In this document: positions 1 to 43,229 of the stretch, in pieces
Position numbering within the stretch: position 1 is the stretch's first letter
Layout of the letters: every line of letters begins with the position of its first letter
Assembly: GCA_030693145.1 (NCBI GenBank)
Contig: JAUYBI010000029.1
Coordinates: forward strand, 1-43,229
Direction of reading: 5' to 3'
DNA: 43,229 nt
DNA from: Candidatus Omnitrophota bacterium
Lineage (GTDB): Bacteria > Omnitrophota > Gorgyraeia > Gygaellales > Profunditerraquicolaceae
Position numbers and translations under genes: made by a program
Notes under the pieces: model-generated
The model's input: the letters and a program-made list of their open reading frames with translations, nothing else
What the model was told of the DNA's origin: nothing
The model's database searches: none

Positions 1-36
1 CTGTTGATCGGTAAATCTTTTGTGTAATTGTGCCAT
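1..36 (-). CDS. N-terminal 12 codons of a probable IS transposase, cut by window edge
   Basis: Reading the minus strand, an ATG at 36 follows a strong ribosome-binding site (AGGAGG at 45-50) and opens a frame MAQLHKRFTDQQ that runs off the window. The basic start and the repeat-rich leader suit a helix-turn-helix transposase of the integrase-core (IS481-like/ISNCY) type, but twelve residues cannot prove the family. The start codon and ribosome-binding site lie inside a 17-bp inverted repeat (28-44 with 57-73), so initiation might be modulated by a hairpin. It is the only gene besides the one at the far end whose body lies outside the window. Confidence 0.42.
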   Translation of the reverse strand, partial: MAQLHKRFTDQQ

Positions 37-73
37 ACTTGTAAACCTCCTTTTTCTTACAAGTATGGCACAA
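28..73. repeat. 17-bp inverted repeat over transposase start
   Basis: Arms 28-44 and 57-73 are perfect complements with a 12-nt loop. On the minus strand the loop carries the ribosome-binding site and the 5' side of the second arm carries the start codon. This could be an operator or a translational hairpin; it could also be chance symmetry shaped by the IS. Confidence 0.6.
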
Positions 74-136
74 AAAACAGTGCACTTTTAAATTGTAACT
101 CCCTTTAAAAACAGTGCACTTTTAATTTGGAGATGA

Positions 137-448
137 CATAACAGAAAATCTTTCTTTACAGCAATACAAAAGGCAGGTATAATTAATTTTCACTTCCATG
201 ATTTAAAGTATACTTTTGCTAGTCAGTTAGTTATGGCTGGCGTTGAGATAAACACTACCCGGGAATTACTGGGGCATAAAGATATCTGGATGACACTCCG
301 ATATAGCCATCTTTCCCCGGATCATAAGAAGCGCGCGGTTGACGTTTTAAGTAGTAAGATGGACACTATTTGGACACTAGACACCAAATTCAAAAAAGAC
401 GAAAATTCAGCCGTTTCAGAAATTATTGATAGTGTTAAGGTTAAGTAG
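137..448 (+). pseudogene. Tyrosine recombinase C-terminal remnant
   Basis: From 137 the frame encodes the C-terminal catalytic part of a phage-type integrase: an RKSFFTAIQKAGI stretch, then FHDLKYTFASQL, then the LLGHK box, then RYSHLSPDHK with the nucleophile tyrosine. The usual box HDLRH reads HDLKY, so the second catalytic arginine is lysine. The N-terminal half, with the first arginine and catalytic lysine, is gone: a TGA stands at 134-136 and IS sequence lies upstream. The first internal ATG is 233, but that start would begin after the HDLRH box and is not meaningful. The remnant ends 3 nt before a tRNA-like sequence, as expected of an old element integrated near tRNA genes. Truncated and almost certainly inactive. 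Confidence 0.8.
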
Positions 449-451
449 TAA

Positions 452-528
452 CGGGGCGTGGCTCAGCTTGGTAGAGCGTCCGCCATTACAGCGTTGGCGG
501 ACGGGCGCCAAAGTATCAGTGGCGCCCG
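452..528 (+). other. tRNA-like 5' half followed by two GC hairpins
   Basis: 452-478 matches the 5' half of a tRNA: acceptor-like CGGGGCG, TG, a D arm GCTC/GAGC around AGCTTGGTA, then G. It is very like the start of the tRNA-Pro at 556, and both are preceded by AGTAGTAAC or nearly so. After that the fold breaks down: 478-484 pairs with 496-502 around an 11-nt loop rather than a 7-nt anticodon loop, and 502-509 pairs perfectly with 521-528 around another 11-nt loop. No T arm and no closing acceptor strand follow. It is best read as a partial tRNA duplication or a decayed attachment region, not a working tRNA. Confidence 0.55.
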
Positions 529-555
529 CTTGATTCCGAAAAAGATAGTAGTAAC

Positions 556-630
556 CGGGGGATGGCTCAGTTTGGCTAGAGCGCTTGAATGGGGTTCAAG
601 AGGTCGAGAGTTCAAATCTCTCTCCCCCGA
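556..630 (+). tRNA. tRNA-Pro (anticodon GGG)
   Basis: A full cloverleaf can be drawn by hand: acceptor CGGGGGA with TCCCCCG, D arm GCTC/GAGC, anticodon stem CTTGA/TCAAG around loop ATGGGGT (anticodon GGG, reads CCC), T arm GAGAG/CTCTC around TTCAAAT, discriminator A. C at position 1 suits bacterial tRNA-Pro. The 3' CCA is not encoded. It ends 22 nt before the first PilZ gene. Confidence 0.95.
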
Positions 631-652
631 TTTATAAAATAGAGAGGTGATT

Positions 653-985
653 ATGCAGGAAAAAAGAAAAACCGTCCGGATTGAGAAAACATTAATTATC
701 CAATACGCGCAAATTACACCGGAACCACTGTGCTGGGATTCTTCAACCATTAAGAATATCAGCATCGAAGGGATTTTATTTAATTCCAGTAAAATTTTCA
801 CCAACAACGCAAAACTGCAATTACGTTTCACAATACCCACGGATCCTTATAACCGCCTGGAAGCAACAGGGGAAGTAGTGGAATCTTTTGCCAATAGAAC
901 GCGTATAAAGTTTATCCAGCTGGGAGAGCATGAGAAGAAGATGATCAGCGATTATATGCAGAGCTTATTAAAAAATAAGAAATAG
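653..985 (+). CDS. PilZ domain protein
   Basis: Single-domain PilZ protein of 110 residues, the usual size for a stand-alone PilZ c-di-GMP receptor. Both signature parts are present: an RxxxR motif (RKTVR) close to the N-terminus and NxSxxG (NISIEG) about 30 residues later, which together clamp a c-di-GMP dimer. I chose ATG 653 because the in-frame GTG at 647 lies inside the ribosome-binding site GAGAGGTG. It is followed 23 nt later by a second PilZ gene, so the two are probably cotranscribed. No effector domain is fused, so the output (motility, adhesion, polysaccharide) cannot be told from sequence. Confidence 0.85.
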   Translation: MQEKRKTVRIEKTLIIQYAQITPEPLCWDSSTIKNISIEGILFNSSKIFTNNAKLQLRFTIPTDPYNRLEATGEVVESFANRTRIKFIQLGEHEKKMISDYMQSLLKNKK

Positions 986-1008
986 GGGTAGGGGTCAAAG
1001 GAGGATCT

Positions 1009-1371
1009 ATGCCAAAAGAATTCGATGGGCAGGAAAAAAGAAAGTATCCCCGCGCAAAAGGTAGATTTATTATTTCCTACAGGGTTATTCCGAGTAACAG
1101 CAACATCGATATTTCACAAACTAAAAATTTAAGTTTAGGTGGAATGCTTTTAACCACCAATTGCCAGTTTCCGGAAGGAACGAATTTGGCGCTGGAGATT
1201 CGCCTGCCCTTTGATCCTGATCCGATTGTGACTATCGCTAAGGTCCTGGAATCAAAAGAAATTACTAAAGGCGTGATCTATGATACGCGCCTTGCTTTCT
1301 TAGCGGTAGATGAAAAACATCGCGAGATAATCGGTGAAACGGTTGGTTATTATCTTAAGAAAGGTTGCTAA
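1009..1371 (+). CDS. PilZ domain protein, second tandem copy
   Basis: A 120-residue PilZ protein with RxxxR (RKYPR) and NxSxxG (NLSLGG), both intact, so c-di-GMP binding is expected. A strong ribosome-binding site (AAAGGAGGATCT) precedes ATG 1009. It resembles the upstream PilZ protein in layout (basic N-terminus, PilZ barrel, short C-terminal helix) but is clearly diverged from it, so the pair is an old duplication or two separate recruits. It ends 3 nt before hom; whether it shares a transcript with the threonine operon is unknown, and no terminator is seen between them. Confidence 0.86.
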   Translation: MPKEFDGQEKRKYPRAKGRFIISYRVIPSNSNIDISQTKNLSLGGMLLTTNCQFPEGTNLALEIRLPFDPDPIVTIAKVLESKEITKGVIYDTRLAFLAVDEKHREIIGETVGYYLKKGC

Positions 1372-1374
1372 TCT

Positions 1375-2670
1375 ATGAGAAAAATCAATATCGGCATTAT
1401 CGGTTTCGGCAATATCGGATGCGGAGTGGTCAAGATTCTTAATTCCAGGAAATCATTACTGGCGCAAAAAATAGAAACCGAAATCGTAATTAAAAAAATA
1501 TGCGATAAGGATTTGGCAAAAAAAAGAAATGTTACTGTAGATAAAGCCTTACTCACGTCCGATGCCTATGAAATTATTAATGATCCCGGAATTGACATTA
1601 TTGCGGAATTAATCGGCGGGATCAATCCGGCCCAGGAGTTTATTTTAGCGGCTTTAAAAAAAGGAAAACACGTGGTCACTGCCAATAAAGCCCTGTTGGC
1701 GGAACATGGAAATGCGTTATTCAGAGAGGCTGATGCGCGGGGTAAAAATATTTATTTTGAAGCCTCTGTAGGCGCGGGCATCCCCATTATCAAAGCCATT
1801 AAAGAAGGGTTGGTGGCCAATAAATTCAACAGTATTTTTGGTATTGTAAATGGCACATCAAATTATGTGCTTACGCAGATGTCTAAAGAAAACTGCTCTT
1901 TTGCTAATGCCTTAAGCGGCGCTAAGCTTAAAGGCTTTGCCGAGAATGATCCCACTTTCGATATCCAGGGTATTGATTCAGCGCATAAGCTGGTGTTGCT
2001 TACTTATCTGGCTTTTGGAAAAATTGTTAACTTAAAAGATATTTTTATTGAAGGCATCACACACATATCTGCTGCTGATATTGCTTATGCTCAAGAGTTA
2101 GGATATACCATAAAATTATTGGCCGTCGCCAAGAAGAGAATCAATGAGTTGGAAGTAAGGGTCCATCCAACCCTTTTACCGAGCGAACACCTGCTTTCTT
2201 CGGTAGACGGGGTGTTTAACGCTATTTATGTCTCCAGCGACCTGGCCGGGGAGCTTATGTTTTACGGCCCGGGTGCAGGGCAATTACCCGCTGCCTCGGC
2301 AGTTGTTTCTGATATTGTTGATCTGGCCCAGGATATTAAAGCCGGATTGTTTAGGCCAACTTTAAATTCCAGGGAAGATAACTCCATTAAAGGTTTACGC
2401 AAGATAGATGAATTTAAAAATAAACATTACATCCGGATTACGGCAGTAGATAAACCGGGAGTATTAGCAAAAATATCCGGAATCCTGGCAAAATTCGGTA
2501 TTAGCATTGCTTCCGTCACTCAAAAAGAGAAGTTAAAATCTCATATCGTTCCAGTGGTGATGGTTACGCATGAAATAAAAGAAAAAAATCTGCGGGGTGC
2601 CTTAAAAATGATTGATAAATTAACAGAAATCAAAGATAAATCTGTCGCCATTCGAATCGAGGGTGTTTAA
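1375..2670 (+). CDS. hom: Homoserine dehydrogenase
   Basis: Cytoplasmic NAD(P)H-dependent reduction of aspartate semialdehyde to homoserine, the branch point to threonine and methionine. The 431 residues show a Rossmann start with GFGNIG (residues 10-15), the NGTSNY substrate-region motif and the FAENDPTFDIQG stretch typical of the family, then a C-terminal ACT domain starting near residue 350 (IRITAVDKPGVLAKISGIL) that normally senses threonine. It is monofunctional: no aspartate kinase domain is fused, and lysC is separate in the same operon. Its stop overlaps the thrC start by one base, implying translational coupling. Confidence 0.96.
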   Translation: MRKINIGIIGFGNIGCGVVKILNSRKSLLAQKIETEIVIKKICDKDLAKKRNVTVDKALLTSDAYEIINDPGIDIIAELIGGINPAQEFILAALKKGKHVVTANKALLAEHGNALFREADARGKNIYFEASVGAGIPIIKAIKEGLVANKFNSIFGIVNGTSNYVLTQMSKENCSFANALSGAKLKGFAENDPTFDIQGIDSAHKLVLLTYLAFGKIVNLKDIFIEGITHISAADIAYAQELGYTIKLLAVAKKRINELEVRVHPTLLPSEHLLSSVDGVFNAIYVSSDLAGELMFYGPGAGQLPAASAVVSDIVDLAQDIKAGLFRPTLNSREDNSIKGLRKIDEFKNKHYIRITAVDKPGVLAKISGILAKFGISIASVTQKEKLKSHIVPVVMVTHEIKEKNLRGALKMIDKLTEIKDKSVAIRIEGV

Positions 2671-3752
2671 TGAACGGGCAAAAATATAGGGGAATAATTC
2701 AGAAATATAAACGGTTTTTACCGGTGAGCGAGAAAACTCCGGTAATTACTCTAAATGAAGGAAATACCCCCTTGATTTATGCCGGCTATTTAAGCGGGCT
2801 GGTAGGAAAAAATTGTGAAGTTTATTTAAAGTACGAAGGCCTTAACCCCACCGGTTCTTTTAAGGATAGGGGAATGACCCTGGCTATCTCCAAAGCCTGC
2901 GAAGCAAAGGCGGCTGCGGTAATCTGCGCCTCAACCGGAAACACTTCAGCCTCTGCCGCTGCTTACGCCGCCGTCGCCGGAATTAAATGCATCGTGCTTA
3001 TTCCCAGCGGAGCAATTGCTCTGGGAAAACTTAGCCAGGCGTTAATTCACGGGGCAAAGGTCTTAGCGATTAAAGGTAATTTTGATGCTGCTTTAGGCCT
3101 GGTTAAAGAAATTACTCAAGCGTTTCCCATTACTCTGGTGAATTCTATAAATCCTTACCGTATCCAGGGGCAAAAAACTGCCAGCTTTGAAATATGCGAC
3201 TACCTGGGGGATGCTCCGGATTTTCAGATTATGCCGGTGGGAAACGCCGGAAACATTACTGCTTACTGGAAAGGTTATAAAGAATATCAGAGCCGGGCTT
3301 TAAGTAAAAAACTTCCGGTAATGTTAGGTTTTCAGGCTCAAGGAGCTGCGCCGATTGTAAAAAATAAGCCCATTCTTAACCCGGAAACGATTGCCACCGC
3401 CATCCGGATCGGAAACCCGGCCAGCTGGAAAAGCGCGATAGACGCCCGCGATGAATCGGGCGGATTAATTGACCTGGTTTCAGATACGCAAATACTTACT
3501 GCTTACAAAATGCTCGCGGAAAAAGAAGGCGTATTTGCTGAGCCGGCTTCGGCCGCTTCCATTGCCGGCCTGTTAAAATTAATTAAAAAGGGATACTTTA
3601 AAAAATCCAATTTAAATAATAAGAAATTCTCGATTGTGTGCATCTTAACCGGGCATGGCTTAAAAGACCCGGAGCGGGCGATTAAGACGATTAAACCGCC
3701 TAAGCTGGTGCGCGCAGATTTAAAAACAATTATTAAAGAAATTGGCTACTAG
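2670..3752 (+). CDS. thrC: Threonine synthase
   Basis: PLP enzyme converting O-phosphohomoserine to threonine. At 360 residues it is the short class II-like form. NPTGSFKDRG carries the PLP-binding lysine (K65), and STGNTSASAAAYA is the phosphate-cradle region. The start ATG overlaps the hom stop (TAATG). Its substrate has to be made by a homoserine kinase; none of the GHMP or HSK2 type is visible here, which draws attention to the ApgM-like protein two genes downstream. Its 3' end overlaps the next gene by 11 nt. Confidence 0.95.
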   Translation: MNGQKYRGIIQKYKRFLPVSEKTPVITLNEGNTPLIYAGYLSGLVGKNCEVYLKYEGLNPTGSFKDRGMTLAISKACEAKAAAVICASTGNTSASAAAYAAVAGIKCIVLIPSGAIALGKLSQALIHGAKVLAIKGNFDAALGLVKEITQAFPITLVNSINPYRIQGQKTASFEICDYLGDAPDFQIMPVGNAGNITAYWKGYKEYQSRALSKKLPVMLGFQAQGAAPIVKNKPILNPETIATAIRIGNPASWKSAIDARDESGGLIDLVSDTQILTAYKMLAEKEGVFAEPASAASIAGLLKLIKKGYFKKSNLNNKKFSIVCILTGHGLKDPERAIKTIKPPKLVRADLKTIIKEIGY

Positions 3753-4380
3753 AAAAAGAATTCTGATTACTGCCGGCCCCACCTGGGTAGCGCTTGACCG
3801 GGTGCGGGTAATAAGTAATTTGGCTACGGGAGAAACCGGGCTTATTCTGGCAGATAAATTTAAAAAACTTGGGTTCAAAGTTACGCTGTTGCTTGGGCCG
3901 GGAAATTTCTGCCGGGCCGGACAAACGGGCATTCAGCTGATACGTTTTAAATATTTTTCTGAATTAGCGCAGCTTTTAGATAAAGAATTGAAAAATCAAA
4001 AATTTGCGGCGGTTATTCATGCGGCGGCAGTGGCAGATTACCAGCCTAAAGATATAATTCAGCATAAGGTCAGTTCACAACGCAAGAGCTGGAAAATAAA
4101 TTTAGTTCCCACGAAGAAACTGATCCAGAGCTTAAAAATTTACCAACCGGATTTATTTACTGTGGGTTTTAAGTTCCAACCGGATGCAGGTAAAAATATA
4201 CTGATAAAAAAAGGCGAAAGGCTGCTAGAGACGGCAAATTTAGATTTGGTGGTAGCTAATTCTAATAAAAACAGGGGTTATCAAGCCTATATTTTAGACG
4301 GCCAGAATAAATACGGGCCTTTCTTAAGTAAAACAAAAATGGCTATTTATTTATCCGGATTAATGGAGAATCAACTATGA
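3742..4380 (+). CDS. coaB: Stand-alone phosphopantothenate-cysteine ligase (CoaB)
   Basis: Joins cysteine to 4'-phosphopantothenate in CoA synthesis. The 212-residue protein opens with ILITAGPTW and continues RVISNLATGETG, matching the CoaB nucleotide/phosphopantothenate-binding start (canonical ITAGGT...ISNxSSGxMG). AAAVADYQP, a conserved substrate segment, and VANSNKNR, a variant of the VAND motif, follow. The usual bacterial protein is a CoaBC fusion; the CoaC decarboxylase half is missing and no coaC is seen in the window. It begins with TTG at 3742 inside the thrC end and overlaps apgM by 4 nt, so it is embedded in the threonine operon. Confidence 0.85.
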   Translation: MATRKRILITAGPTWVALDRVRVISNLATGETGLILADKFKKLGFKVTLLLGPGNFCRAGQTGIQLIRFKYFSELAQLLDKELKNQKFAAVIHAAAVADYQPKDIIQHKVSSQRKSWKINLVPTKKLIQSLKIYQPDLFTVGFKFQPDAGKNILIKKGERLLETANLDLVVANSNKNRGYQAYILDGQNKYGPFLSKTKMAIYLSGLMENQL

Positions 4381-5585
4381 CAAAATATATTGTACTGGTT
4401 GGTGATGGTATGGCAGATTACCCCCTAGAAGAGCTGGGCATGCGCACTCCTTTAGAGGCGGCCCGCACACCGAACATGGATTTTATCGCTAAAAATGGAT
4501 GCCTGGGGCAGGCTAAGACCATTCCGGATAAAATGACTCCGGCATCCGATGTCGCTAATCTTTCCATCTTAGGATATGACCCAAAAAAATATTATTCCGG
4601 AAGAGGGCCTTTAGAAGCGGCCAACCTGGGTATTGAACTGGAAGATGACGATGTTGCTTTTCGTTGCAACTTAATCACCACCGGAGGGGATAAGTTACTC
4701 GATTATAGCGCCGGGCATATTAAGTCCACAGAGGCGCACACCCTGATTAAATTTATTGATCAAAAGCTGGGAAATAATAAACTGCGATTTTTTCCAGGCG
4801 TAAGTTACAGGCACCTGCTTTTAGTTAAGCGTGGAGCGGAATTAAAACTGCAAAATTTGAAATGCTGGGCGCCGCATGATATTGCCGGCCGGAGCATTAA
4901 CCGCCACCTGCCTAAAGGGGAAAACGCGGATATAATTGTTAAACTTATGCTGGATTCCAAAGAAATTCTGGGGTCACATGAAATTAATCATGTCCGGCTG
5001 GATTTAAAAGAAAATCCGGCAAATATGATCTGGCTTTGGGGCCAGGGGGTCAAACCCAATATGCCTAAATTTATGGAAAAATTCAATTTATCCGGAAGCG
5101 TAATTTCTGCGGTGGACCTGATTAAGGGGTTAGGGCGCATCCTGGGGTTGGAGGTAATTAATGTTCCCGGGGCAACCGGTTATTATGATACGGATTACGC
5201 GGGTAAGGCCCAGGCAGCAATTGAGTCTTTAAAGAAAAATGATTTTGTTTTTGTGCATGTTGAGGCTCCGGATGAAGCCGGGCATAACGGTGATTTGCGG
5301 GAAAAACTTACTGCCATTGAGCGTTTTGATCAATTAGTGGTCGGCTCTTTGCTGGAATATTGTAAGGATAAGGATGATTTCCGGATTATGGTTTTACCGG
5401 ATCACGCCACTCCGCTGTCTTTAAAAACCCATACCGCAGAAGCCATTCCTTTCGCGATTTACGGCAAAGGCATACCTAAAGGAGAATTTCTTAATTACTG
5501 CGAAAAAGAAGCGCAAAAATCACAACTTTATTTTGAGAATGGTTATCAACTTATGGAATATTTTATTTTAAACACCCGGAGCTAA
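4377..5585 (+). CDS. apgM: ApgM-family phosphoglycerate mutase-like protein, candidate homoserine kinase
   Basis: A 402-residue alkaline-phosphatase-superfamily protein of the archaeal-type cofactor-independent phosphoglycerate mutase group. VGDGMAD near the N-terminus, TPASDVANLS with the probable nucleophile Ser57, HVEAPDEAGHNGD and LPDHATP supply the metal site. Family members interconvert 3- and 2-phosphoglycerate. In several bacteria, homologues lie in threonine operons and have been proposed as non-orthologous homoserine kinases. Here it lies between thrC (with coaB between) and lysC, with no other homoserine kinase in the cluster, so the kinase role is quite possible. Sequence alone cannot decide between the two. 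Overlaps coaB by 4 nt. Confidence 0.88.
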   Translation: MTKYIVLVGDGMADYPLEELGMRTPLEAARTPNMDFIAKNGCLGQAKTIPDKMTPASDVANLSILGYDPKKYYSGRGPLEAANLGIELEDDDVAFRCNLITTGGDKLLDYSAGHIKSTEAHTLIKFIDQKLGNNKLRFFPGVSYRHLLLVKRGAELKLQNLKCWAPHDIAGRSINRHLPKGENADIIVKLMLDSKEILGSHEINHVRLDLKENPANMIWLWGQGVKPNMPKFMEKFNLSGSVISAVDLIKGLGRILGLEVINVPGATGYYDTDYAGKAQAAIESLKKNDFVFVHVEAPDEAGHNGDLREKLTAIERFDQLVVGSLLEYCKDKDDFRIMVLPDHATPLSLKTHTAEAIPFAIYGKGIPKGEFLNYCEKEAQKSQLYFENGYQLMEYFILNTRS

Positions 5586-5615
5586 GTTGTTTTGAGTAGA
5601 CAAGGAGATTAAAGA

Positions 5616-6842
5616 ATGCCTAAAGGTTTAGTCGTGCAAAAATACGGCGGCTCTTCCGTCGCTAATGTCGAGCGTATTCAAAGAGTAGCGCAAAGGGTGG
5701 TGGGGTATAGTAAAAGAGGCTGCCAGCTGGTGGTAGTCGTTTCGGCTTTAGGAGATACTACCGACGAATTAGTGGAACTGGCTGATAAAATCAATCCCGA
5801 TCCTTCGGAACGGGAAATGGATATGCTCTTATCTACCGGAGAACAGATCTCGGCTGCGCTTTTGGCGATGGCTATTCAAAAGTTAGGATTCCCGGCTATT
5901 TCATTTACCGGCGCTCAGGTCGGGATTATTACTGATAGCAGCCATACCCGGGCTAGAATTATCAAAATAAACGTAGATAAAATTAAAGCGGAATTAAAAA
6001 AGGGCAGGATCGTTATCGTTGCCGGTTTTCAGGGAGTAACCTTAAATCAGGATATTACCACTTTAGGCAGGGGCGGCTCAGATTTAACCGCGGTAGCTTT
6101 AGCTAAAGAACTCCAAGCGGATACCTGCGAGATTTACACCGACGTCATGGGTATTTATACTACTGACCCGCGCATTGAACCCAATGCTAAAAAGATTAAA
6201 GAGATTACTTATGACGAAATGCTGGAGATGGCTTCCTTAGGGGCTCAGGTAATGCAGCCGCGCTCTATCGAAGTAGCTAAAAAATTCAATGTCCCTTTGC
6301 ATGTGCGTTCTTCATTTAATACAAAAAGCGGAACCATGATTATTAAGGAGGTTAAAAAGATGGAAGATGTCTTGGTCAGCGGGGTAATTTTAAATAAAAA
6401 TGAAGCAAAAATTACTCTCTGCGGGGTTACGGATAAACCCGGAGTGGCGGTAAAATTATTTAAAGATCTGGCGGCCTCCGGAGTAAGCGTGGATATGATC
6501 GTGCAAAACGTAAGCCATACCCGCCAAACAGATATATCTTTTACCGTGGCCAAAGCCGATTGCGCCAAAGCCAATAAGATCACTAAAATGGTCGCTAAAA
6601 AAATCGGCGCCGGAGATGTCTTGCTGGATGAAGATATCGCCCGGGTTTCGATTGTCGGGGTAGGCATGAAATCTCATCATGGTGTTGCGGCAAAAATGTT
6701 CGGGGTCCTGGCGGACAATAAAATCAATATTGGAATGATCTCTACTTCGGATATCAGTATTTCTTGTATTATCAAGAAGAAAGACGCTGAAATAGCGGTA
6801 AAAAAATTACACGCTGATTTTGGGCTAAGTAAACCCCGCTAG
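5616..6842 (+). CDS. lysC: Aspartate kinase
   Basis: Phosphorylates aspartate, the entry step for lysine, threonine and methionine. The 408 residues are normal for a monofunctional enzyme: KYGGSS (residues 9-14) opens the kinase fold, GRGGSDLTAVALA binds substrate, and two ACT domains fill the last about 150 residues (TDKPGVAVKLFKDLA and VGVGMKSHHGVAAKMF). The ACT pair means feedback control, probably by threonine and/or lysine. An internal start of the regulatory subunit, as in Bacillus lysC, is possible: ATG 6361 follows AAGGAGG at 6346-6352. Ribosome-binding site AAGGAG precedes ATG 5616. It is the last gene before a strong terminator. Confidence 0.96.
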   Translation: MPKGLVVQKYGGSSVANVERIQRVAQRVVGYSKRGCQLVVVVSALGDTTDELVELADKINPDPSEREMDMLLSTGEQISAALLAMAIQKLGFPAISFTGAQVGIITDSSHTRARIIKINVDKIKAELKKGRIVIVAGFQGVTLNQDITTLGRGGSDLTAVALAKELQADTCEIYTDVMGIYTTDPRIEPNAKKIKEITYDEMLEMASLGAQVMQPRSIEVAKKFNVPLHVRSSFNTKSGTMIIKEVKKMEDVLVSGVILNKNEAKITLCGVTDKPGVAVKLFKDLAASGVSVDMIVQNVSHTRQTDISFTVAKADCAKANKITKMVAKKIGAGDVLLDEDIARVSIVGVGMKSHHGVAAKMFGVLADNKINIGMISTSDISISCIIKKKDAEIAVKKLHADFGLSKPR

Positions 6843-6849
6843 AGGCGGC

Positions 6850-6870
6850 GCCCCGCGGCGCGGGGCTTTT
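6850..6870 (+). terminator. Rho-independent terminator after lysC
   Basis: Seven-base GC stem GCCCCGC (6850-6856) with GCGGGGC (6860-6866), 3-nt loop, then TTTT. It starts 7 nt past the lysC stop and marks the end of the threonine operon. The T run is short, so termination may be partial. Confidence 0.8.
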
Positions 6871-6898
6871 AACCGGATAAATAAACAAGAGGTAATTT

Positions 6899-8464
6899 AT
6901 GACAACGGTAAAATTATACGATACCACCTTAAGGGACGGTTCACAGGCAGAAGGCATATCTTATTCGGTAATGGATAAAATCCGCATTGCTGAAGAGCTG
7001 GATAAGATCGGCATGCATTTTATTGAGGGGGGTTGGCCGGGTTCAAATCCTAAGGACCGGGAATTCTTTGAGAAAATAAGCCGGTCTAAACTTAAAAATT
7101 CTAAGATTGCTGCTTTTAGCATGACCCGCAGGCCGAATATCCCCGCTCACCAGGATAGTAATTTATTAGCCCTGCTAAAATCTAAAGCCCAAGTAATTAC
7201 CATCGTCGGTAAAACCTGGGATTTTCATGTAACCGAGGTTTTAAAAACTACGCTGGATGAGAATCTGGCGATGATTTTTGACAGTATTGATTTTTTGGTT
7301 AAAAAAGGATTCTTGGTATTTTATGACGCGGAGCATTTTTTTGATGCCTACCGCGCTAACAAAGATTACGCCTTAAAAACTTTAATCGCTGCCCAAGATG
7401 CCGGTTGTTCGGCAGTTTGTCTTTGCGATACTAACGGCGGGGCTTTAACCAGCCAGATTAGTTCTACGATTAAAGAAATTGAAGGAAAAATTAAGGTGGA
7501 TTTAGGAATTCATTGCCATAATGACTCCGGAGTGGCGATTGCTAATTCCCTGGCCGCGGTAGAGGCCGGAGCAAGCATAGTGCAGGGGACGATTAATGGT
7601 TACGGGGAACGCTGCGGAAATGCCGACTTAATCCCGATTATTGCGAATTTAAAAATTAAATTAGGAATCGACTGTATCCCGGATGCGCAATTAAAACAGC
7701 TGACGCATCTTTCACATTTTGTTAGTGAAATCAGCAATATGCGGCTAAAGAATGAGCAGCCTTTTGTGGGTGATTCGGCATTCGCGCATAAGGGCGGAAT
7801 GCATATTAACGCCATAATGAAAAACCCAAAAACCTACGAACATATTGATCCCTCTTTAGTCGGAAATCATCGCCGGGTTTTAGTTTCCGAACTGGGTGGC
7901 AAAACCGGAATTTTATTAAGGGCCAAGGACTTAAACTATGACCTAACTAAGACCGATCCGCAAACAAAAAAAATCCTGGAATTAGTGCAAGCTTTGGAGC
8001 ACAAGGGTTTTCAATTTGAAGCTGCCGAGGCGTCTTTTCAAATATTGATGCAAAGATCTTTAAAAAAATTTAAAAAATTCTTTGAATTAGAAGGATTTAA
8101 GGTAGTTATAGAAAAAGGTAAAGATAAGAAGATCACCTCTGAAGCCGTCATCAAGTTAAAGGTCAACGGAATTAAAGAGCATACTGCCGCCGAAGGAGAT
8201 GGCCCGATCAACGCATTAGACAATGCCTTGCGCAAGGCCCTTAAGGATTTTTATCCGACTTTAGCCAAAATGCATCTGTCTGATTTTAAAGTGCGCGTTC
8301 TGGATGAGAAAGCAGGCACCGCCGCCCGGGTGCGGGTATTAATCCAATCCCAGGACGGAAAAGACATCTGGAATACAATCGGAGTCCATGAAAATATCAT
8401 CGAGGCCAGTTGGCAGGCTCTGGTTGACAGTGTTGAGTATAAGCTCCTAAAGGATAAGCAGTAA
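6899..8464 (+). CDS. cimA: (R)-citramalate synthase
   Basis: Condenses pyruvate with acetyl-CoA to citramalate, the first step of the threonine-independent route to isoleucine. LYDTTLRDGSQAEGI at the N-terminus is the DRDG-type catalytic start of the isopropylmalate/citramalate synthase family, GIHCHNDSGVAIAN holds metal-binding histidines, and NGYGERCGNA is the third family motif. GGWPGSNPKD near residue 45 is characteristic of this long CimA type. The last about 120 residues form the LeuA-type allosteric dimer domain, so isoleucine feedback is expected. Ribosome-binding site AGAGGT precedes ATG 6899; the stop overlaps the valS start by one base. Confidence 0.93.
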   Translation: MTTVKLYDTTLRDGSQAEGISYSVMDKIRIAEELDKIGMHFIEGGWPGSNPKDREFFEKISRSKLKNSKIAAFSMTRRPNIPAHQDSNLLALLKSKAQVITIVGKTWDFHVTEVLKTTLDENLAMIFDSIDFLVKKGFLVFYDAEHFFDAYRANKDYALKTLIAAQDAGCSAVCLCDTNGGALTSQISSTIKEIEGKIKVDLGIHCHNDSGVAIANSLAAVEAGASIVQGTINGYGERCGNADLIPIIANLKIKLGIDCIPDAQLKQLTHLSHFVSEISNMRLKNEQPFVGDSAFAHKGGMHINAIMKNPKTYEHIDPSLVGNHRRVLVSELGGKTGILLRAKDLNYDLTKTDPQTKKILELVQALEHKGFQFEAAEASFQILMQRSLKKFKKFFELEGFKVVIEKGKDKKITSEAVIKLKVNGIKEHTAAEGDGPINALDNALRKALKDFYPTLAKMHLSDFKVRVLDEKAGTAARVRVLIQSQDGKDIWNTIGVHENIIEASWQALVDSVEYKLLKDKQ

Positions 8465-11190
8465 TGACACAAGAGCTTAGCAAACAGTACAACCCTAAAG
8501 ATACCGAAAGTAAGTGGTATAAAATTTGGGAAGAAAATAATCTTTTTTCCGCCGCGCCATCCCCGGATAAATTACCCTATTGCATAGTTATTCCGCCGCC
8601 TAATGTTACCGGAATCCTGCACATGGGCCATGCCTTAAATAACACTATTCAAGATATTTTAATCCGTTACAAGAAAATGCGGGGTTTTGCGGCCCTGTGG
8701 ATGCCGGGTACGGATCATGCCGGAATCGCCACGCAAAATGTTGTAGAAAAAGCCCTGGCTAAAGAGGGGCTCAAACGGCAAGATCTCGGCCGGGAAAAAT
8801 TCCTGGAGAAAGTCTGGGAATGGAAGCAGCTCTACGGGACAACCATCATTAACCAGCTTAAAAAAATCGGCTGCGCCTGCGATTGGGAGCGGGCGCGTTT
8901 TACCATGGATCAAGACTATTCTTTAGCTGTCACCGAAGCCTTTGTCAGGCTTTATGAAAAAAAACTGATTTATCAAGGCCACTATATTATCAACTGGTGC
9001 CCGCGCTGCCAGACGGCGTTAAGCGATGAAGAAGCCAGCCATATTGATTTAGAAGGAAATCTTTACTACCTTAAATACCCCCTCAAGGATAATCCGCAGG
9101 AATTTATCAGTGTTGCCACTACCCGGCCGGAAACTATGCTCGGTGATACAGCCGTAGCCGTAAACCCCAAAGATAAACGCTATAAAAAATATATCGGTAA
9201 ATACCTGATTCTGCCTATAATTAACCGGCCGATAAAAATCATTGCCGATAGCATAATCGACATGCAATTCGGGAGCGGAGCGGTTAAAGTTACTCCCGCG
9301 CACGACCTCAATGATTATGCTTTAGGGAAAAAACACGGTTTGGAATTTATCAATGTCCTGGCTCCGGATGGCAGGATGAACGAATTGGCGCAAAAATTCT
9401 GCGGGCTTGAGCGCTTTAAAGCCAGAGAAGCAATATTAGAAGATTTAAAATTATTGGGCTTACTGGAAAAAATTACGCCACATACGCTCTCTGTGAAGCA
9501 TTGTTACCGCTGCAACACGATTGTAGAGCCATATTTGTCAAAACAATGGTTTGTGAAAATGAAACCCTTGGCTAAACCGGCGATTGCGGCAGTTAAAAAA
9601 GAGAAGATAAAGTTTTATCCTGCGCGCTGGACTAAGGTTTATTTAAACTGGATGGAGAATATCCAAGACTGGTGTATCTCCCGGCAAATCTGGTGGGGAC
9701 ACCGGATGCCGGTTTATTACTGTAAAAATTGCCGGGAGAAAAATCCAAAAGCCGGGATCATCGTATCCAGAATAAAACCTTCTAAATGCCCGAAATGCGG
9801 ATCAGAGAACTTAACGCAAGAAGAGGATGTCCTGGATACCTGGTTTTCCAGCTGGCTTTGGCCGTTTGCCACCTTCTATTGGCCTAAAGAAAATGCCGAC
9901 TTAAAATATTTTTATCCCACTGCAACTCTGGTTACTGCTCCGGAAATTATCTTTTTTTGGGTAGCGCGCATGATTATGGCGGGTTTTGAATTTAAACAAC
10001 AAATCCCTTTTAAAAATGTTTATATCCACGGCACGGTGCGCGACAGTCAGGGAAAAAAGATGTCCAAATCTTTAGGTAATGCGCTTGACCCCTTGGAGGT
10101 CATCGCGGAGTATGGAACAGATGCCTTACGTTTTAGCCTTATCTCGATAACTTCTCAGGGCCAGGATGTATATTTGTCTAAAGACAGATTTGAGCAAGGC
10201 AGGAACTTTGCCAATAAAATCTGGAATGCCTCACGCTTTATTCTAACTAACCTTAAGCCTGAAGATGTAAACGTAGATTTGTGCGTTTTCTTTAAACGCG
10301 AACAGCTGGATATTGTTAACCGCTGGATCTTAAGCCGTTTTTATACAACCCTGGAGAAAGTAGGCAAAGAATTAGATAATTTTAAATTCAATGAAGCTGC
10401 CAGTAGCTTGTATTCATTTTTCTGGCATGAATTCTGTGATTGGTATCTGGAATTAATTAAACCTCAAATCGGACAAAAGCAAACCCAAATAGTGATGTAT
10501 AAGGTTTTAGAAAAATACCTTAGGCTAATTCATCCTTTTATGCCTTTTATCTCCGAGGAGATTTGGCAGCGCCTTCCAGGCGCCAAAGATTCAACCCCTT
10601 CGACGCACCCCGGGCTAAAGCCCGGGGTTTGCTCAGGGTTGATGGTGAGCAAAGTCGAACCATCAATTATGCAACAAAACTGGCCGCATTTACAGAGCGA
10701 ACTAATCAATAAGCAAGATGAATTGCAGATGGAGCTGGCTTTTGAGGTGATTAATGTAATAAGAAATACGCGCGCAGAGTTAGAGGTTAACCCTGCCAGC
10801 CGTATTGATATCCAAATAAGCGTCGCAAGTAAACTTACTCAAAAATCTCTGGGGCTACTTTCAGGCTACATAAAAAATTTGGCTAAAATTAACGATTTAA
10901 CTCTAACCGAGAAATATATTGCTCAAAATAACCAATACGCGGTTGTTTTTAAGGATCTGCATATTGTCATGCCGCTTGAGGGGATCGTTAATATCGCCCA
11001 GCAGCTTAATAAAACTAATCTAAAAATTGATAAATTAAAATCCGAAATTAAAAATAAAGAGGGGATGCTGGTAAATAAAAATTTTACTCTGCGTGCCCCC
11101 GAAGAAATTGTAGAAGCAGAAAAAAATAAATTAATTGATATGCGTGAGCAGGTAAAGAAACTGGAGGCAATCAAAAATGGCTTACGCTAA
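8464..11190 (+). CDS. valS: Valyl-tRNA synthetase
   Basis: Class I synthetase charging tRNA-Val. HMGH (53-56) and KMSKS (532-536) form the ATP site; the CP1 editing domain holds the TTRPETMLGDTAV motif; cysteine pairs at HCYRCN, YYCKNC and KCPKCG suggest zinc binding; a coiled-coil C-terminal arm (about residues 840-900) ends the protein. In the anticodon-binding domain, between IWQRLPGAKD and SIMQQNWPH, about 24 residues have no counterpart in the family. They are encoded by a palindromic repeat (10595-10666) inserted in frame. The start overlaps the cimA stop; the 3' end overlaps nadC by 14 nt. Confidence 0.97.
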   Translation: MTQELSKQYNPKDTESKWYKIWEENNLFSAAPSPDKLPYCIVIPPPNVTGILHMGHALNNTIQDILIRYKKMRGFAALWMPGTDHAGIATQNVVEKALAKEGLKRQDLGREKFLEKVWEWKQLYGTTIINQLKKIGCACDWERARFTMDQDYSLAVTEAFVRLYEKKLIYQGHYIINWCPRCQTALSDEEASHIDLEGNLYYLKYPLKDNPQEFISVATTRPETMLGDTAVAVNPKDKRYKKYIGKYLILPIINRPIKIIADSIIDMQFGSGAVKVTPAHDLNDYALGKKHGLEFINVLAPDGRMNELAQKFCGLERFKAREAILEDLKLLGLLEKITPHTLSVKHCYRCNTIVEPYLSKQWFVKMKPLAKPAIAAVKKEKIKFYPARWTKVYLNWMENIQDWCISRQIWWGHRMPVYYCKNCREKNPKAGIIVSRIKPSKCPKCGSENLTQEEDVLDTWFSSWLWPFATFYWPKENADLKYFYPTATLVTAPEIIFFWVARMIMAGFEFKQQIPFKNVYIHGTVRDSQGKKMSKSLGNALDPLEVIAEYGTDALRFSLISITSQGQDVYLSKDRFEQGRNFANKIWNASRFILTNLKPEDVNVDLCVFFKREQLDIVNRWILSRFYTTLEKVGKELDNFKFNEAASSLYSFFWHEFCDWYLELIKPQIGQKQTQIVMYKVLEKYLRLIHPFMPFISEEIWQRLPGAKDSTPSTHPGLKPGVCSGLMVSKVEPSIMQQNWPHLQSELINKQDELQMELAFEVINVIRNTRAELEVNPASRIDIQISVASKLTQKSLGLLSGYIKNLAKINDLTLTEKYIAQNNQYAVVFKDLHIVMPLEGIVNIAQQLNKTNLKIDKLKSEIKNKEGMLVNKNFTLRAPEEIVEAEKNKLIDMREQVKKLEAIKNGLR
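10595..10666. repeat. In-frame palindromic element inside valS, itself nested
   Basis: 72 nt (24 codons) from CCTTCGAC to GTCGAACCATCA. The same outer sequence recurs in glyS at 35983-36029 and as a composite before apt. Compared with the glyS copy, this one carries an extra piece at 10603-10627 that contains its own perfect hairpin (10608-10616 with 10619-10627, CCCCGGGCT). The right part reads GCTCAGG, then TTGATGGTGAGCAAAG, then the end motif. Length divisible by three keeps valS open. Confidence 0.85.
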
Positions 11191-12058
11191 ATACTTCTTA
11201 TCTGAAACCAAGCCTGAGCTTAACCCTGAGGAACTAAAAGCAATCATTGAGCGTGCGCTTACGGAAGATATTGGCCGGGGCGATATTACCACGCAGCTAA
11301 ATATCCCCAAAGACATCTGCATCCAGGCTGAAATTATCGCCCAAGAAGATTTCTTGCTTTGCGGCATTGATCTGGCGGGCAATGTATTTAAAACCGTAGA
11401 CCCAAGCTTAAAATTCACCCCAAAGATCAAAGAGGGCAGGGGAGTCTGCAATAAGGATACTCTGGCGATTATCTCAGGAAGGGCAGGCAGTATTCTTACG
11501 GCGGAGCGCGTGGCCTTAAATTTATTAGCATTACTTTCCGGGATCGCCACCAAAACATCTAAGTTTGTTAAACGGATAGAACCCTTTAAAACCAAAATTA
11601 CCGATACGCGTAAAACTTTTCCCGGCTTAAGGGCCCTGCAGAAATATGCGGTTAGAATCGGCTCAGGCTATAATCACCGCATGCGCCTGGATGAAATGGT
11701 GCTGCTTAAAGATAACCATTTAAAAATTGTGGGAGGGTATTCTCAACTACCCAAAGTGCCTAAGGGATGTAAGATTGAAATCGAAACTCAAAACTTAAAA
11801 GAATTTTTACAAGCTTTGAGCCTTAGGCCGGATATCATTATGCTGGACAACATGAAGATTCGGGATATTCAAGAGGCGGTAAGCATTAGGAATAATCTTA
11901 AATTTAATGGACGGCGCTGCCCTACTTTGCTCGAAGCAAGCGGAGGTATACATCTGGGTAACGTAAGAAAATACGCCGCAAGCGGAGTGGAAATAATTTC
12001 AATCGGAGAGCTAACCGATTCGGTAGAATCCGTGGATATCAGCTTAGAAGTGCTCTAA
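11177..12058 (+). CDS. nadC: Nicotinate-nucleotide pyrophosphorylase (carboxylating)
   Basis: Quinolinate phosphoribosyltransferase: makes nicotinate mononucleotide from quinolinate and PRPP in de novo NAD synthesis. At 293 residues it is a normal length. DIGRGDITT near residue 30, DTRKTFPGLRALQKYAV and the following GYNHRMRLDEMVLLKDNH bear the basic residues that bind quinolinate and PRPP, and the EASGGI and GVEIISIGELT motifs close the barrel. nadA and nadB are not in the window. The start lies within the last 14 nt of valS, and uvrB starts 9 nt after its stop. Confidence 0.95.
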   Translation: MAYAKYFLSETKPELNPEELKAIIERALTEDIGRGDITTQLNIPKDICIQAEIIAQEDFLLCGIDLAGNVFKTVDPSLKFTPKIKEGRGVCNKDTLAIISGRAGSILTAERVALNLLALLSGIATKTSKFVKRIEPFKTKITDTRKTFPGLRALQKYAVRIGSGYNHRMRLDEMVLLKDNHLKIVGGYSQLPKVPKGCKIEIETQNLKEFLQALSLRPDIIMLDNMKIRDIQEAVSIRNNLKFNGRRCPTLLEASGGIHLGNVRKYAASGVEIISIGELTDSVESVDISLEVL

Positions 12059-12067
12059 AATGTTCTG

Positions 12068-14041
12068 ATGAATAAGTTTAAGCTTGTTTCTAGTTTCTCA
12101 CCCTGCGGCGATCAGCCTAAAGCAATACAAGCACTCTCTAAATCCATCCTGGCTAAACAGCGTTATTCTACGCTTTTAGGGGTTACCGGAAGCGGTAAAA
12201 CATTTACGCTGGCTAATGTTATCGCCAAAGTAAACTTGCCGACGCTGATAATCTCTCACAATAAAACCTTAGCCGCCCAGCTTTATGCTGAATTTAAAGA
12301 ATTTTTTCCGCGTAATGCGGTTGAATATTTCGTAAGTTACTACGATTACTACCAACCGGAAGCCTACATTCCTTCTACGGATACTTACATCGAAAAGGAT
12401 TCTTCAATTAATGAACGCCTGGACCGTTTACGGCTTTCTGCGACTACCTCCTTAATTAGCCGGCCGGATGTAATTGTCGTGGCTTCCGTATCCTGTATTT
12501 ATAATTTAGGCTCACCGCAGGACTACCAAGAAATGCTGGTTATCTTAAATAAGGGCGCCTCTATCTTGCGGGATGAATTAATCGCTAAACTCATTCAGAT
12601 TAAATATGAGCGTAATGATTATGAATTTAAGCGGGGAAAAATCAGGGTGCGCGGAGATACAATTGAAATATTCCCAGCTTACAGCCAACAAGCGCTGCGC
12701 CTGGAATTAACCCAGGACAAAATATCCCAAATTTCAGTAATCGACCCGGTATCGGCAAAAATAATCAACCGGATCAATCGGGTAGCTATTTATCCGGCCA
12801 AGCATTTTATCGCCTCCCCGGATAGAATCCAGGCGGCGGTAGGTTCGATAAAAGAAGAGCTGGCTGCCCGGTTAAAAGAATTACGGGAAGAAAATAAATT
12901 ATTGCCGGCCCAGCGCCTGGAGTCGCGCACAAATTATGATTTGGAGATGCTTAAGGAAATCGGATATTGTCACGGAATAGAAAATTATTCGCGCCATTTG
13001 AATAGTTCTGCGGCAGGATCCCGGCCGTCGGCAATGATGGATTATTTTGGCGGAGATTTCTTAACGATTATTGATGAATCACATGCTACTCTACCGCAAA
13101 TAAGAGGGATGTATGCCGGTGACCGGGCCAGAAAAGAGACGCTCGTAAATTACGGATTCAGGCTGCCTTCATGCCTGGATAACCGTCCGCTAAAATTTAA
13201 TGAATTTAACCGCCTGGTAAAACAATTAATCTTTGTTTCCGCTACCCCTGATGAATATGAATTAACCTTAAGCGCCAATAAAATTATTGAGCAGATTATC
13301 CGCCCTACCGGGTTAATTGATCCGGAGATTATGGTTAAGCCTACAGCCGGCCAAATTGAGGATTTGATTCTACGGATAAAGCAGCGGGCAAAAAATAATC
13401 AACGCGTCCTGGTAACCACATTGACCAAAAGGTCAAGCGAAGACCTGGCCCATTATCTTACGGAGCAGGGAATAAGAGTGAAATATTTACATTCTGAAAT
13501 ACAAACTATCCAGCGATCGGTGATCCTTAAAGAACTGCGCGAAGGAAAATTTGACTGCCTGGTAGGAATTAACCTTCTTCGTGAAGGCCTGGATTTACCG
13601 GAAGTTTCATTAGTGGCAATCCTGGATGCAGACAAAGAAGGGTTTCTGCGGAGCTCTACCGCGCTTATTCAGGTAGGCGGCCGCGCTGCCCGCAACTTAA
13701 ACGGTACAGTAATCATGTATGCCGATACGATCACCAAATCGATGAAAAAAGCAATTGACGAAAGCAAACGGCGCAGAATCATGCAAATGAAATTTAACCG
13801 GAAAAATAAAATTACCCCGCGTTCTATTCGTACAGCCATCAAAAAAGGTATTGATGATTTAAAGGGAGCCCAGGAATTTGTGCAAGGGCTAACCGGAGAA
13901 CCGCTCGAGCAATACCAGTTGCATAAATATATTACTGAGTTAGAATATGAAATGGAGTTAGCAGCCCGGAACTTACAATTTGAGAAAGCCGCCGGCTTAA
14001 GGGATAAAGTTAAGGAGTTACGCGATGCTATTAGCCATTGA
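12068..14041 (+). CDS. uvrB: Excinuclease ABC subunit B
   Basis: Damage-verifying helicase-like subunit of nucleotide excision repair, acting between UvrA and UvrC. 657 residues, full length. GVTGSGKT is Walker A, YYDYYQPEAYIPSTDTYIEKD is the beta-hairpin region that inserts between DNA strands, EIGYCHGIENYSRHL and the DESHAT box belong to the first motor half, and LREGLDLPEVSLV plus QVGGRAARN to the second. The C-terminal UVR motif (residues about 620-655) binds UvrC. Last 17 nt overlap coaX. uvrA and uvrC are not in the window. Confidence 0.97.
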   Translation: MNKFKLVSSFSPCGDQPKAIQALSKSILAKQRYSTLLGVTGSGKTFTLANVIAKVNLPTLIISHNKTLAAQLYAEFKEFFPRNAVEYFVSYYDYYQPEAYIPSTDTYIEKDSSINERLDRLRLSATTSLISRPDVIVVASVSCIYNLGSPQDYQEMLVILNKGASILRDELIAKLIQIKYERNDYEFKRGKIRVRGDTIEIFPAYSQQALRLELTQDKISQISVIDPVSAKIINRINRVAIYPAKHFIASPDRIQAAVGSIKEELAARLKELREENKLLPAQRLESRTNYDLEMLKEIGYCHGIENYSRHLNSSAAGSRPSAMMDYFGGDFLTIIDESHATLPQIRGMYAGDRARKETLVNYGFRLPSCLDNRPLKFNEFNRLVKQLIFVSATPDEYELTLSANKIIEQIIRPTGLIDPEIMVKPTAGQIEDLILRIKQRAKNNQRVLVTTLTKRSSEDLAHYLTEQGIRVKYLHSEIQTIQRSVILKELREGKFDCLVGINLLREGLDLPEVSLVAILDADKEGFLRSSTALIQVGGRAARNLNGTVIMYADTITKSMKKAIDESKRRRIMQMKFNRKNKITPRSIRTAIKKGIDDLKGAQEFVQGLTGEPLEQYQLHKYITELEYEMELAARNLQFEKAAGLRDKVKELRDAISH

Positions 14042-14774
14042 TATCGGCAATACGAATATATCCGGCGGAATATTCGCCGGAGAAAAACTAAAACACCATT
14101 TTGATATCGCCACTAAAAGTTATAAAAAAGCAGAATTGGCAAAAAAATTAAAAGCTTATCCTGAAATATCCGCCAGTATTATCTGCAGCGTTGTCCCTAA
14201 ACTGACCCGGGTTATTCAGCGTAACTTAAAGCTCCTCTATCGCCAAACTCCCTATATAATAGGTAAAGACTTAGTCGTCCCCCTGGAAAATCGTTACCGC
14301 CTGCCGCAACAAGTTGGCCAGGATCGGCTGGTAAATGCTTATGCTGCCAGCAGCCTTTATACCGGCCCTCTGATTGTTATAGATTCCGGCACGGCCATTA
14401 CCTTTGATGTAATCTCTAGAGACCGGGCATACTTAGGAGGTTTAATTTTCCCGGGAATGAGTATCTCTCTGGAGGCCTTAAAGGAGAAAACCGCATTATT
14501 ACCTCAAGTAAAATTACAACAGCCGAAAATGTTTATTGGCCGGGATACCAAAAATAGCATTTTAAGCGGAGTTGTTTTTGGCACTGCCGCCTTGAGTAAA
14601 GAGTTGGCCGCAAGAATTAAACAGTATCTTGGTAGAAACGCTAAGATTATCGGCACCGGCGGTAATATCTCTTTAATCAAAAAATATTCCGGTATGAAAA
14701 TGGAAATCAACAAAAACCTGACTTTAATCGGAATCAAGCTTATTTATGAAAATGAAAGAACACCCCGGATTTAG
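14025..14774 (+). CDS. coaX: Type III pantothenate kinase
   Basis: First step of CoA synthesis, pantothenate to 4'-phosphopantothenate, by the acetyl-CoA-insensitive CoaX class. The 249 residues have the ASKHA-fold marks: LAIDIGNTN at the start (phosphate 1), GQDRLVNAYAA, and VIDSGTAITFDV (phosphate 2), then GGLIFPGM and IGTGGN. The start ATG 14025 sits inside the uvrB end, so translation is probably coupled. Together with coaB, panB and panE it makes four CoA-pathway genes in the window. Nothing suggests a second kinase type here. Confidence 0.94.
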   Translation: MLLAIDIGNTNISGGIFAGEKLKHHFDIATKSYKKAELAKKLKAYPEISASIICSVVPKLTRVIQRNLKLLYRQTPYIIGKDLVVPLENRYRLPQQVGQDRLVNAYAASSLYTGPLIVIDSGTAITFDVISRDRAYLGGLIFPGMSISLEALKEKTALLPQVKLQQPKMFIGRDTKNSILSGVVFGTAALSKELAARIKQYLGRNAKIIGTGGNISLIKKYSGMKMEINKNLTLIGIKLIYENERTPRI

Positions 14775-14783
14775 AAAAAACTC

Positions 14784-14811
14784 TTGACAAGAAATTTTTT
14801 TTCTATATAAT
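14784..14811 (+). promoter_or_regulatory. Sigma-70 type promoter of groESL
   Basis: TTGACA at 14784-14789 and TATAAT at 14806-14811 with a 16-nt spacer, both exact consensus. The last base of the -10 box is the first base of the CIRCE element, so repressor binding would block initiation. Confidence 0.9.
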
Positions 14812-14837
14812 TAGCACTCTAGAGAAAAGAGTGCTAG
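14811..14837. promoter_or_regulatory. CIRCE operator (HrcA site)
   Basis: TTAGCACTC, 9-nt spacer, GAGTGCTAG: the classic CIRCE inverted repeat with one mismatch at the last base. It binds the HrcA repressor, so groESL should be heat-inducible through HrcA. hrcA is not in the window. Confidence 0.95.
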
Positions 14838-14858
14838 TTCTAAATTAACAACCGGATG

Positions 14859-14890
14859 ACACCCCGCGCTAATTGGTATTGCGCGGGTGT
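14859..14890 (+). promoter_or_regulatory. GC-rich hairpin in groES leader
   Basis: 14859-14869 (ACACCCCGCGC) pairs with 14881-14890 (GCGCGGGTGT) with one bulged base and an 11-nt loop, 27 nt before the groES start. It lacks a T run, so it is not a typical terminator. An mRNA-stability or thermosensing role is possible but unproved. Confidence 0.5.
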
Positions 14891-14917
14891 TATGTCATTA
14901 CATAAGGAGGTGACAAG

Positions 14918-15208
14918 ATGGAGATTAAACCATTGGGTGATCGCGTTGTCGTTAAACCTTTAGAAGCAGAGAATAAAAGTAAGGGCGGTATTGTCCTGCC
15001 GGATTCTGCCAAGGAAAAACCGCAAGAGGCCAAAGTGGTGGCTGTAGGCAAAGGTAAAATATTAGAGAGTGGCGCTATTCAGGCCCCGGAAGTAAAAGTC
15101 GGAGATAAGGTAATATTTGGAAAATATTCCGGCAATGAGTTTATTACCAAAGAAGGCGAAGAGTTGCTTATTCTGCGCGAGGAAGATATTTTAGCGATTA
15201 TTAAATAA
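14918..15208 (+). CDS. groES: Co-chaperonin GroES
   Basis: Heptameric lid of the GroEL folding chamber. 96 residues, normal. It starts [14 protein letters not shown] and contains the mobile loop that docks on GroEL ([19 protein letters not shown]) and the [11 protein letters not shown] motif. A consensus ribosome-binding site AAGGAGGTGA precedes ATG 14918. Transcribed from the CIRCE promoter with groEL 103 nt downstream; the spacer contains two hairpins. Confidence 0.98.
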
Positions 15209-15220
15209 AACAGGGAAGCT

Positions 15221-15243
15221 CCCGCCTCAAATTATTCGGCGGG
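15221..15243 (+). other. Hairpin after groES
   Basis: CCCGCC (15221-15226) pairs with GGCGGG (15238-15243) around an 11-nt loop, 12 nt past the groES stop. It is followed by ATTAATT rather than a T run, so it may be an RNA-processing or attenuating stem that sets the groES to groEL ratio rather than a terminator. Confidence 0.55.
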
Positions 15244-15252
15244 ATTAATTCA

Positions 15253-16949
<1,697 letters not shown>

Positions 16950-16973
16950 AAAGTAGTAAATAGTAGTTAGTAT

Positions 16974-17019
16974 TAAACATGGGGACGGTTCTATTTTTAT
17001 AGAACCGTCCCCATGTTTT
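16974..17019. repeat. GGGGACGGTTCT REP-like hairpin after groEL
   Basis: Perfect 21-bp stem (16974-16994 with 16999-17019) and TTTT loop, built around GGGGACGGTTCTAT and its complement. The right arm ends in a T-rich run, so it can also serve as the groESL terminator. A second copy with the same GGGGACGGTTCT arms lies at 39176-39209. Sequences of this type are commonly REPs mobilised by a RAYT (IS200-like) transposase, which is not in the window. Confidence 0.88.
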
Positions 17020-17022
17020 TAA

Positions 17023-17187
17023 GACACTATAATAAACTCTGTTGACTTTTATTAATTATTAACAATAGTAGGGTGGGTTTAAACCCACCCTACTATTGTT
17101 AATAAGCCGTGTAGGGATGTTCCTGCCTACCGGCAGGCAGGTAAACCTCCCTTACTGTTGAAAGTCAACAAGGCTTGTTACATTGTC
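17023..17187. repeat. MITE-like composite element with GTTTAAAC palindromes
   Basis: 165 bp bounded by GACAC... and ...ATTGTC, with imperfect outer arms (AATAAACTCTGTTGAC... and ...GTCAACAAGGCTTGTTAC). Inside is a perfect 50-bp palindrome at 17056-17105 centred on GGGTTTAAACCC, then a second palindrome half-pair (GTAGGGATGTT ... TAAACCTCCCTTAC) split by a CCTGCC palindrome. This and the REP hairpin fill most of the 385-nt gap between groEL and the next gene. The rest of the gap holds a promoter (17213-17241) and a leader of about 90 nt in which I see no riboswitch. Confidence 0.8.
17122..17141. repeat. CCTGCC...GGCAGG palindrome nested in the composite repeat
   Basis: CCTGCCTACCGGCAGGCAGG, 20 bp. 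A near-identical 21-bp copy sits in frame in dnaE at 23418-23438. Here the flanks would rejoin as a GTAGGGAGGTTTAAACCTCCCTAC-like palindrome with two mismatches, so it looks inserted at that palindrome's centre. Confidence 0.7.
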
Positions 17188-17212
17188 GTTTTGTTTTGTT
17201 TTTAAATATATA

Positions 17213-17241
17213 TTGACAAATAACCCTAATTAATATAAAAT
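17213..17241 (+). promoter_or_regulatory. Promoter upstream of guaB3-guaA
   Basis: TTGACA at 17213-17218, 17-nt spacer, TAAAAT at 17236-17241. The start codon is 93 nt beyond. The leader has no stem that I would call a purine riboswitch. Confidence 0.65.
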
Positions 17242-17334
17242 TATTAATCTTATCGGTAATATTCCCAGGTGAGGCGAAATATTCATAACTTATTGCAAAA
17301 CAACGGTTTAATATCATAATAAGGAGAATTTAAG

Positions 17335-18495
17335 ATGGCGGAATGGATCGGTATAAACAGGCGCGCAAGAAGATGTTATGGTTTTGATGAGGTAGCCTTA
17401 GTTCCCGGAAGCCAAACCGTTAATCCTAATGAGGTGGACACGAATTTTAAATTTAATGGGAAAAAATTTAAAATACCCATCTTGGCCGCAGCCATGGATG
17501 GAGTGGTAGATGTAAAGTTTGCTATTGAAATGTCGCGTTTAGGAGGGATTGCGGTTTTAAACCTCGATGGTATACAGACCCGTTATGAAAATTCGGATGA
17601 AGTACTCAAAGAAATCTCCCAAGCTACTCCCCAAAAAGCCACAGAATTAATTCAAACGGTTTATACCACACCCATCAAAGAAAAGCTGGTCACCAAAAGA
17701 GTCGCCCAAATTAAAAAAGCTAGGGCGATAGCCGTAGTTAGCTGTATCCCGGCTAATGCCGAAAAATTTTCGAAATTAGCCATCGCTGCCGGGGTAGATA
17801 TTTTTATCATCCAGTCCACCGTGGCCACACTTAAGCATCTCTCTAAGGAATATAAGACATTAGATCTAGTCAAGTTTTGTAAGTCTGTAAAAATTCCGGT
17901 CATCCTGGGAAATTGCGTAACCTATGAAACAACCCTGGAACTTATGGGAACCGGGGCCAGTGGCTTACTCGTCGGAGTAGGTCCGGGTGCTGCCTGCACT
18001 ACGCGCGGCGTATTAGGTATCGGAGTCCCCCAGGTTACAGCTACCGTGGATGCCGCGGGAGCACGCGATTTTTATTTCAAACGCACGGGAAAATATGTTT
18101 CAATCATTACTGATGGCGGAATGAACCGCGGCGGAGATATCTGTAAAGCCTTTGCCTGCGGAGCGGATGCCGTAATGATCGGCTCAAGTTTTGCCCGCGC
18201 CAAAGAAGCTCCCGGAAGAGGATTTCATTGGGGAATGGCTACTTCCCATGTTAATTTACCCCGCGGAACCCGTATTCAGGTGGGTACCACCGGGGCGTTA
18301 AAAGATATTTTACTGGGGCCGGCAAAAGTTGATGACGGCTCACAGAACCTCCTGGGAGCTTTGAAAACTTCCATGGGTTCATTAGGAGCATCAAACTTGA
18401 AAGAAATGCATGATGTGGAAATAATCATTGCTCCTTCAATCCAAACTGAAGGCAAAATTTTCCAGGTAGGCCAAAAAGTAGGAATGGGGAAATAA
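17335..18495 (+). CDS. guaB3: GuaB3-type IMP dehydrogenase family protein
   Basis: A 386-residue IMPDH/GMP-reductase-family barrel without the pair of CBS domains found in classic GuaB (about 490 residues). The catalytic loop is [10 protein letters not shown] with Cys221, and the phosphate-binding segment is [26 protein letters not shown]. The AACTTR loop and the N-terminal [11 protein letters not shown] match the GuaB3 subgroup known from actinobacteria and cyanobacteria. GuaB3 has been annotated as IMPDH, but a cyanobacterial member has been reported to act as a GMP reductase. The direct linkage to guaA (1 nt between stop and start) argues for a guanine-nucleotide role in either direction. 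Ribosome-binding site AAGGAGAA precedes ATG 17335. Confidence 0.85.
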
Positions 18496-18496
18496 A

Positions 18497-20086
18497 ATGA
18501 AGAAAAAAGCCAAGTTAAAAAAACCACAGGAAAAGAAGAACGGAATGACCAGGCAAATAATAGTAATCTTAGATTTTGGTTCGCAATATACGCAATTAAT
18601 CGCCCGCCGGGTAAGAGAAAATAAAGTTTTCTCAATAATTATTCCTTACAATACCCCGGCCAAAGAGATTGCCGCGTTAAATCCGAAAGGGATCATTCTT
18701 TCCGGCGGCCCGGCTTCAGTGATCGATAAGAAATCACCTTATCCTGACATTGACATCTTTAAGTTAGGCGTGCCGATATTGGGTATCTGTTACGGAATGC
18801 AGGTTATCTGCGAGCTATTAGGAGGCAAGGTCAGGCATACCCGCGAGCGCGAATATGGAAAAGTAGAATTATTTATTGATGACAACCGGGATCTTTTTAG
18901 CCACCTGCCGGGTAATTTTACCTGCTGGGCCAGCCATGGGGATTATGTAACCAAAATGCCCGCCGGATTCCACACCATCGCTCATACTACCAATACCCCG
19001 ATCGCGGCCATCTCTAACCAAAAAAGAAAAATATTTGCCGTGCAGTTCCATCCGGAAGTAACGCATACGGAAAAAGGCAATCAGATCTTAAGTAATTTTT
19101 TATTTAAAGCTTGCGGCGCCTCCAGTAGATGGACGATGCAATCCTTTATTAAAGAATCGATTGAGAATATTAAAAAAATCATCGGCAAAGATAGAGTAGT
19201 TTTGGGTTTAAGCGGCGGGGTGGATTCATCCGTGGCGGCTTTGTTAATTCATAAAGCCATCGGTAAAAATTTACGCTGTATTTTTATCGATAACGGACTG
19301 CTGAGAAAAGGCGAGGCCGGGCAGGTCAAGAGCGTTTTTAAAGACTTCTACCATCTTAATTTAAGCTATGTTGACAGAAGCAAAAGATTCCTTGAGCGCT
19401 TAAAAGGGATAACAGATCCGGAGGAAAAAAGAAAGATCATCGGAGATGAATTCATTAAAGTATTTGAAGAAGAGGCAAAAAAAACCAAAGGGGTAAAGTT
19501 TTTAGGCCAAGGCACTCTTTATCCGGATGTAATCGAATCTATCTCGCCTACGGGCGGGCCAAGCCGAAAAATTAAAAGCCATCACAATGTCGGAGGCTTA
19601 CCCGCGCAGATGAAGCTTAAACTTATTGAGCCTTTACGGGAATTATTTAAAGACGAAGCGCGTCAAATCGGCAGTCAGTTAGGGTTGCCGGAAAATATCA
19701 TTCAGCGCCAGCCGTTTCCCGGCCCGGGGCTGGCGGTGAGAATTATCGGAGAAATTAATCTTACCCGGCTTGAGCTTCTGCGCGAAGCAGATAAACGCGT
19801 TATTGAAGAAATCTCAAAAGCCGGGCTATATGACCAAATCTGGCAGTCCTTCGCCGTATTACTCCCCATTAAAAGCGTGGGAATAATGGGTGATGAACGT
19901 ACCTATGAAAATGTCTGCGCTTTACGCTGCGTATCCAGTTTTGACGGTATGACCGCGGATTGGGTAAAACTTCCTTATGAAGTTATGGAAAAGATCTCTA
20001 ATCGTATCATCAATGAAGTAAAAGGGATCAACCGGGTAGTTTACGATATAAGCTCTAAGCCTCCGGCAACCATAGAGTGGGAATAA
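18497..20086 (+). CDS. guaA: GMP synthase (glutamine-hydrolysing)
   Basis: Aminates XMP to GMP. N-terminal class I glutamine amidotransferase with GICYGMQ (Cys98) and FHPEV; ATP-pyrophosphatase with the P-loop LSGGVDSS near residue 240; C-terminal dimerisation domain ending KPPATIEWE, the family terminus. 529 residues. The first 16 residues are a lysine-rich tail absent from most homologues, and an alternative start ATG 18545 ([14 protein letters not shown]) would give the standard N-terminus. I keep 18497 because it lies 1 nt past the guaB3 stop, but the shorter form is equally possible. Confidence 0.96.
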
Positions 20087-20104
20087 ATTAGCTAAGTACC
20101 CGCA

Positions 20105-23100
20105 ATGCCACACTCTGAATTCGTCCACCTCCACCTGCACACGCAATACAGCCTTCTTGATGGAGCCTGCCGTATACCGGAGATACTCGCCATTGCTAAA
20201 AGTTTCAAAATGGATTCTTTGGCCATCACCGATCATGGCAGCATGTTCGGGGCTATTGATTTCTATCTCGAAGCGCAAAAAACAGGAATCAAACCCATCA
20301 TTGGCTGTGAAGTTTACGTTGCCCCGCAAAGCCGCTTGGAGAAAAAAAGCGGCGGGATAGAAGATGCCGCTAATCACTTAATCCTTTTAGCCCGCAATGA
20401 AGAGGGGTATCATAATTTGATGAAGCTGGTCTCCATCGGTTATCTGGAAGGATTCTATTATCGGCCGCGGATTGATAAAGAGGTTCTCGCCCAACATGCC
20501 GCCGGATTGATCGGCTTATCTGCCTGCCTTAAAGGAGAAATTCCCTGTTTGATACTGCAAAAACGTTTTAACGACGCAATAAAAGCCGCGGACACTTATC
20601 AGAACATACTGGGAAAAGGAAACTTTTATCTGGAAATCCAAGGCAACTCTATCCCCGAGCAAAAAATAGTAAATACGGGGATGATTAAAATCTCCGGCGA
20701 ACTGGGCATTCCTCTGGTAGCGACTAACGACGTACATTATCCCACCAAAGACAGGGCCGCAGCCCATGAAGCATTACTGTGCATTCAAACACAAACTACC
20801 CTGGATGACCCTAAACACATGCGTTTTCAAACAGAAGAATTTTATTTTACCTCTCCCGAAGAAATGAAAAAGCTATTTAGCGAATGCCCGGAGGCTTTAA
20901 AAAATACCTTAGAAATTGCCTCCCGGTGTAACCTGGAACTGGATTTTACCCAGATGCATTTACCTAAATATTCTCCTCCGGGAGGAAAGAACAAGGAAGA
21001 ATTTCTGCTGGAGTTATGTGAAAAAGGCTTAACCGAAAAAAATCTTGAGCATAATCCTGAAGCGCAAAAACGCCTGGATCATGAATTAAAAATTATCCGG
21101 CATATGGGTTTTATCAGCTATTTTTTAATTGTCTGGGATTTTATCGCTTACGCTAAAAGCCAAAGTATCCCCGTTGGGCCGGGAAGAGGTTCCGCTGCCG
21201 GAAGCCTGGTGAGCTATCTTTTAGGAATTACCGATCTTAATCCGTTAAAATACGGATTGCTCTTTGAAAGATTCCTTAATCCGGAGCGCATGGGGCTGCC
21301 GGATATTGATATTGATTTCTGCTACGAACGCCGGCAAGAGGTGATTGATTATGTCACGAATAAATACGGCCAGGAAAATGTTGCCCAGATTATTACCTTC
21401 GGAACCATGCAAGCGCGCGCCGTAATCCGGGATGTCGGACGGGTAATGGCTATTCCCTATGCCGAAGTCGACCGGATTGCTAAGCTGATTCCCGCGGAAC
21501 TTGAGATGACCCTTAAAAAAGCGTTAGAGAGCGAGCCCGAACTAAACAACCTTTATAAAAATAATCCGCAAATTACCAAGCTGATTTCTATCGCTCTATC
21601 CCTGGAAGGATTAAACCGCCACGCTTCAGTTCATGCTGCCGGAGTAATTATCGCGGATAAACCGTTAAGTAATTACATGCCCGTGTTTAAAACCGGAGAT
21701 GATCAGATTACCACCGGATATAGCATGGGGACACTGGAAAAAATTGGGCTGCTTAAAGTTGACTTTCTTGGCCTAAGGACGCTTACCGTAATTGATGAAA
21801 CTTTGAAACTAATTAAAAAAATCCGCGGCATTCAAATTGACTTTGAAAAATTGCCGCTGGATGACCAGAATACTTATAAACTATTAGCCTCAAGCCATAC
21901 GATTGGTATCTTCCAGGTAGAAAGCTCAGGAATGCGCGATTTGCTTAAAAAACTTATTCCTGAACGTTTTGAAGATTTAATCGCGCTTTTGGCATTGTAC
22001 CGGCCCGGGCCAATTGGCTCCGGAATGTTGGATGACTTCATGAAACGTAAACATGGGATTATCCCGATTAAATATGAACATCCTAAACTTGAGTCCATCC
22101 TTAAGGAAACCTATGGAATTATGGTTTATCAGGAACAGATTATGCAGATTGCGTCTGTTTTGGCGGGATTCTCACTTGCCCAGGCAGATATCTTACGTAA
22201 GGCCATGGGTAAAAAAATCCCGGAAGTCATGGAAAAGGAACGCAATAATTTCCTTAGCGGCTGCGTCAAAAATGGAATCAAGGAATCTACCGCCGGCAAG
22301 ATATTTGATTTAATAGAATATTTTTCCGGTTATGGTTTTAATAAATCACATTCCACTGCTTATGCTTTGATTTCATACCGCACTGCTTATTTAAAAGCCA
22401 ATTACCCGGTAGAGTTCATGACTGCCCTGCTTACTTCAGAACGCGATAATACCGATAAAATAGTCGAATATGTGAATGAATCCCTGCGCATGGGCTTAAA
22501 GGTGCAGCCGCCGGATATTAATGAAAGTGAGGCGCTTTTTAAGGTAGCAGATGAATCCACTATCCGTTTTGGCCTTTTGGCGATTAAAAATGTCGGCCGG
22601 GGCGCGGCAGAATCAATTGTCAGACAGAGAGAGAAGTTAAAATTTAAATCTTTGGAAGATCTCTGCCAACGCATAGACTTACGGTTAGCTAACCGTAAGG
22701 TTTTAGAAAGCCTGATTAAATGCGGGGCCCTTGATTATTTTGGCGTCGGACGGGCTAAAATGTTCGCCAGCCTGGATATAATATTAGAAGGGGCGCAAAA
22801 AATCCAAAAAGAAAAATCCAGCGGCCAACTTTCATTCTTTGATCAAACTCTAAAAAATAACGGATTTGGAAAAACTACGAACAATTTAATTGATTGCCAA
22901 GAATGGCCGGAGCCGCAACTTTTGGCTTTTGAAAAAGATGTGCTCGGTTTTTACGTTAGCGGCCACCCTCTAGCGCGTTATGCTCATCAGCTTAAACGCT
23001 TTGTTTCCTGCTCTACTGCTAACCTGCATGAACACAAAGATCAGGATATCATTAAGATCGTTGGCCTAATCGTTAAAATCAAACACACCGTTACCCGGGT

Positions 23101-23560
23101 CAAACAAGAAAAAATGGCGATATTAAAGTTAGAAGACTTAAGCGGGGCAGTAGAAATACTGGTTTTTCCGCGCGCATTCGCTAAAATAAGCTCCCATATC
23201 CAAGCCAATACCATTGTGCATATCCGCGGAGTGCTTGACCTTAAGGAAGAAACGCCCAAAATTATCGCCGAAGACCTTTTCCCATTTGAAGAAATTTACA
23301 AGCTCATCACCGCCATAAACATCAACTTGTCCGGGATAAGGGAGAATATCTTTGAATCCTTAAAAACTCTACTCGGGGCGCATCGCGGAAGAGTCCCTGT
23401 ATATTTACGCCTGGATACCTGCCTGTCCGGCAGGCAGGCGCCCGCTAAATCCCGGGTACAGTTAATTGTCGGTGAAGGATTGTATGTTGAACCTAATGAA
23501 CAACTTATCCAGGATCTGGATGAACTCTTAGGCCCGGAACACTTATCCCTGGTGATATAA
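20105..23560 (+). CDS. dnaE: DNA polymerase III alpha subunit
   Basis: Replicative polymerase, 1151 residues. PHP domain at the N-terminus (HLHLHTQYSLLDGA, ITDHGSMFGA), the palm with PGRGSAAGSLVSY and PDIDIDFCYERR (catalytic aspartates), the fingers, a tandem helix-hairpin-helix region, and an OB-fold (KIVGLIVKIKHTVTRV..., about residues 980-1070). The PHP histidines look intact, so intrinsic proofreading is conceivable. In the C-terminal tail a CCTGCC palindrome encodes DTCLSGRQAP in frame (23418-23438), between YLRL and the LIVGEG strand. No clear ribosome-binding site precedes ATG 20105, 18 nt after guaA, which suggests coupling. Confidence 0.97.
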   Translation: MPHSEFVHLHLHTQYSLLDGACRIPEILAIAKSFKMDSLAITDHGSMFGAIDFYLEAQKTGIKPIIGCEVYVAPQSRLEKKSGGIEDAANHLILLARNEEGYHNLMKLVSIGYLEGFYYRPRIDKEVLAQHAAGLIGLSACLKGEIPCLILQKRFNDAIKAADTYQNILGKGNFYLEIQGNSIPEQKIVNTGMIKISGELGIPLVATNDVHYPTKDRAAAHEALLCIQTQTTLDDPKHMRFQTEEFYFTSPEEMKKLFSECPEALKNTLEIASRCNLELDFTQMHLPKYSPPGGKNKEEFLLELCEKGLTEKNLEHNPEAQKRLDHELKIIRHMGFISYFLIVWDFIAYAKSQSIPVGPGRGSAAGSLVSYLLGITDLNPLKYGLLFERFLNPERMGLPDIDIDFCYERRQEVIDYVTNKYGQENVAQIITFGTMQARAVIRDVGRVMAIPYAEVDRIAKLIPAELEMTLKKALESEPELNNLYKNNPQITKLISIALSLEGLNRHASVHAAGVIIADKPLSNYMPVFKTGDDQITTGYSMGTLEKIGLLKVDFLGLRTLTVIDETLKLIKKIRGIQIDFEKLPLDDQNTYKLLASSHTIGIFQVESSGMRDLLKKLIPERFEDLIALLALYRPGPIGSGMLDDFMKRKHGIIPIKYEHPKLESILKETYGIMVYQEQIMQIASVLAGFSLAQADILRKAMGKKIPEVMEKERNNFLSGCVKNGIKESTAGKIFDLIEYFSGYGFNKSHSTAYALISYRTAYLKANYPVEFMTALLTSERDNTDKIVEYVNESLRMGLKVQPPDINESEALFKVADESTIRFGLLAIKNVGRGAAESIVRQREKLKFKSLEDLCQRIDLRLANRKVLESLIKCGALDYFGVGRAKMFASLDIILEGAQKIQKEKSSGQLSFFDQTLKNNGFGKTTNNLIDCQEWPEPQLLAFEKDVLGFYVSGHPLARYAHQLKRFVSCSTANLHEHKDQDIIKIVGLIVKIKHTVTRVKQEKMAILKLEDLSGAVEILVFPRAFAKISSHIQANTIVHIRGVLDLKEETPKIIAEDLFPFEEIYKLITAININLSGIRENIFESLKTLLGAHRGRVPVYLRLDTCLSGRQAPAKSRVQLIVGEGLYVEPNEQLIQDLDELLGPEHLSLVI
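23418..23438. repeat. CCTGCC palindrome inserted in frame in dnaE
   Basis: CCTGCCTGTCCGGCAGGCAGG with arms CCTGCC/GGCAGG. It matches the intergenic copy at 17122-17141 except in the centre. 21 nt, seven codons, so the frame is kept. Confidence 0.75.
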
Positions 23561-23615
23561 AACCAGATTAAATCCCCGATGTTTACGTTGAGCAGGTAAC
23601 GTTGAGAGTAGGGTT

Positions 23616-23729
23616 TATTAACAATAGTAGGGTGGGTTTAAACCCACCCTACTGAAAGTCGGCAGGGTTCTTGACAACGTAGGGTTTAAACCCACCCTAC
23701 TGAAAGTCGGCAGGGTTCTTGACAACGTA
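23616..23729. repeat. GTTTAAAC palindrome with 48-bp tandem duplication
   Basis: A GTAGGGTGGGTTTAAACCCACCCTAC palindrome (core at about 23627-23652) is followed by CTGAAAGTCGGCAGGG and CTTGACAACGTA; the block 23634-23681 is repeated exactly at 23682-23729. The AGTCGGCAGGGTT part matches the flank of the other GTTTAAAC elements. Sits in the 239-nt gap between dnaE and the HU gene; just upstream, ACGTTGAGCAGGTAACGTTGAG (23585 on) carries a short ACGTTGAG direct repeat. Confidence 0.85.
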
Positions 23730-23748
23730 GACGTCCATAAATTTAGGC

Positions 23749-23777
23749 TTGACACTCTAACTTTTTGCTGTTATTAT
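23749..23777 (+). promoter_or_regulatory. Promoter of the HU-family gene
   Basis: TTGACA at 23749-23754, 17-nt spacer, TATTAT at 23772-23777, 22 nt before the start codon. Short leader with a GGGGGTGGA ribosome-binding site. Confidence 0.75.
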
Positions 23778-23799
23778 ACTTAGCAATAGGGGGTGGAAG

Positions 23800-24072
23800 A
23801 TGACCAAAAAAGATATTGTTTTAAAAGTATCTGATGAAACTAATCTTAAGCAGATAGACGTCAAAAAAATAGTACAAAAGACCTTTGATTGCATTATTGA
23901 TGCTCTGATTAGGGGCGAAAAAATTGAATTACGTAATTTTGGTGTTTTCAAAGTAAAACAAAGAAGAAGCCGCACAGGCAGAAATCCGCGTACTAATCAG
24001 GTTATCCCTGTCCCGCCCAGAAAAGTTGTAGTCTTTAAAGCTGGCTTGGAAATGAAACAAAAGATAAAATAA
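23800..24072 (+). CDS. HU/IHF family DNA-bending protein
   Basis: Nucleoid protein of 90 residues that bends DNA as a dimer. MTKKDIVLKVSDETNL opens the helical dimer part, ELRNFGVFKVKQRRSRTGRNPRTN is cut here for length but is the usual saddle and arm with RNP before the proline-rich tip, and VVVFKAGLEMKQKI is the C-terminal helix. HU and IHF subunits cannot be separated with confidence; the VPPRKVVVFKAG end is often annotated as HU/IHF-beta-like. It has its own promoter and is the first gene after a repeat-rich gap. Confidence 0.93.
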   Translation: MTKKDIVLKVSDETNLKQIDVKKIVQKTFDCIIDALIRGEKIELRNFGVFKVKQRRSRTGRNPRTNQVIPVPPRKVVVFKAGLEMKQKIK

Positions 24073-24083
24073 ACGCAAAAATA

Positions 24084-24154
24084 AGTAAATAGCTAGTAGC
24101 GAACATAGAATAGCTAGTTAAGCTGGCTACTAACTACTGCCCACTAACTACTGA
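24084..24154. repeat. AGCTAGTAGC/GCTACTAACTAC intergenic repeat
   Basis: AGTAAATAGCTAGTAGC and AATAGCTAGTTA face GGCTACTAACTACTG and CACTAACTACTG in opposite sense, giving an imperfect inverted repeat. Related AGTAGTAAATAGTAGTTAG lies just after groEL. A low-complexity dispersed repeat is likely; function unknown. Confidence 0.4.
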
Positions 24155-24166
24155 ATAAAATTTTAC

Positions 24167-25405
24167 ATGTTTAAAAGAATCCCGGGTACTAAAGATATCT
24201 TGCCCGAAGAAACATCTTCCTGGCAAACAGTCGAAGCAACAGCGCGCAGAATATTTTCATTCTATAATTACCGTGAAATCCGTACGCCGGTAATGGAAGA
24301 GGCATCGCTTTTTAACCGTACTTTAGGCGCAACTACCGAGATCGTACAAAAGCAGATGTTCCTCATCCATAACCAAGAGGATACTTACGCGCTGCGCCCG
24401 GAAGGAACGGCCTCAATCGTACGCAGTTATCTGGAAAATAATTTAGAAAAAACCAGTGGTTTTACAAAATTATATTATATTGGCCCGATGTTCCGCCTGG
24501 AACGCCCGCAAAAGGGAAGGCTGCGTCAATTTCATCATATTGGGGTCGAAGCCATCGGCTCAACTCTAGCCAGCTTAGATATAGAGGTAATTAGTTTAGC
24601 CGAACAATTACTGAAAGGTTTCGGAATTACCGGTTACCAGATCAAGATTAACAGCCTGGGTTGCCAGAAAGATAAACAGGCCTTAAGCGCTGCTTTTAAA
24701 AAAAGTTTACCGGAAAAATTACCCCAGCTGTGCGCGGATTGCCAGCGGAGAGCTAAAAATAACGTATTAAGAATATTAGACTGCAAAAACGAAGATTGTC
24801 AAAAAATAGTTAAAACACTCGAAGCTGGACACACCCATCTTTGTCCGGATTGTCGAAACCATTTTGAAGAGGTAAAACGCGGATTAAATGATCTGGGTAT
24901 TTCATTTCAAGTGGTTCCACAGCTGGTGCGCGGCCTGGATTACTACAATCGCACGGTCTTTGAAATCACCCATAGCGATTTAGGCAGCCAGGATGCTATT
25001 GGCGCAGGCGGCCGTTATAATGATTTGGTTAGAGAACTGGGCGGACCAGAGTTAGGGGCAATGGGTTTTGCTTTCGGGGTCGAAAGGCTGCTTTTAGTGC
25101 CCAACGCTCTAAGGCAGAATCCGCCAAAAAAGTTAGTTTATTTAATTACGCTGGGAGAGGCTGCAAAATCCGCAGGCATAAAAATATTAAACCAACTCAG
25201 AAATGCCGAAATACCCGCGGATACGGATTATTTAAATAAATCATTGAAAGGCGCTATGCGCGCGGCTAATGATGCCGGCGCGACTTTTGTCTTAATCTTA
25301 GGAGATGATGAATTAAAAAAACACGCTATTTCCGTTAAAGATATGGCTAACAGCACACAGAAAGAAGTATTCCTGCAAAATTTAATCCAGGAACTAAAAT
25401 GTTAA
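24167..25405 (+). CDS. hisS: Histidyl-tRNA synthetase
   Basis: Class II synthetase charging tRNA-His. 412 residues. Motif 1 region REIRTPVMEEASLF, motif 2 MFRLERPQKGRLRQFHHIG, the two histidine-specific segments LRPEGTAS and VRGLDYYNRTVFEI, and motif 3 AMGFAFGVERLL are all present, followed by the anticodon-binding domain from about residue 325. Cysteine pairs around residues 180-230 (LCADC, HLCPDC) may bind zinc. The start has only a weak ribosome-binding site. The stop overlaps aspS by 7 nt, as in many bacteria where hisS and aspS are paired. Confidence 0.97.
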   Translation: MFKRIPGTKDILPEETSSWQTVEATARRIFSFYNYREIRTPVMEEASLFNRTLGATTEIVQKQMFLIHNQEDTYALRPEGTASIVRSYLENNLEKTSGFTKLYYIGPMFRLERPQKGRLRQFHHIGVEAIGSTLASLDIEVISLAEQLLKGFGITGYQIKINSLGCQKDKQALSAAFKKSLPEKLPQLCADCQRRAKNNVLRILDCKNEDCQKIVKTLEAGHTHLCPDCRNHFEEVKRGLNDLGISFQVVPQLVRGLDYYNRTVFEITHSDLGSQDAIGAGGRYNDLVRELGGPELGAMGFAFGVERLLLVPNALRQNPPKKLVYLITLGEAAKSAGIKILNQLRNAEIPADTDYLNKSLKGAMRAANDAGATFVLILGDDELKKHAISVKDMANSTQKEVFLQNLIQELKC

Positions 25406-26787
25406 GGACACATACCTGCGGACAGCTTAAGGTCACCGATACGGGCAAACAGGTAACCCTCTGCGGTTGGGTGGCCAATCGGCGCGACCATGGTAAATTA
25501 ATTTTTATCGATATCCGCGACCGCTACGGCCTTACTCAGGCCGTTTTTATCCCCAAAGAATGCCCTGCCGATAGTTACGCGCAAGCAGGCCAATTAAGAA
25601 ACGAATTCGTAATTAAATTAAAAGGTTTGGTAAATAAGCGCCCCGCAGGCACAATTAATCCCAAGCTGGCTACCGGAGAAGTGGAAATTTTAGCGCAAGA
25701 ACTGGAAATACTAAATCCCAGTAATACTCCGCCCTTTGAAATCCAGGAGGATGTTGAAATAACCGAAGAGCTTCGCCTAAAATACCGCTACCTGGATTTA
25801 AGAAGAAATAAAGTTTTTAATAATTTGCTCTTAAGAAGTAATCTCTATAAAATTATCCGCCTCTACCTGGGAAGTAAAGACTTCATCGAATGTGAAACTC
25901 CCGTCCTTACTAAATCTACTCCGGAAGGCGCCCGGGACTATCTGGTTCCTTCGCGGGCAAATCTTGGCCAATTTTTTGCTTTACCGCAGTCTCCGCAATT
26001 ATTCAAACAGATACTGATGGTGGCTGGAATTGAAAAATATTATCAGATCGCTAAATGCTTCCGGGATGAGGATCTGCGCGCTGACCGCCAGCCGGAATTT
26101 ACCCAGTTGGATATTGAAATGTCTTTTATAAACGAAGAGGATATCTTTAGCTTAACTGAAGAGTTAATGAAATTAATCTTTAAGGAACTGAAAAATATCG
26201 ACATCGCTGTGCCTTTTACGCGTATCAGCTATCAGCAAGCGATGGAAAAATATAAATGCGACAAACCCGATTTACGGGAACAATTAAAAACAGAGTTTGC
26301 CTTCTGCTGGGTAGTGGATTTCCCGCTTTTCAAATTTAATACCGAAGAGAAACGTTGGGAAAGCGAACATCATCCTTTTACCTCTTTCGCCGCCGAAGAC
26401 CTGGAAAATTTAGAACTCGCCCCGGATAAAGTTAAATCCCGCTCTTACGATTTAGTTTTAAATGGGACGGAGCTGGGCTCAGGCTCAATCAGAATTCACC
26501 GCCAGGAAATCCAGGAAAAGATTTTTAATATTATCGGACTGGAAAAAGAAGAAATTCAGAAACGTTTTGGTTTTCTCCTGGAAGCTTTTCAATTCGGCGC
26601 GCCGCCGCACGGAGGAGTGGCTTTTGGATTAGACCGGCTCCTGGCTATACTCTCCGGGGAAACAAGTATCCGCGAGGTAATTACCTTTCCCAAAAACTCA
26701 AGCGCATCTTGCCCGTTAACCGGCGCGCCTTCGGATGTTGAAGATAAACAATTAAGAGAACTAGGAATAGCTATTAAAAGGAGGTAA
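25399..26787 (+). CDS. aspS: Aspartyl-tRNA synthetase without the GAD insertion domain
   Basis: Class II synthetase, with N-terminal OB anticodon-binding domain (VTLCGWVANRRDHG), motif 2 CFRDEDLRADRQPEFTQLD and motif 3 GGVAFGLDRLLAIL. It has 462 residues against about 590 for the bacterial type. The missing part is discrete: after ISYQQAMEKYKCDKPDLR the sequence passes within about ten residues to FCWVVDFPLF, so the GAD domain normally between those points is absent. The two joined motifs are well preserved and the frame is intact, so this is a compact enzyme rather than a broken gene. Whether it charges tRNA-Asp only or also tRNA-Asn is not decided. Confidence 0.95.
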   Translation: MLRTHTCGQLKVTDTGKQVTLCGWVANRRDHGKLIFIDIRDRYGLTQAVFIPKECPADSYAQAGQLRNEFVIKLKGLVNKRPAGTINPKLATGEVEILAQELEILNPSNTPPFEIQEDVEITEELRLKYRYLDLRRNKVFNNLLLRSNLYKIIRLYLGSKDFIECETPVLTKSTPEGARDYLVPSRANLGQFFALPQSPQLFKQILMVAGIEKYYQIAKCFRDEDLRADRQPEFTQLDIEMSFINEEDIFSLTEELMKLIFKELKNIDIAVPFTRISYQQAMEKYKCDKPDLREQLKTEFAFCWVVDFPLFKFNTEEKRWESEHHPFTSFAAEDLENLELAPDKVKSRSYDLVLNGTELGSGSIRIHRQEIQEKIFNIIGLEKEEIQKRFGFLLEAFQFGAPPHGGVAFGLDRLLAILSGETSIREVITFPKNSSASCPLTGAPSDVEDKQLRELGIAIKRR

Positions 26788-26792
26788 GTAAA

Positions 26793-27335
26793 ATGAACAG
26801 ATTTAGGCTAGCGGGAATTTGCGTATTAACATCAACTCTGGCACTATCCGGATGCGTGGCCAGGACCTACAATTTAACGCGCGATCGGGTTGACCAAGAA
26901 CTCTCTTCATCATCGGGCAATCGCGGTTACATCACCGGGCAAGCTCCGGAACCCGGGGAAAGAAAAGCCACCCGGACCACCAGAGTCTTTGAGGTAGAAC
27001 TGGGTTCATCGAATAAAACTAAAGCCCCTTGCCCGGCGGTTACTCCACTATCTAGGGATAGCTTCAATAGGCCCAGCATGGTTCAGGAAACACAAACTGA
27101 ACAAGCAAATTTAAATTCCGAACAATACACCGTAGCTAAAAATGATACTTTACAGAAAATCTCTAAAAAATTCTACGGAACAACTACGGGGTGGATGAAG
27201 ATTTATGAGGCAAATAAGGATGTTTTACGCGGGCCGAACAAACTTTATCCCGGCCAAGTTTTAAATATTCCTTCCGGCCCTAAGGTAAGCGCTAAGCATC
27301 GCAGGATGAAGGAGCCTAAGGAAAATTTAAAGTAA
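26793..27335 (+). CDS. LysM-domain lipoprotein
   Basis: 180-residue exported protein. A short signal peptide ends in the lipobox LSGC with Cys21 as the lipid-attachment site; the residue after Cys is Val, so outer-membrane sorting is plausible. Residues about 50-110 are low-complexity linker. A LysM domain (QYTVAKNDTLQKISKKFYG to KLYPGQVLNIP, about 110-160) binds peptidoglycan glycan strands. It likely links envelope layers or positions a cell-wall enzyme; no catalytic domain is present. Good ribosome-binding site AAGGAGGTAAG, 5 nt after aspS. Confidence 0.88.
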   Translation: MNRFRLAGICVLTSTLALSGCVARTYNLTRDRVDQELSSSSGNRGYITGQAPEPGERKATRTTRVFEVELGSSNKTKAPCPAVTPLSRDSFNRPSMVQETQTEQANLNSEQYTVAKNDTLQKISKKFYGTTTGWMKIYEANKDVLRGPNKLYPGQVLNIPSGPKVSAKHRRMKEPKENLK

Positions 27336-27364
27336 GCACTGCCTGGGTAAAATAATTCAAGCCT

Positions 27365-28672
27365 ATGAAAAAACTATTCCCTAAAACCAAACTTGTGCCG
27401 ATTGGAATATGCGTTTTCATGTTCCTTTTTAGCGAGATTATCCACCTAAACCTGGCAATCCCCTTCTTCTTAATCCTGCTTTATTTATGCTTTTACAAAA
27501 AATTTACTAAAATTAAACATGCCCGCCTGCCGGCTTTAACTTTTCTTTTTCTAATTTCATTCTGCCTGGGTTATTTTTTAATTAGGCAGGGATTATCAAT
27601 TTATTTTATCCCGGTGGCGATCATTCCCATGCTCAGCGTGCTGCTATTTAATAATCTGGAGGTGGCTTATTTCTTGTCACTGGGAACCTGCATCTCCCTG
27701 GCCGCTTTAAGCCCGGAGCCATTTAAGGCCTGGTTTATTTTGATGACCTCTTGCGTCTGCGCGATACAATTAGTAAACAAGGCCCGTAAACGGGCCCAGG
27801 TTATTCAAGCCGGGATTATTGCCGGCATCCTGCAATTAGTCAGCTTAATACTCTTAGAACATCTCATGCTTAATCAGGCGCAAAGATACCTAATAATTTT
27901 AATTAATGGTTTGCTTTCCGGGGTGATCACTTTGGGGATCCTGCCCTTCTTTGAATATATCCTGCAGACCGTAACCAACATCAGCCTGTTAGAGCTGGCA
28001 GATTTTAATCATCCCATCTTACAGCGGATGATCCTGGAAGCACCGGGTACCTATCACCACAGCCTGGTTGTCGGCAATCTTTCCGATACCGCCTGCTCCG
28101 TGGTGGATGCCAACGGCCTTTTAGCCAGAATCGGCGCGTACTACCATGATATCGGTAAACTGCAAAAACCAGAGTATTTTATCGAAAATCAGGATATCAA
28201 AAAGAACGCCCATGACGAACTTACTCCGACGATGAGTAAGTTAATTATCATGAACCATGTTAAGGAGGGCTTAGAGCTGGCTAAAAAATACTCCTTAAGC
28301 CCCATACTCTGGGATTTTATCCAACAACACCACGGCAGCAGCCTGGTTTATTATTTTTACCGAAGAGCATTGGAGGGCAAGGAAGAAAACCAGGAAGTGG
28401 CCGAGGAAGGTTTCCGTTATCCCGGCCCAAAACCCAACACCAAAGAAACCGCCATCGTATTATTAGCGGATTCCGTAGAGGCAGCCACGCGCAGCTTAAA
28501 AGATCCCACTCCGGACAAGATCGAAGAAACAGTACGCAAGGTAATCAACAATAAATTTATCGATGGGCAGCTTGATGAATGCGAGCTTACCTTAAAGGAT
28601 ATCGAAAAAATATCCAGCGTTTTTAGTAAAATATTAAGCGGCATCTACCATAGCCGGGTTAATTACTCTTGA
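27365..28672 (+). CDS. PgpH/YqfF-like membrane HD hydrolase, short form
   Basis: 435 residues: about seven hydrophobic segments in residues 10-205, then a cytoplasmic HD domain with EAPGTYHHSLVVGNL, YYHDIGKLQKPEYF (His261-Asp262) and HHGSSL. This is the 7TM-HD arrangement of PgpH-type c-di-AMP phosphodiesterases, which normally have a large extracytoplasmic sensor domain and about 700-800 residues. That N-terminal sensor is absent here. It directly precedes ybeY, as is common for this family. c-di-AMP hydrolysis is the best guess from family; the substrate is not proved by sequence. Confidence 0.88.
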   Translation: MKKLFPKTKLVPIGICVFMFLFSEIIHLNLAIPFFLILLYLCFYKKFTKIKHARLPALTFLFLISFCLGYFLIRQGLSIYFIPVAIIPMLSVLLFNNLEVAYFLSLGTCISLAALSPEPFKAWFILMTSCVCAIQLVNKARKRAQVIQAGIIAGILQLVSLILLEHLMLNQAQRYLIILINGLLSGVITLGILPFFEYILQTVTNISLLELADFNHPILQRMILEAPGTYHHSLVVGNLSDTACSVVDANGLLARIGAYYHDIGKLQKPEYFIENQDIKKNAHDELTPTMSKLIIMNHVKEGLELAKKYSLSPILWDFIQQHHGSSLVYYFYRRALEGKEENQEVAEEGFRYPGPKPNTKETAIVLLADSVEAATRSLKDPTPDKIEETVRKVINNKFIDGQLDECELTLKDIEKISSVFSKILSGIYHSRVNYS

Positions 28673-28679
28673 AAAACAG

Positions 28680-29096
28680 GTGAAAATAACTCTTCAGAAC
28701 CTGCAAAAAAAGGTTCCTGTCCAAACCGGAAAAATAAAAAAATTAATCCTTAAAGTCCTTAAAGGTGAAAAGGTAAAAGAGTCCGGATGGATCAACCTTT
28801 GTTTTGTAGATAATCCGCAGATTAAAAAATTTAACGCTAAATTCCTTAAAACCAGCGGCGCAACTGATGTTTTGGCTTTTAATCTCAGCGATAAAAAAGA
28901 AAAAAACATTATTTTGGCGGATATTATGATTTCGGCGCAGGCCGCTTCAAAACAGGCGCGTAGCTTTAAAACTACCCCGGATTATGAATTATCACTTTAT
29001 GCGGTACACGGTATACTGCACATTTTAGGGTTTGGCGACCGGACGGAGAGCCAGATAAAACTGATGCGTAAAAAAGAAAGCCAATATGTCGATTGA
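28680..29096 (+). CDS. ybeY: Endoribonuclease YbeY
   Basis: rRNA-maturation and ribosome quality-control metalloendonuclease. 138 residues, with LCFVDNPQIKKFNAKF early and ATDVLAFNL before the metal site. The signature HGxLHxxGxxH reads HGILHILGFGD: two histidines are kept and the third ligand is aspartate. Asp serves as the third zinc ligand in some zincin-type sites, so activity may be kept. GTG start at 28680; 7 nt after the HD gene and overlapping recO by 11 nt. The order HD gene, ybeY, recO resembles the common Firmicutes pgpH-ybeY-era-recO order, with era missing. Confidence 0.92.
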   Translation: MKITLQNLQKKVPVQTGKIKKLILKVLKGEKVKESGWINLCFVDNPQIKKFNAKFLKTSGATDVLAFNLSDKKEKNIILADIMISAQAASKQARSFKTTPDYELSLYAVHGILHILGFGDRTESQIKLMRKKESQYVD

Positions 29097-29844
29097 TCGA
29101 GCGGTAGGGTTAGTTTTAAACAAGAGGGACTTACGCGAGACTTCCTTAATTGTGGATTTTTACACCAAAGAATTCGGAAAAATATGCGGGATAGTTAAAG
29201 GTATCCGCACCGATCCGAAAAAGTTCGCTTCAAATTTAGAGCTTTTTTCCCTAAATGAAATTATCTTCTACAGAAAAACACACTCCAGCTTCCACTTAGT
29301 AAGCCAGGCAGATAAACTAGATAACTTTACCCGCATCAGGCAAAATATCGAGCGAACCACTATTGCGGGTTTTATGATGGAAATGGTCTCCTCCATCATG
29401 CAGCTTGAAGATAAAAATGAAGAGATCTTTAATTTAACATTGGCCAGCCTCAAAGAATTGGAAACCAACTATAGCCCGGAAAAAATTGCCACAATATTTA
29501 AAATTAAAATGCTCAGCCTTTCAGGATTTAAACCGCATTTCGATTCCTGCGTAAGCTGCCTGGATAAGATTATGGGGCAATCCAAGTTCAGCCTTTCTTT
29601 AGGCGGACTGCTTTGTCCGCATTGTATGCCCAAAGACCCTGCGAGCCGCTCGATATTCCGGGGGACCATCGCTACGGTCTTGCATATCGAAAAAAGCAGC
29701 TTTAACAGCTCCTTAAGCCTGGGGATGAACCCTCAGATAAAAAAAGAATTGGATTTGATCCTGAATGCTTTTTTGAATTTTCACCTTGGCCGAGAACTAA
29801 AATCTCAGAAGCTGATTAATAAATTAGAGGTTGCTGTTGGATAA
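29086..29844 (+). CDS. recO: DNA repair protein RecO
   Basis: Loads RecA on SSB-coated DNA in the RecFOR pathway and anneals strands. 252 residues: N-terminal OB fold (GLVLNKRDLRETSLIVDFYTKEFG...), central helical domain, and a C4 zinc finger with CVSC and CPHC around residues 160-185. ATG 29086 lies within the ybeY end. Last gene before a MITE-like element. Confidence 0.93.
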   Translation: MSIDRAVGLVLNKRDLRETSLIVDFYTKEFGKICGIVKGIRTDPKKFASNLELFSLNEIIFYRKTHSSFHLVSQADKLDNFTRIRQNIERTTIAGFMMEMVSSIMQLEDKNEEIFNLTLASLKELETNYSPEKIATIFKIKMLSLSGFKPHFDSCVSCLDKIMGQSKFSLSLGGLLCPHCMPKDPASRSIFRGTIATVLHIEKSSFNSSLSLGMNPQIKKELDLILNAFLNFHLGRELKSQKLINKLEVAVG

Positions 29845-29858
29845 AACACTTTTAATAA

Positions 29859-30000
29859 TAGTGTAACAAACCTTGTTGACTTTTTACAGTAGGGGAGGTT
29901 TAAACCTCCCCTACAGCTTATTAACAATAGTAGGGTGGGTTTAAACCCACCCTACTGTAATTGATAATTAATAAAAGTCAGCGGAGTTTGTTTTAATGTC
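29859..30000. repeat. MITE-like element with two GTTTAAAC palindromes
   Basis: Imperfect outer arms (GTAACAAACCTTGTTGACTTTT on the left; AAAAGTCAGCGGAGTTTGTT and AATGTC on the right) enclose palindromes at 29889-29914 (GTAGGGGAGGTTT arms) and 29929-29956 (AGTAGGGTGGGTTT arms). It fills the gap between recO and panE. No promoter for panE is clear within it. Confidence 0.8.
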
Positions 30001-30019
30001 CTTTTAATTGGGAGGTTAA

Positions 30020-30949
30020 ATGAAAATTGTCGTTGTGGGCCCGGGAGCAATCGGGTGTCTTTTCGCGGCATATCTCGCAAAATCAAAAGAAGAGATTTGG
30101 CTTCTAGATAAAAATAAGGAACGCGCTGCCAAGATTAATGAGTGCGGAATCTCTCTGGAAGGCGCCAGCGGCTCCTGGCAAGTGAAAGTAAAGGCTACTG
30201 CTAACCCTGCCGATATTGGAAAAACGGATTTAATAATTATTTGCGTGAAATCATTTCATACCAAATTAACCATTGAACAGATTAAGCCGCTTTTAAGCGA
30301 TGAGACTAAAATTTTAACCCTGCAAAATGGAATCGGCAACGTTGAAATTATTTCAGAGTTGACCGGTGAAGAAAGAGTGATTGCCGGCATAACCAACGAA
30401 GGCGCGACTTTAATCGATACCGGTAAAATTCGCCACGCCGGGCGCGGTGAAACGATTATTGGAACGATTGACGGCAAAACCCCGGTCCAAATGCGCGCTA
30501 TCCGCGAGCTTTTGAACAAAGCCGGCTTTGAATGCAAAATGTCACGCGATATAAAAAGCCTGCTCTGGAGTAAATTAATTATTAATGTTGGAATTAATGC
30601 TTTGTCCGCAATTACGCGCCTGCCCAATGGAAAACTCATAGAATACGAAGGCACCAGAAGAATCTTGAGGGATGCGGTCACGGAAGCCGCGCGCATTGCC
30701 AAGAGAAAACGTATAAAATTAATTTTTGATGATCCGTTGGCCAAGGTGGAAGCAGTTTGTGAGGGCACGCAGGGCAATCTTTCTTCAATGCTTCAGGATG
30801 TATTAAGAAAAAAACGCACAGAGGCCGACTTCATTAACGGAGTAATTGTGCGGCTGGGGCAAGAGTTGGGTATTGATGTGCCCACCAATAAGTTCCTTCT
30901 CGATTTAGTTAAAACCATTGAATCCAGCTACGCACAATCAGCGCAATAA
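30020..30949 (+). CDS. panE: 2-dehydropantoate 2-reductase
   Basis: NADPH-dependent reduction of ketopantoate to pantoate. 309 residues. GPGAIGCLFAAYLAK is the nucleotide-binding start, ICVKSFHT the usual VKxxxT motif with the substrate lysine, LQNGIGN the next family block, and LWSKLIINVGINALSAI holds the catalytic lysine and asparagine in the C-terminal helical domain. Ribosome-binding site GGGAGGT precedes ATG 30020. panB, acting one step earlier, is three genes downstream, so this segment may be a loose pantothenate operon. A distant homologue acting on another 2-keto acid is less likely. Confidence 0.9.
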   Translation: MKIVVVGPGAIGCLFAAYLAKSKEEIWLLDKNKERAAKINECGISLEGASGSWQVKVKATANPADIGKTDLIIICVKSFHTKLTIEQIKPLLSDETKILTLQNGIGNVEIISELTGEERVIAGITNEGATLIDTGKIRHAGRGETIIGTIDGKTPVQMRAIRELLNKAGFECKMSRDIKSLLWSKLIINVGINALSAITRLPNGKLIEYEGTRRILRDAVTEAARIAKRKRIKLIFDDPLAKVEAVCEGTQGNLSSMLQDVLRKKRTEADFINGVIVRLGQELGIDVPTNKFLLDLVKTIESSYAQSAQ

Positions 30950-30970
30950 ACTTAAAAAACTTTTAAACGC

Positions 30971-31933
30971 ATGGCTTTTAGCGCGAAAACACGCAAGTTT
31001 TTAGTTGCTTTTTTAATCACCGCATGGTCTATTGCTTTAATTTATTCTGCCCTGCATTCTCATCCGCCAAAATTCCCGCTAAAAGCAAAACGACTTTACC
31101 ATGACAATCGCCTTTTAATGGGCACATTTTGGGAAGTAACCTCGCCGAATAAACAAGCCAGCGGGATTGTTTTTTCAGAAGCCAGCTCAATTGAACAACT
31201 GCTGAGTAAATATATCCCGGCCAGCGAAATCTCCCGGCTTAATCGTTTAGGAAAATTAAAAGTAAGCGCGGATACGTTTTATATTATAAAAAAATCACTG
31301 GAATACTACCGCCAAACTCAGGGGGCTTTTGACATTACCGTTGCCCCTTTAGTTGACCTTTGGGGATTCACCAACCAAAATTTCCAGGAACCTGGCGCTG
31401 ATAAAATCCGCGCGGTTTTAAATCTGGTGGGAAGTGATAAAATTATTTTACATGAAAAAGATAATGTGGTAGAATTCAAACTTCCGGGAATGAAGATTGA
31501 CCTGGGGGCAATTGCCAAAGGGTTTGCCCTGGATTGCGCAGTCAAAAAATTAAAGGAGAACAATGTTCATAGCTGCCTGATTAACGCCGGAGGGCAAATT
31601 TATGCCTTAGGAGATAACTTCGGGCAAAGCTGGAAGATCGCCATCCAAGGAGCGCGTAAACCTGAAATTACAGGAATACTGAAGCTAAAAAATAAATCCG
31701 CATCTACCAGCGGCAATTACGAACAATTTTTTTTAAAAGCAGGAACGCGCTACTGCCATATTATAAACCCAAAGACCGGTTACCCTGTTAATTCCGGTAT
31801 CACTTCTGTAACGATAATTGATGATAGCGGCTTAACCGCTGATGTTTTATCTACAGCTGTTTTTGTCCTGGGAAAAGACGGGGAAAAAATACTGAAAAAC
31901 AAATTCCCTAGAACCAGGTTTTATATCAAATAA
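30971..31933 (+). CDS. apbE: FAD:protein FMN transferase (ApbE)
   Basis: Attaches FMN covalently to threonine or serine of flavoproteins such as RNF or NQR subunits, outside the cytoplasmic membrane. 320 residues with an N-terminal hydrophobic segment (about residues 10-27), which could be a signal anchor. Family marks are LLMGTFWEVT, DLGAIAKGFALD, INAGGQIYALG, STSGNYEQFF and HIINPKTGYPVNSG, with the metal-binding DDSGLTADVLSTA near the end. Its presence hints at an RNF- or NQR-like complex elsewhere in the genome; no target protein is seen here. Starts 21 nt after panE. Confidence 0.93.
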   Translation: MAFSAKTRKFLVAFLITAWSIALIYSALHSHPPKFPLKAKRLYHDNRLLMGTFWEVTSPNKQASGIVFSEASSIEQLLSKYIPASEISRLNRLGKLKVSADTFYIIKKSLEYYRQTQGAFDITVAPLVDLWGFTNQNFQEPGADKIRAVLNLVGSDKIILHEKDNVVEFKLPGMKIDLGAIAKGFALDCAVKKLKENNVHSCLINAGGQIYALGDNFGQSWKIAIQGARKPEITGILKLKNKSASTSGNYEQFFLKAGTRYCHIINPKTGYPVNSGITSVTIIDDSGLTADVLSTAVFVLGKDGEKILKNKFPRTRFYIK

Positions 31934-31938
31934 AGAAA

Positions 31939-33342
31939 ATGGTAATGAAAAACGGAAACCACAAATCTTTGAGCGTCTTTTCCTTGTTCCTTCCGGAAAT
32001 CAAAGAACTGCTGGAAACAAAAGATTTTATCGGAGTAAAAAACCTCGCCAAGGCAATCAACTCCATGGACTTAGCTGAAGGGTGGAGGAGCTTAGAGCCC
32101 AATATGAAGATTATCATCTTTAAATTACTGGGCACAAAAAAATCAGTTGAACTTTTCGAGAACCTTCCCTTTAACGAACAAACCCATATAATCAATAACC
32201 TTGATAATCAGGAAGTAGGCCAGATTATAAATGATATGGCTCCTGACGAACGCGCTGACCTTTTTAAAGAATTGCCAAAAAAAGTTTTCCGCAAACTTTT
32301 CCTTCTTGTCAGCAAAGAACATGCCATAAATATCAAAGAACTTATGGATTTTAAAGAAGGCACTGCCGGCAGCCTGATGACCACGCAGTTAGTAGAACTA
32401 AAAAAAGATATGACTGCTAAACAAGCGCTCCTGCACATACAGGAAAACCTGCGCACTGACTATAGAGAAAATATCTATTCACTTTTTGTAACCGACGAAA
32501 ACCACAAACTTAGCGGAGTAATCCCATTACAGGAATTGCTTAAAGCCCCTCCGGACATAGCAATAAGAGATGTCATGATCCGAGCGGAATTAATTAAAGT
32601 TGATGTTGATGCAGATACTATTGATGTTTCTCTGTTGTTTAAAAAATATGATCTCTTTGACGCACCAGTGGTAGATAAAAATAATACCCTAATCGGAATA
32701 ATCACCGTTGACGACATCGTTGAAAGAATAGAAAAGCAAGCCACAAAAGAATTCTACGAAATCGGAAAGATGAGCCCGAAAGGCGGTGAAATAATTAGCT
32801 ATGACAAGGCCACAACGCTAGATCTGATAAAAAGAAGGTCAGGGTGGTTAATTCTACTGCTTATTTTTGATTTTCTTACCGGCACAGTGCTTAAAAACTT
32901 TGAAGCTACGCTTAGCTCTGTCGTGGCATTGACATTCTTCATCCCGATGCTACTTGATACCGGAGGAAACGCCGGGGCGCAGACATCGATTACGATTATT
33001 AGAGGCCTGGCAACCGGAGATGTAAACCTTAAGAATATGGTGCGGGTAATCCGCCTGGAATTTAAAACCGCGCTTTTCATGAGCCTAATCGTAGGAGCTG
33101 TTGCCTTCGGCAGGGCATTCTTACTGCAAAAAGATTTTGCTTTGGCAGGGGTAGTAGGTATTACTATGCTCCTCATCACATTATTGGCAATCGCCACAGG
33201 CGTATTCCTGCCGCTGTTTTCTAAAAAAGTCGGCCTTGACCCGGCTGTACTTGCCGGCCCGATAACTACCAGTATTGTAGATGTAGTCGGCTTAATTATT
33301 TACTTTAAGATCGCCCAGATGCTTATCCCTGGATTAAGGTAA
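31939..33342 (+). CDS. mgtE: Magnesium transporter MgtE
   Basis: Mg2+ channel, 467 residues. N-terminal helical MgtE_N domain (about 30-140, with superhelical repeats such as LFENLPFNEQTHIINNL), two CBS domains (140-270, ending VDDIVERI) that sense Mg2+, then five membrane helices (about 300-465). PMLLDTGGNAGAQTS is the pore signature, and the late GLDPAVLAGPITTSIVD motif is also kept. 5 nt after apbE. ATG 31945 two codons in is an alternative start. Confidence 0.96.
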   Translation: MVMKNGNHKSLSVFSLFLPEIKELLETKDFIGVKNLAKAINSMDLAEGWRSLEPNMKIIIFKLLGTKKSVELFENLPFNEQTHIINNLDNQEVGQIINDMAPDERADLFKELPKKVFRKLFLLVSKEHAINIKELMDFKEGTAGSLMTTQLVELKKDMTAKQALLHIQENLRTDYRENIYSLFVTDENHKLSGVIPLQELLKAPPDIAIRDVMIRAELIKVDVDADTIDVSLLFKKYDLFDAPVVDKNNTLIGIITVDDIVERIEKQATKEFYEIGKMSPKGGEIISYDKATTLDLIKRRSGWLILLLIFDFLTGTVLKNFEATLSSVVALTFFIPMLLDTGGNAGAQTSITIIRGLATGDVNLKNMVRVIRLEFKTALFMSLIVGAVAFGRAFLLQKDFALAGVVGITMLLITLLAIATGVFLPLFSKKVGLDPAVLAGPITTSIVDVVGLIIYFKIAQMLIPGLR

Positions 33343-33343
33343 A

Positions 33344-34168
33344 ATGAACACTGTAGAAATAATCGCTTTAAAAAACAAACGAAAAATAACTATGCTGACT
33401 GCCTATGATTATCCCATAGCTAGCCTGGTGGATAAAGCCGGGATTGACATAATCTTAGTCGGTGACTCTTTAGCCAATGTCGTTTTAGGGCTGGAATCCA
33501 CCACCCAAGTGGGAATGCCGGAAATGCTGCACCATGCCAAAGCGGTAAACCGAGGGGTAAAAAACGCCCTGCTGGTCGGCGATATGCCGTATAGCGCTTA
33601 TCAACTCAACCCCGATGAAAGCCTGGCCAACGCCCAAAGATTTATCGTTGAGGCTGGCTGCCAGGCAGTTAAGCTTGAATGGTTTGATAATTGCCTGCAG
33701 GTAACTGAACAAATTATCCAGGCGGGGATCCCGGTGATGGGCCATATCGGCTTAACCCCGCAAACCGCGGATAAAATTGGGGGTTTTAAGTGCCAGGGAA
33801 AAGATGCCCAGGCCGCTAAGCGCTTAATTGACCAGGCCAAAGAGCTGGAAAAGAAAGGATGCTTTGCTATAGTCCTGGAGTGCCTGCCGGATAAAATTGC
33901 CGAACTGATTACTAAAGAAATAAAGATTCCCACCATTGGTATCGGCTCCGGAATTCATTGTGACGGACAGGTGTTAGTAATTAATGACCTGCTCGGTTTA
34001 TTTGAGCGTTATACCCCAAAATTTGTTAAAAAATACGCCAATCTTTCCGGCGTAATATTAGAGGCTGTTGAGAATTTTAAAAATGAGGTGCTTCAGGAAA
34101 AATTTCCCGCTCCCGAGCATTCTTTTACCATTAAAGAAGAGGAGCTAAAGAAAATCCATGGCTGCTAA
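33344..34168 (+). CDS. panB: 3-methyl-2-oxobutanoate hydroxymethyltransferase
   Basis: Adds a hydroxymethyl group from methylene-tetrahydrofolate to ketoisovalerate, the committed step to pantothenate. 274 residues. MLTAYDYPIASLVDKAG, ILVGDSLANVVLG (metal-binding Asp), GDMPYSAYQ, and GHIGLTPQ are family blocks; VKLEWFD and CDGQVLVINDLLGL follow. The GIGSG substrate loop is present. Starts 1 nt past mgtE; its end overlaps the next gene by 11 nt. panC is not in the window. Confidence 0.95.
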   Translation: MNTVEIIALKNKRKITMLTAYDYPIASLVDKAGIDIILVGDSLANVVLGLESTTQVGMPEMLHHAKAVNRGVKNALLVGDMPYSAYQLNPDESLANAQRFIVEAGCQAVKLEWFDNCLQVTEQIIQAGIPVMGHIGLTPQTADKIGGFKCQGKDAQAAKRLIDQAKELEKKGCFAIVLECLPDKIAELITKEIKIPTIGIGSGIHCDGQVLVINDLLGLFERYTPKFVKKYANLSGVILEAVENFKNEVLQEKFPAPEHSFTIKEEELKKIHGC

Positions 34169-34883
34169 GCGTCGTAAGCGCTTCGCTAAATATTTAAGCC
34201 GCACGATCGCTATGGTTATTGCTTTGGCGTTTGTTATTAAATTCGCCGGGCCGAATCTCTTAAGGCAATATATCAGTTATGGCGTCGGCAACTGTAAAAC
34301 TACTCCCATACTCTGCATGCAGCCCGAAGAAAAAGTATTTACTCCCGAAATTGACAGCGTTTATCTGGACACCTTGGCCTGGAGCGCGTTCCCCAGAATG
34401 GGGATCAGCGCGCCTAAGCGGTTTACTTTAATCCAGGAGTTAATTAAGAAGCAATACTATAAAAAAAGACGTGGCAATAAGAAAGCGGTTATCTATTTAC
34501 TCTTCCAGGAACCGGGAGCTTTTATTAAACTTTATCCGCAGGTACAAAAACAGGGAGTCACCAACAACCATGAATTCATCCGCCGCCTGATGTATGCCCA
34601 TCTAAACCAAATAAACAATATTACCGATACTTTTTTTGTAATCATGAAAAGCGTATTTACTCCGGATGTGGGGAATCAGAGTACCGCTAAAATGATTAGA
34701 TTCCAACTCCATAATCTAAAGGGTTTCATTAACTACTCCATGTCTAAACCGGATAATTATTTTGATTGCAATGTTTTTGATGATGCGGGAAATTTCTTTA
34801 AAGTGTATATAAAAGATATCGGCGCGCAACTGAACCTAAATAATGTATTCGCAATAATCTCCACCCTTAAGCCAATTCAGTAG
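34158..34883 (+). CDS. Uncharacterised membrane-anchored protein
   Basis: 241 residues, family not recognised. A very basic N-terminus (KRRKRFAKYLSR) precedes one hydrophobic stretch (about residues 18-33), giving a signal anchor with the rest probably outside the cytoplasm. Two cysteines at about 45 and 52 (NCKTTPILCM) might form a disulphide. The remainder is mixed alpha/beta with a KKRRGNKK patch and no catalytic motif I can name. The start overlaps panB. The stop codon TAG at 34881-34883 lies within a GTTTAAAC palindromic repeat starting at 34879, so the present C-terminus may be set by repeat insertion. Confidence 0.7.
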   Translation: MAAKRRKRFAKYLSRTIAMVIALAFVIKFAGPNLLRQYISYGVGNCKTTPILCMQPEEKVFTPEIDSVYLDTLAWSAFPRMGISAPKRFTLIQELIKKQYYKKRRGNKKAVIYLLFQEPGAFIKLYPQVQKQGVTNNHEFIRRLMYAHLNQINNITDTFFVIMKSVFTPDVGNQSTAKMIRFQLHNLKGFINYSMSKPDNYFDCNVFDDAGNFFKVYIKDIGAQLNLNNVFAIISTLKPIQ

Positions 34884-34943
34884 GGTGGGTTTAAACCCAC
34901 CCTACTATAATTGATAAAAGTCGGCAGAGTTTATTGTAATGTC
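34879..34943. repeat. Half copy of the GTTTAAAC element overlapping a stop codon
   Basis: Perfect 28-bp palindrome at 34879-34906 (AGTAGGGTGGGTTT arms) followed by the right flank ATAATTGATAAAAGTCGGC and AGAGTTTATTGTAATGTC. The left flank found in other copies is missing; the upstream gene abuts directly and takes its stop from the repeat. A short TGTCATCTTG repeat follows (34940-34963). Together with that, it fills most of the gap to glyS. Confidence 0.85.
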
Positions 34944-35011
34944 ATCTTGTGAATGTCATCTTGCGGATTTAACTTGCTTTTTTGGCTGGATTATGATAAA
35001 AATATAAAACT

Positions 35012-36364
35012 ATGGCTGAAAATTTAATGGATAAAATTGTTTCCCTGTGTAAGCGCCGGGGATTTATTTTTCAAGGCAGCGAAATTTACGGCGGGCTGGC
35101 CAATACCTGGGATTACGGCCCTTACGGAGTAGAATTAAAAAACAACCTTAAACGCGCCTGGTGGAAAACCAATGTCCAGGAGCGCAATGATATCTTAGGC
35201 ATGGACTGCGCCATCCTGATGCATCCGGGAGTCTGGGAAGCCAGCGGCCATGTGCATAATTTTTTTGATTTAAAAAGCGACTGTAAAAACTGCAAAAAAC
35301 GTTTTAAAAGCGCTGACCTTAAAGATACCGCTAAATGCCCCGAATGTTCCGGTGAGCTTACCAAAGCCCGGCCATTTAATCTTATGTTTAAGACTTACCA
35401 GGGGCCGGTGGAAGAAACCGGAAACCAAATACACCTGCGCCCGGAAACAGCGCAGGGGATGTTTGTAAATTTCTTAAATATCCTGGACTCCCGCCATCCT
35501 AAACTTCCTTTTGGCCTGGCTCAAATCGGAAAATCATTCCGTAATGAAATTACCCCGGGTAATTTTACCTTCCGCACCCGGGAATTTGAACAGATGGAAA
35601 TCGAGTATTTTGTTAAGCCTCAAGACGCCGATCAAGCGCTGGAAGAATGGATTCAATTGCGTTTTGATTGGTATTTAGCTTTAGGGATGAAAAGCCAAAA
35701 TTTAAGAAAACGCCAGCACGGTAAAGATGAACTGGCGCATTACGCCCACGCCTGCATGGATGTCGAGTATAATTTCCCTTTCGGCTGGGCGGAACTGGAG
35801 GGGGTTGCTAACCGTTCGGATTTTGATTTAAAACAGCACGCTCAATACAGCGGCAAAGATTTACAATATTATGACGATACCGCTAAAGAAAAGTTCTACC
35901 CTTATATTATTGAACCCTCCGGAGGCGTTGACCGGGCAGTCTTGGCTTTTTTAATTGATGCCTACCAAGAAGAACAAGTCAATCCTTCGACAAGGCTCAG
36001 GATTGATGGTGAGCAAAGTCGAACCATCAAAGAAGATACCCGCGTGGTCTTAAAATTAAATAAGGAGCTGGCCCCGGTCAAAGTAGCCATCTTTCCGCTC
36101 TTGCGCAACCGGCCGGAAATTGTGGAGCTGGCTAAGAAAATCTCGCGGGATTTAAAAAAATCTTTTGCCGCGATTTATGATGACACCGGTTCCATCGGTA
36201 AGCTCTACCGCCGGCAAGATGAGGTAGGCACACTCTACTGCGTAACCGTGGATGTGCAAACGCTGGAAGATAAACAGGTAACGGTGCGCGATCGCGATAG
36301 CATGCAACAAGTAAGAATTTCAATAGATAAATTAAAAGAATATTTAGTCAACCAACTTAGTTAA
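35012..36364 (+). CDS. glyS: Glycyl-tRNA synthetase, dimeric type
   Basis: Class II synthetase of the single-chain alpha2 (eukaryote/archaea-like) type, 450 residues, so only this gene is needed. FQGSEIYGGLANTWDYGPYG opens the catalytic core; CKNCKKR and CPEC form a zinc-like knuckle; LRPETAQGMFVNF, SFRNEITPG and FRTREFEQMEIEYF cover motif 2; EPSGGVDRAVLAFL is motif 3. Next comes the anticodon-binding domain, but between EEQV and KEDTRVVLKL there are 16 extra residues (NPSTRLRIDGEQSRTI) encoded by a palindromic repeat. The frame is kept and all motifs are intact, so the enzyme is presumably active. Confidence 0.97.
   Translation: MAENLMDKIVSLCKRRGFIFQGSEIYGGLANTWDYGPYGVELKNNLKRAWWKTNVQERNDILGMDCAILMHPGVWEASGHVHNFFDLKSDCKNCKKRFKSADLKDTAKCPECSGELTKARPFNLMFKTYQGPVEETGNQIHLRPETAQGMFVNFLNILDSRHPKLPFGLAQIGKSFRNEITPGNFTFRTREFEQMEIEYFVKPQDADQALEEWIQLRFDWYLALGMKSQNLRKRQHGKDELAHYAHACMDVEYNFPFGWAELEGVANRSDFDLKQHAQYSGKDLQYYDDTAKEKFYPYIIEPSGGVDRAVLAFLIDAYQEEQVNPSTRLRIDGEQSRTIKEDTRVVLKLNKELAPVKVAIFPLLRNRPEIVELAKKISRDLKKSFAAIYDDTGSIGKLYRRQDEVGTLYCVTVDVQTLEDKQVTVRDRDSMQQVRISIDKLKEYLVNQLS
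35983..36029. repeat. In-frame palindromic element inside glyS
   Basis: Runs TCCTTCGACAAGGCTCAGG, then ATTGATGGTGAGCAAAG, then TCGAACCATCA. The same element lies in valS (10595-10666, with an extra nested piece). In glyS the right half is read in a different frame from valS, showing that at least two frames of the element are open. Confidence 0.85.
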
Positions 36365-36375
36365 GTTATTAACAA

Positions 36376-36405
36376 TTGTAGAGGAGGTTTAAACCTCCTC
36401 TACAA
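36376..36405. repeat. GTTTAAAC palindrome, core only
   Basis: Perfect 30-bp palindrome with arms TTGTAGAGGAGGTTT, 11 nt after the glyS stop and 29 nt before ppdK. It lacks the long flanks seen in other copies. A preceding TTATTAACAA is the usual neighbour. No T run, so it is not a standard terminator. Confidence 0.85.
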
Positions 36406-36433
36406 AATAAGGAAAGGCAGGGTTTAAAAAGTA

Positions 36434-39166
36434 ATGGCTAAGAAATATATTTACAGTTTCGGCGGCGGTAAAGGCGAAGGCAATGAAAGCATGAAGAACC
36501 TCTTAGGAGGAAAAGGCGCGAATTTAGCCGAGATGGCCGGTAACAAGAATTTAATGCTGCCTGTCCCTCCGGGATTTACCTGCACCACAGAGGTCTGCTC
36601 ATATTATTATCAGCATAAAAAGAAATACCCCCAGGAATTAAAAGAGCAGGTTTTAGCTGCCCTTTTAAAGGTAGAAAAAATAATGAACCGGAAATTCGGC
36701 GACAGCAATAATCCGTTATTATTTTCCGTACGCAGCGGCGCCAGAAAATCCATGCCGGGGATGATGGAAACGGTTTTAAATGTCGGGCTGACGGAAGAGA
36801 CTATTCCCGGGCTGATCAAGCAAAGCGGCGGTAACAGCCGTTTTGTCTATGACGCTTACCGGCGCTTAATTATGATGTATTCGGATGTGGTTATGGAAAA
36901 GGCTGCCGGAATTGAGCCCAAAGGCGAAGAGGGAATTCGCAAACAGCTGGAAAAAATCATGGCCCAGATGAAAAAAGATAAAAACTATACCCTGGACACG
37001 GATTTAAACGCTGAGGATTTAAAAAGGCTTTGCGCGCTATTTAAAGCTAAAATTAAAGAAGTTTTAGGCAAAGCATTTCCCGATGAACCCATGGAGCAAT
37101 TGTGGGGCGGCATGGGCGCGGTATTTTCTTCCTGGAACGGAAAACGCGCTATTAGCTACCGCCGGATTGAAGGTATCCCTGATGAGTGGGGCACCGCGGT
37201 TAACGTGCAAGCTATGGTTTTTGGCAACATGGGAGATGATTCCGCCACCGGAGTCGCCTTTACGCGCAACCCGGGAAACGGAGAAAATAATTTCTACGGT
37301 GAATACCTGATTAACGCCCAAGGTGAAGACGTGGTCGCCGGTATTCGCACGCCAGCTCCCATCAATGAATATTCAACTTCCAGCCACAACAAAGAGTTGC
37401 TCACCCTGGAAAAAGCCATGCCTAAAATTTACAAAGAACTTTACCTTATTCAAAATCGCCTGGAGAAACATTATCATGATATGCAAGATATTGAGTTTAC
37501 CATTGAAAAAGGCAAGCTCTTTATGCTGCAGTGCCGCGTAGGCAAACGCAATGGACCGGCAGCTGTACGCATGGCGGTAGATATGGTCAAAGAAAAAATG
37601 ATTAAAAAGGAACAGGCGGTAATGCGCGTAACTCCGGCGCAGCTTGAGGAATTGCTGCATCCGATTATTGACCCTAAAACTGAAAATACGGTCAAGCCTT
37701 TTGCTAAAGGGCTGCCTGCCGGCCCGGGTGGCGCTTGCGGACAGATTGTTTTTTCATCTAGCGACGCGGTAGAGTGGGCAAAAACCGGTAAAAAAGTAAT
37801 CCTGGTGCGTGAGGAAACTAATCCGGAAGACGTAGAAGGTATGCGCGTAGCCCAGGCAATTCTTACTGCCCGCGGCGGCATGACTTCACACGCGGCTTTA
37901 GTTGCCCGGGGTTGGGGTAAATGCTGTATTGTCGGATGCTCCGCGATGCATGTTGATCTGGATAAAAAAACTGTGCAGGTCGAAAGCAAGATCTTAAAAG
38001 AAGGGGACTGGATTACCTTAAACGGCACTAAAGGCAATGTCTATGAAGGCCAGCTTCCGATGATGGATGCCTCCGAAGAAAATATGATACTTTCGGAGTT
38101 TTTAAAGATGTGCGACGCAATAAAAACGCTGGGCGTGCGCACGAATGGGGATACGCCCCAGGACGCGCAAAAAGCCCTGCAATTCGGAGCCGAAGGTATC
38201 GGGCTTTTCCGCACTGAACATATGTTTTACGGCAAAGGTTCAGATCAACCTTTATTCCTTCTGCGTAAAATGATTGTTTCCAAGACCAGTGAAGAAAGGC
38301 AAAAGGCCTTAGATGAATTATTCCCGTTTGTAAAAAAAGATATCAAAGGGACCATCGCGGCAATGGACGGTTTTCCGGTAGTCATTCGTTTATTGGATCC
38401 GCCGCTGCATGAATTCGTGCCCCGCGAGCAGGCAAAGCTTGAGCAATTAGCTAATGATTTAAATATCGATATGCAAGAACTAACTAAAAGAGCCGAAGGT
38501 TTGCACGAATCGAATCCGATGATGGGGCATCGCGGCGTACGCCTGGGAATCACCTATCCGGAAGTAAGCGCTATGCAAATCCGCGCAATTTTAGAGGCAG
38601 CCGCGGAATTAGTTAAAGAAGGCAAGGATCCTTATCCGGAGATTATGATTCCGGTGGTTTGCGATGTAAAAGAATTAACCGATCAATTCGCGATTGCCGA
38701 ACAGATCTATAAGGAAGTCCTGGCAAAATACGGATTGAAAAAAATAAAACATCTTTTGGGAACAATGATTGAAATTCCCCGGGCAGCGATTGTCGCGGAT
38801 AAACTGGCCACTGTCGCCAAATTCTTCTCCTTTGGCACCAATGACCTGACCCAGATGGGTTTTGGTTTCTCCCGGGATGATATCGGCGGGTTCTTGCCGG
38901 ATTATATCCAAAAAGGTATCTTGCCGGAGGACCCCTTCCAAAGCATTGATCAGGAAGGAATCGGCGAATTAATGAAGATGGCTATTAAACGCGGCCGCGC
39001 AACGAATAAAAACTTAGAAATTGGTATCTGCGGAGAGCACGGCGGTGAGCCTAAATCTGTGGAGTTTTGCCATAATATAGGTATGGATTATGTCAGCTGT
39101 TCTCCGTTTAGGGTGCCGATTGCCAAATTAGCCGCAGCGCAAGCGGTAATTAAAAATAAGAAGTAG
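36434..39166 (+). CDS. ppdK: Pyruvate, phosphate dikinase
   Basis: Interconverts pyruvate, ATP and phosphate with PEP, AMP and PPi; in anaerobes it often works in glycolysis to save ATP or in gluconeogenesis. 910 residues, full length. N-terminal ATP-grasp (YSFGGGKGEGNESMKNLLGG, SVRSGARKSMPGMMETVLN), the phosphohistidine domain with ARGGMTSHAALVARG, and the C-terminal PEP barrel with FRTEHMFYG, SFGTNDLTQMGFGFSRDD and the catalytic cysteine in DYVSCSPFRVP. The GMTSH stretch in the central domain is also where a PDRP regulator would act; none is seen nearby. The start has only a weak ribosome-binding site. Confidence 0.97.
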   Translation: MAKKYIYSFGGGKGEGNESMKNLLGGKGANLAEMAGNKNLMLPVPPGFTCTTEVCSYYYQHKKKYPQELKEQVLAALLKVEKIMNRKFGDSNNPLLFSVRSGARKSMPGMMETVLNVGLTEETIPGLIKQSGGNSRFVYDAYRRLIMMYSDVVMEKAAGIEPKGEEGIRKQLEKIMAQMKKDKNYTLDTDLNAEDLKRLCALFKAKIKEVLGKAFPDEPMEQLWGGMGAVFSSWNGKRAISYRRIEGIPDEWGTAVNVQAMVFGNMGDDSATGVAFTRNPGNGENNFYGEYLINAQGEDVVAGIRTPAPINEYSTSSHNKELLTLEKAMPKIYKELYLIQNRLEKHYHDMQDIEFTIEKGKLFMLQCRVGKRNGPAAVRMAVDMVKEKMIKKEQAVMRVTPAQLEELLHPIIDPKTENTVKPFAKGLPAGPGGACGQIVFSSSDAVEWAKTGKKVILVREETNPEDVEGMRVAQAILTARGGMTSHAALVARGWGKCCIVGCSAMHVDLDKKTVQVESKILKEGDWITLNGTKGNVYEGQLPMMDASEENMILSEFLKMCDAIKTLGVRTNGDTPQDAQKALQFGAEGIGLFRTEHMFYGKGSDQPLFLLRKMIVSKTSEERQKALDELFPFVKKDIKGTIAAMDGFPVVIRLLDPPLHEFVPREQAKLEQLANDLNIDMQELTKRAEGLHESNPMMGHRGVRLGITYPEVSAMQIRAILEAAAELVKEGKDPYPEIMIPVVCDVKELTDQFAIAEQIYKEVLAKYGLKKIKHLLGTMIEIPRAAIVADKLATVAKFFSFGTNDLTQMGFGFSRDDIGGFLPDYIQKGILPEDPFQSIDQEGIGELMKMAIKRGRATNKNLEIGICGEHGGEPKSVEFCHNIGMDYVSCSPFRVPIAKLAAAQAVIKNKK

Positions 39167-39175
39167 TAAAAACAA

Positions 39176-39209
39176 GGGGACGGTTCTCCTAGCTAGGAGA
39201 ACCGTCCCC
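39176..39209. repeat. GGGGACGGTTCT REP-like palindrome
   Basis: Perfect 34-bp palindrome without loop: GGGGACGGTTCTCCTAG and its complement. It shares the GGGGACGGTTCT arm with the hairpin after groEL, but has a different tip. Ten nt after ppdK and 12 nt before the sigma-factor gene; no T run follows. Confidence 0.88.
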
Positions 39210-39221
39210 GATATAAAACCC

Positions 39222-40037
39222 ATGGAAGCCTTAAAAACATACCTTAAAGAAGTCAGGTTAATTCCTCTCTTAACCGCTAAACAGGAAATTGAGTTAAATA
39301 AATTAATCCGTAAGGGAGATGAAATTGCCCGTAAAAATATGATCCGGGCAAATCTACGCCTGGTAATTAATATCGCTAAACGCTATATGCGCATGGGCAC
39401 TCCCTTTCTGGATTTAATTGAAGAGGGGAACCTGGGGTTAATGAAAGCCGTGGAAAAGTTCGACCACCGTAAAGGTTTCCGTTTTTCAACTTACGCCGCC
39501 TGGTGGATCAAGCAGGGGATTAGCCGTTCGATTAGCGAACAAGGCAAGATGATCCGGATTCCGGTGTATATGAATGACTTGATTAGCAAATGGAAGAAGA
39601 CTAAAGAGCGCTTAAGCCAAAAATTAAAGCGCGTGCCTTCGGATAAAGAGATCGCCAAAAAATTAAAGCTTACTCCCGAAAAAACAGATCAGATCAATTT
39701 CTGGATGGCCAGTACCACTTCTTCCCTGGAAGCGCCGATTGGCGAAGATAATGAGAACCAGATATCCGAATTAGTCGAAGACAAAAATACCACGCCTCCG
39801 GATGCCGGGATCAAAAAACTCCTTGACCGGGAGAGAATAGACAATCTTCTGGAAGTAATGTCTGACCGGGAGAGAGAGATCTTGGATTTACGTTTTGGAT
39901 TAACGAACACCAAACCCCAAACTTTAGCCGTAGTTGCCAAAAAGCTGGGGGTATCCCGCGAGAGAATCCGCCAGATTGAGGAGGCGGCTTTAAGGAAATT
40001 AAGAAAATTTGTCGTCAGCCAGGAAAAGGAGCATTAA
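39222..40037 (+). CDS. RNA polymerase sigma-70 family factor
   Basis: 271 residues with regions 1.2, 2, 3 and 4 of a group 1/2 sigma but no region 1.1. Region 1.2: YLKEVRLIPLLTAKQEIEL; region 2: NLRLVINIAKRYMRMGTPFLDLI, then GLMKAVEKFDHRKGFRFSTYAAWWIKQ (core binding, -10 recognition and melting); region 4 ends SRERIRQIEEAALRKLR (-35 helix-turn-helix). Missing region 1.1 and short length favour an RpoS-like or alternative group 2 factor rather than the vegetative RpoD. It starts 12 nt past a REP palindrome, which could affect its expression. No anti-sigma factor is adjacent. The start has no strong ribosome-binding site. Confidence 0.92.
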   Translation: MEALKTYLKEVRLIPLLTAKQEIELNKLIRKGDEIARKNMIRANLRLVINIAKRYMRMGTPFLDLIEEGNLGLMKAVEKFDHRKGFRFSTYAAWWIKQGISRSISEQGKMIRIPVYMNDLISKWKKTKERLSQKLKRVPSDKEIAKKLKLTPEKTDQINFWMASTTSSLEAPIGEDNENQISELVEDKNTTPPDAGIKKLLDRERIDNLLEVMSDREREILDLRFGLTNTKPQTLAVVAKKLGVSRERIRQIEEAALRKLRKFVVSQEKEH

Positions 40038-40150
40038 CCCTTCGACCTTGCTTCCTTCGACAAGCTCAGGATACTTCGAAGGACACTGAGTAGAATCGAA
40101 GTGCAGGGTTATGGTGAGCTTGAGTAAATAAAATGAGGAGTCGAACCATA
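40038..40150. repeat. Composite CCTTCGAC element between sigma gene and apt
   Basis: The gap contains CCCTTCGACC, then an inner copy CTTCCTTCGACAAGCTCAGG with ACTTCGAAGG and GAGTAGAATCGAAG, then GGGTTATGGTGAGCTTGAG and finally GTCGAACCATA. The outer parts match the elements in valS and glyS and the inner part looks inserted between them, so this is another nested copy. It runs right up to the apt start codon. Confidence 0.75.
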
Positions 40151-40681
40151 ATGAACAACATCCTTTTGGAAAAATCTATCCGCAGCATTCCGGATTTCCC
40201 TAAACCAGGAATTCTTTTCCGGGATGTAACGACACTAATTCAAAATAAAGCGGCTTTTAAAAAATCCGTGGACTTACTCGCTAAAAAATATACAAGCAAA
40301 GGATTTGATAAAGTAGTGGGGGTGGAGGCGCGCGGGTTTATCTTTGGAGCGGCAGTGGCGTATAAAATCGGGGCAGGTTTTGTGCCGGTGCGCAAAAAAG
40401 GCAAGCTCCCCTTTAAAACTATTTCTACGACTTACGCGCTGGAATATGGCACAGGCACTTTGGAAATTCATCAAGACGCGATTATTCCCGGTGAAAAAGT
40501 TTTAATTATTGATGACCTTTTAGCTACCGGCGGCTCAGTGGAAGCCGTCCTTAAGCTGGTAAAGCAGTTGGGAGGAAAAGTCGCGGGAATCGGTTTTGTC
40601 ATTGAATTGGAAGATTTAAATGGCAAAGATAAATTCAAAGAGTACCCGGTGTATTCTTTGGTTAAGTTTGGCGGAGCATAA
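40151..40681 (+). CDS. apt: Adenine phosphoribosyltransferase
   Basis: Salvages adenine to AMP with PRPP. 176 residues from ATG 40151. [19 protein letters not shown] is the family N-terminus, [20 protein letters not shown] the next block, and [13 protein letters not shown] the PRPP-binding loop. An upstream in-frame ATG at 40133 would add six residues, but that stretch is the end of the palindromic repeat and the start at 40151 matches homologues, so I chose it. GAGGAG lies a little far upstream (40135-40140), inside the repeat: the repeat may supply the ribosome-binding site. A tRNA gene starts 4 nt after the stop. Confidence 0.95.
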
Positions 40682-40685
40682 ATCC

Positions 40686-40759
40686 GCGCCTGTAGCTCAC
40701 CTGGATAGAGCAAGAGTTTCCTAAACTCTGGGTAGCAGGTTCGACTCCTGCCAGGCGCA
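40686..40759 (+). tRNA. tRNA-Arg (anticodon CCT)
   Basis: Acceptor GCGCCTG/CAGGCGC, D arm GCTC/GAGC around ACCTGGATA, anticodon stem AGAGT/ACTCT with loop TTCCTAA (anticodon CCT, reads AGG), variable GGGTA, T arm GCAGG/CCTGC around TTCGACT, discriminator A. CCA is not encoded. It sits 4 nt after apt and 10 nt before the PHP gene, so it may be processed from their shared transcript. Confidence 0.95.
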
Positions 40760-40769
40760 TTTTTAAAAA

Positions 40770-41420
40770 ATGTATAATTTACACGCACACACATTTTTAA
40801 GCGATGGGGCGCTGCTTCCTTCAGAAGTAGCGGTTCGCTATCTGGATAAAGGCTATACGGTAATCGCTATCACTGACCACGCTGACTACAGCAATATTAA
40901 ACAGATTGCCAAATCCGTGGTAGAATTTTGCCGGCGCTGGCCAAAAAATTCCGGAATCAAAGTGCTTCCGGGAATCGAATTAACGCACTTGCCTCCGGAA
41001 CAGTTTAAGCCCTTGGCAAGCCTGGCCAGAAAAGAAGGAATTAAAATTATTATCGCCCACGGAGAAACTCCGGTTGAGCCGGTGGCTAAAGATACTAATC
41101 GTTTAAGCCTCCTGGCAGATATCGATATCCTCGCTCATCCCGGATTAATCTCCGATAGCGATACGCAGCTAGCCAGCCAACGCGGGATATTTTTAGAAAT
41201 TACCAGCCGCCGCGGCCACAACCAGGCCAACGCCCATGTCATAAAACAAGCCAGAAAATTCGGCGCAAAATTAATTTTAAACAACGACAGCCATACTCCC
41301 GAAGATATCATTACCCCGGAGCAATTAATCCAGGTAGGTTTAGATTCCGGATTAACCCCCGGTGAGATTGATACAGTTTATGAGGATGTCAAAAAATTTT
41401 TAAATAAGAAGAAACTATAA
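40770..41420 (+). CDS. PHP domain hydrolase
   Basis: 216 residues, one PHP domain. The metal-binding motifs are in order: NLHAHTFLSDG at the N-terminus, ITDHADYSN, PGIELTH, IIAHGE, ILAHPG and NNDSHTPED. The family includes histidinol-phosphate phosphatases and nucleoside or nucleotide phosphoesterases; this short form is often annotated as a histidinol phosphatase-like protein, but no his genes are nearby, so the substrate is unknown. ATG 40770 comes 10 nt after the tRNA with no ribosome-binding site apparent, perhaps leaderless after tRNA processing. Confidence 0.85.
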   Translation: MYNLHAHTFLSDGALLPSEVAVRYLDKGYTVIAITDHADYSNIKQIAKSVVEFCRRWPKNSGIKVLPGIELTHLPPEQFKPLASLARKEGIKIIIAHGETPVEPVAKDTNRLSLLADIDILAHPGLISDSDTQLASQRGIFLEITSRRGHNQANAHVIKQARKFGAKLILNNDSHTPEDIITPEQLIQVGLDSGLTPGEIDTVYEDVKKFLNKKKL

Positions 41421-41424
41421 ACAC

Positions 41425-41497
41425 GTCATTCTGAGCCCCGATGGGCGAAGAATCTAAAAGATAAGATTCTTCGGTCGCTTCGCTCCCTCAGAATGAC
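41425..41497. repeat. GTCATTCTGAG...CTCAGAATGAC dispersed palindrome
   Basis: GTCATTCTGAG on the left faces CTCAGAATGAC on the right, with inner AGAATCT/AGATTCTTCG arms and a GTCGCTTCGCTCCC piece. It is an imperfect long inverted repeat of about 73 bp in the gap before the lipoprotein gene. Similar elements occur in many unrelated bacterial genomes; function unknown. Confidence 0.75.
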
Positions 41498-41512
41498 AGA
41501 ATAGGGGGCTAA

Positions 41513-41962
41513 ATGAAAATTATTCTTTGCTGCTTACTTACTATTATCCTAATGGGCTGCTCAACTCTTTCCGATAATCCCAGATCCGTAAATACCGGAG
41601 GGAGGATGCTGGAGCCTCAGGCAATTTTAAAATTCAGCGATGTGCCGGTACCTGTGGGCTTAAAATCACTGCCCCAGGAATCATATTCTTTTGAAAGTTC
41701 AGGGGTGCGCGTAGGAGTTTTAAAATACCGGGGTAAAGCTAATGCCGACCAGGTAATCATTTTCTATAAAGAACAAATGCCTTTGTATAACTGGAACCTG
41801 GTAAACATCGTCGAATATGGGCAAAGGTTAATCAACTTTGAACGTGAAAATGAAACCTGTATTATTACCCTGGAACCTAAAGGAAATAATATCGCTTTAA
41901 TTATCTCCCTGGGGCCAAAATCCCAAATTTCGGCTAGAAGAGTTAAGTCCCCGGTAAAATAA
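41513..41962 (+). CDS. Small lipoprotein, family unknown
   Basis: 149 residues. A short signal peptide ends in lipobox LMGC (Cys16). A following Ser suggests outer-membrane sorting. After a linker of about 25 residues, one compact domain has VPVGLKSLPQESY, VGVLKYRGKANADQVIIFYKEQMP and YNWNLVNIVEYGQRLINFERE, with a final beta-rich end. The pattern (short strand, then a helix with FYKEQMPLYNW) resembles small envelope lipoproteins of unknown role. No catalytic residues stand out. Not clearly cotranscribed with the PHP gene, since a repeat separates them. Confidence 0.75.
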   Translation: MKIILCCLLTIILMGCSTLSDNPRSVNTGGRMLEPQAILKFSDVPVPVGLKSLPQESYSFESSGVRVGVLKYRGKANADQVIIFYKEQMPLYNWNLVNIVEYGQRLINFERENETCIITLEPKGNNIALIISLGPKSQISARRVKSPVK

Positions 41963-41976
41963 GCCGGGAATCAAAA

Positions 41977-42029
41977 GACATTGTAATAAACCCTGCGAAC
42001 TTTTATCAATTACAGTAGGGGAGGTTTAA
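41977..42029. repeat. Left half of a GTTTAAAC element, broken by an IS
   Basis: GACATTGTAATAAACCCTGC, then AACTTTTATCAATTACAGTAGGGGAGGTTTAA in order (shown in two parts), matches the left flank and left arm of the other elements. Where the palindrome should continue with ACCTCCCCTAC it breaks to AGGCTGTGCGCC, the start of the IS1182-like element. Confidence 0.85.
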
Positions 42030-42106
42030 GAGGCTGTGCGCCAATACCCTTCCCTGCTATATGTTATCATCGTCGGAGAAATAGTTTTTTCCCGTCGACA
42101 ATTTAG

Positions 42107-42134
42107 TTGATTTTTACAAGCCTCTTGGTATAAT
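42107..42134 (+). promoter_or_regulatory. Transposase promoter
   Basis: TTGATT at 42107-42112, 16-nt spacer, TATAAT at 42129-42134. The start codon is 24 nt downstream with AAAGGAGG between. Confidence 0.7.
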
Positions 42135-42158
42135 AAAGGTAACCAAAGGAGGCCTAAA

Positions 42159-43229
42159 ATGAATTACAGAGAATATAATCCGAATCAAACTCAACTCTTC
42201 GGCTATAAGCCTGAAGATGTCCTTTCGGAAGATCATCTCGCATATTTAGTTGATGAAATGGTTGAAAACCTTGATCTAAAAAAGTTCTATAATTTAACTC
42301 CCGGCGCGGGAAATCCCGCGTACGACCCGAGGTTAATGCTAAAGATCCTTTTCTTTGGCTATGCTACGGGGGTATTCTCATCACGCAAACTCCAGCAGCA
42401 ATGCCAGGAGAATTTAGCCTTTATTCACTTAAGCCGGGGACAACAACCAAAATTCAGGGCCATCTGCGAATTCAGGGTTCTTCAGCAAAATCATATCAAA
42501 GAGCTCTTTGGGCAACTACTTGAAATAGCCAAAAAATTAAAAATCCTAAAAATAGGCCGCCTGGTCTTGGACTCTACCAAGATAAAAGCTAATGCCTCCA
42601 GCGGCAGAATCGTCAAAGCCGATGAGTATGATGAAGTATTAAAATCAATCGACGACTATCTCGCAAACGCCCAGGCCCAGGATTCCGAAGAAGATACAGT
42701 TTACGGCAAAGGGCTCTCCGGCCAAGAACTACCCAAAGAATTACGTTCAAAGAGCAAAAGGCTGCAAAAACTAAAAGAAATCATTACTAACGCCAAAAAT
42801 CAAAATCTAAATTATGTAAACACTACCGATCCCGAAGCAAGATTTATGAAAGACAACGGTATTAATAAAATAAAACCATCCTACAGCGCGCAGGCAGTTT
42901 TAGATAAAGATTCCGGTTTAATCGTTGCCTGCGCAACCTGCGATACTTCAGCTGACAATGAGCACTTAGAGCCGATGATCAAGCATTTTGAAGAGAACAC
43001 CGGCATAAAGCCAAAAGAAGCTGACGCCGACAGCGGTTATTATTCCAATGCTTCAATAGCTGCTCTGGAAAAAGAACATATTGATACTTGTATTCCTGAT
43101 TCTATCACCGCTTCTTCTTTACGCAAAGCTAAAGTTACAATGGATAATGCATTAATAAAATACACACAGGATGATTTTAAATACGACGCGCGGCAAAATA
43201 ACTACATTTGTCCGCAGGGCAAAATTCTT
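42159..43229 (+). CDS. IS1182-family transposase, N-terminal 357 codons
   Basis: Open frame from ATG 42159 (ribosome-binding site AAAGGAGG) to the window edge with no stop. The N-terminus (FGYKPEDVLSEDHLAYLVDEM, AYDPRLMLKILFFGYATGVFSSRKL) is the DUF772-type domain of IS1182/IS5-like transposases. The DDE core begins at LVLDSTKIKANAS (first Asp, 138) and EADADSGYYS (second Asp, about 291, the DxGY motif); the third acidic residue should lie beyond the edge. The frame is undamaged, so the element may be active or recent. Confidence 0.93.
   Translation, partial: MNYREYNPNQTQLFGYKPEDVLSEDHLAYLVDEMVENLDLKKFYNLTPGAGNPAYDPRLMLKILFFGYATGVFSSRKLQQQCQENLAFIHLSRGQQPKFRAICEFRVLQQNHIKELFGQLLEIAKKLKILKIGRLVLDSTKIKANASSGRIVKADEYDEVLKSIDDYLANAQAQDSEEDTVYGKGLSGQELPKELRSKSKRLQKLKEIITNAKNQNLNYVNTTDPEARFMKDNGINKIKPSYSAQAVLDKDSGLIVACATCDTSADNEHLEPMIKHFEENTGIKPKEADADSGYYSNASIAALEKEHIDTCIPDSITASSLRKAKVTMDNALIKYTQDDFKYDARQNNYICPQGKIL

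Follow-up and report, generated by a model that had tools for sequence, protein, structure and literature searches.

Hairpins 3' of groEL and ppdK in an Omnitrophota genome as probable orphan ends of a RAYT element

The window analysed here, a stretch of 43,229 nucleotides from a Candidatus Omnitrophota bacterium, carries two intergenic hairpins of one sequence family, the first 3' of groEL and the second between a pyruvate phosphate dikinase gene (ppdK) and a sigma-70 family factor gene (Table 1; genes were named by Pfam match). In hairpin 1, 16975-16994 and 16999-17018 form a perfect inverted repeat with arms of 20 bp and a loop of 4 nt, and hairpin 2 is likewise perfect (39176-39192 and 39193-39209), with arms of 17 bp and no spacer. 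The arm common to both is exactly 12 bp, GGGGACGGTTCT / AGAACCGTCCCC, placed at 16981-16992 and 17001-17012 in hairpin 1 and at 39176-39187 and 39198-39209 in hairpin 2, and the sequences part at base 13 (A versus C). The tips are ATTTTTAT and CCTAGCTAGG, respectively, and in hairpin 1 the stem is lengthened outward by AAACAT/ATGTTT. The statement of the first-pass annotation that the two share 12-bp arms but have different tips is therefore literally correct. Folded as RNA, they reach z-scores of -9.5 (hairpin 1) and -7.1 (hairpin 2), each equalled by 0 of 200 shuffles. Hairpin 1 has as its neighbour a perfect palindrome of a second family with the core GTAGGGTGGGTTTAAACCCACCCTAC, and a perfect 17-bp inverted repeat with a 12-nt spacer, TTGTGCCATACTTGTAA, was also observed close to the start of the window (28-73).

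Table 1. Features of the window and of related loci. Positions refer to the window unless a locus is named.
Feature	Position	Strand	Basis
Hairpin 1, GGGGACGGTTCT family, 3' of groEL	16975..17018		Inverted-repeat scan, fold, genome copies
Hairpin 2, GGGGACGGTTCT family, between ppdK and sigma-70 genes	39176..39209		
groEL (Cpn60), upstream of hairpin 1	15312..16949	+	Pfam PF00118
ppdK (pyruvate phosphate dikinase), upstream of hairpin 2	36434..39166	+	Pfam PF01326/PF02896
Sigma-70 family factor gene, start 12 nt past hairpin 2	39222..40037	+	Pfam Sigma70_r2/r3/r4
Perfect palindrome, second family, beside hairpin 1 (core at 17068-17093)	17056..17105		
Second palindrome family in the window	17068-17093, 23627-23652, 29889-29914, 29930-29955, 34880-34905, 36376-36405		
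Leader 5' of RAYT genes	L085 1478-1542; also L115, L076, L032 and 30 others		
YhcG/DUF1016 gene between RAYT leader and last 18 RAYT codons	L355 2476-3876, L375; window genome contig C42, after birA		

Throughout the 1.81-Mb window genome (G000; 75 contigs) the exact 12-mer arm occurs 128 times, against 0 for the reversed pattern, and complete hairpins with a tip of 3-33 nt number 43, against 0 in the control. Their anatomy was derived from about 400 kb of genome sequence holding 58 arm pairs, or 57 without one overlapping pair. Three classes of tip are found among the 58 pairs: short tips of 5-10 nt in which C is often the first base, tips with the pattern ATTTTTC...GAAAAAT and a length of about 30 nt, and long tips that enclose a second palindrome, GTAGGGGAGGTTTAAACCTCCCCTAC. 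This second palindrome family (GTAGGNNNGGTTTAAACCNNNCCTAC; 171 genome copies against 0 for the reversed control) lies inside the tip of about a quarter of the listed hairpins, and its three variable positions are nearly always complementary. A composite of outer arms, nested GTAG palindrome and the palindrome's flanks was found repeatedly and in both orientations, and thus the whole unit seems to be copied. Around the 57 hairpins the consensus is AAAWMNN ahead of GGGG and NNKWTTT behind CCCC, with an A-rich left flank (AAA at -5 to -7; positions -5 and -6 are each A in 53 or more of the 57) and a T-rich right flank (TTT at +5 to +7; positions +5 and +6 are each T in 51 or more). When covariation was sought outside the GGGG...CCCC stem in these hairpins only the -1/+1 pair was marginal (p = 0.02), and the flanks were rejected as a covarying stem extension and are read as fixed context. 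As to placement, 42 of the 57 are intergenic, the genes on either side being tandem for 33, convergent for 8 and divergent for 1; of the rest, 7 overlap with called ORFs and 8 lie at the edge of a sequence stretch. The median distance from stop codon to hairpin is 11 nt.

In sister genomes the same arm brackets transposase genes. Scanning the flanks of 80 RAYT-containing stretches of relatives for inverted repeats revealed GGGGACGGTTCT hairpins or arms on both sides of the RAYT in three genomes (L085 in G009, L115 in G020 and L141 in G040), the first two of which hold 208 and 60 copies of the arm. The autonomous unit in sister genomes consists of a hairpin, a conserved leader, the RAYT gene and a further hairpin, with GGGGACGGTTCT arms in each hairpin. 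The three genes form a single clade with L066 (G001) and L076 (G006), which are located at contig edges, and the alignment of this clade shows no variation at the HUH and Tyr residues (H65, H67 and Y125 in A1). L085 matches Y1_Tnp (PF01797) above the cut-off; NCBIfam NF047646 is the best family for L085, L115, L066 and L141, but at 63-77 bits, under its 80-bit equivalog cut-off, which a clostridial relative (L297) exceeds with 84 bits. A second, shorter RAYT clade (L068, L110, L131) has more complex, GGGACGGTTCT-type ends, and the remaining clades have their own repeats of GGGGAC/GGGGTC type. A related palindrome, GTAG...TTTAAA...CTAC, was seen to adjoin the sister RAYT genes L096, L120 and L125.

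The association extends to other phyla. All bacterial genomes were searched with the clade alignment and the flanks of the resulting 80 loci were then checked; 32 of these relatives have inverted arms (at most one mismatch) 500-1200 bp apart, compared to 0 for each of seven scrambled motifs, and they include Aminicenantes (L278) and several Clostridia (e.g., L305, L309, L344). Within the phylum, exact hairpins are present in 33 of 384 sampled genomes with strong amplification mainly in the window's genus, where copies per genome range from 0 to 449. Genomes with a RAYT of this clade are richer in copies (208, 60, 32 and 81; Mann-Whitney p = 0.009, n = 4 vs 23, with phylogeny and assembly gaps ignored). 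Copy number is not a simple function of the enzyme's presence, since no cognate RAYT was detected in the fairly good assemblies of G014 (449 copies) and G013 (102). In the high-copy genomes where it went undetected, namely these two and the window genome, the RAYT may either have been lost once the hairpins had been amplified or fall in an assembly gap.

Two chromosomal sites carry what may be traces of a RAYT in the window genome. Between alr (alanine racemase) and lptF/G, G009 and G020 contain the RAYT element, G000, G013 and G014 a single GGGGACGGTTCT hairpin, and G018, G016, G004 and G002 no hairpin, while some relatives have hairpins of other families. The tip of the lone hairpin in the window genome matches that of the hairpin 3' of the G009 RAYT at 18 of 22 bases, and a second hairpin of the window genome (contig C37) matches it at 19 of 22, values unreached by shuffled tips. 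The lone alr hairpin could have been left as a scar when a RAYT was lost, or could be a precursor that predates the gain of one. At the birA site, G006 has a RAYT with the arm GGGACCGTTTCT. The same site in G000, unbroken inside a 77-kb contig, opens with a 5' hairpin; this is followed by the leader of the RAYT with its start codon, by a complete nuclease gene (DUF1016/YhcG, PDDEXK), by a RAYT tail and finally by a 3' hairpin. The tail of 59 nt is 97% identical to the RAYT 3' end, with 18 identical codons, and the hairpin arms are the related variant GGGACCGTTTCT and not GGGGACGGTTCT. Likeness to the birA tip of G006, with at least 13 of 19 positions matching, was seen in four tips of the window genome (null P at most 0.008 per tip, uncorrected for multiple tips). 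The difference in tips that the first-pass annotation saw holds for hairpins 1 and 2, but in several members of the family the tip is a diverged copy of one found in hairpins beside a RAYT. The birA element is a gutted relic of the transposase, and the cognate RAYT of the window genome, found as scar and relic only, appears to have decayed at both traceable sites. Contig C13 was also noticed to carry, near 24412 (L378), a GGGGACGGTTCT hairpin and then a RAYT-like leader that precedes, by eye, a small XRE-type regulator gene, possibly another emptied RAYT site.

The leader itself follows the pattern GTTAGA-stem-CGTC[AT][AG]TT-stem with ribosome-binding site-ATG and precedes 34 of 83 RAYT genes from several clades, against a background of 39 in 1900 random windows for its core motif. 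Its stem covaries, with a score reached by 0 of 500 shuffles in a helix register chosen after a first register, one base off, gave no clear support; an Rfam search with the leader gave no match over threshold. The stem probably masks the ribosome-binding site. At the birA site of G019 and G020, a leader of similar kind precedes a Bro-N-like gene. A tentative reading, which we consider rather doubtful, combines two ideas: that the RAYT element is a cargo platform whose ends can keep a gene other than the transposase (YhcG/DUF1016 at birA), and that an undescribed covarying leader hairpin (GTTAGA...CGTCWATT...AAGGAGG) over the ribosome-binding site, common to many RAYTs of the phylum, controls the transposase and passes to the genes that replace it.

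Our preferred explanation, to which we assign a probability of about 0.85, is that each hairpin is a short copy, itself non-autonomous, of sequence from the ends of a RAYT (TnpA-REP / TIRYT) element. The family and its association with RAYTs on both sides, in sisters and in other phyla, are directly observed, as are the shared sites, the scar and the relic; it is from the association, the shared sites and the copy patterns that we infer mobilization by a RAYT. The enzyme, a HUH/Tyr single-strand endonuclease, would recognize the folded arm pair in single-stranded DNA, then cut and join it, seeding hairpin copies of about 30-85 bp including the tip, mostly directly past stop codons. In the window species the RAYT would subsequently have decayed, leaving a population of orphan hairpins, some of which may persist as 3'-end structures, with the groEL copy occupying the terminator position of relatives. 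The order of these events is our reconstruction.

The strongest competitor holds that the hairpins are now mainly RNA or DNA structures serving the host, such as terminators or 3'-end protectors under selection, with convergent or gene-converted arms and ancient or minor mobility. The placement of the 57 hairpins (42 between genes, a median of 11 nt past the stop codon) and their A-rich left and T-rich right outer flanks are in its favor, and the two window sites add to it. At groEL, six genomes of the genus carry the family (G000, G006, G014, G009, G001 and G026) and G028 has a degenerate form, while in most other relatives this position is taken by an unrelated hairpin, terminator-like and with T-runs after it. 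Hairpin 1 offers a 20-bp stem followed, from the shared arm, by ATGTTTTTA, with the Ts partly within the stem; because of this the terminator scan called no canonical terminator at groEL. It is plausible that hairpin 1 serves as, or has replaced, the groESL terminator, since where relatives lack the family hairpin, a different hairpin of terminator-like form mostly takes its place. The earlier suggestion that it doubles as this terminator is in keeping with its position, although the structure is not a canonical terminator. Hairpin 2 begins 9 nt past the ppdK stop codon and ends 12 nt ahead of the next start, with no T-tract, and so a terminator role is not general to the family. It is identical in G006 and compensated in G023, where GGGGATGG pairs with CCATCCCC, a further point for selection on structure; no such hairpin is found at this site in G016, G018, G011, G005 and G028, and others have hairpins of other sequences. 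As a separate observation, G011 has a giant gene, an open frame spanning 37,731 codons, which includes a match to a phosphoenolpyruvate-utilising domain (L272, contig C3, around 69598-70452). Host function alone leaves unexplained a 12-nt arm that is identical across phyla and brackets RAYT genes, as well as a range of 0 to 449 copies inside one genus. We therefore regard it as improbable as the main account, although it can be reconciled with a RAYT origin as later co-option.

The window genome does encode four Y1_Tnp genes (L031-L034), to which the RAYT model is closest in each case with scores under its cut-off. The GGGGACGGTTCT arm was sought in the flanks of all four and is present at none, and they were rejected as cognate enzymes; L034 has its own, different 19-bp terminal inverted repeat, GGGGACAGCTACCATAATT. 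The first-pass annotation had proposed searching the genome for a RAYT gene between these hairpins, and such genes are indeed found, but in sister genomes (L085, L115, L141) and not among these four. It would have given up the idea had there been no RAYT gene and no further copies; there are 128 arms, and intact hairpin-bracketed RAYTs in the sisters. Mobilization in trans by one of L031-L034 instead of the GGGGACGG clade is very improbable: the L032 type (243 aa, adjoining a tyrosyl-tRNA synthetase-like gene) does occur in several high-copy genomes (G000, G006, G009, G020, G015, G023), but also where copies number 0 or 1 (G011, G004, G017), and it was not found in G013 despite 102 copies, in addition to the missing arm in the flanks of all four genes and the separate repeat of L034. 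As separate observations, L031 (contig C43) is a lone-branch RAYT with the palindrome TCTAACC[T/A]GGTTAGA on either side, and L033, L119, L130 and L139 have a long C-terminal part (401-422 aa, L033 being cut by a contig end). A c-di-GMP-I riboswitch (Rfam RF01051, 57-64 bits; 726-804 at L033) precedes these long RAYTs, which suggests second-messenger control of a RAYT-like enzyme. Lastly, chance or assembly artefact in an A+T-rich genome with recurrent simple hairpins has nothing in its favor beyond the fragmented assembly and can be set aside, given that whole-genome counts refute chance (128 arms vs 0 reversed) and the same hairpin sites turn up in independent genomes.

How REP-like hairpins originate and spread is still an open question, as their movement is seldom caught and descriptions of TIR-type families are scarce. 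Here, a single genus displays hairpin-RAYT-hairpin units, single hairpins, a gutted element and empty sites at the same chromosomal positions, together with 0 to 449 copies, so that one can test directly how a hairpin family is born, amplified and orphaned. For biochemistry, the occurrence of one 12-nt arm next to RAYTs of several phyla also supplies a ready substrate-enzyme pair.

Among open-licence PMC papers we found no description of the GGGGACGGTTCT arm or of RAYTs in Omnitrophota, and literature matches to the exact arm sequence were to unrelated papers only. The first-pass annotation took the hairpins for REP sequences mobilized by a RAYT; a dispersed hairpin family tied to a RAYT (Y1, HUH) is what we find, but of TIR type. 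Like classical REPs, it is a high-copy intergenic palindrome mostly 3' of genes, however, the GTAG/GTRG tetranucleotide beside the stem is absent from the flank consensus of the 57 hairpins, and because this tag is missing the family is better filed with the TIR repeats of TIRYTs/TIRtrons. In the description by Di Nocera et al. (2013, PMC3733652), inverted repeats with a GGGGWSAS motif lie on either side of certain RAYT-like genes, and a portion of these repeats belongs to families of moderate abundance. As in TIRtrons, a RAYT-like gene lies between terminal inverted repeats opening GGGG(A/T)(C/G), on both sides in L085, L115 and L141 and in the window genome only as the variant-arm relic, and solo TIR copies are dispersed (128 arms, 43 hairpins here), those of TIRtrons being moderately abundant and many of them inverted dimers. 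Unlike in TIRtrons, the arm GGGGACGG is one position off GGGGWSAS (which the sister families GGGGACAG and GGGGACAC of the same genus fit exactly), one arm sequence is common to several phyla with hundreds of copies per genome, a second palindrome family occupies tips and the RAYT of the host itself survives as a relic. TnpA-Y1 subclass 2.1, equated with TIRYTs whose TIRs fit GGGG[AT][CG]A[CG] (Quentin et al., 2018, PMC6006769), carries an HTH domain at the C-terminus, whereas the Omnitrophota RAYTs here are short at about 185-200 aa. REPtrons (Nunvar et al., 2010, PMC2817692) share the dispersed intergenic palindromes, the inverted pairs round a Y1 HUH transposase and the copies 3' of genes, but here no GTAG/GTRG stands by the stem and two inverted arms with a tip take the place of a single bulged REP. 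MITEs are similarly short non-autonomous inverted-repeat elements from element ends, yet no DDE transposase and no target-site duplication were identified here. REPINs (Bertels and Rainey, 2011, PMC3116915) differ in that the units here are TIR arms without a hairpin of their own, and resemble this family in that two inverted units round a variable middle make up one non-autonomous mobile unit.

Follow-up and report, generated by a model that had tools for sequence, protein, structure and literature searches.

Probable nesting of two mobile repeats, a REP-like hairpin and a MITE, in a Candidatus Omnitrophota genome

The window analyzed here, a stretch of 43,229 nucleotides (contig C47 of a 1.8-Mb genome assembled in 75 contigs), carries several perfect palindromes centered on TTTAAA, some of them framed by matching outer arms. 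A first-pass annotation had assigned these palindromes to a single MITE-like family with full, half, and core-only copies, and they raise the question of whether the palindrome is merely the interior of a MITE or a repeat in its own right.

RESULTS

The six loci of the window

The TTTAAA-centered repeat was present at all six loci where it had been proposed, although at the last of them only a left arm and half of the palindrome were found. The window contains seven copies of GTTTAAAC where 1.33 would be expected, and this count was not reached in any of 100 shuffles. Two of the loci are complete elements. The first is a MITE of 165 bp (17023-17187) with terminal inverted repeats (TIRs) at 17023-17049 and 17161-17187, whose flanking 8-mers match at only 5 of 8 positions. 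It contains a 50-bp palindrome with 100% complementary arms (17056-17105, with a 26-bp core at 17068-17093) and a second, degenerate unit (17111-17155) whose center is interrupted at 17122-17141 by CCTGCCTACCGGCAGGCAGG. The latter is a palindromic repeat of another kind, inserted at the center of GTTTAAAC palindromes in the same arrangement at C38:70049 and C25:922. The second is a MITE of 144 bp (29857-30000) with TIRs at 29857-29883 and 29974-30000 and two cores (29889-29914 and 29930-29955), and it is bounded by the target-site duplication CTTTTAAT on the left (29849-29856) and on the right (30001-30008).

The remaining loci are partial. At 23616, a half MITE has the core GTAGGGTGGGTTTAAACCCACCCTAC (23627-23652), and a 48-bp perfect tandem duplication (23634-23729) carries half a palindrome and a divergent TIR (TACGTTGTCAAGAACCCTGCCGACTTTCA, minus strand). 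The half MITE at 34880-34943 consists of a core (34880-34905) and a right arm that extends to 34943; the TAG within its GTAG at 34880 is the stop codon of the ORF at 34158-34883, so that the description of all loci as intergenic does not hold here. The palindrome GTAGAGGAGGTTTAAACCTCCTCTAC (36378-36403) stands alone, without MITE arms. Finally, the half MITE at 41977-42029 is made up of a left TIR (41977-42003) and the half palindrome GTAGGGGAGGTTTAA (42015-42029), followed by an unrelated repeat. The sequence continues from 42030 onward as AGAGGCTGTGCGCCAAT, and an identical junction is found in contig C16 of the same genome near 21860; at both junctions a further repeat seems either to have entered the palindrome center or to have become joined to it.

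The outer arms belong to a MITE

Positional statistics were obtained from 580 kb of the own genome, chosen around copies, together with whole-genome pattern searches. The search of these 580 kb for outer arms returned 23 copies with paired ends, 87 to 165 bp long, and many single-ended ones. A 27-bp TIR consensus, GACAKTRTAAYAAACYYTGYTGACTTT, fits all 23 paired copies when up to 6 mismatches are allowed. Direct repeats of 8 bp flank 9 of the 23 copies at 7 or more matching positions (5 perfect, 4 at 7/8), the perfect ones being CTTTTAAT in the window and TAAATAGA, CGATCACT, AAAAAAAT, and ATTTGATG elsewhere, whereas the control with mismatched (permuted) flanks gave no match at one mismatch or fewer, nor did any other offset. 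Moreover, the copy at C40:42447 has an empty counterpart site in the sister genome G006. As far as the outer arms are concerned, the MITE proposed by the first-pass annotation is confirmed: the element is non-autonomous, its ends agree among copies, both full and half copies exist, and the target duplications are genuine. The element is concentrated in its own species and a few relatives, as MITE ends matched 70 times in the own genome, 16 times in G006, 7 times in G014, and 0 to 2 times in the other 24 genus members.

A transposase with matching terminal repeats was not found in the 27 genus genomes. Nor did the own genome and its 26 congeners contain two TIRs separated by about 1-3 kb, as an autonomous partner would show; these assemblies are incomplete and fragmented, so that such a partner may have been missed. 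The duplications show that the MITE moved by a transposase that makes 8-bp staggered cuts, and this transposase is probably unlinked to it. Bacterial MITEs of the RUP, NEMIS, ERIC, and Nezha type likewise are non-coding, 70-300 bp long, intergenic, and bounded by TIRs and target duplications, with half copies. In contrast to them, the element described here has an 8-bp duplication, a TIR that was not placed in a named family, a parent transposase that was not found, and a core that is an independent hairpin repeat.

The palindrome is a phylum-wide repeat

The inner palindrome is a 26-bp perfect palindrome of the form GTAG-N6-YTTAAR-N6'-CTAC. The pattern GTAGNNNNNGTTTAAACNNNNNCTAC has 203 copies in the own genome, and the same pattern written backwards has none. 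When the generalized pattern GTAG-N6-YTTAAR-N6-CTAC was searched in 384 sampled Omnitrophota genomes, it was found in 74 of them, distributed over 55 genera, with at most 203 copies per genome, and the reversed-pattern control gave mostly 0 and at most 2. A collection scan with the two main arm types returned at least 73 stretches, and all the matches listed were from Candidatus Omnitrophota. The palindrome center varies by lineage (TTTAAA, CTTAAG, and others), and the copy number ranges from 0 to 203 inside one genus, most sampled members of which have none. Some copies stand by themselves or in tandem, others occupy the loops of a second hairpin repeat, and still others are in-frame parts of genes.

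No published description of this palindrome was found in the literature searched. A viral origin was considered and rejected, the five IMG/VR matches being isolated and imperfect palindromes. Assignment to a known RNA was likewise discarded, as the Rfam matches in the window were two tRNAs only.

Complementarity of the arms

Perfect palindromes account for 43 of the 68 distinct cores, even though the search pattern does not demand complementary arms. Across the arms 94.3% of the cells were paired, with 146 double-sided changes compared with 43.7 in shuffles, of which none of 500 reached as high a value; the four outer base pairs are set by the search pattern and are uninformative in this respect. 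Sliding the partner by one column lowered the pairing to about 34-40%. The arms differ among lineages yet remain complementary, and concerted change can also be followed between orthologs. The palindrome at C73:11279 and its ortholog in G006 (L114), whose flanks are 90-94% identical, differ by one base pair that has changed on both sides, and further cases were observed between L137 and L117/L113 and, in an rfbB-type gene, between G015 and its relatives.

Such double-sided changes fit selection for a hairpin, but they also fit template-switch repair between the arms; complementarity may therefore be maintained by hairpin selection, by template switching during replication, or by both. Template switching is a known process, reported to make and keep hairpin arms (PMC8794818, PMC8604942). 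It is possible, if doubtful, that the arms and their compensatory changes come purely from such quasipalindrome correction at replication and that the hairpin has no selected role. The similar flanks of the orthologous copies with double-sided changes favor this explanation. However, GTAG/CTAC and the central TTAA are fixed while the rest of the arm varies (the pattern itself fixed those positions), and the spread of the copies requires mobility anyway.

A putative DnaA box beside the palindrome

Outward from CTAC, after two or three nucleotides, some copies carry TGTGGATAA (TTATCCACA on the other strand), which matches the consensus DnaA box. A perfect box at this offset was found in 10 of 151 own palindromes and in 16 of the 62 palindromes taken from outside the own genome and KR13, and almost none at the other offsets from 0 to 24. 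A set of 33 palindromes from the phylum, fetched regardless of the box and overlapping little with the earlier sample, had the box (one mismatch at most, offset 2-3) in 10 cases, whereas the background frequency, 0.67 per kb with both strands counted, predicts about 0.04. The box thus lies 2-3 nucleotides outside the palindrome in about one-quarter to one-third of the copies from other Omnitrophota, and in some instances (L088, L126, G312:C27, and G250:C1) it is present on both sides. The commonest flank in the own genome, TTATTAACA, is two bases away from the box word. Because the same 9-mer, together with a second near-match, is located upstream of the own dnaA gene, it is reasonable to read the word beside the palindrome as a putative DnaA box.

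The possibility that the box was a pre-existing target was rejected, since in three boxed cases (C38:22838, C45:28343, and L098:1171) the counterparts that lack the palindrome also lack the box, although the gaps have diverged; it would seem that element and box move together. There is a precedent in the ABC primosome, where E. coli DnaA loads the helicase at a single-stranded DNA hairpin whose stem contains or adjoins a DnaA box (PMC6127211). That A-site was assayed as a defined template together with E. coli proteins, whereas the repeats described here are dispersed and known from sequence. A speculative and rather unlikely extension is that of a phylum-wide mobile hairpin with the ancestral form AGTTATCCACA-N2/3-GTAG...TTAA...CTAC-N2/3-TGTGGATAACT, which would exploit DnaA or the single-stranded DNA of the fork for its spread, or would provide dispersed A-site-like helicase-loading sites. 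The fixed spacing of TTATCCACA and its occurrence upstream of dnaA would also agree with a replication role for scattered hairpins bound by DnaA, either as titration sites or as initiation sites on single-stranded DNA similar to the A-site. We regard this role as quite improbable, given that a perfect box accompanies so few of the own copies, most of which have TTATTAACA or none, and that most sampled genus members do without any such palindrome.

Presence and absence between sister species

A site in G006 could be located for 52 of the own palindromes, and the core was kept in 27 and absent in 25. Conservation at orthologous sites, named by the first-pass annotation as evidence against mobility, therefore applies to about half of the copies that could be located there. 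The cleanest insertion is one of 40 bp into the loop of a GGGGACGGTTCTATTTTT hairpin (C45:21267), and a second, of about 30 bp, is at C45:14404; these were the only two clean minimal insertions seen. In other absent cases (C38:53769, C45:28343, C1:8785, C40:51753, and C38:22838) a different hairpin repeat occupies the same gap in the sister genome. No target duplication was detected for lone palindromes at any boundary tested. The palindrome has probably spread as a DNA segment of only about 26-50 bp that does not duplicate its target and that settles between genes, in hairpin loops of other repeats, and now and then inside a gene.

Another inverted repeat, GGGGACGGTTCT...AGAACCGTCCCC, is common in the genome and lies in the window at 16980-17017 and about 39176-39209. 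Its loop is a recurrent home of the GTTTAAAC palindrome and, in L097, of yet another repeat.

Palindromes at and inside genes

About 8 of the 252 palindromes surveyed (about 3%) lie inside apparent genes, where they are read as (R/S)RGGLNLPY. They include an rfbB-type epimerase/dehydratase gene in several genomes, and the other palindrome-bearing genes, labeled from their translations, encode a putative GltB, an OppF-like protein, and others. The shared reading frame was discarded as a signal: it is expected of survivors because only that frame is open, the other two holding TAG or TAA stops. The same rfbB loop contains other in-frame inverted repeats in G023 and G014, and the repeats in this variable loop differ by species (G000:C73:13073, L083, L114, L130, L166, and L172); the loop may be a site tolerant of hairpin insertions. 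Rickettsia palindromic elements similarly lie in frame inside functional genes (PMC3733652, PMC10969869), but they are about 150 bp long, compared with 26 bp, the RGGLNLPY reading, and the small in-gene fraction observed here. Separately, a 36-nt repeat, GCTCAGGRTTGATGGTGAGCAAAGTCGAACCATCAA, occurs with 97% identity inside two coding regions of the window (10631-10666 and 35995-36030).

Most palindromes are between co-directional genes and nearer to the upstream stop (82 of 125), their stability is about -20 kcal/mol, and at several sites the sister species has another kind of hairpin repeat instead, all of which could suggest selected RNA hairpins (terminators or 3'-end protectors) at gene ends rather than mobile DNA. 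This is very unlikely: the flank list has no T-run after the palindrome, as an intrinsic terminator (GC hairpin plus T-run at gene 3' ends) would show, 15 copies are in divergent regions and 1 in a convergent region, and the copies inside genes, the 25 of 52 sites that lack the core in the sister species, and the range of copy numbers within one genus also argue against it.

The palindrome beyond the MITE

The MITE inner arms TATTGTTAATAA, TGTAATTGATAA, and TGTTGAAAGTC are recognizable beside most palindromes of the own genome, and half copies are common. In G020, however, 35 palindromes are accompanied by no MITE arm, and in G015 there are 47 palindromes and two weak arm matches. Because palindromes with few or no arms exist in many genomes, the core-only copies, taken initially as decay products, are so in some cases and not in all. 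It is highly improbable that one MITE family accounts for everything, each palindrome being a decay product or internal fragment of a TIR-bounded element: the spread over 55 genera, the lone copies flanked by TTATCCACA, the in-frame gene copies, and the unrelated flanks all speak against it, and the arm-free genomes contradict it, except if the phylum ancestor already had the MITE and all other lineages lost it. The palindrome constitutes a separate REP-like hairpin element, broader than the MITE and independent of it.

DISCUSSION

Taken together, the results probably reflect two nested mobile repeats, a REP-like hairpin inside and a MITE, bounded by 27-bp TIRs and confined to the own species and a few relatives, outside. 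The MITE-like family proposed initially stands as a mobile family with decay products and MITE outer arms, but the GTTTAAAC palindrome is more than its interior. Indeed, the palindrome is the more interesting object, a phylum-wide, GTAG-ended, TTAA-centered hairpin repeat with a DnaA-box neighbor at a fixed spacing that ties the family to the replication initiator. A short hairpin repeat that is kept strictly palindromic across a candidate phylum, and that in one lineage is found at the heart of a transposon, shows directly how composites arise from REP-like and MITE-like elements, and the orthologous double-sided arm changes are natural material with which to separate hairpin selection from template-switch repair.

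Among the closest known counterparts of the palindrome are the GTAG-tagged REPs and REPINs with RAYT (REP-associated tyrosine transposase, or TnpA-REP), which are also high-copy palindromes of 20-40 bp with GTAG at the end, have varying complementary arms, and are mostly intergenic, forming clusters and dimers with occasional intragenic copies (PMC3733652, PMC8266576). The 203 copies and the 26-bp core agree with this description. In published GTAG REPs the tetranucleotide is unpaired at one end and the loop is mostly of 2-3 nt (PMC3733652), whereas here GTAG is symmetric and base-paired with CTAC in all cores, a separate loop is absent, the TTAA center is fixed, and a DnaA box may flank the element. 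TnpA-REP uses GTAG and the hairpin and cuts at CT (PMC8266576). By analogy, and in line with what has been proposed for GTAG REPs, the palindrome would most likely move as a single-stranded hairpin that an HUH (Y1) transposase encoded elsewhere processes in trans. The unpaired GTAG of known REPs weighs against this analogy, as does the fact that Y1 genes do not track the palindromes.

A RAYT as dedicated mobilizer was considered and rejected, with neither correlation nor close bracketing in the own genome and the genus. Y1 transposase genes are present in 27 of 27 genus genomes, including those without palindromes; G015, with its 47 palindromes, has a single Y1 gene of a length class also found in palindrome-free genomes, and none of the Y1 genes examined was closely bracketed by palindromes of this family. 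In several genomes of the genus, palindrome-bearing and palindrome-free alike, a Y1 gene of about 243 aa (the G000:C73:9650 class) is located within a few kb of rfbB, and in the own genome it also adjoins tyrS; this transposase looks domesticated. Another Y1 gene, at G000:C43:6553-7190 (L046), lies between TCTAACCWGGTTAGA palindromes, which are apparently the small repeat pair of that gene.
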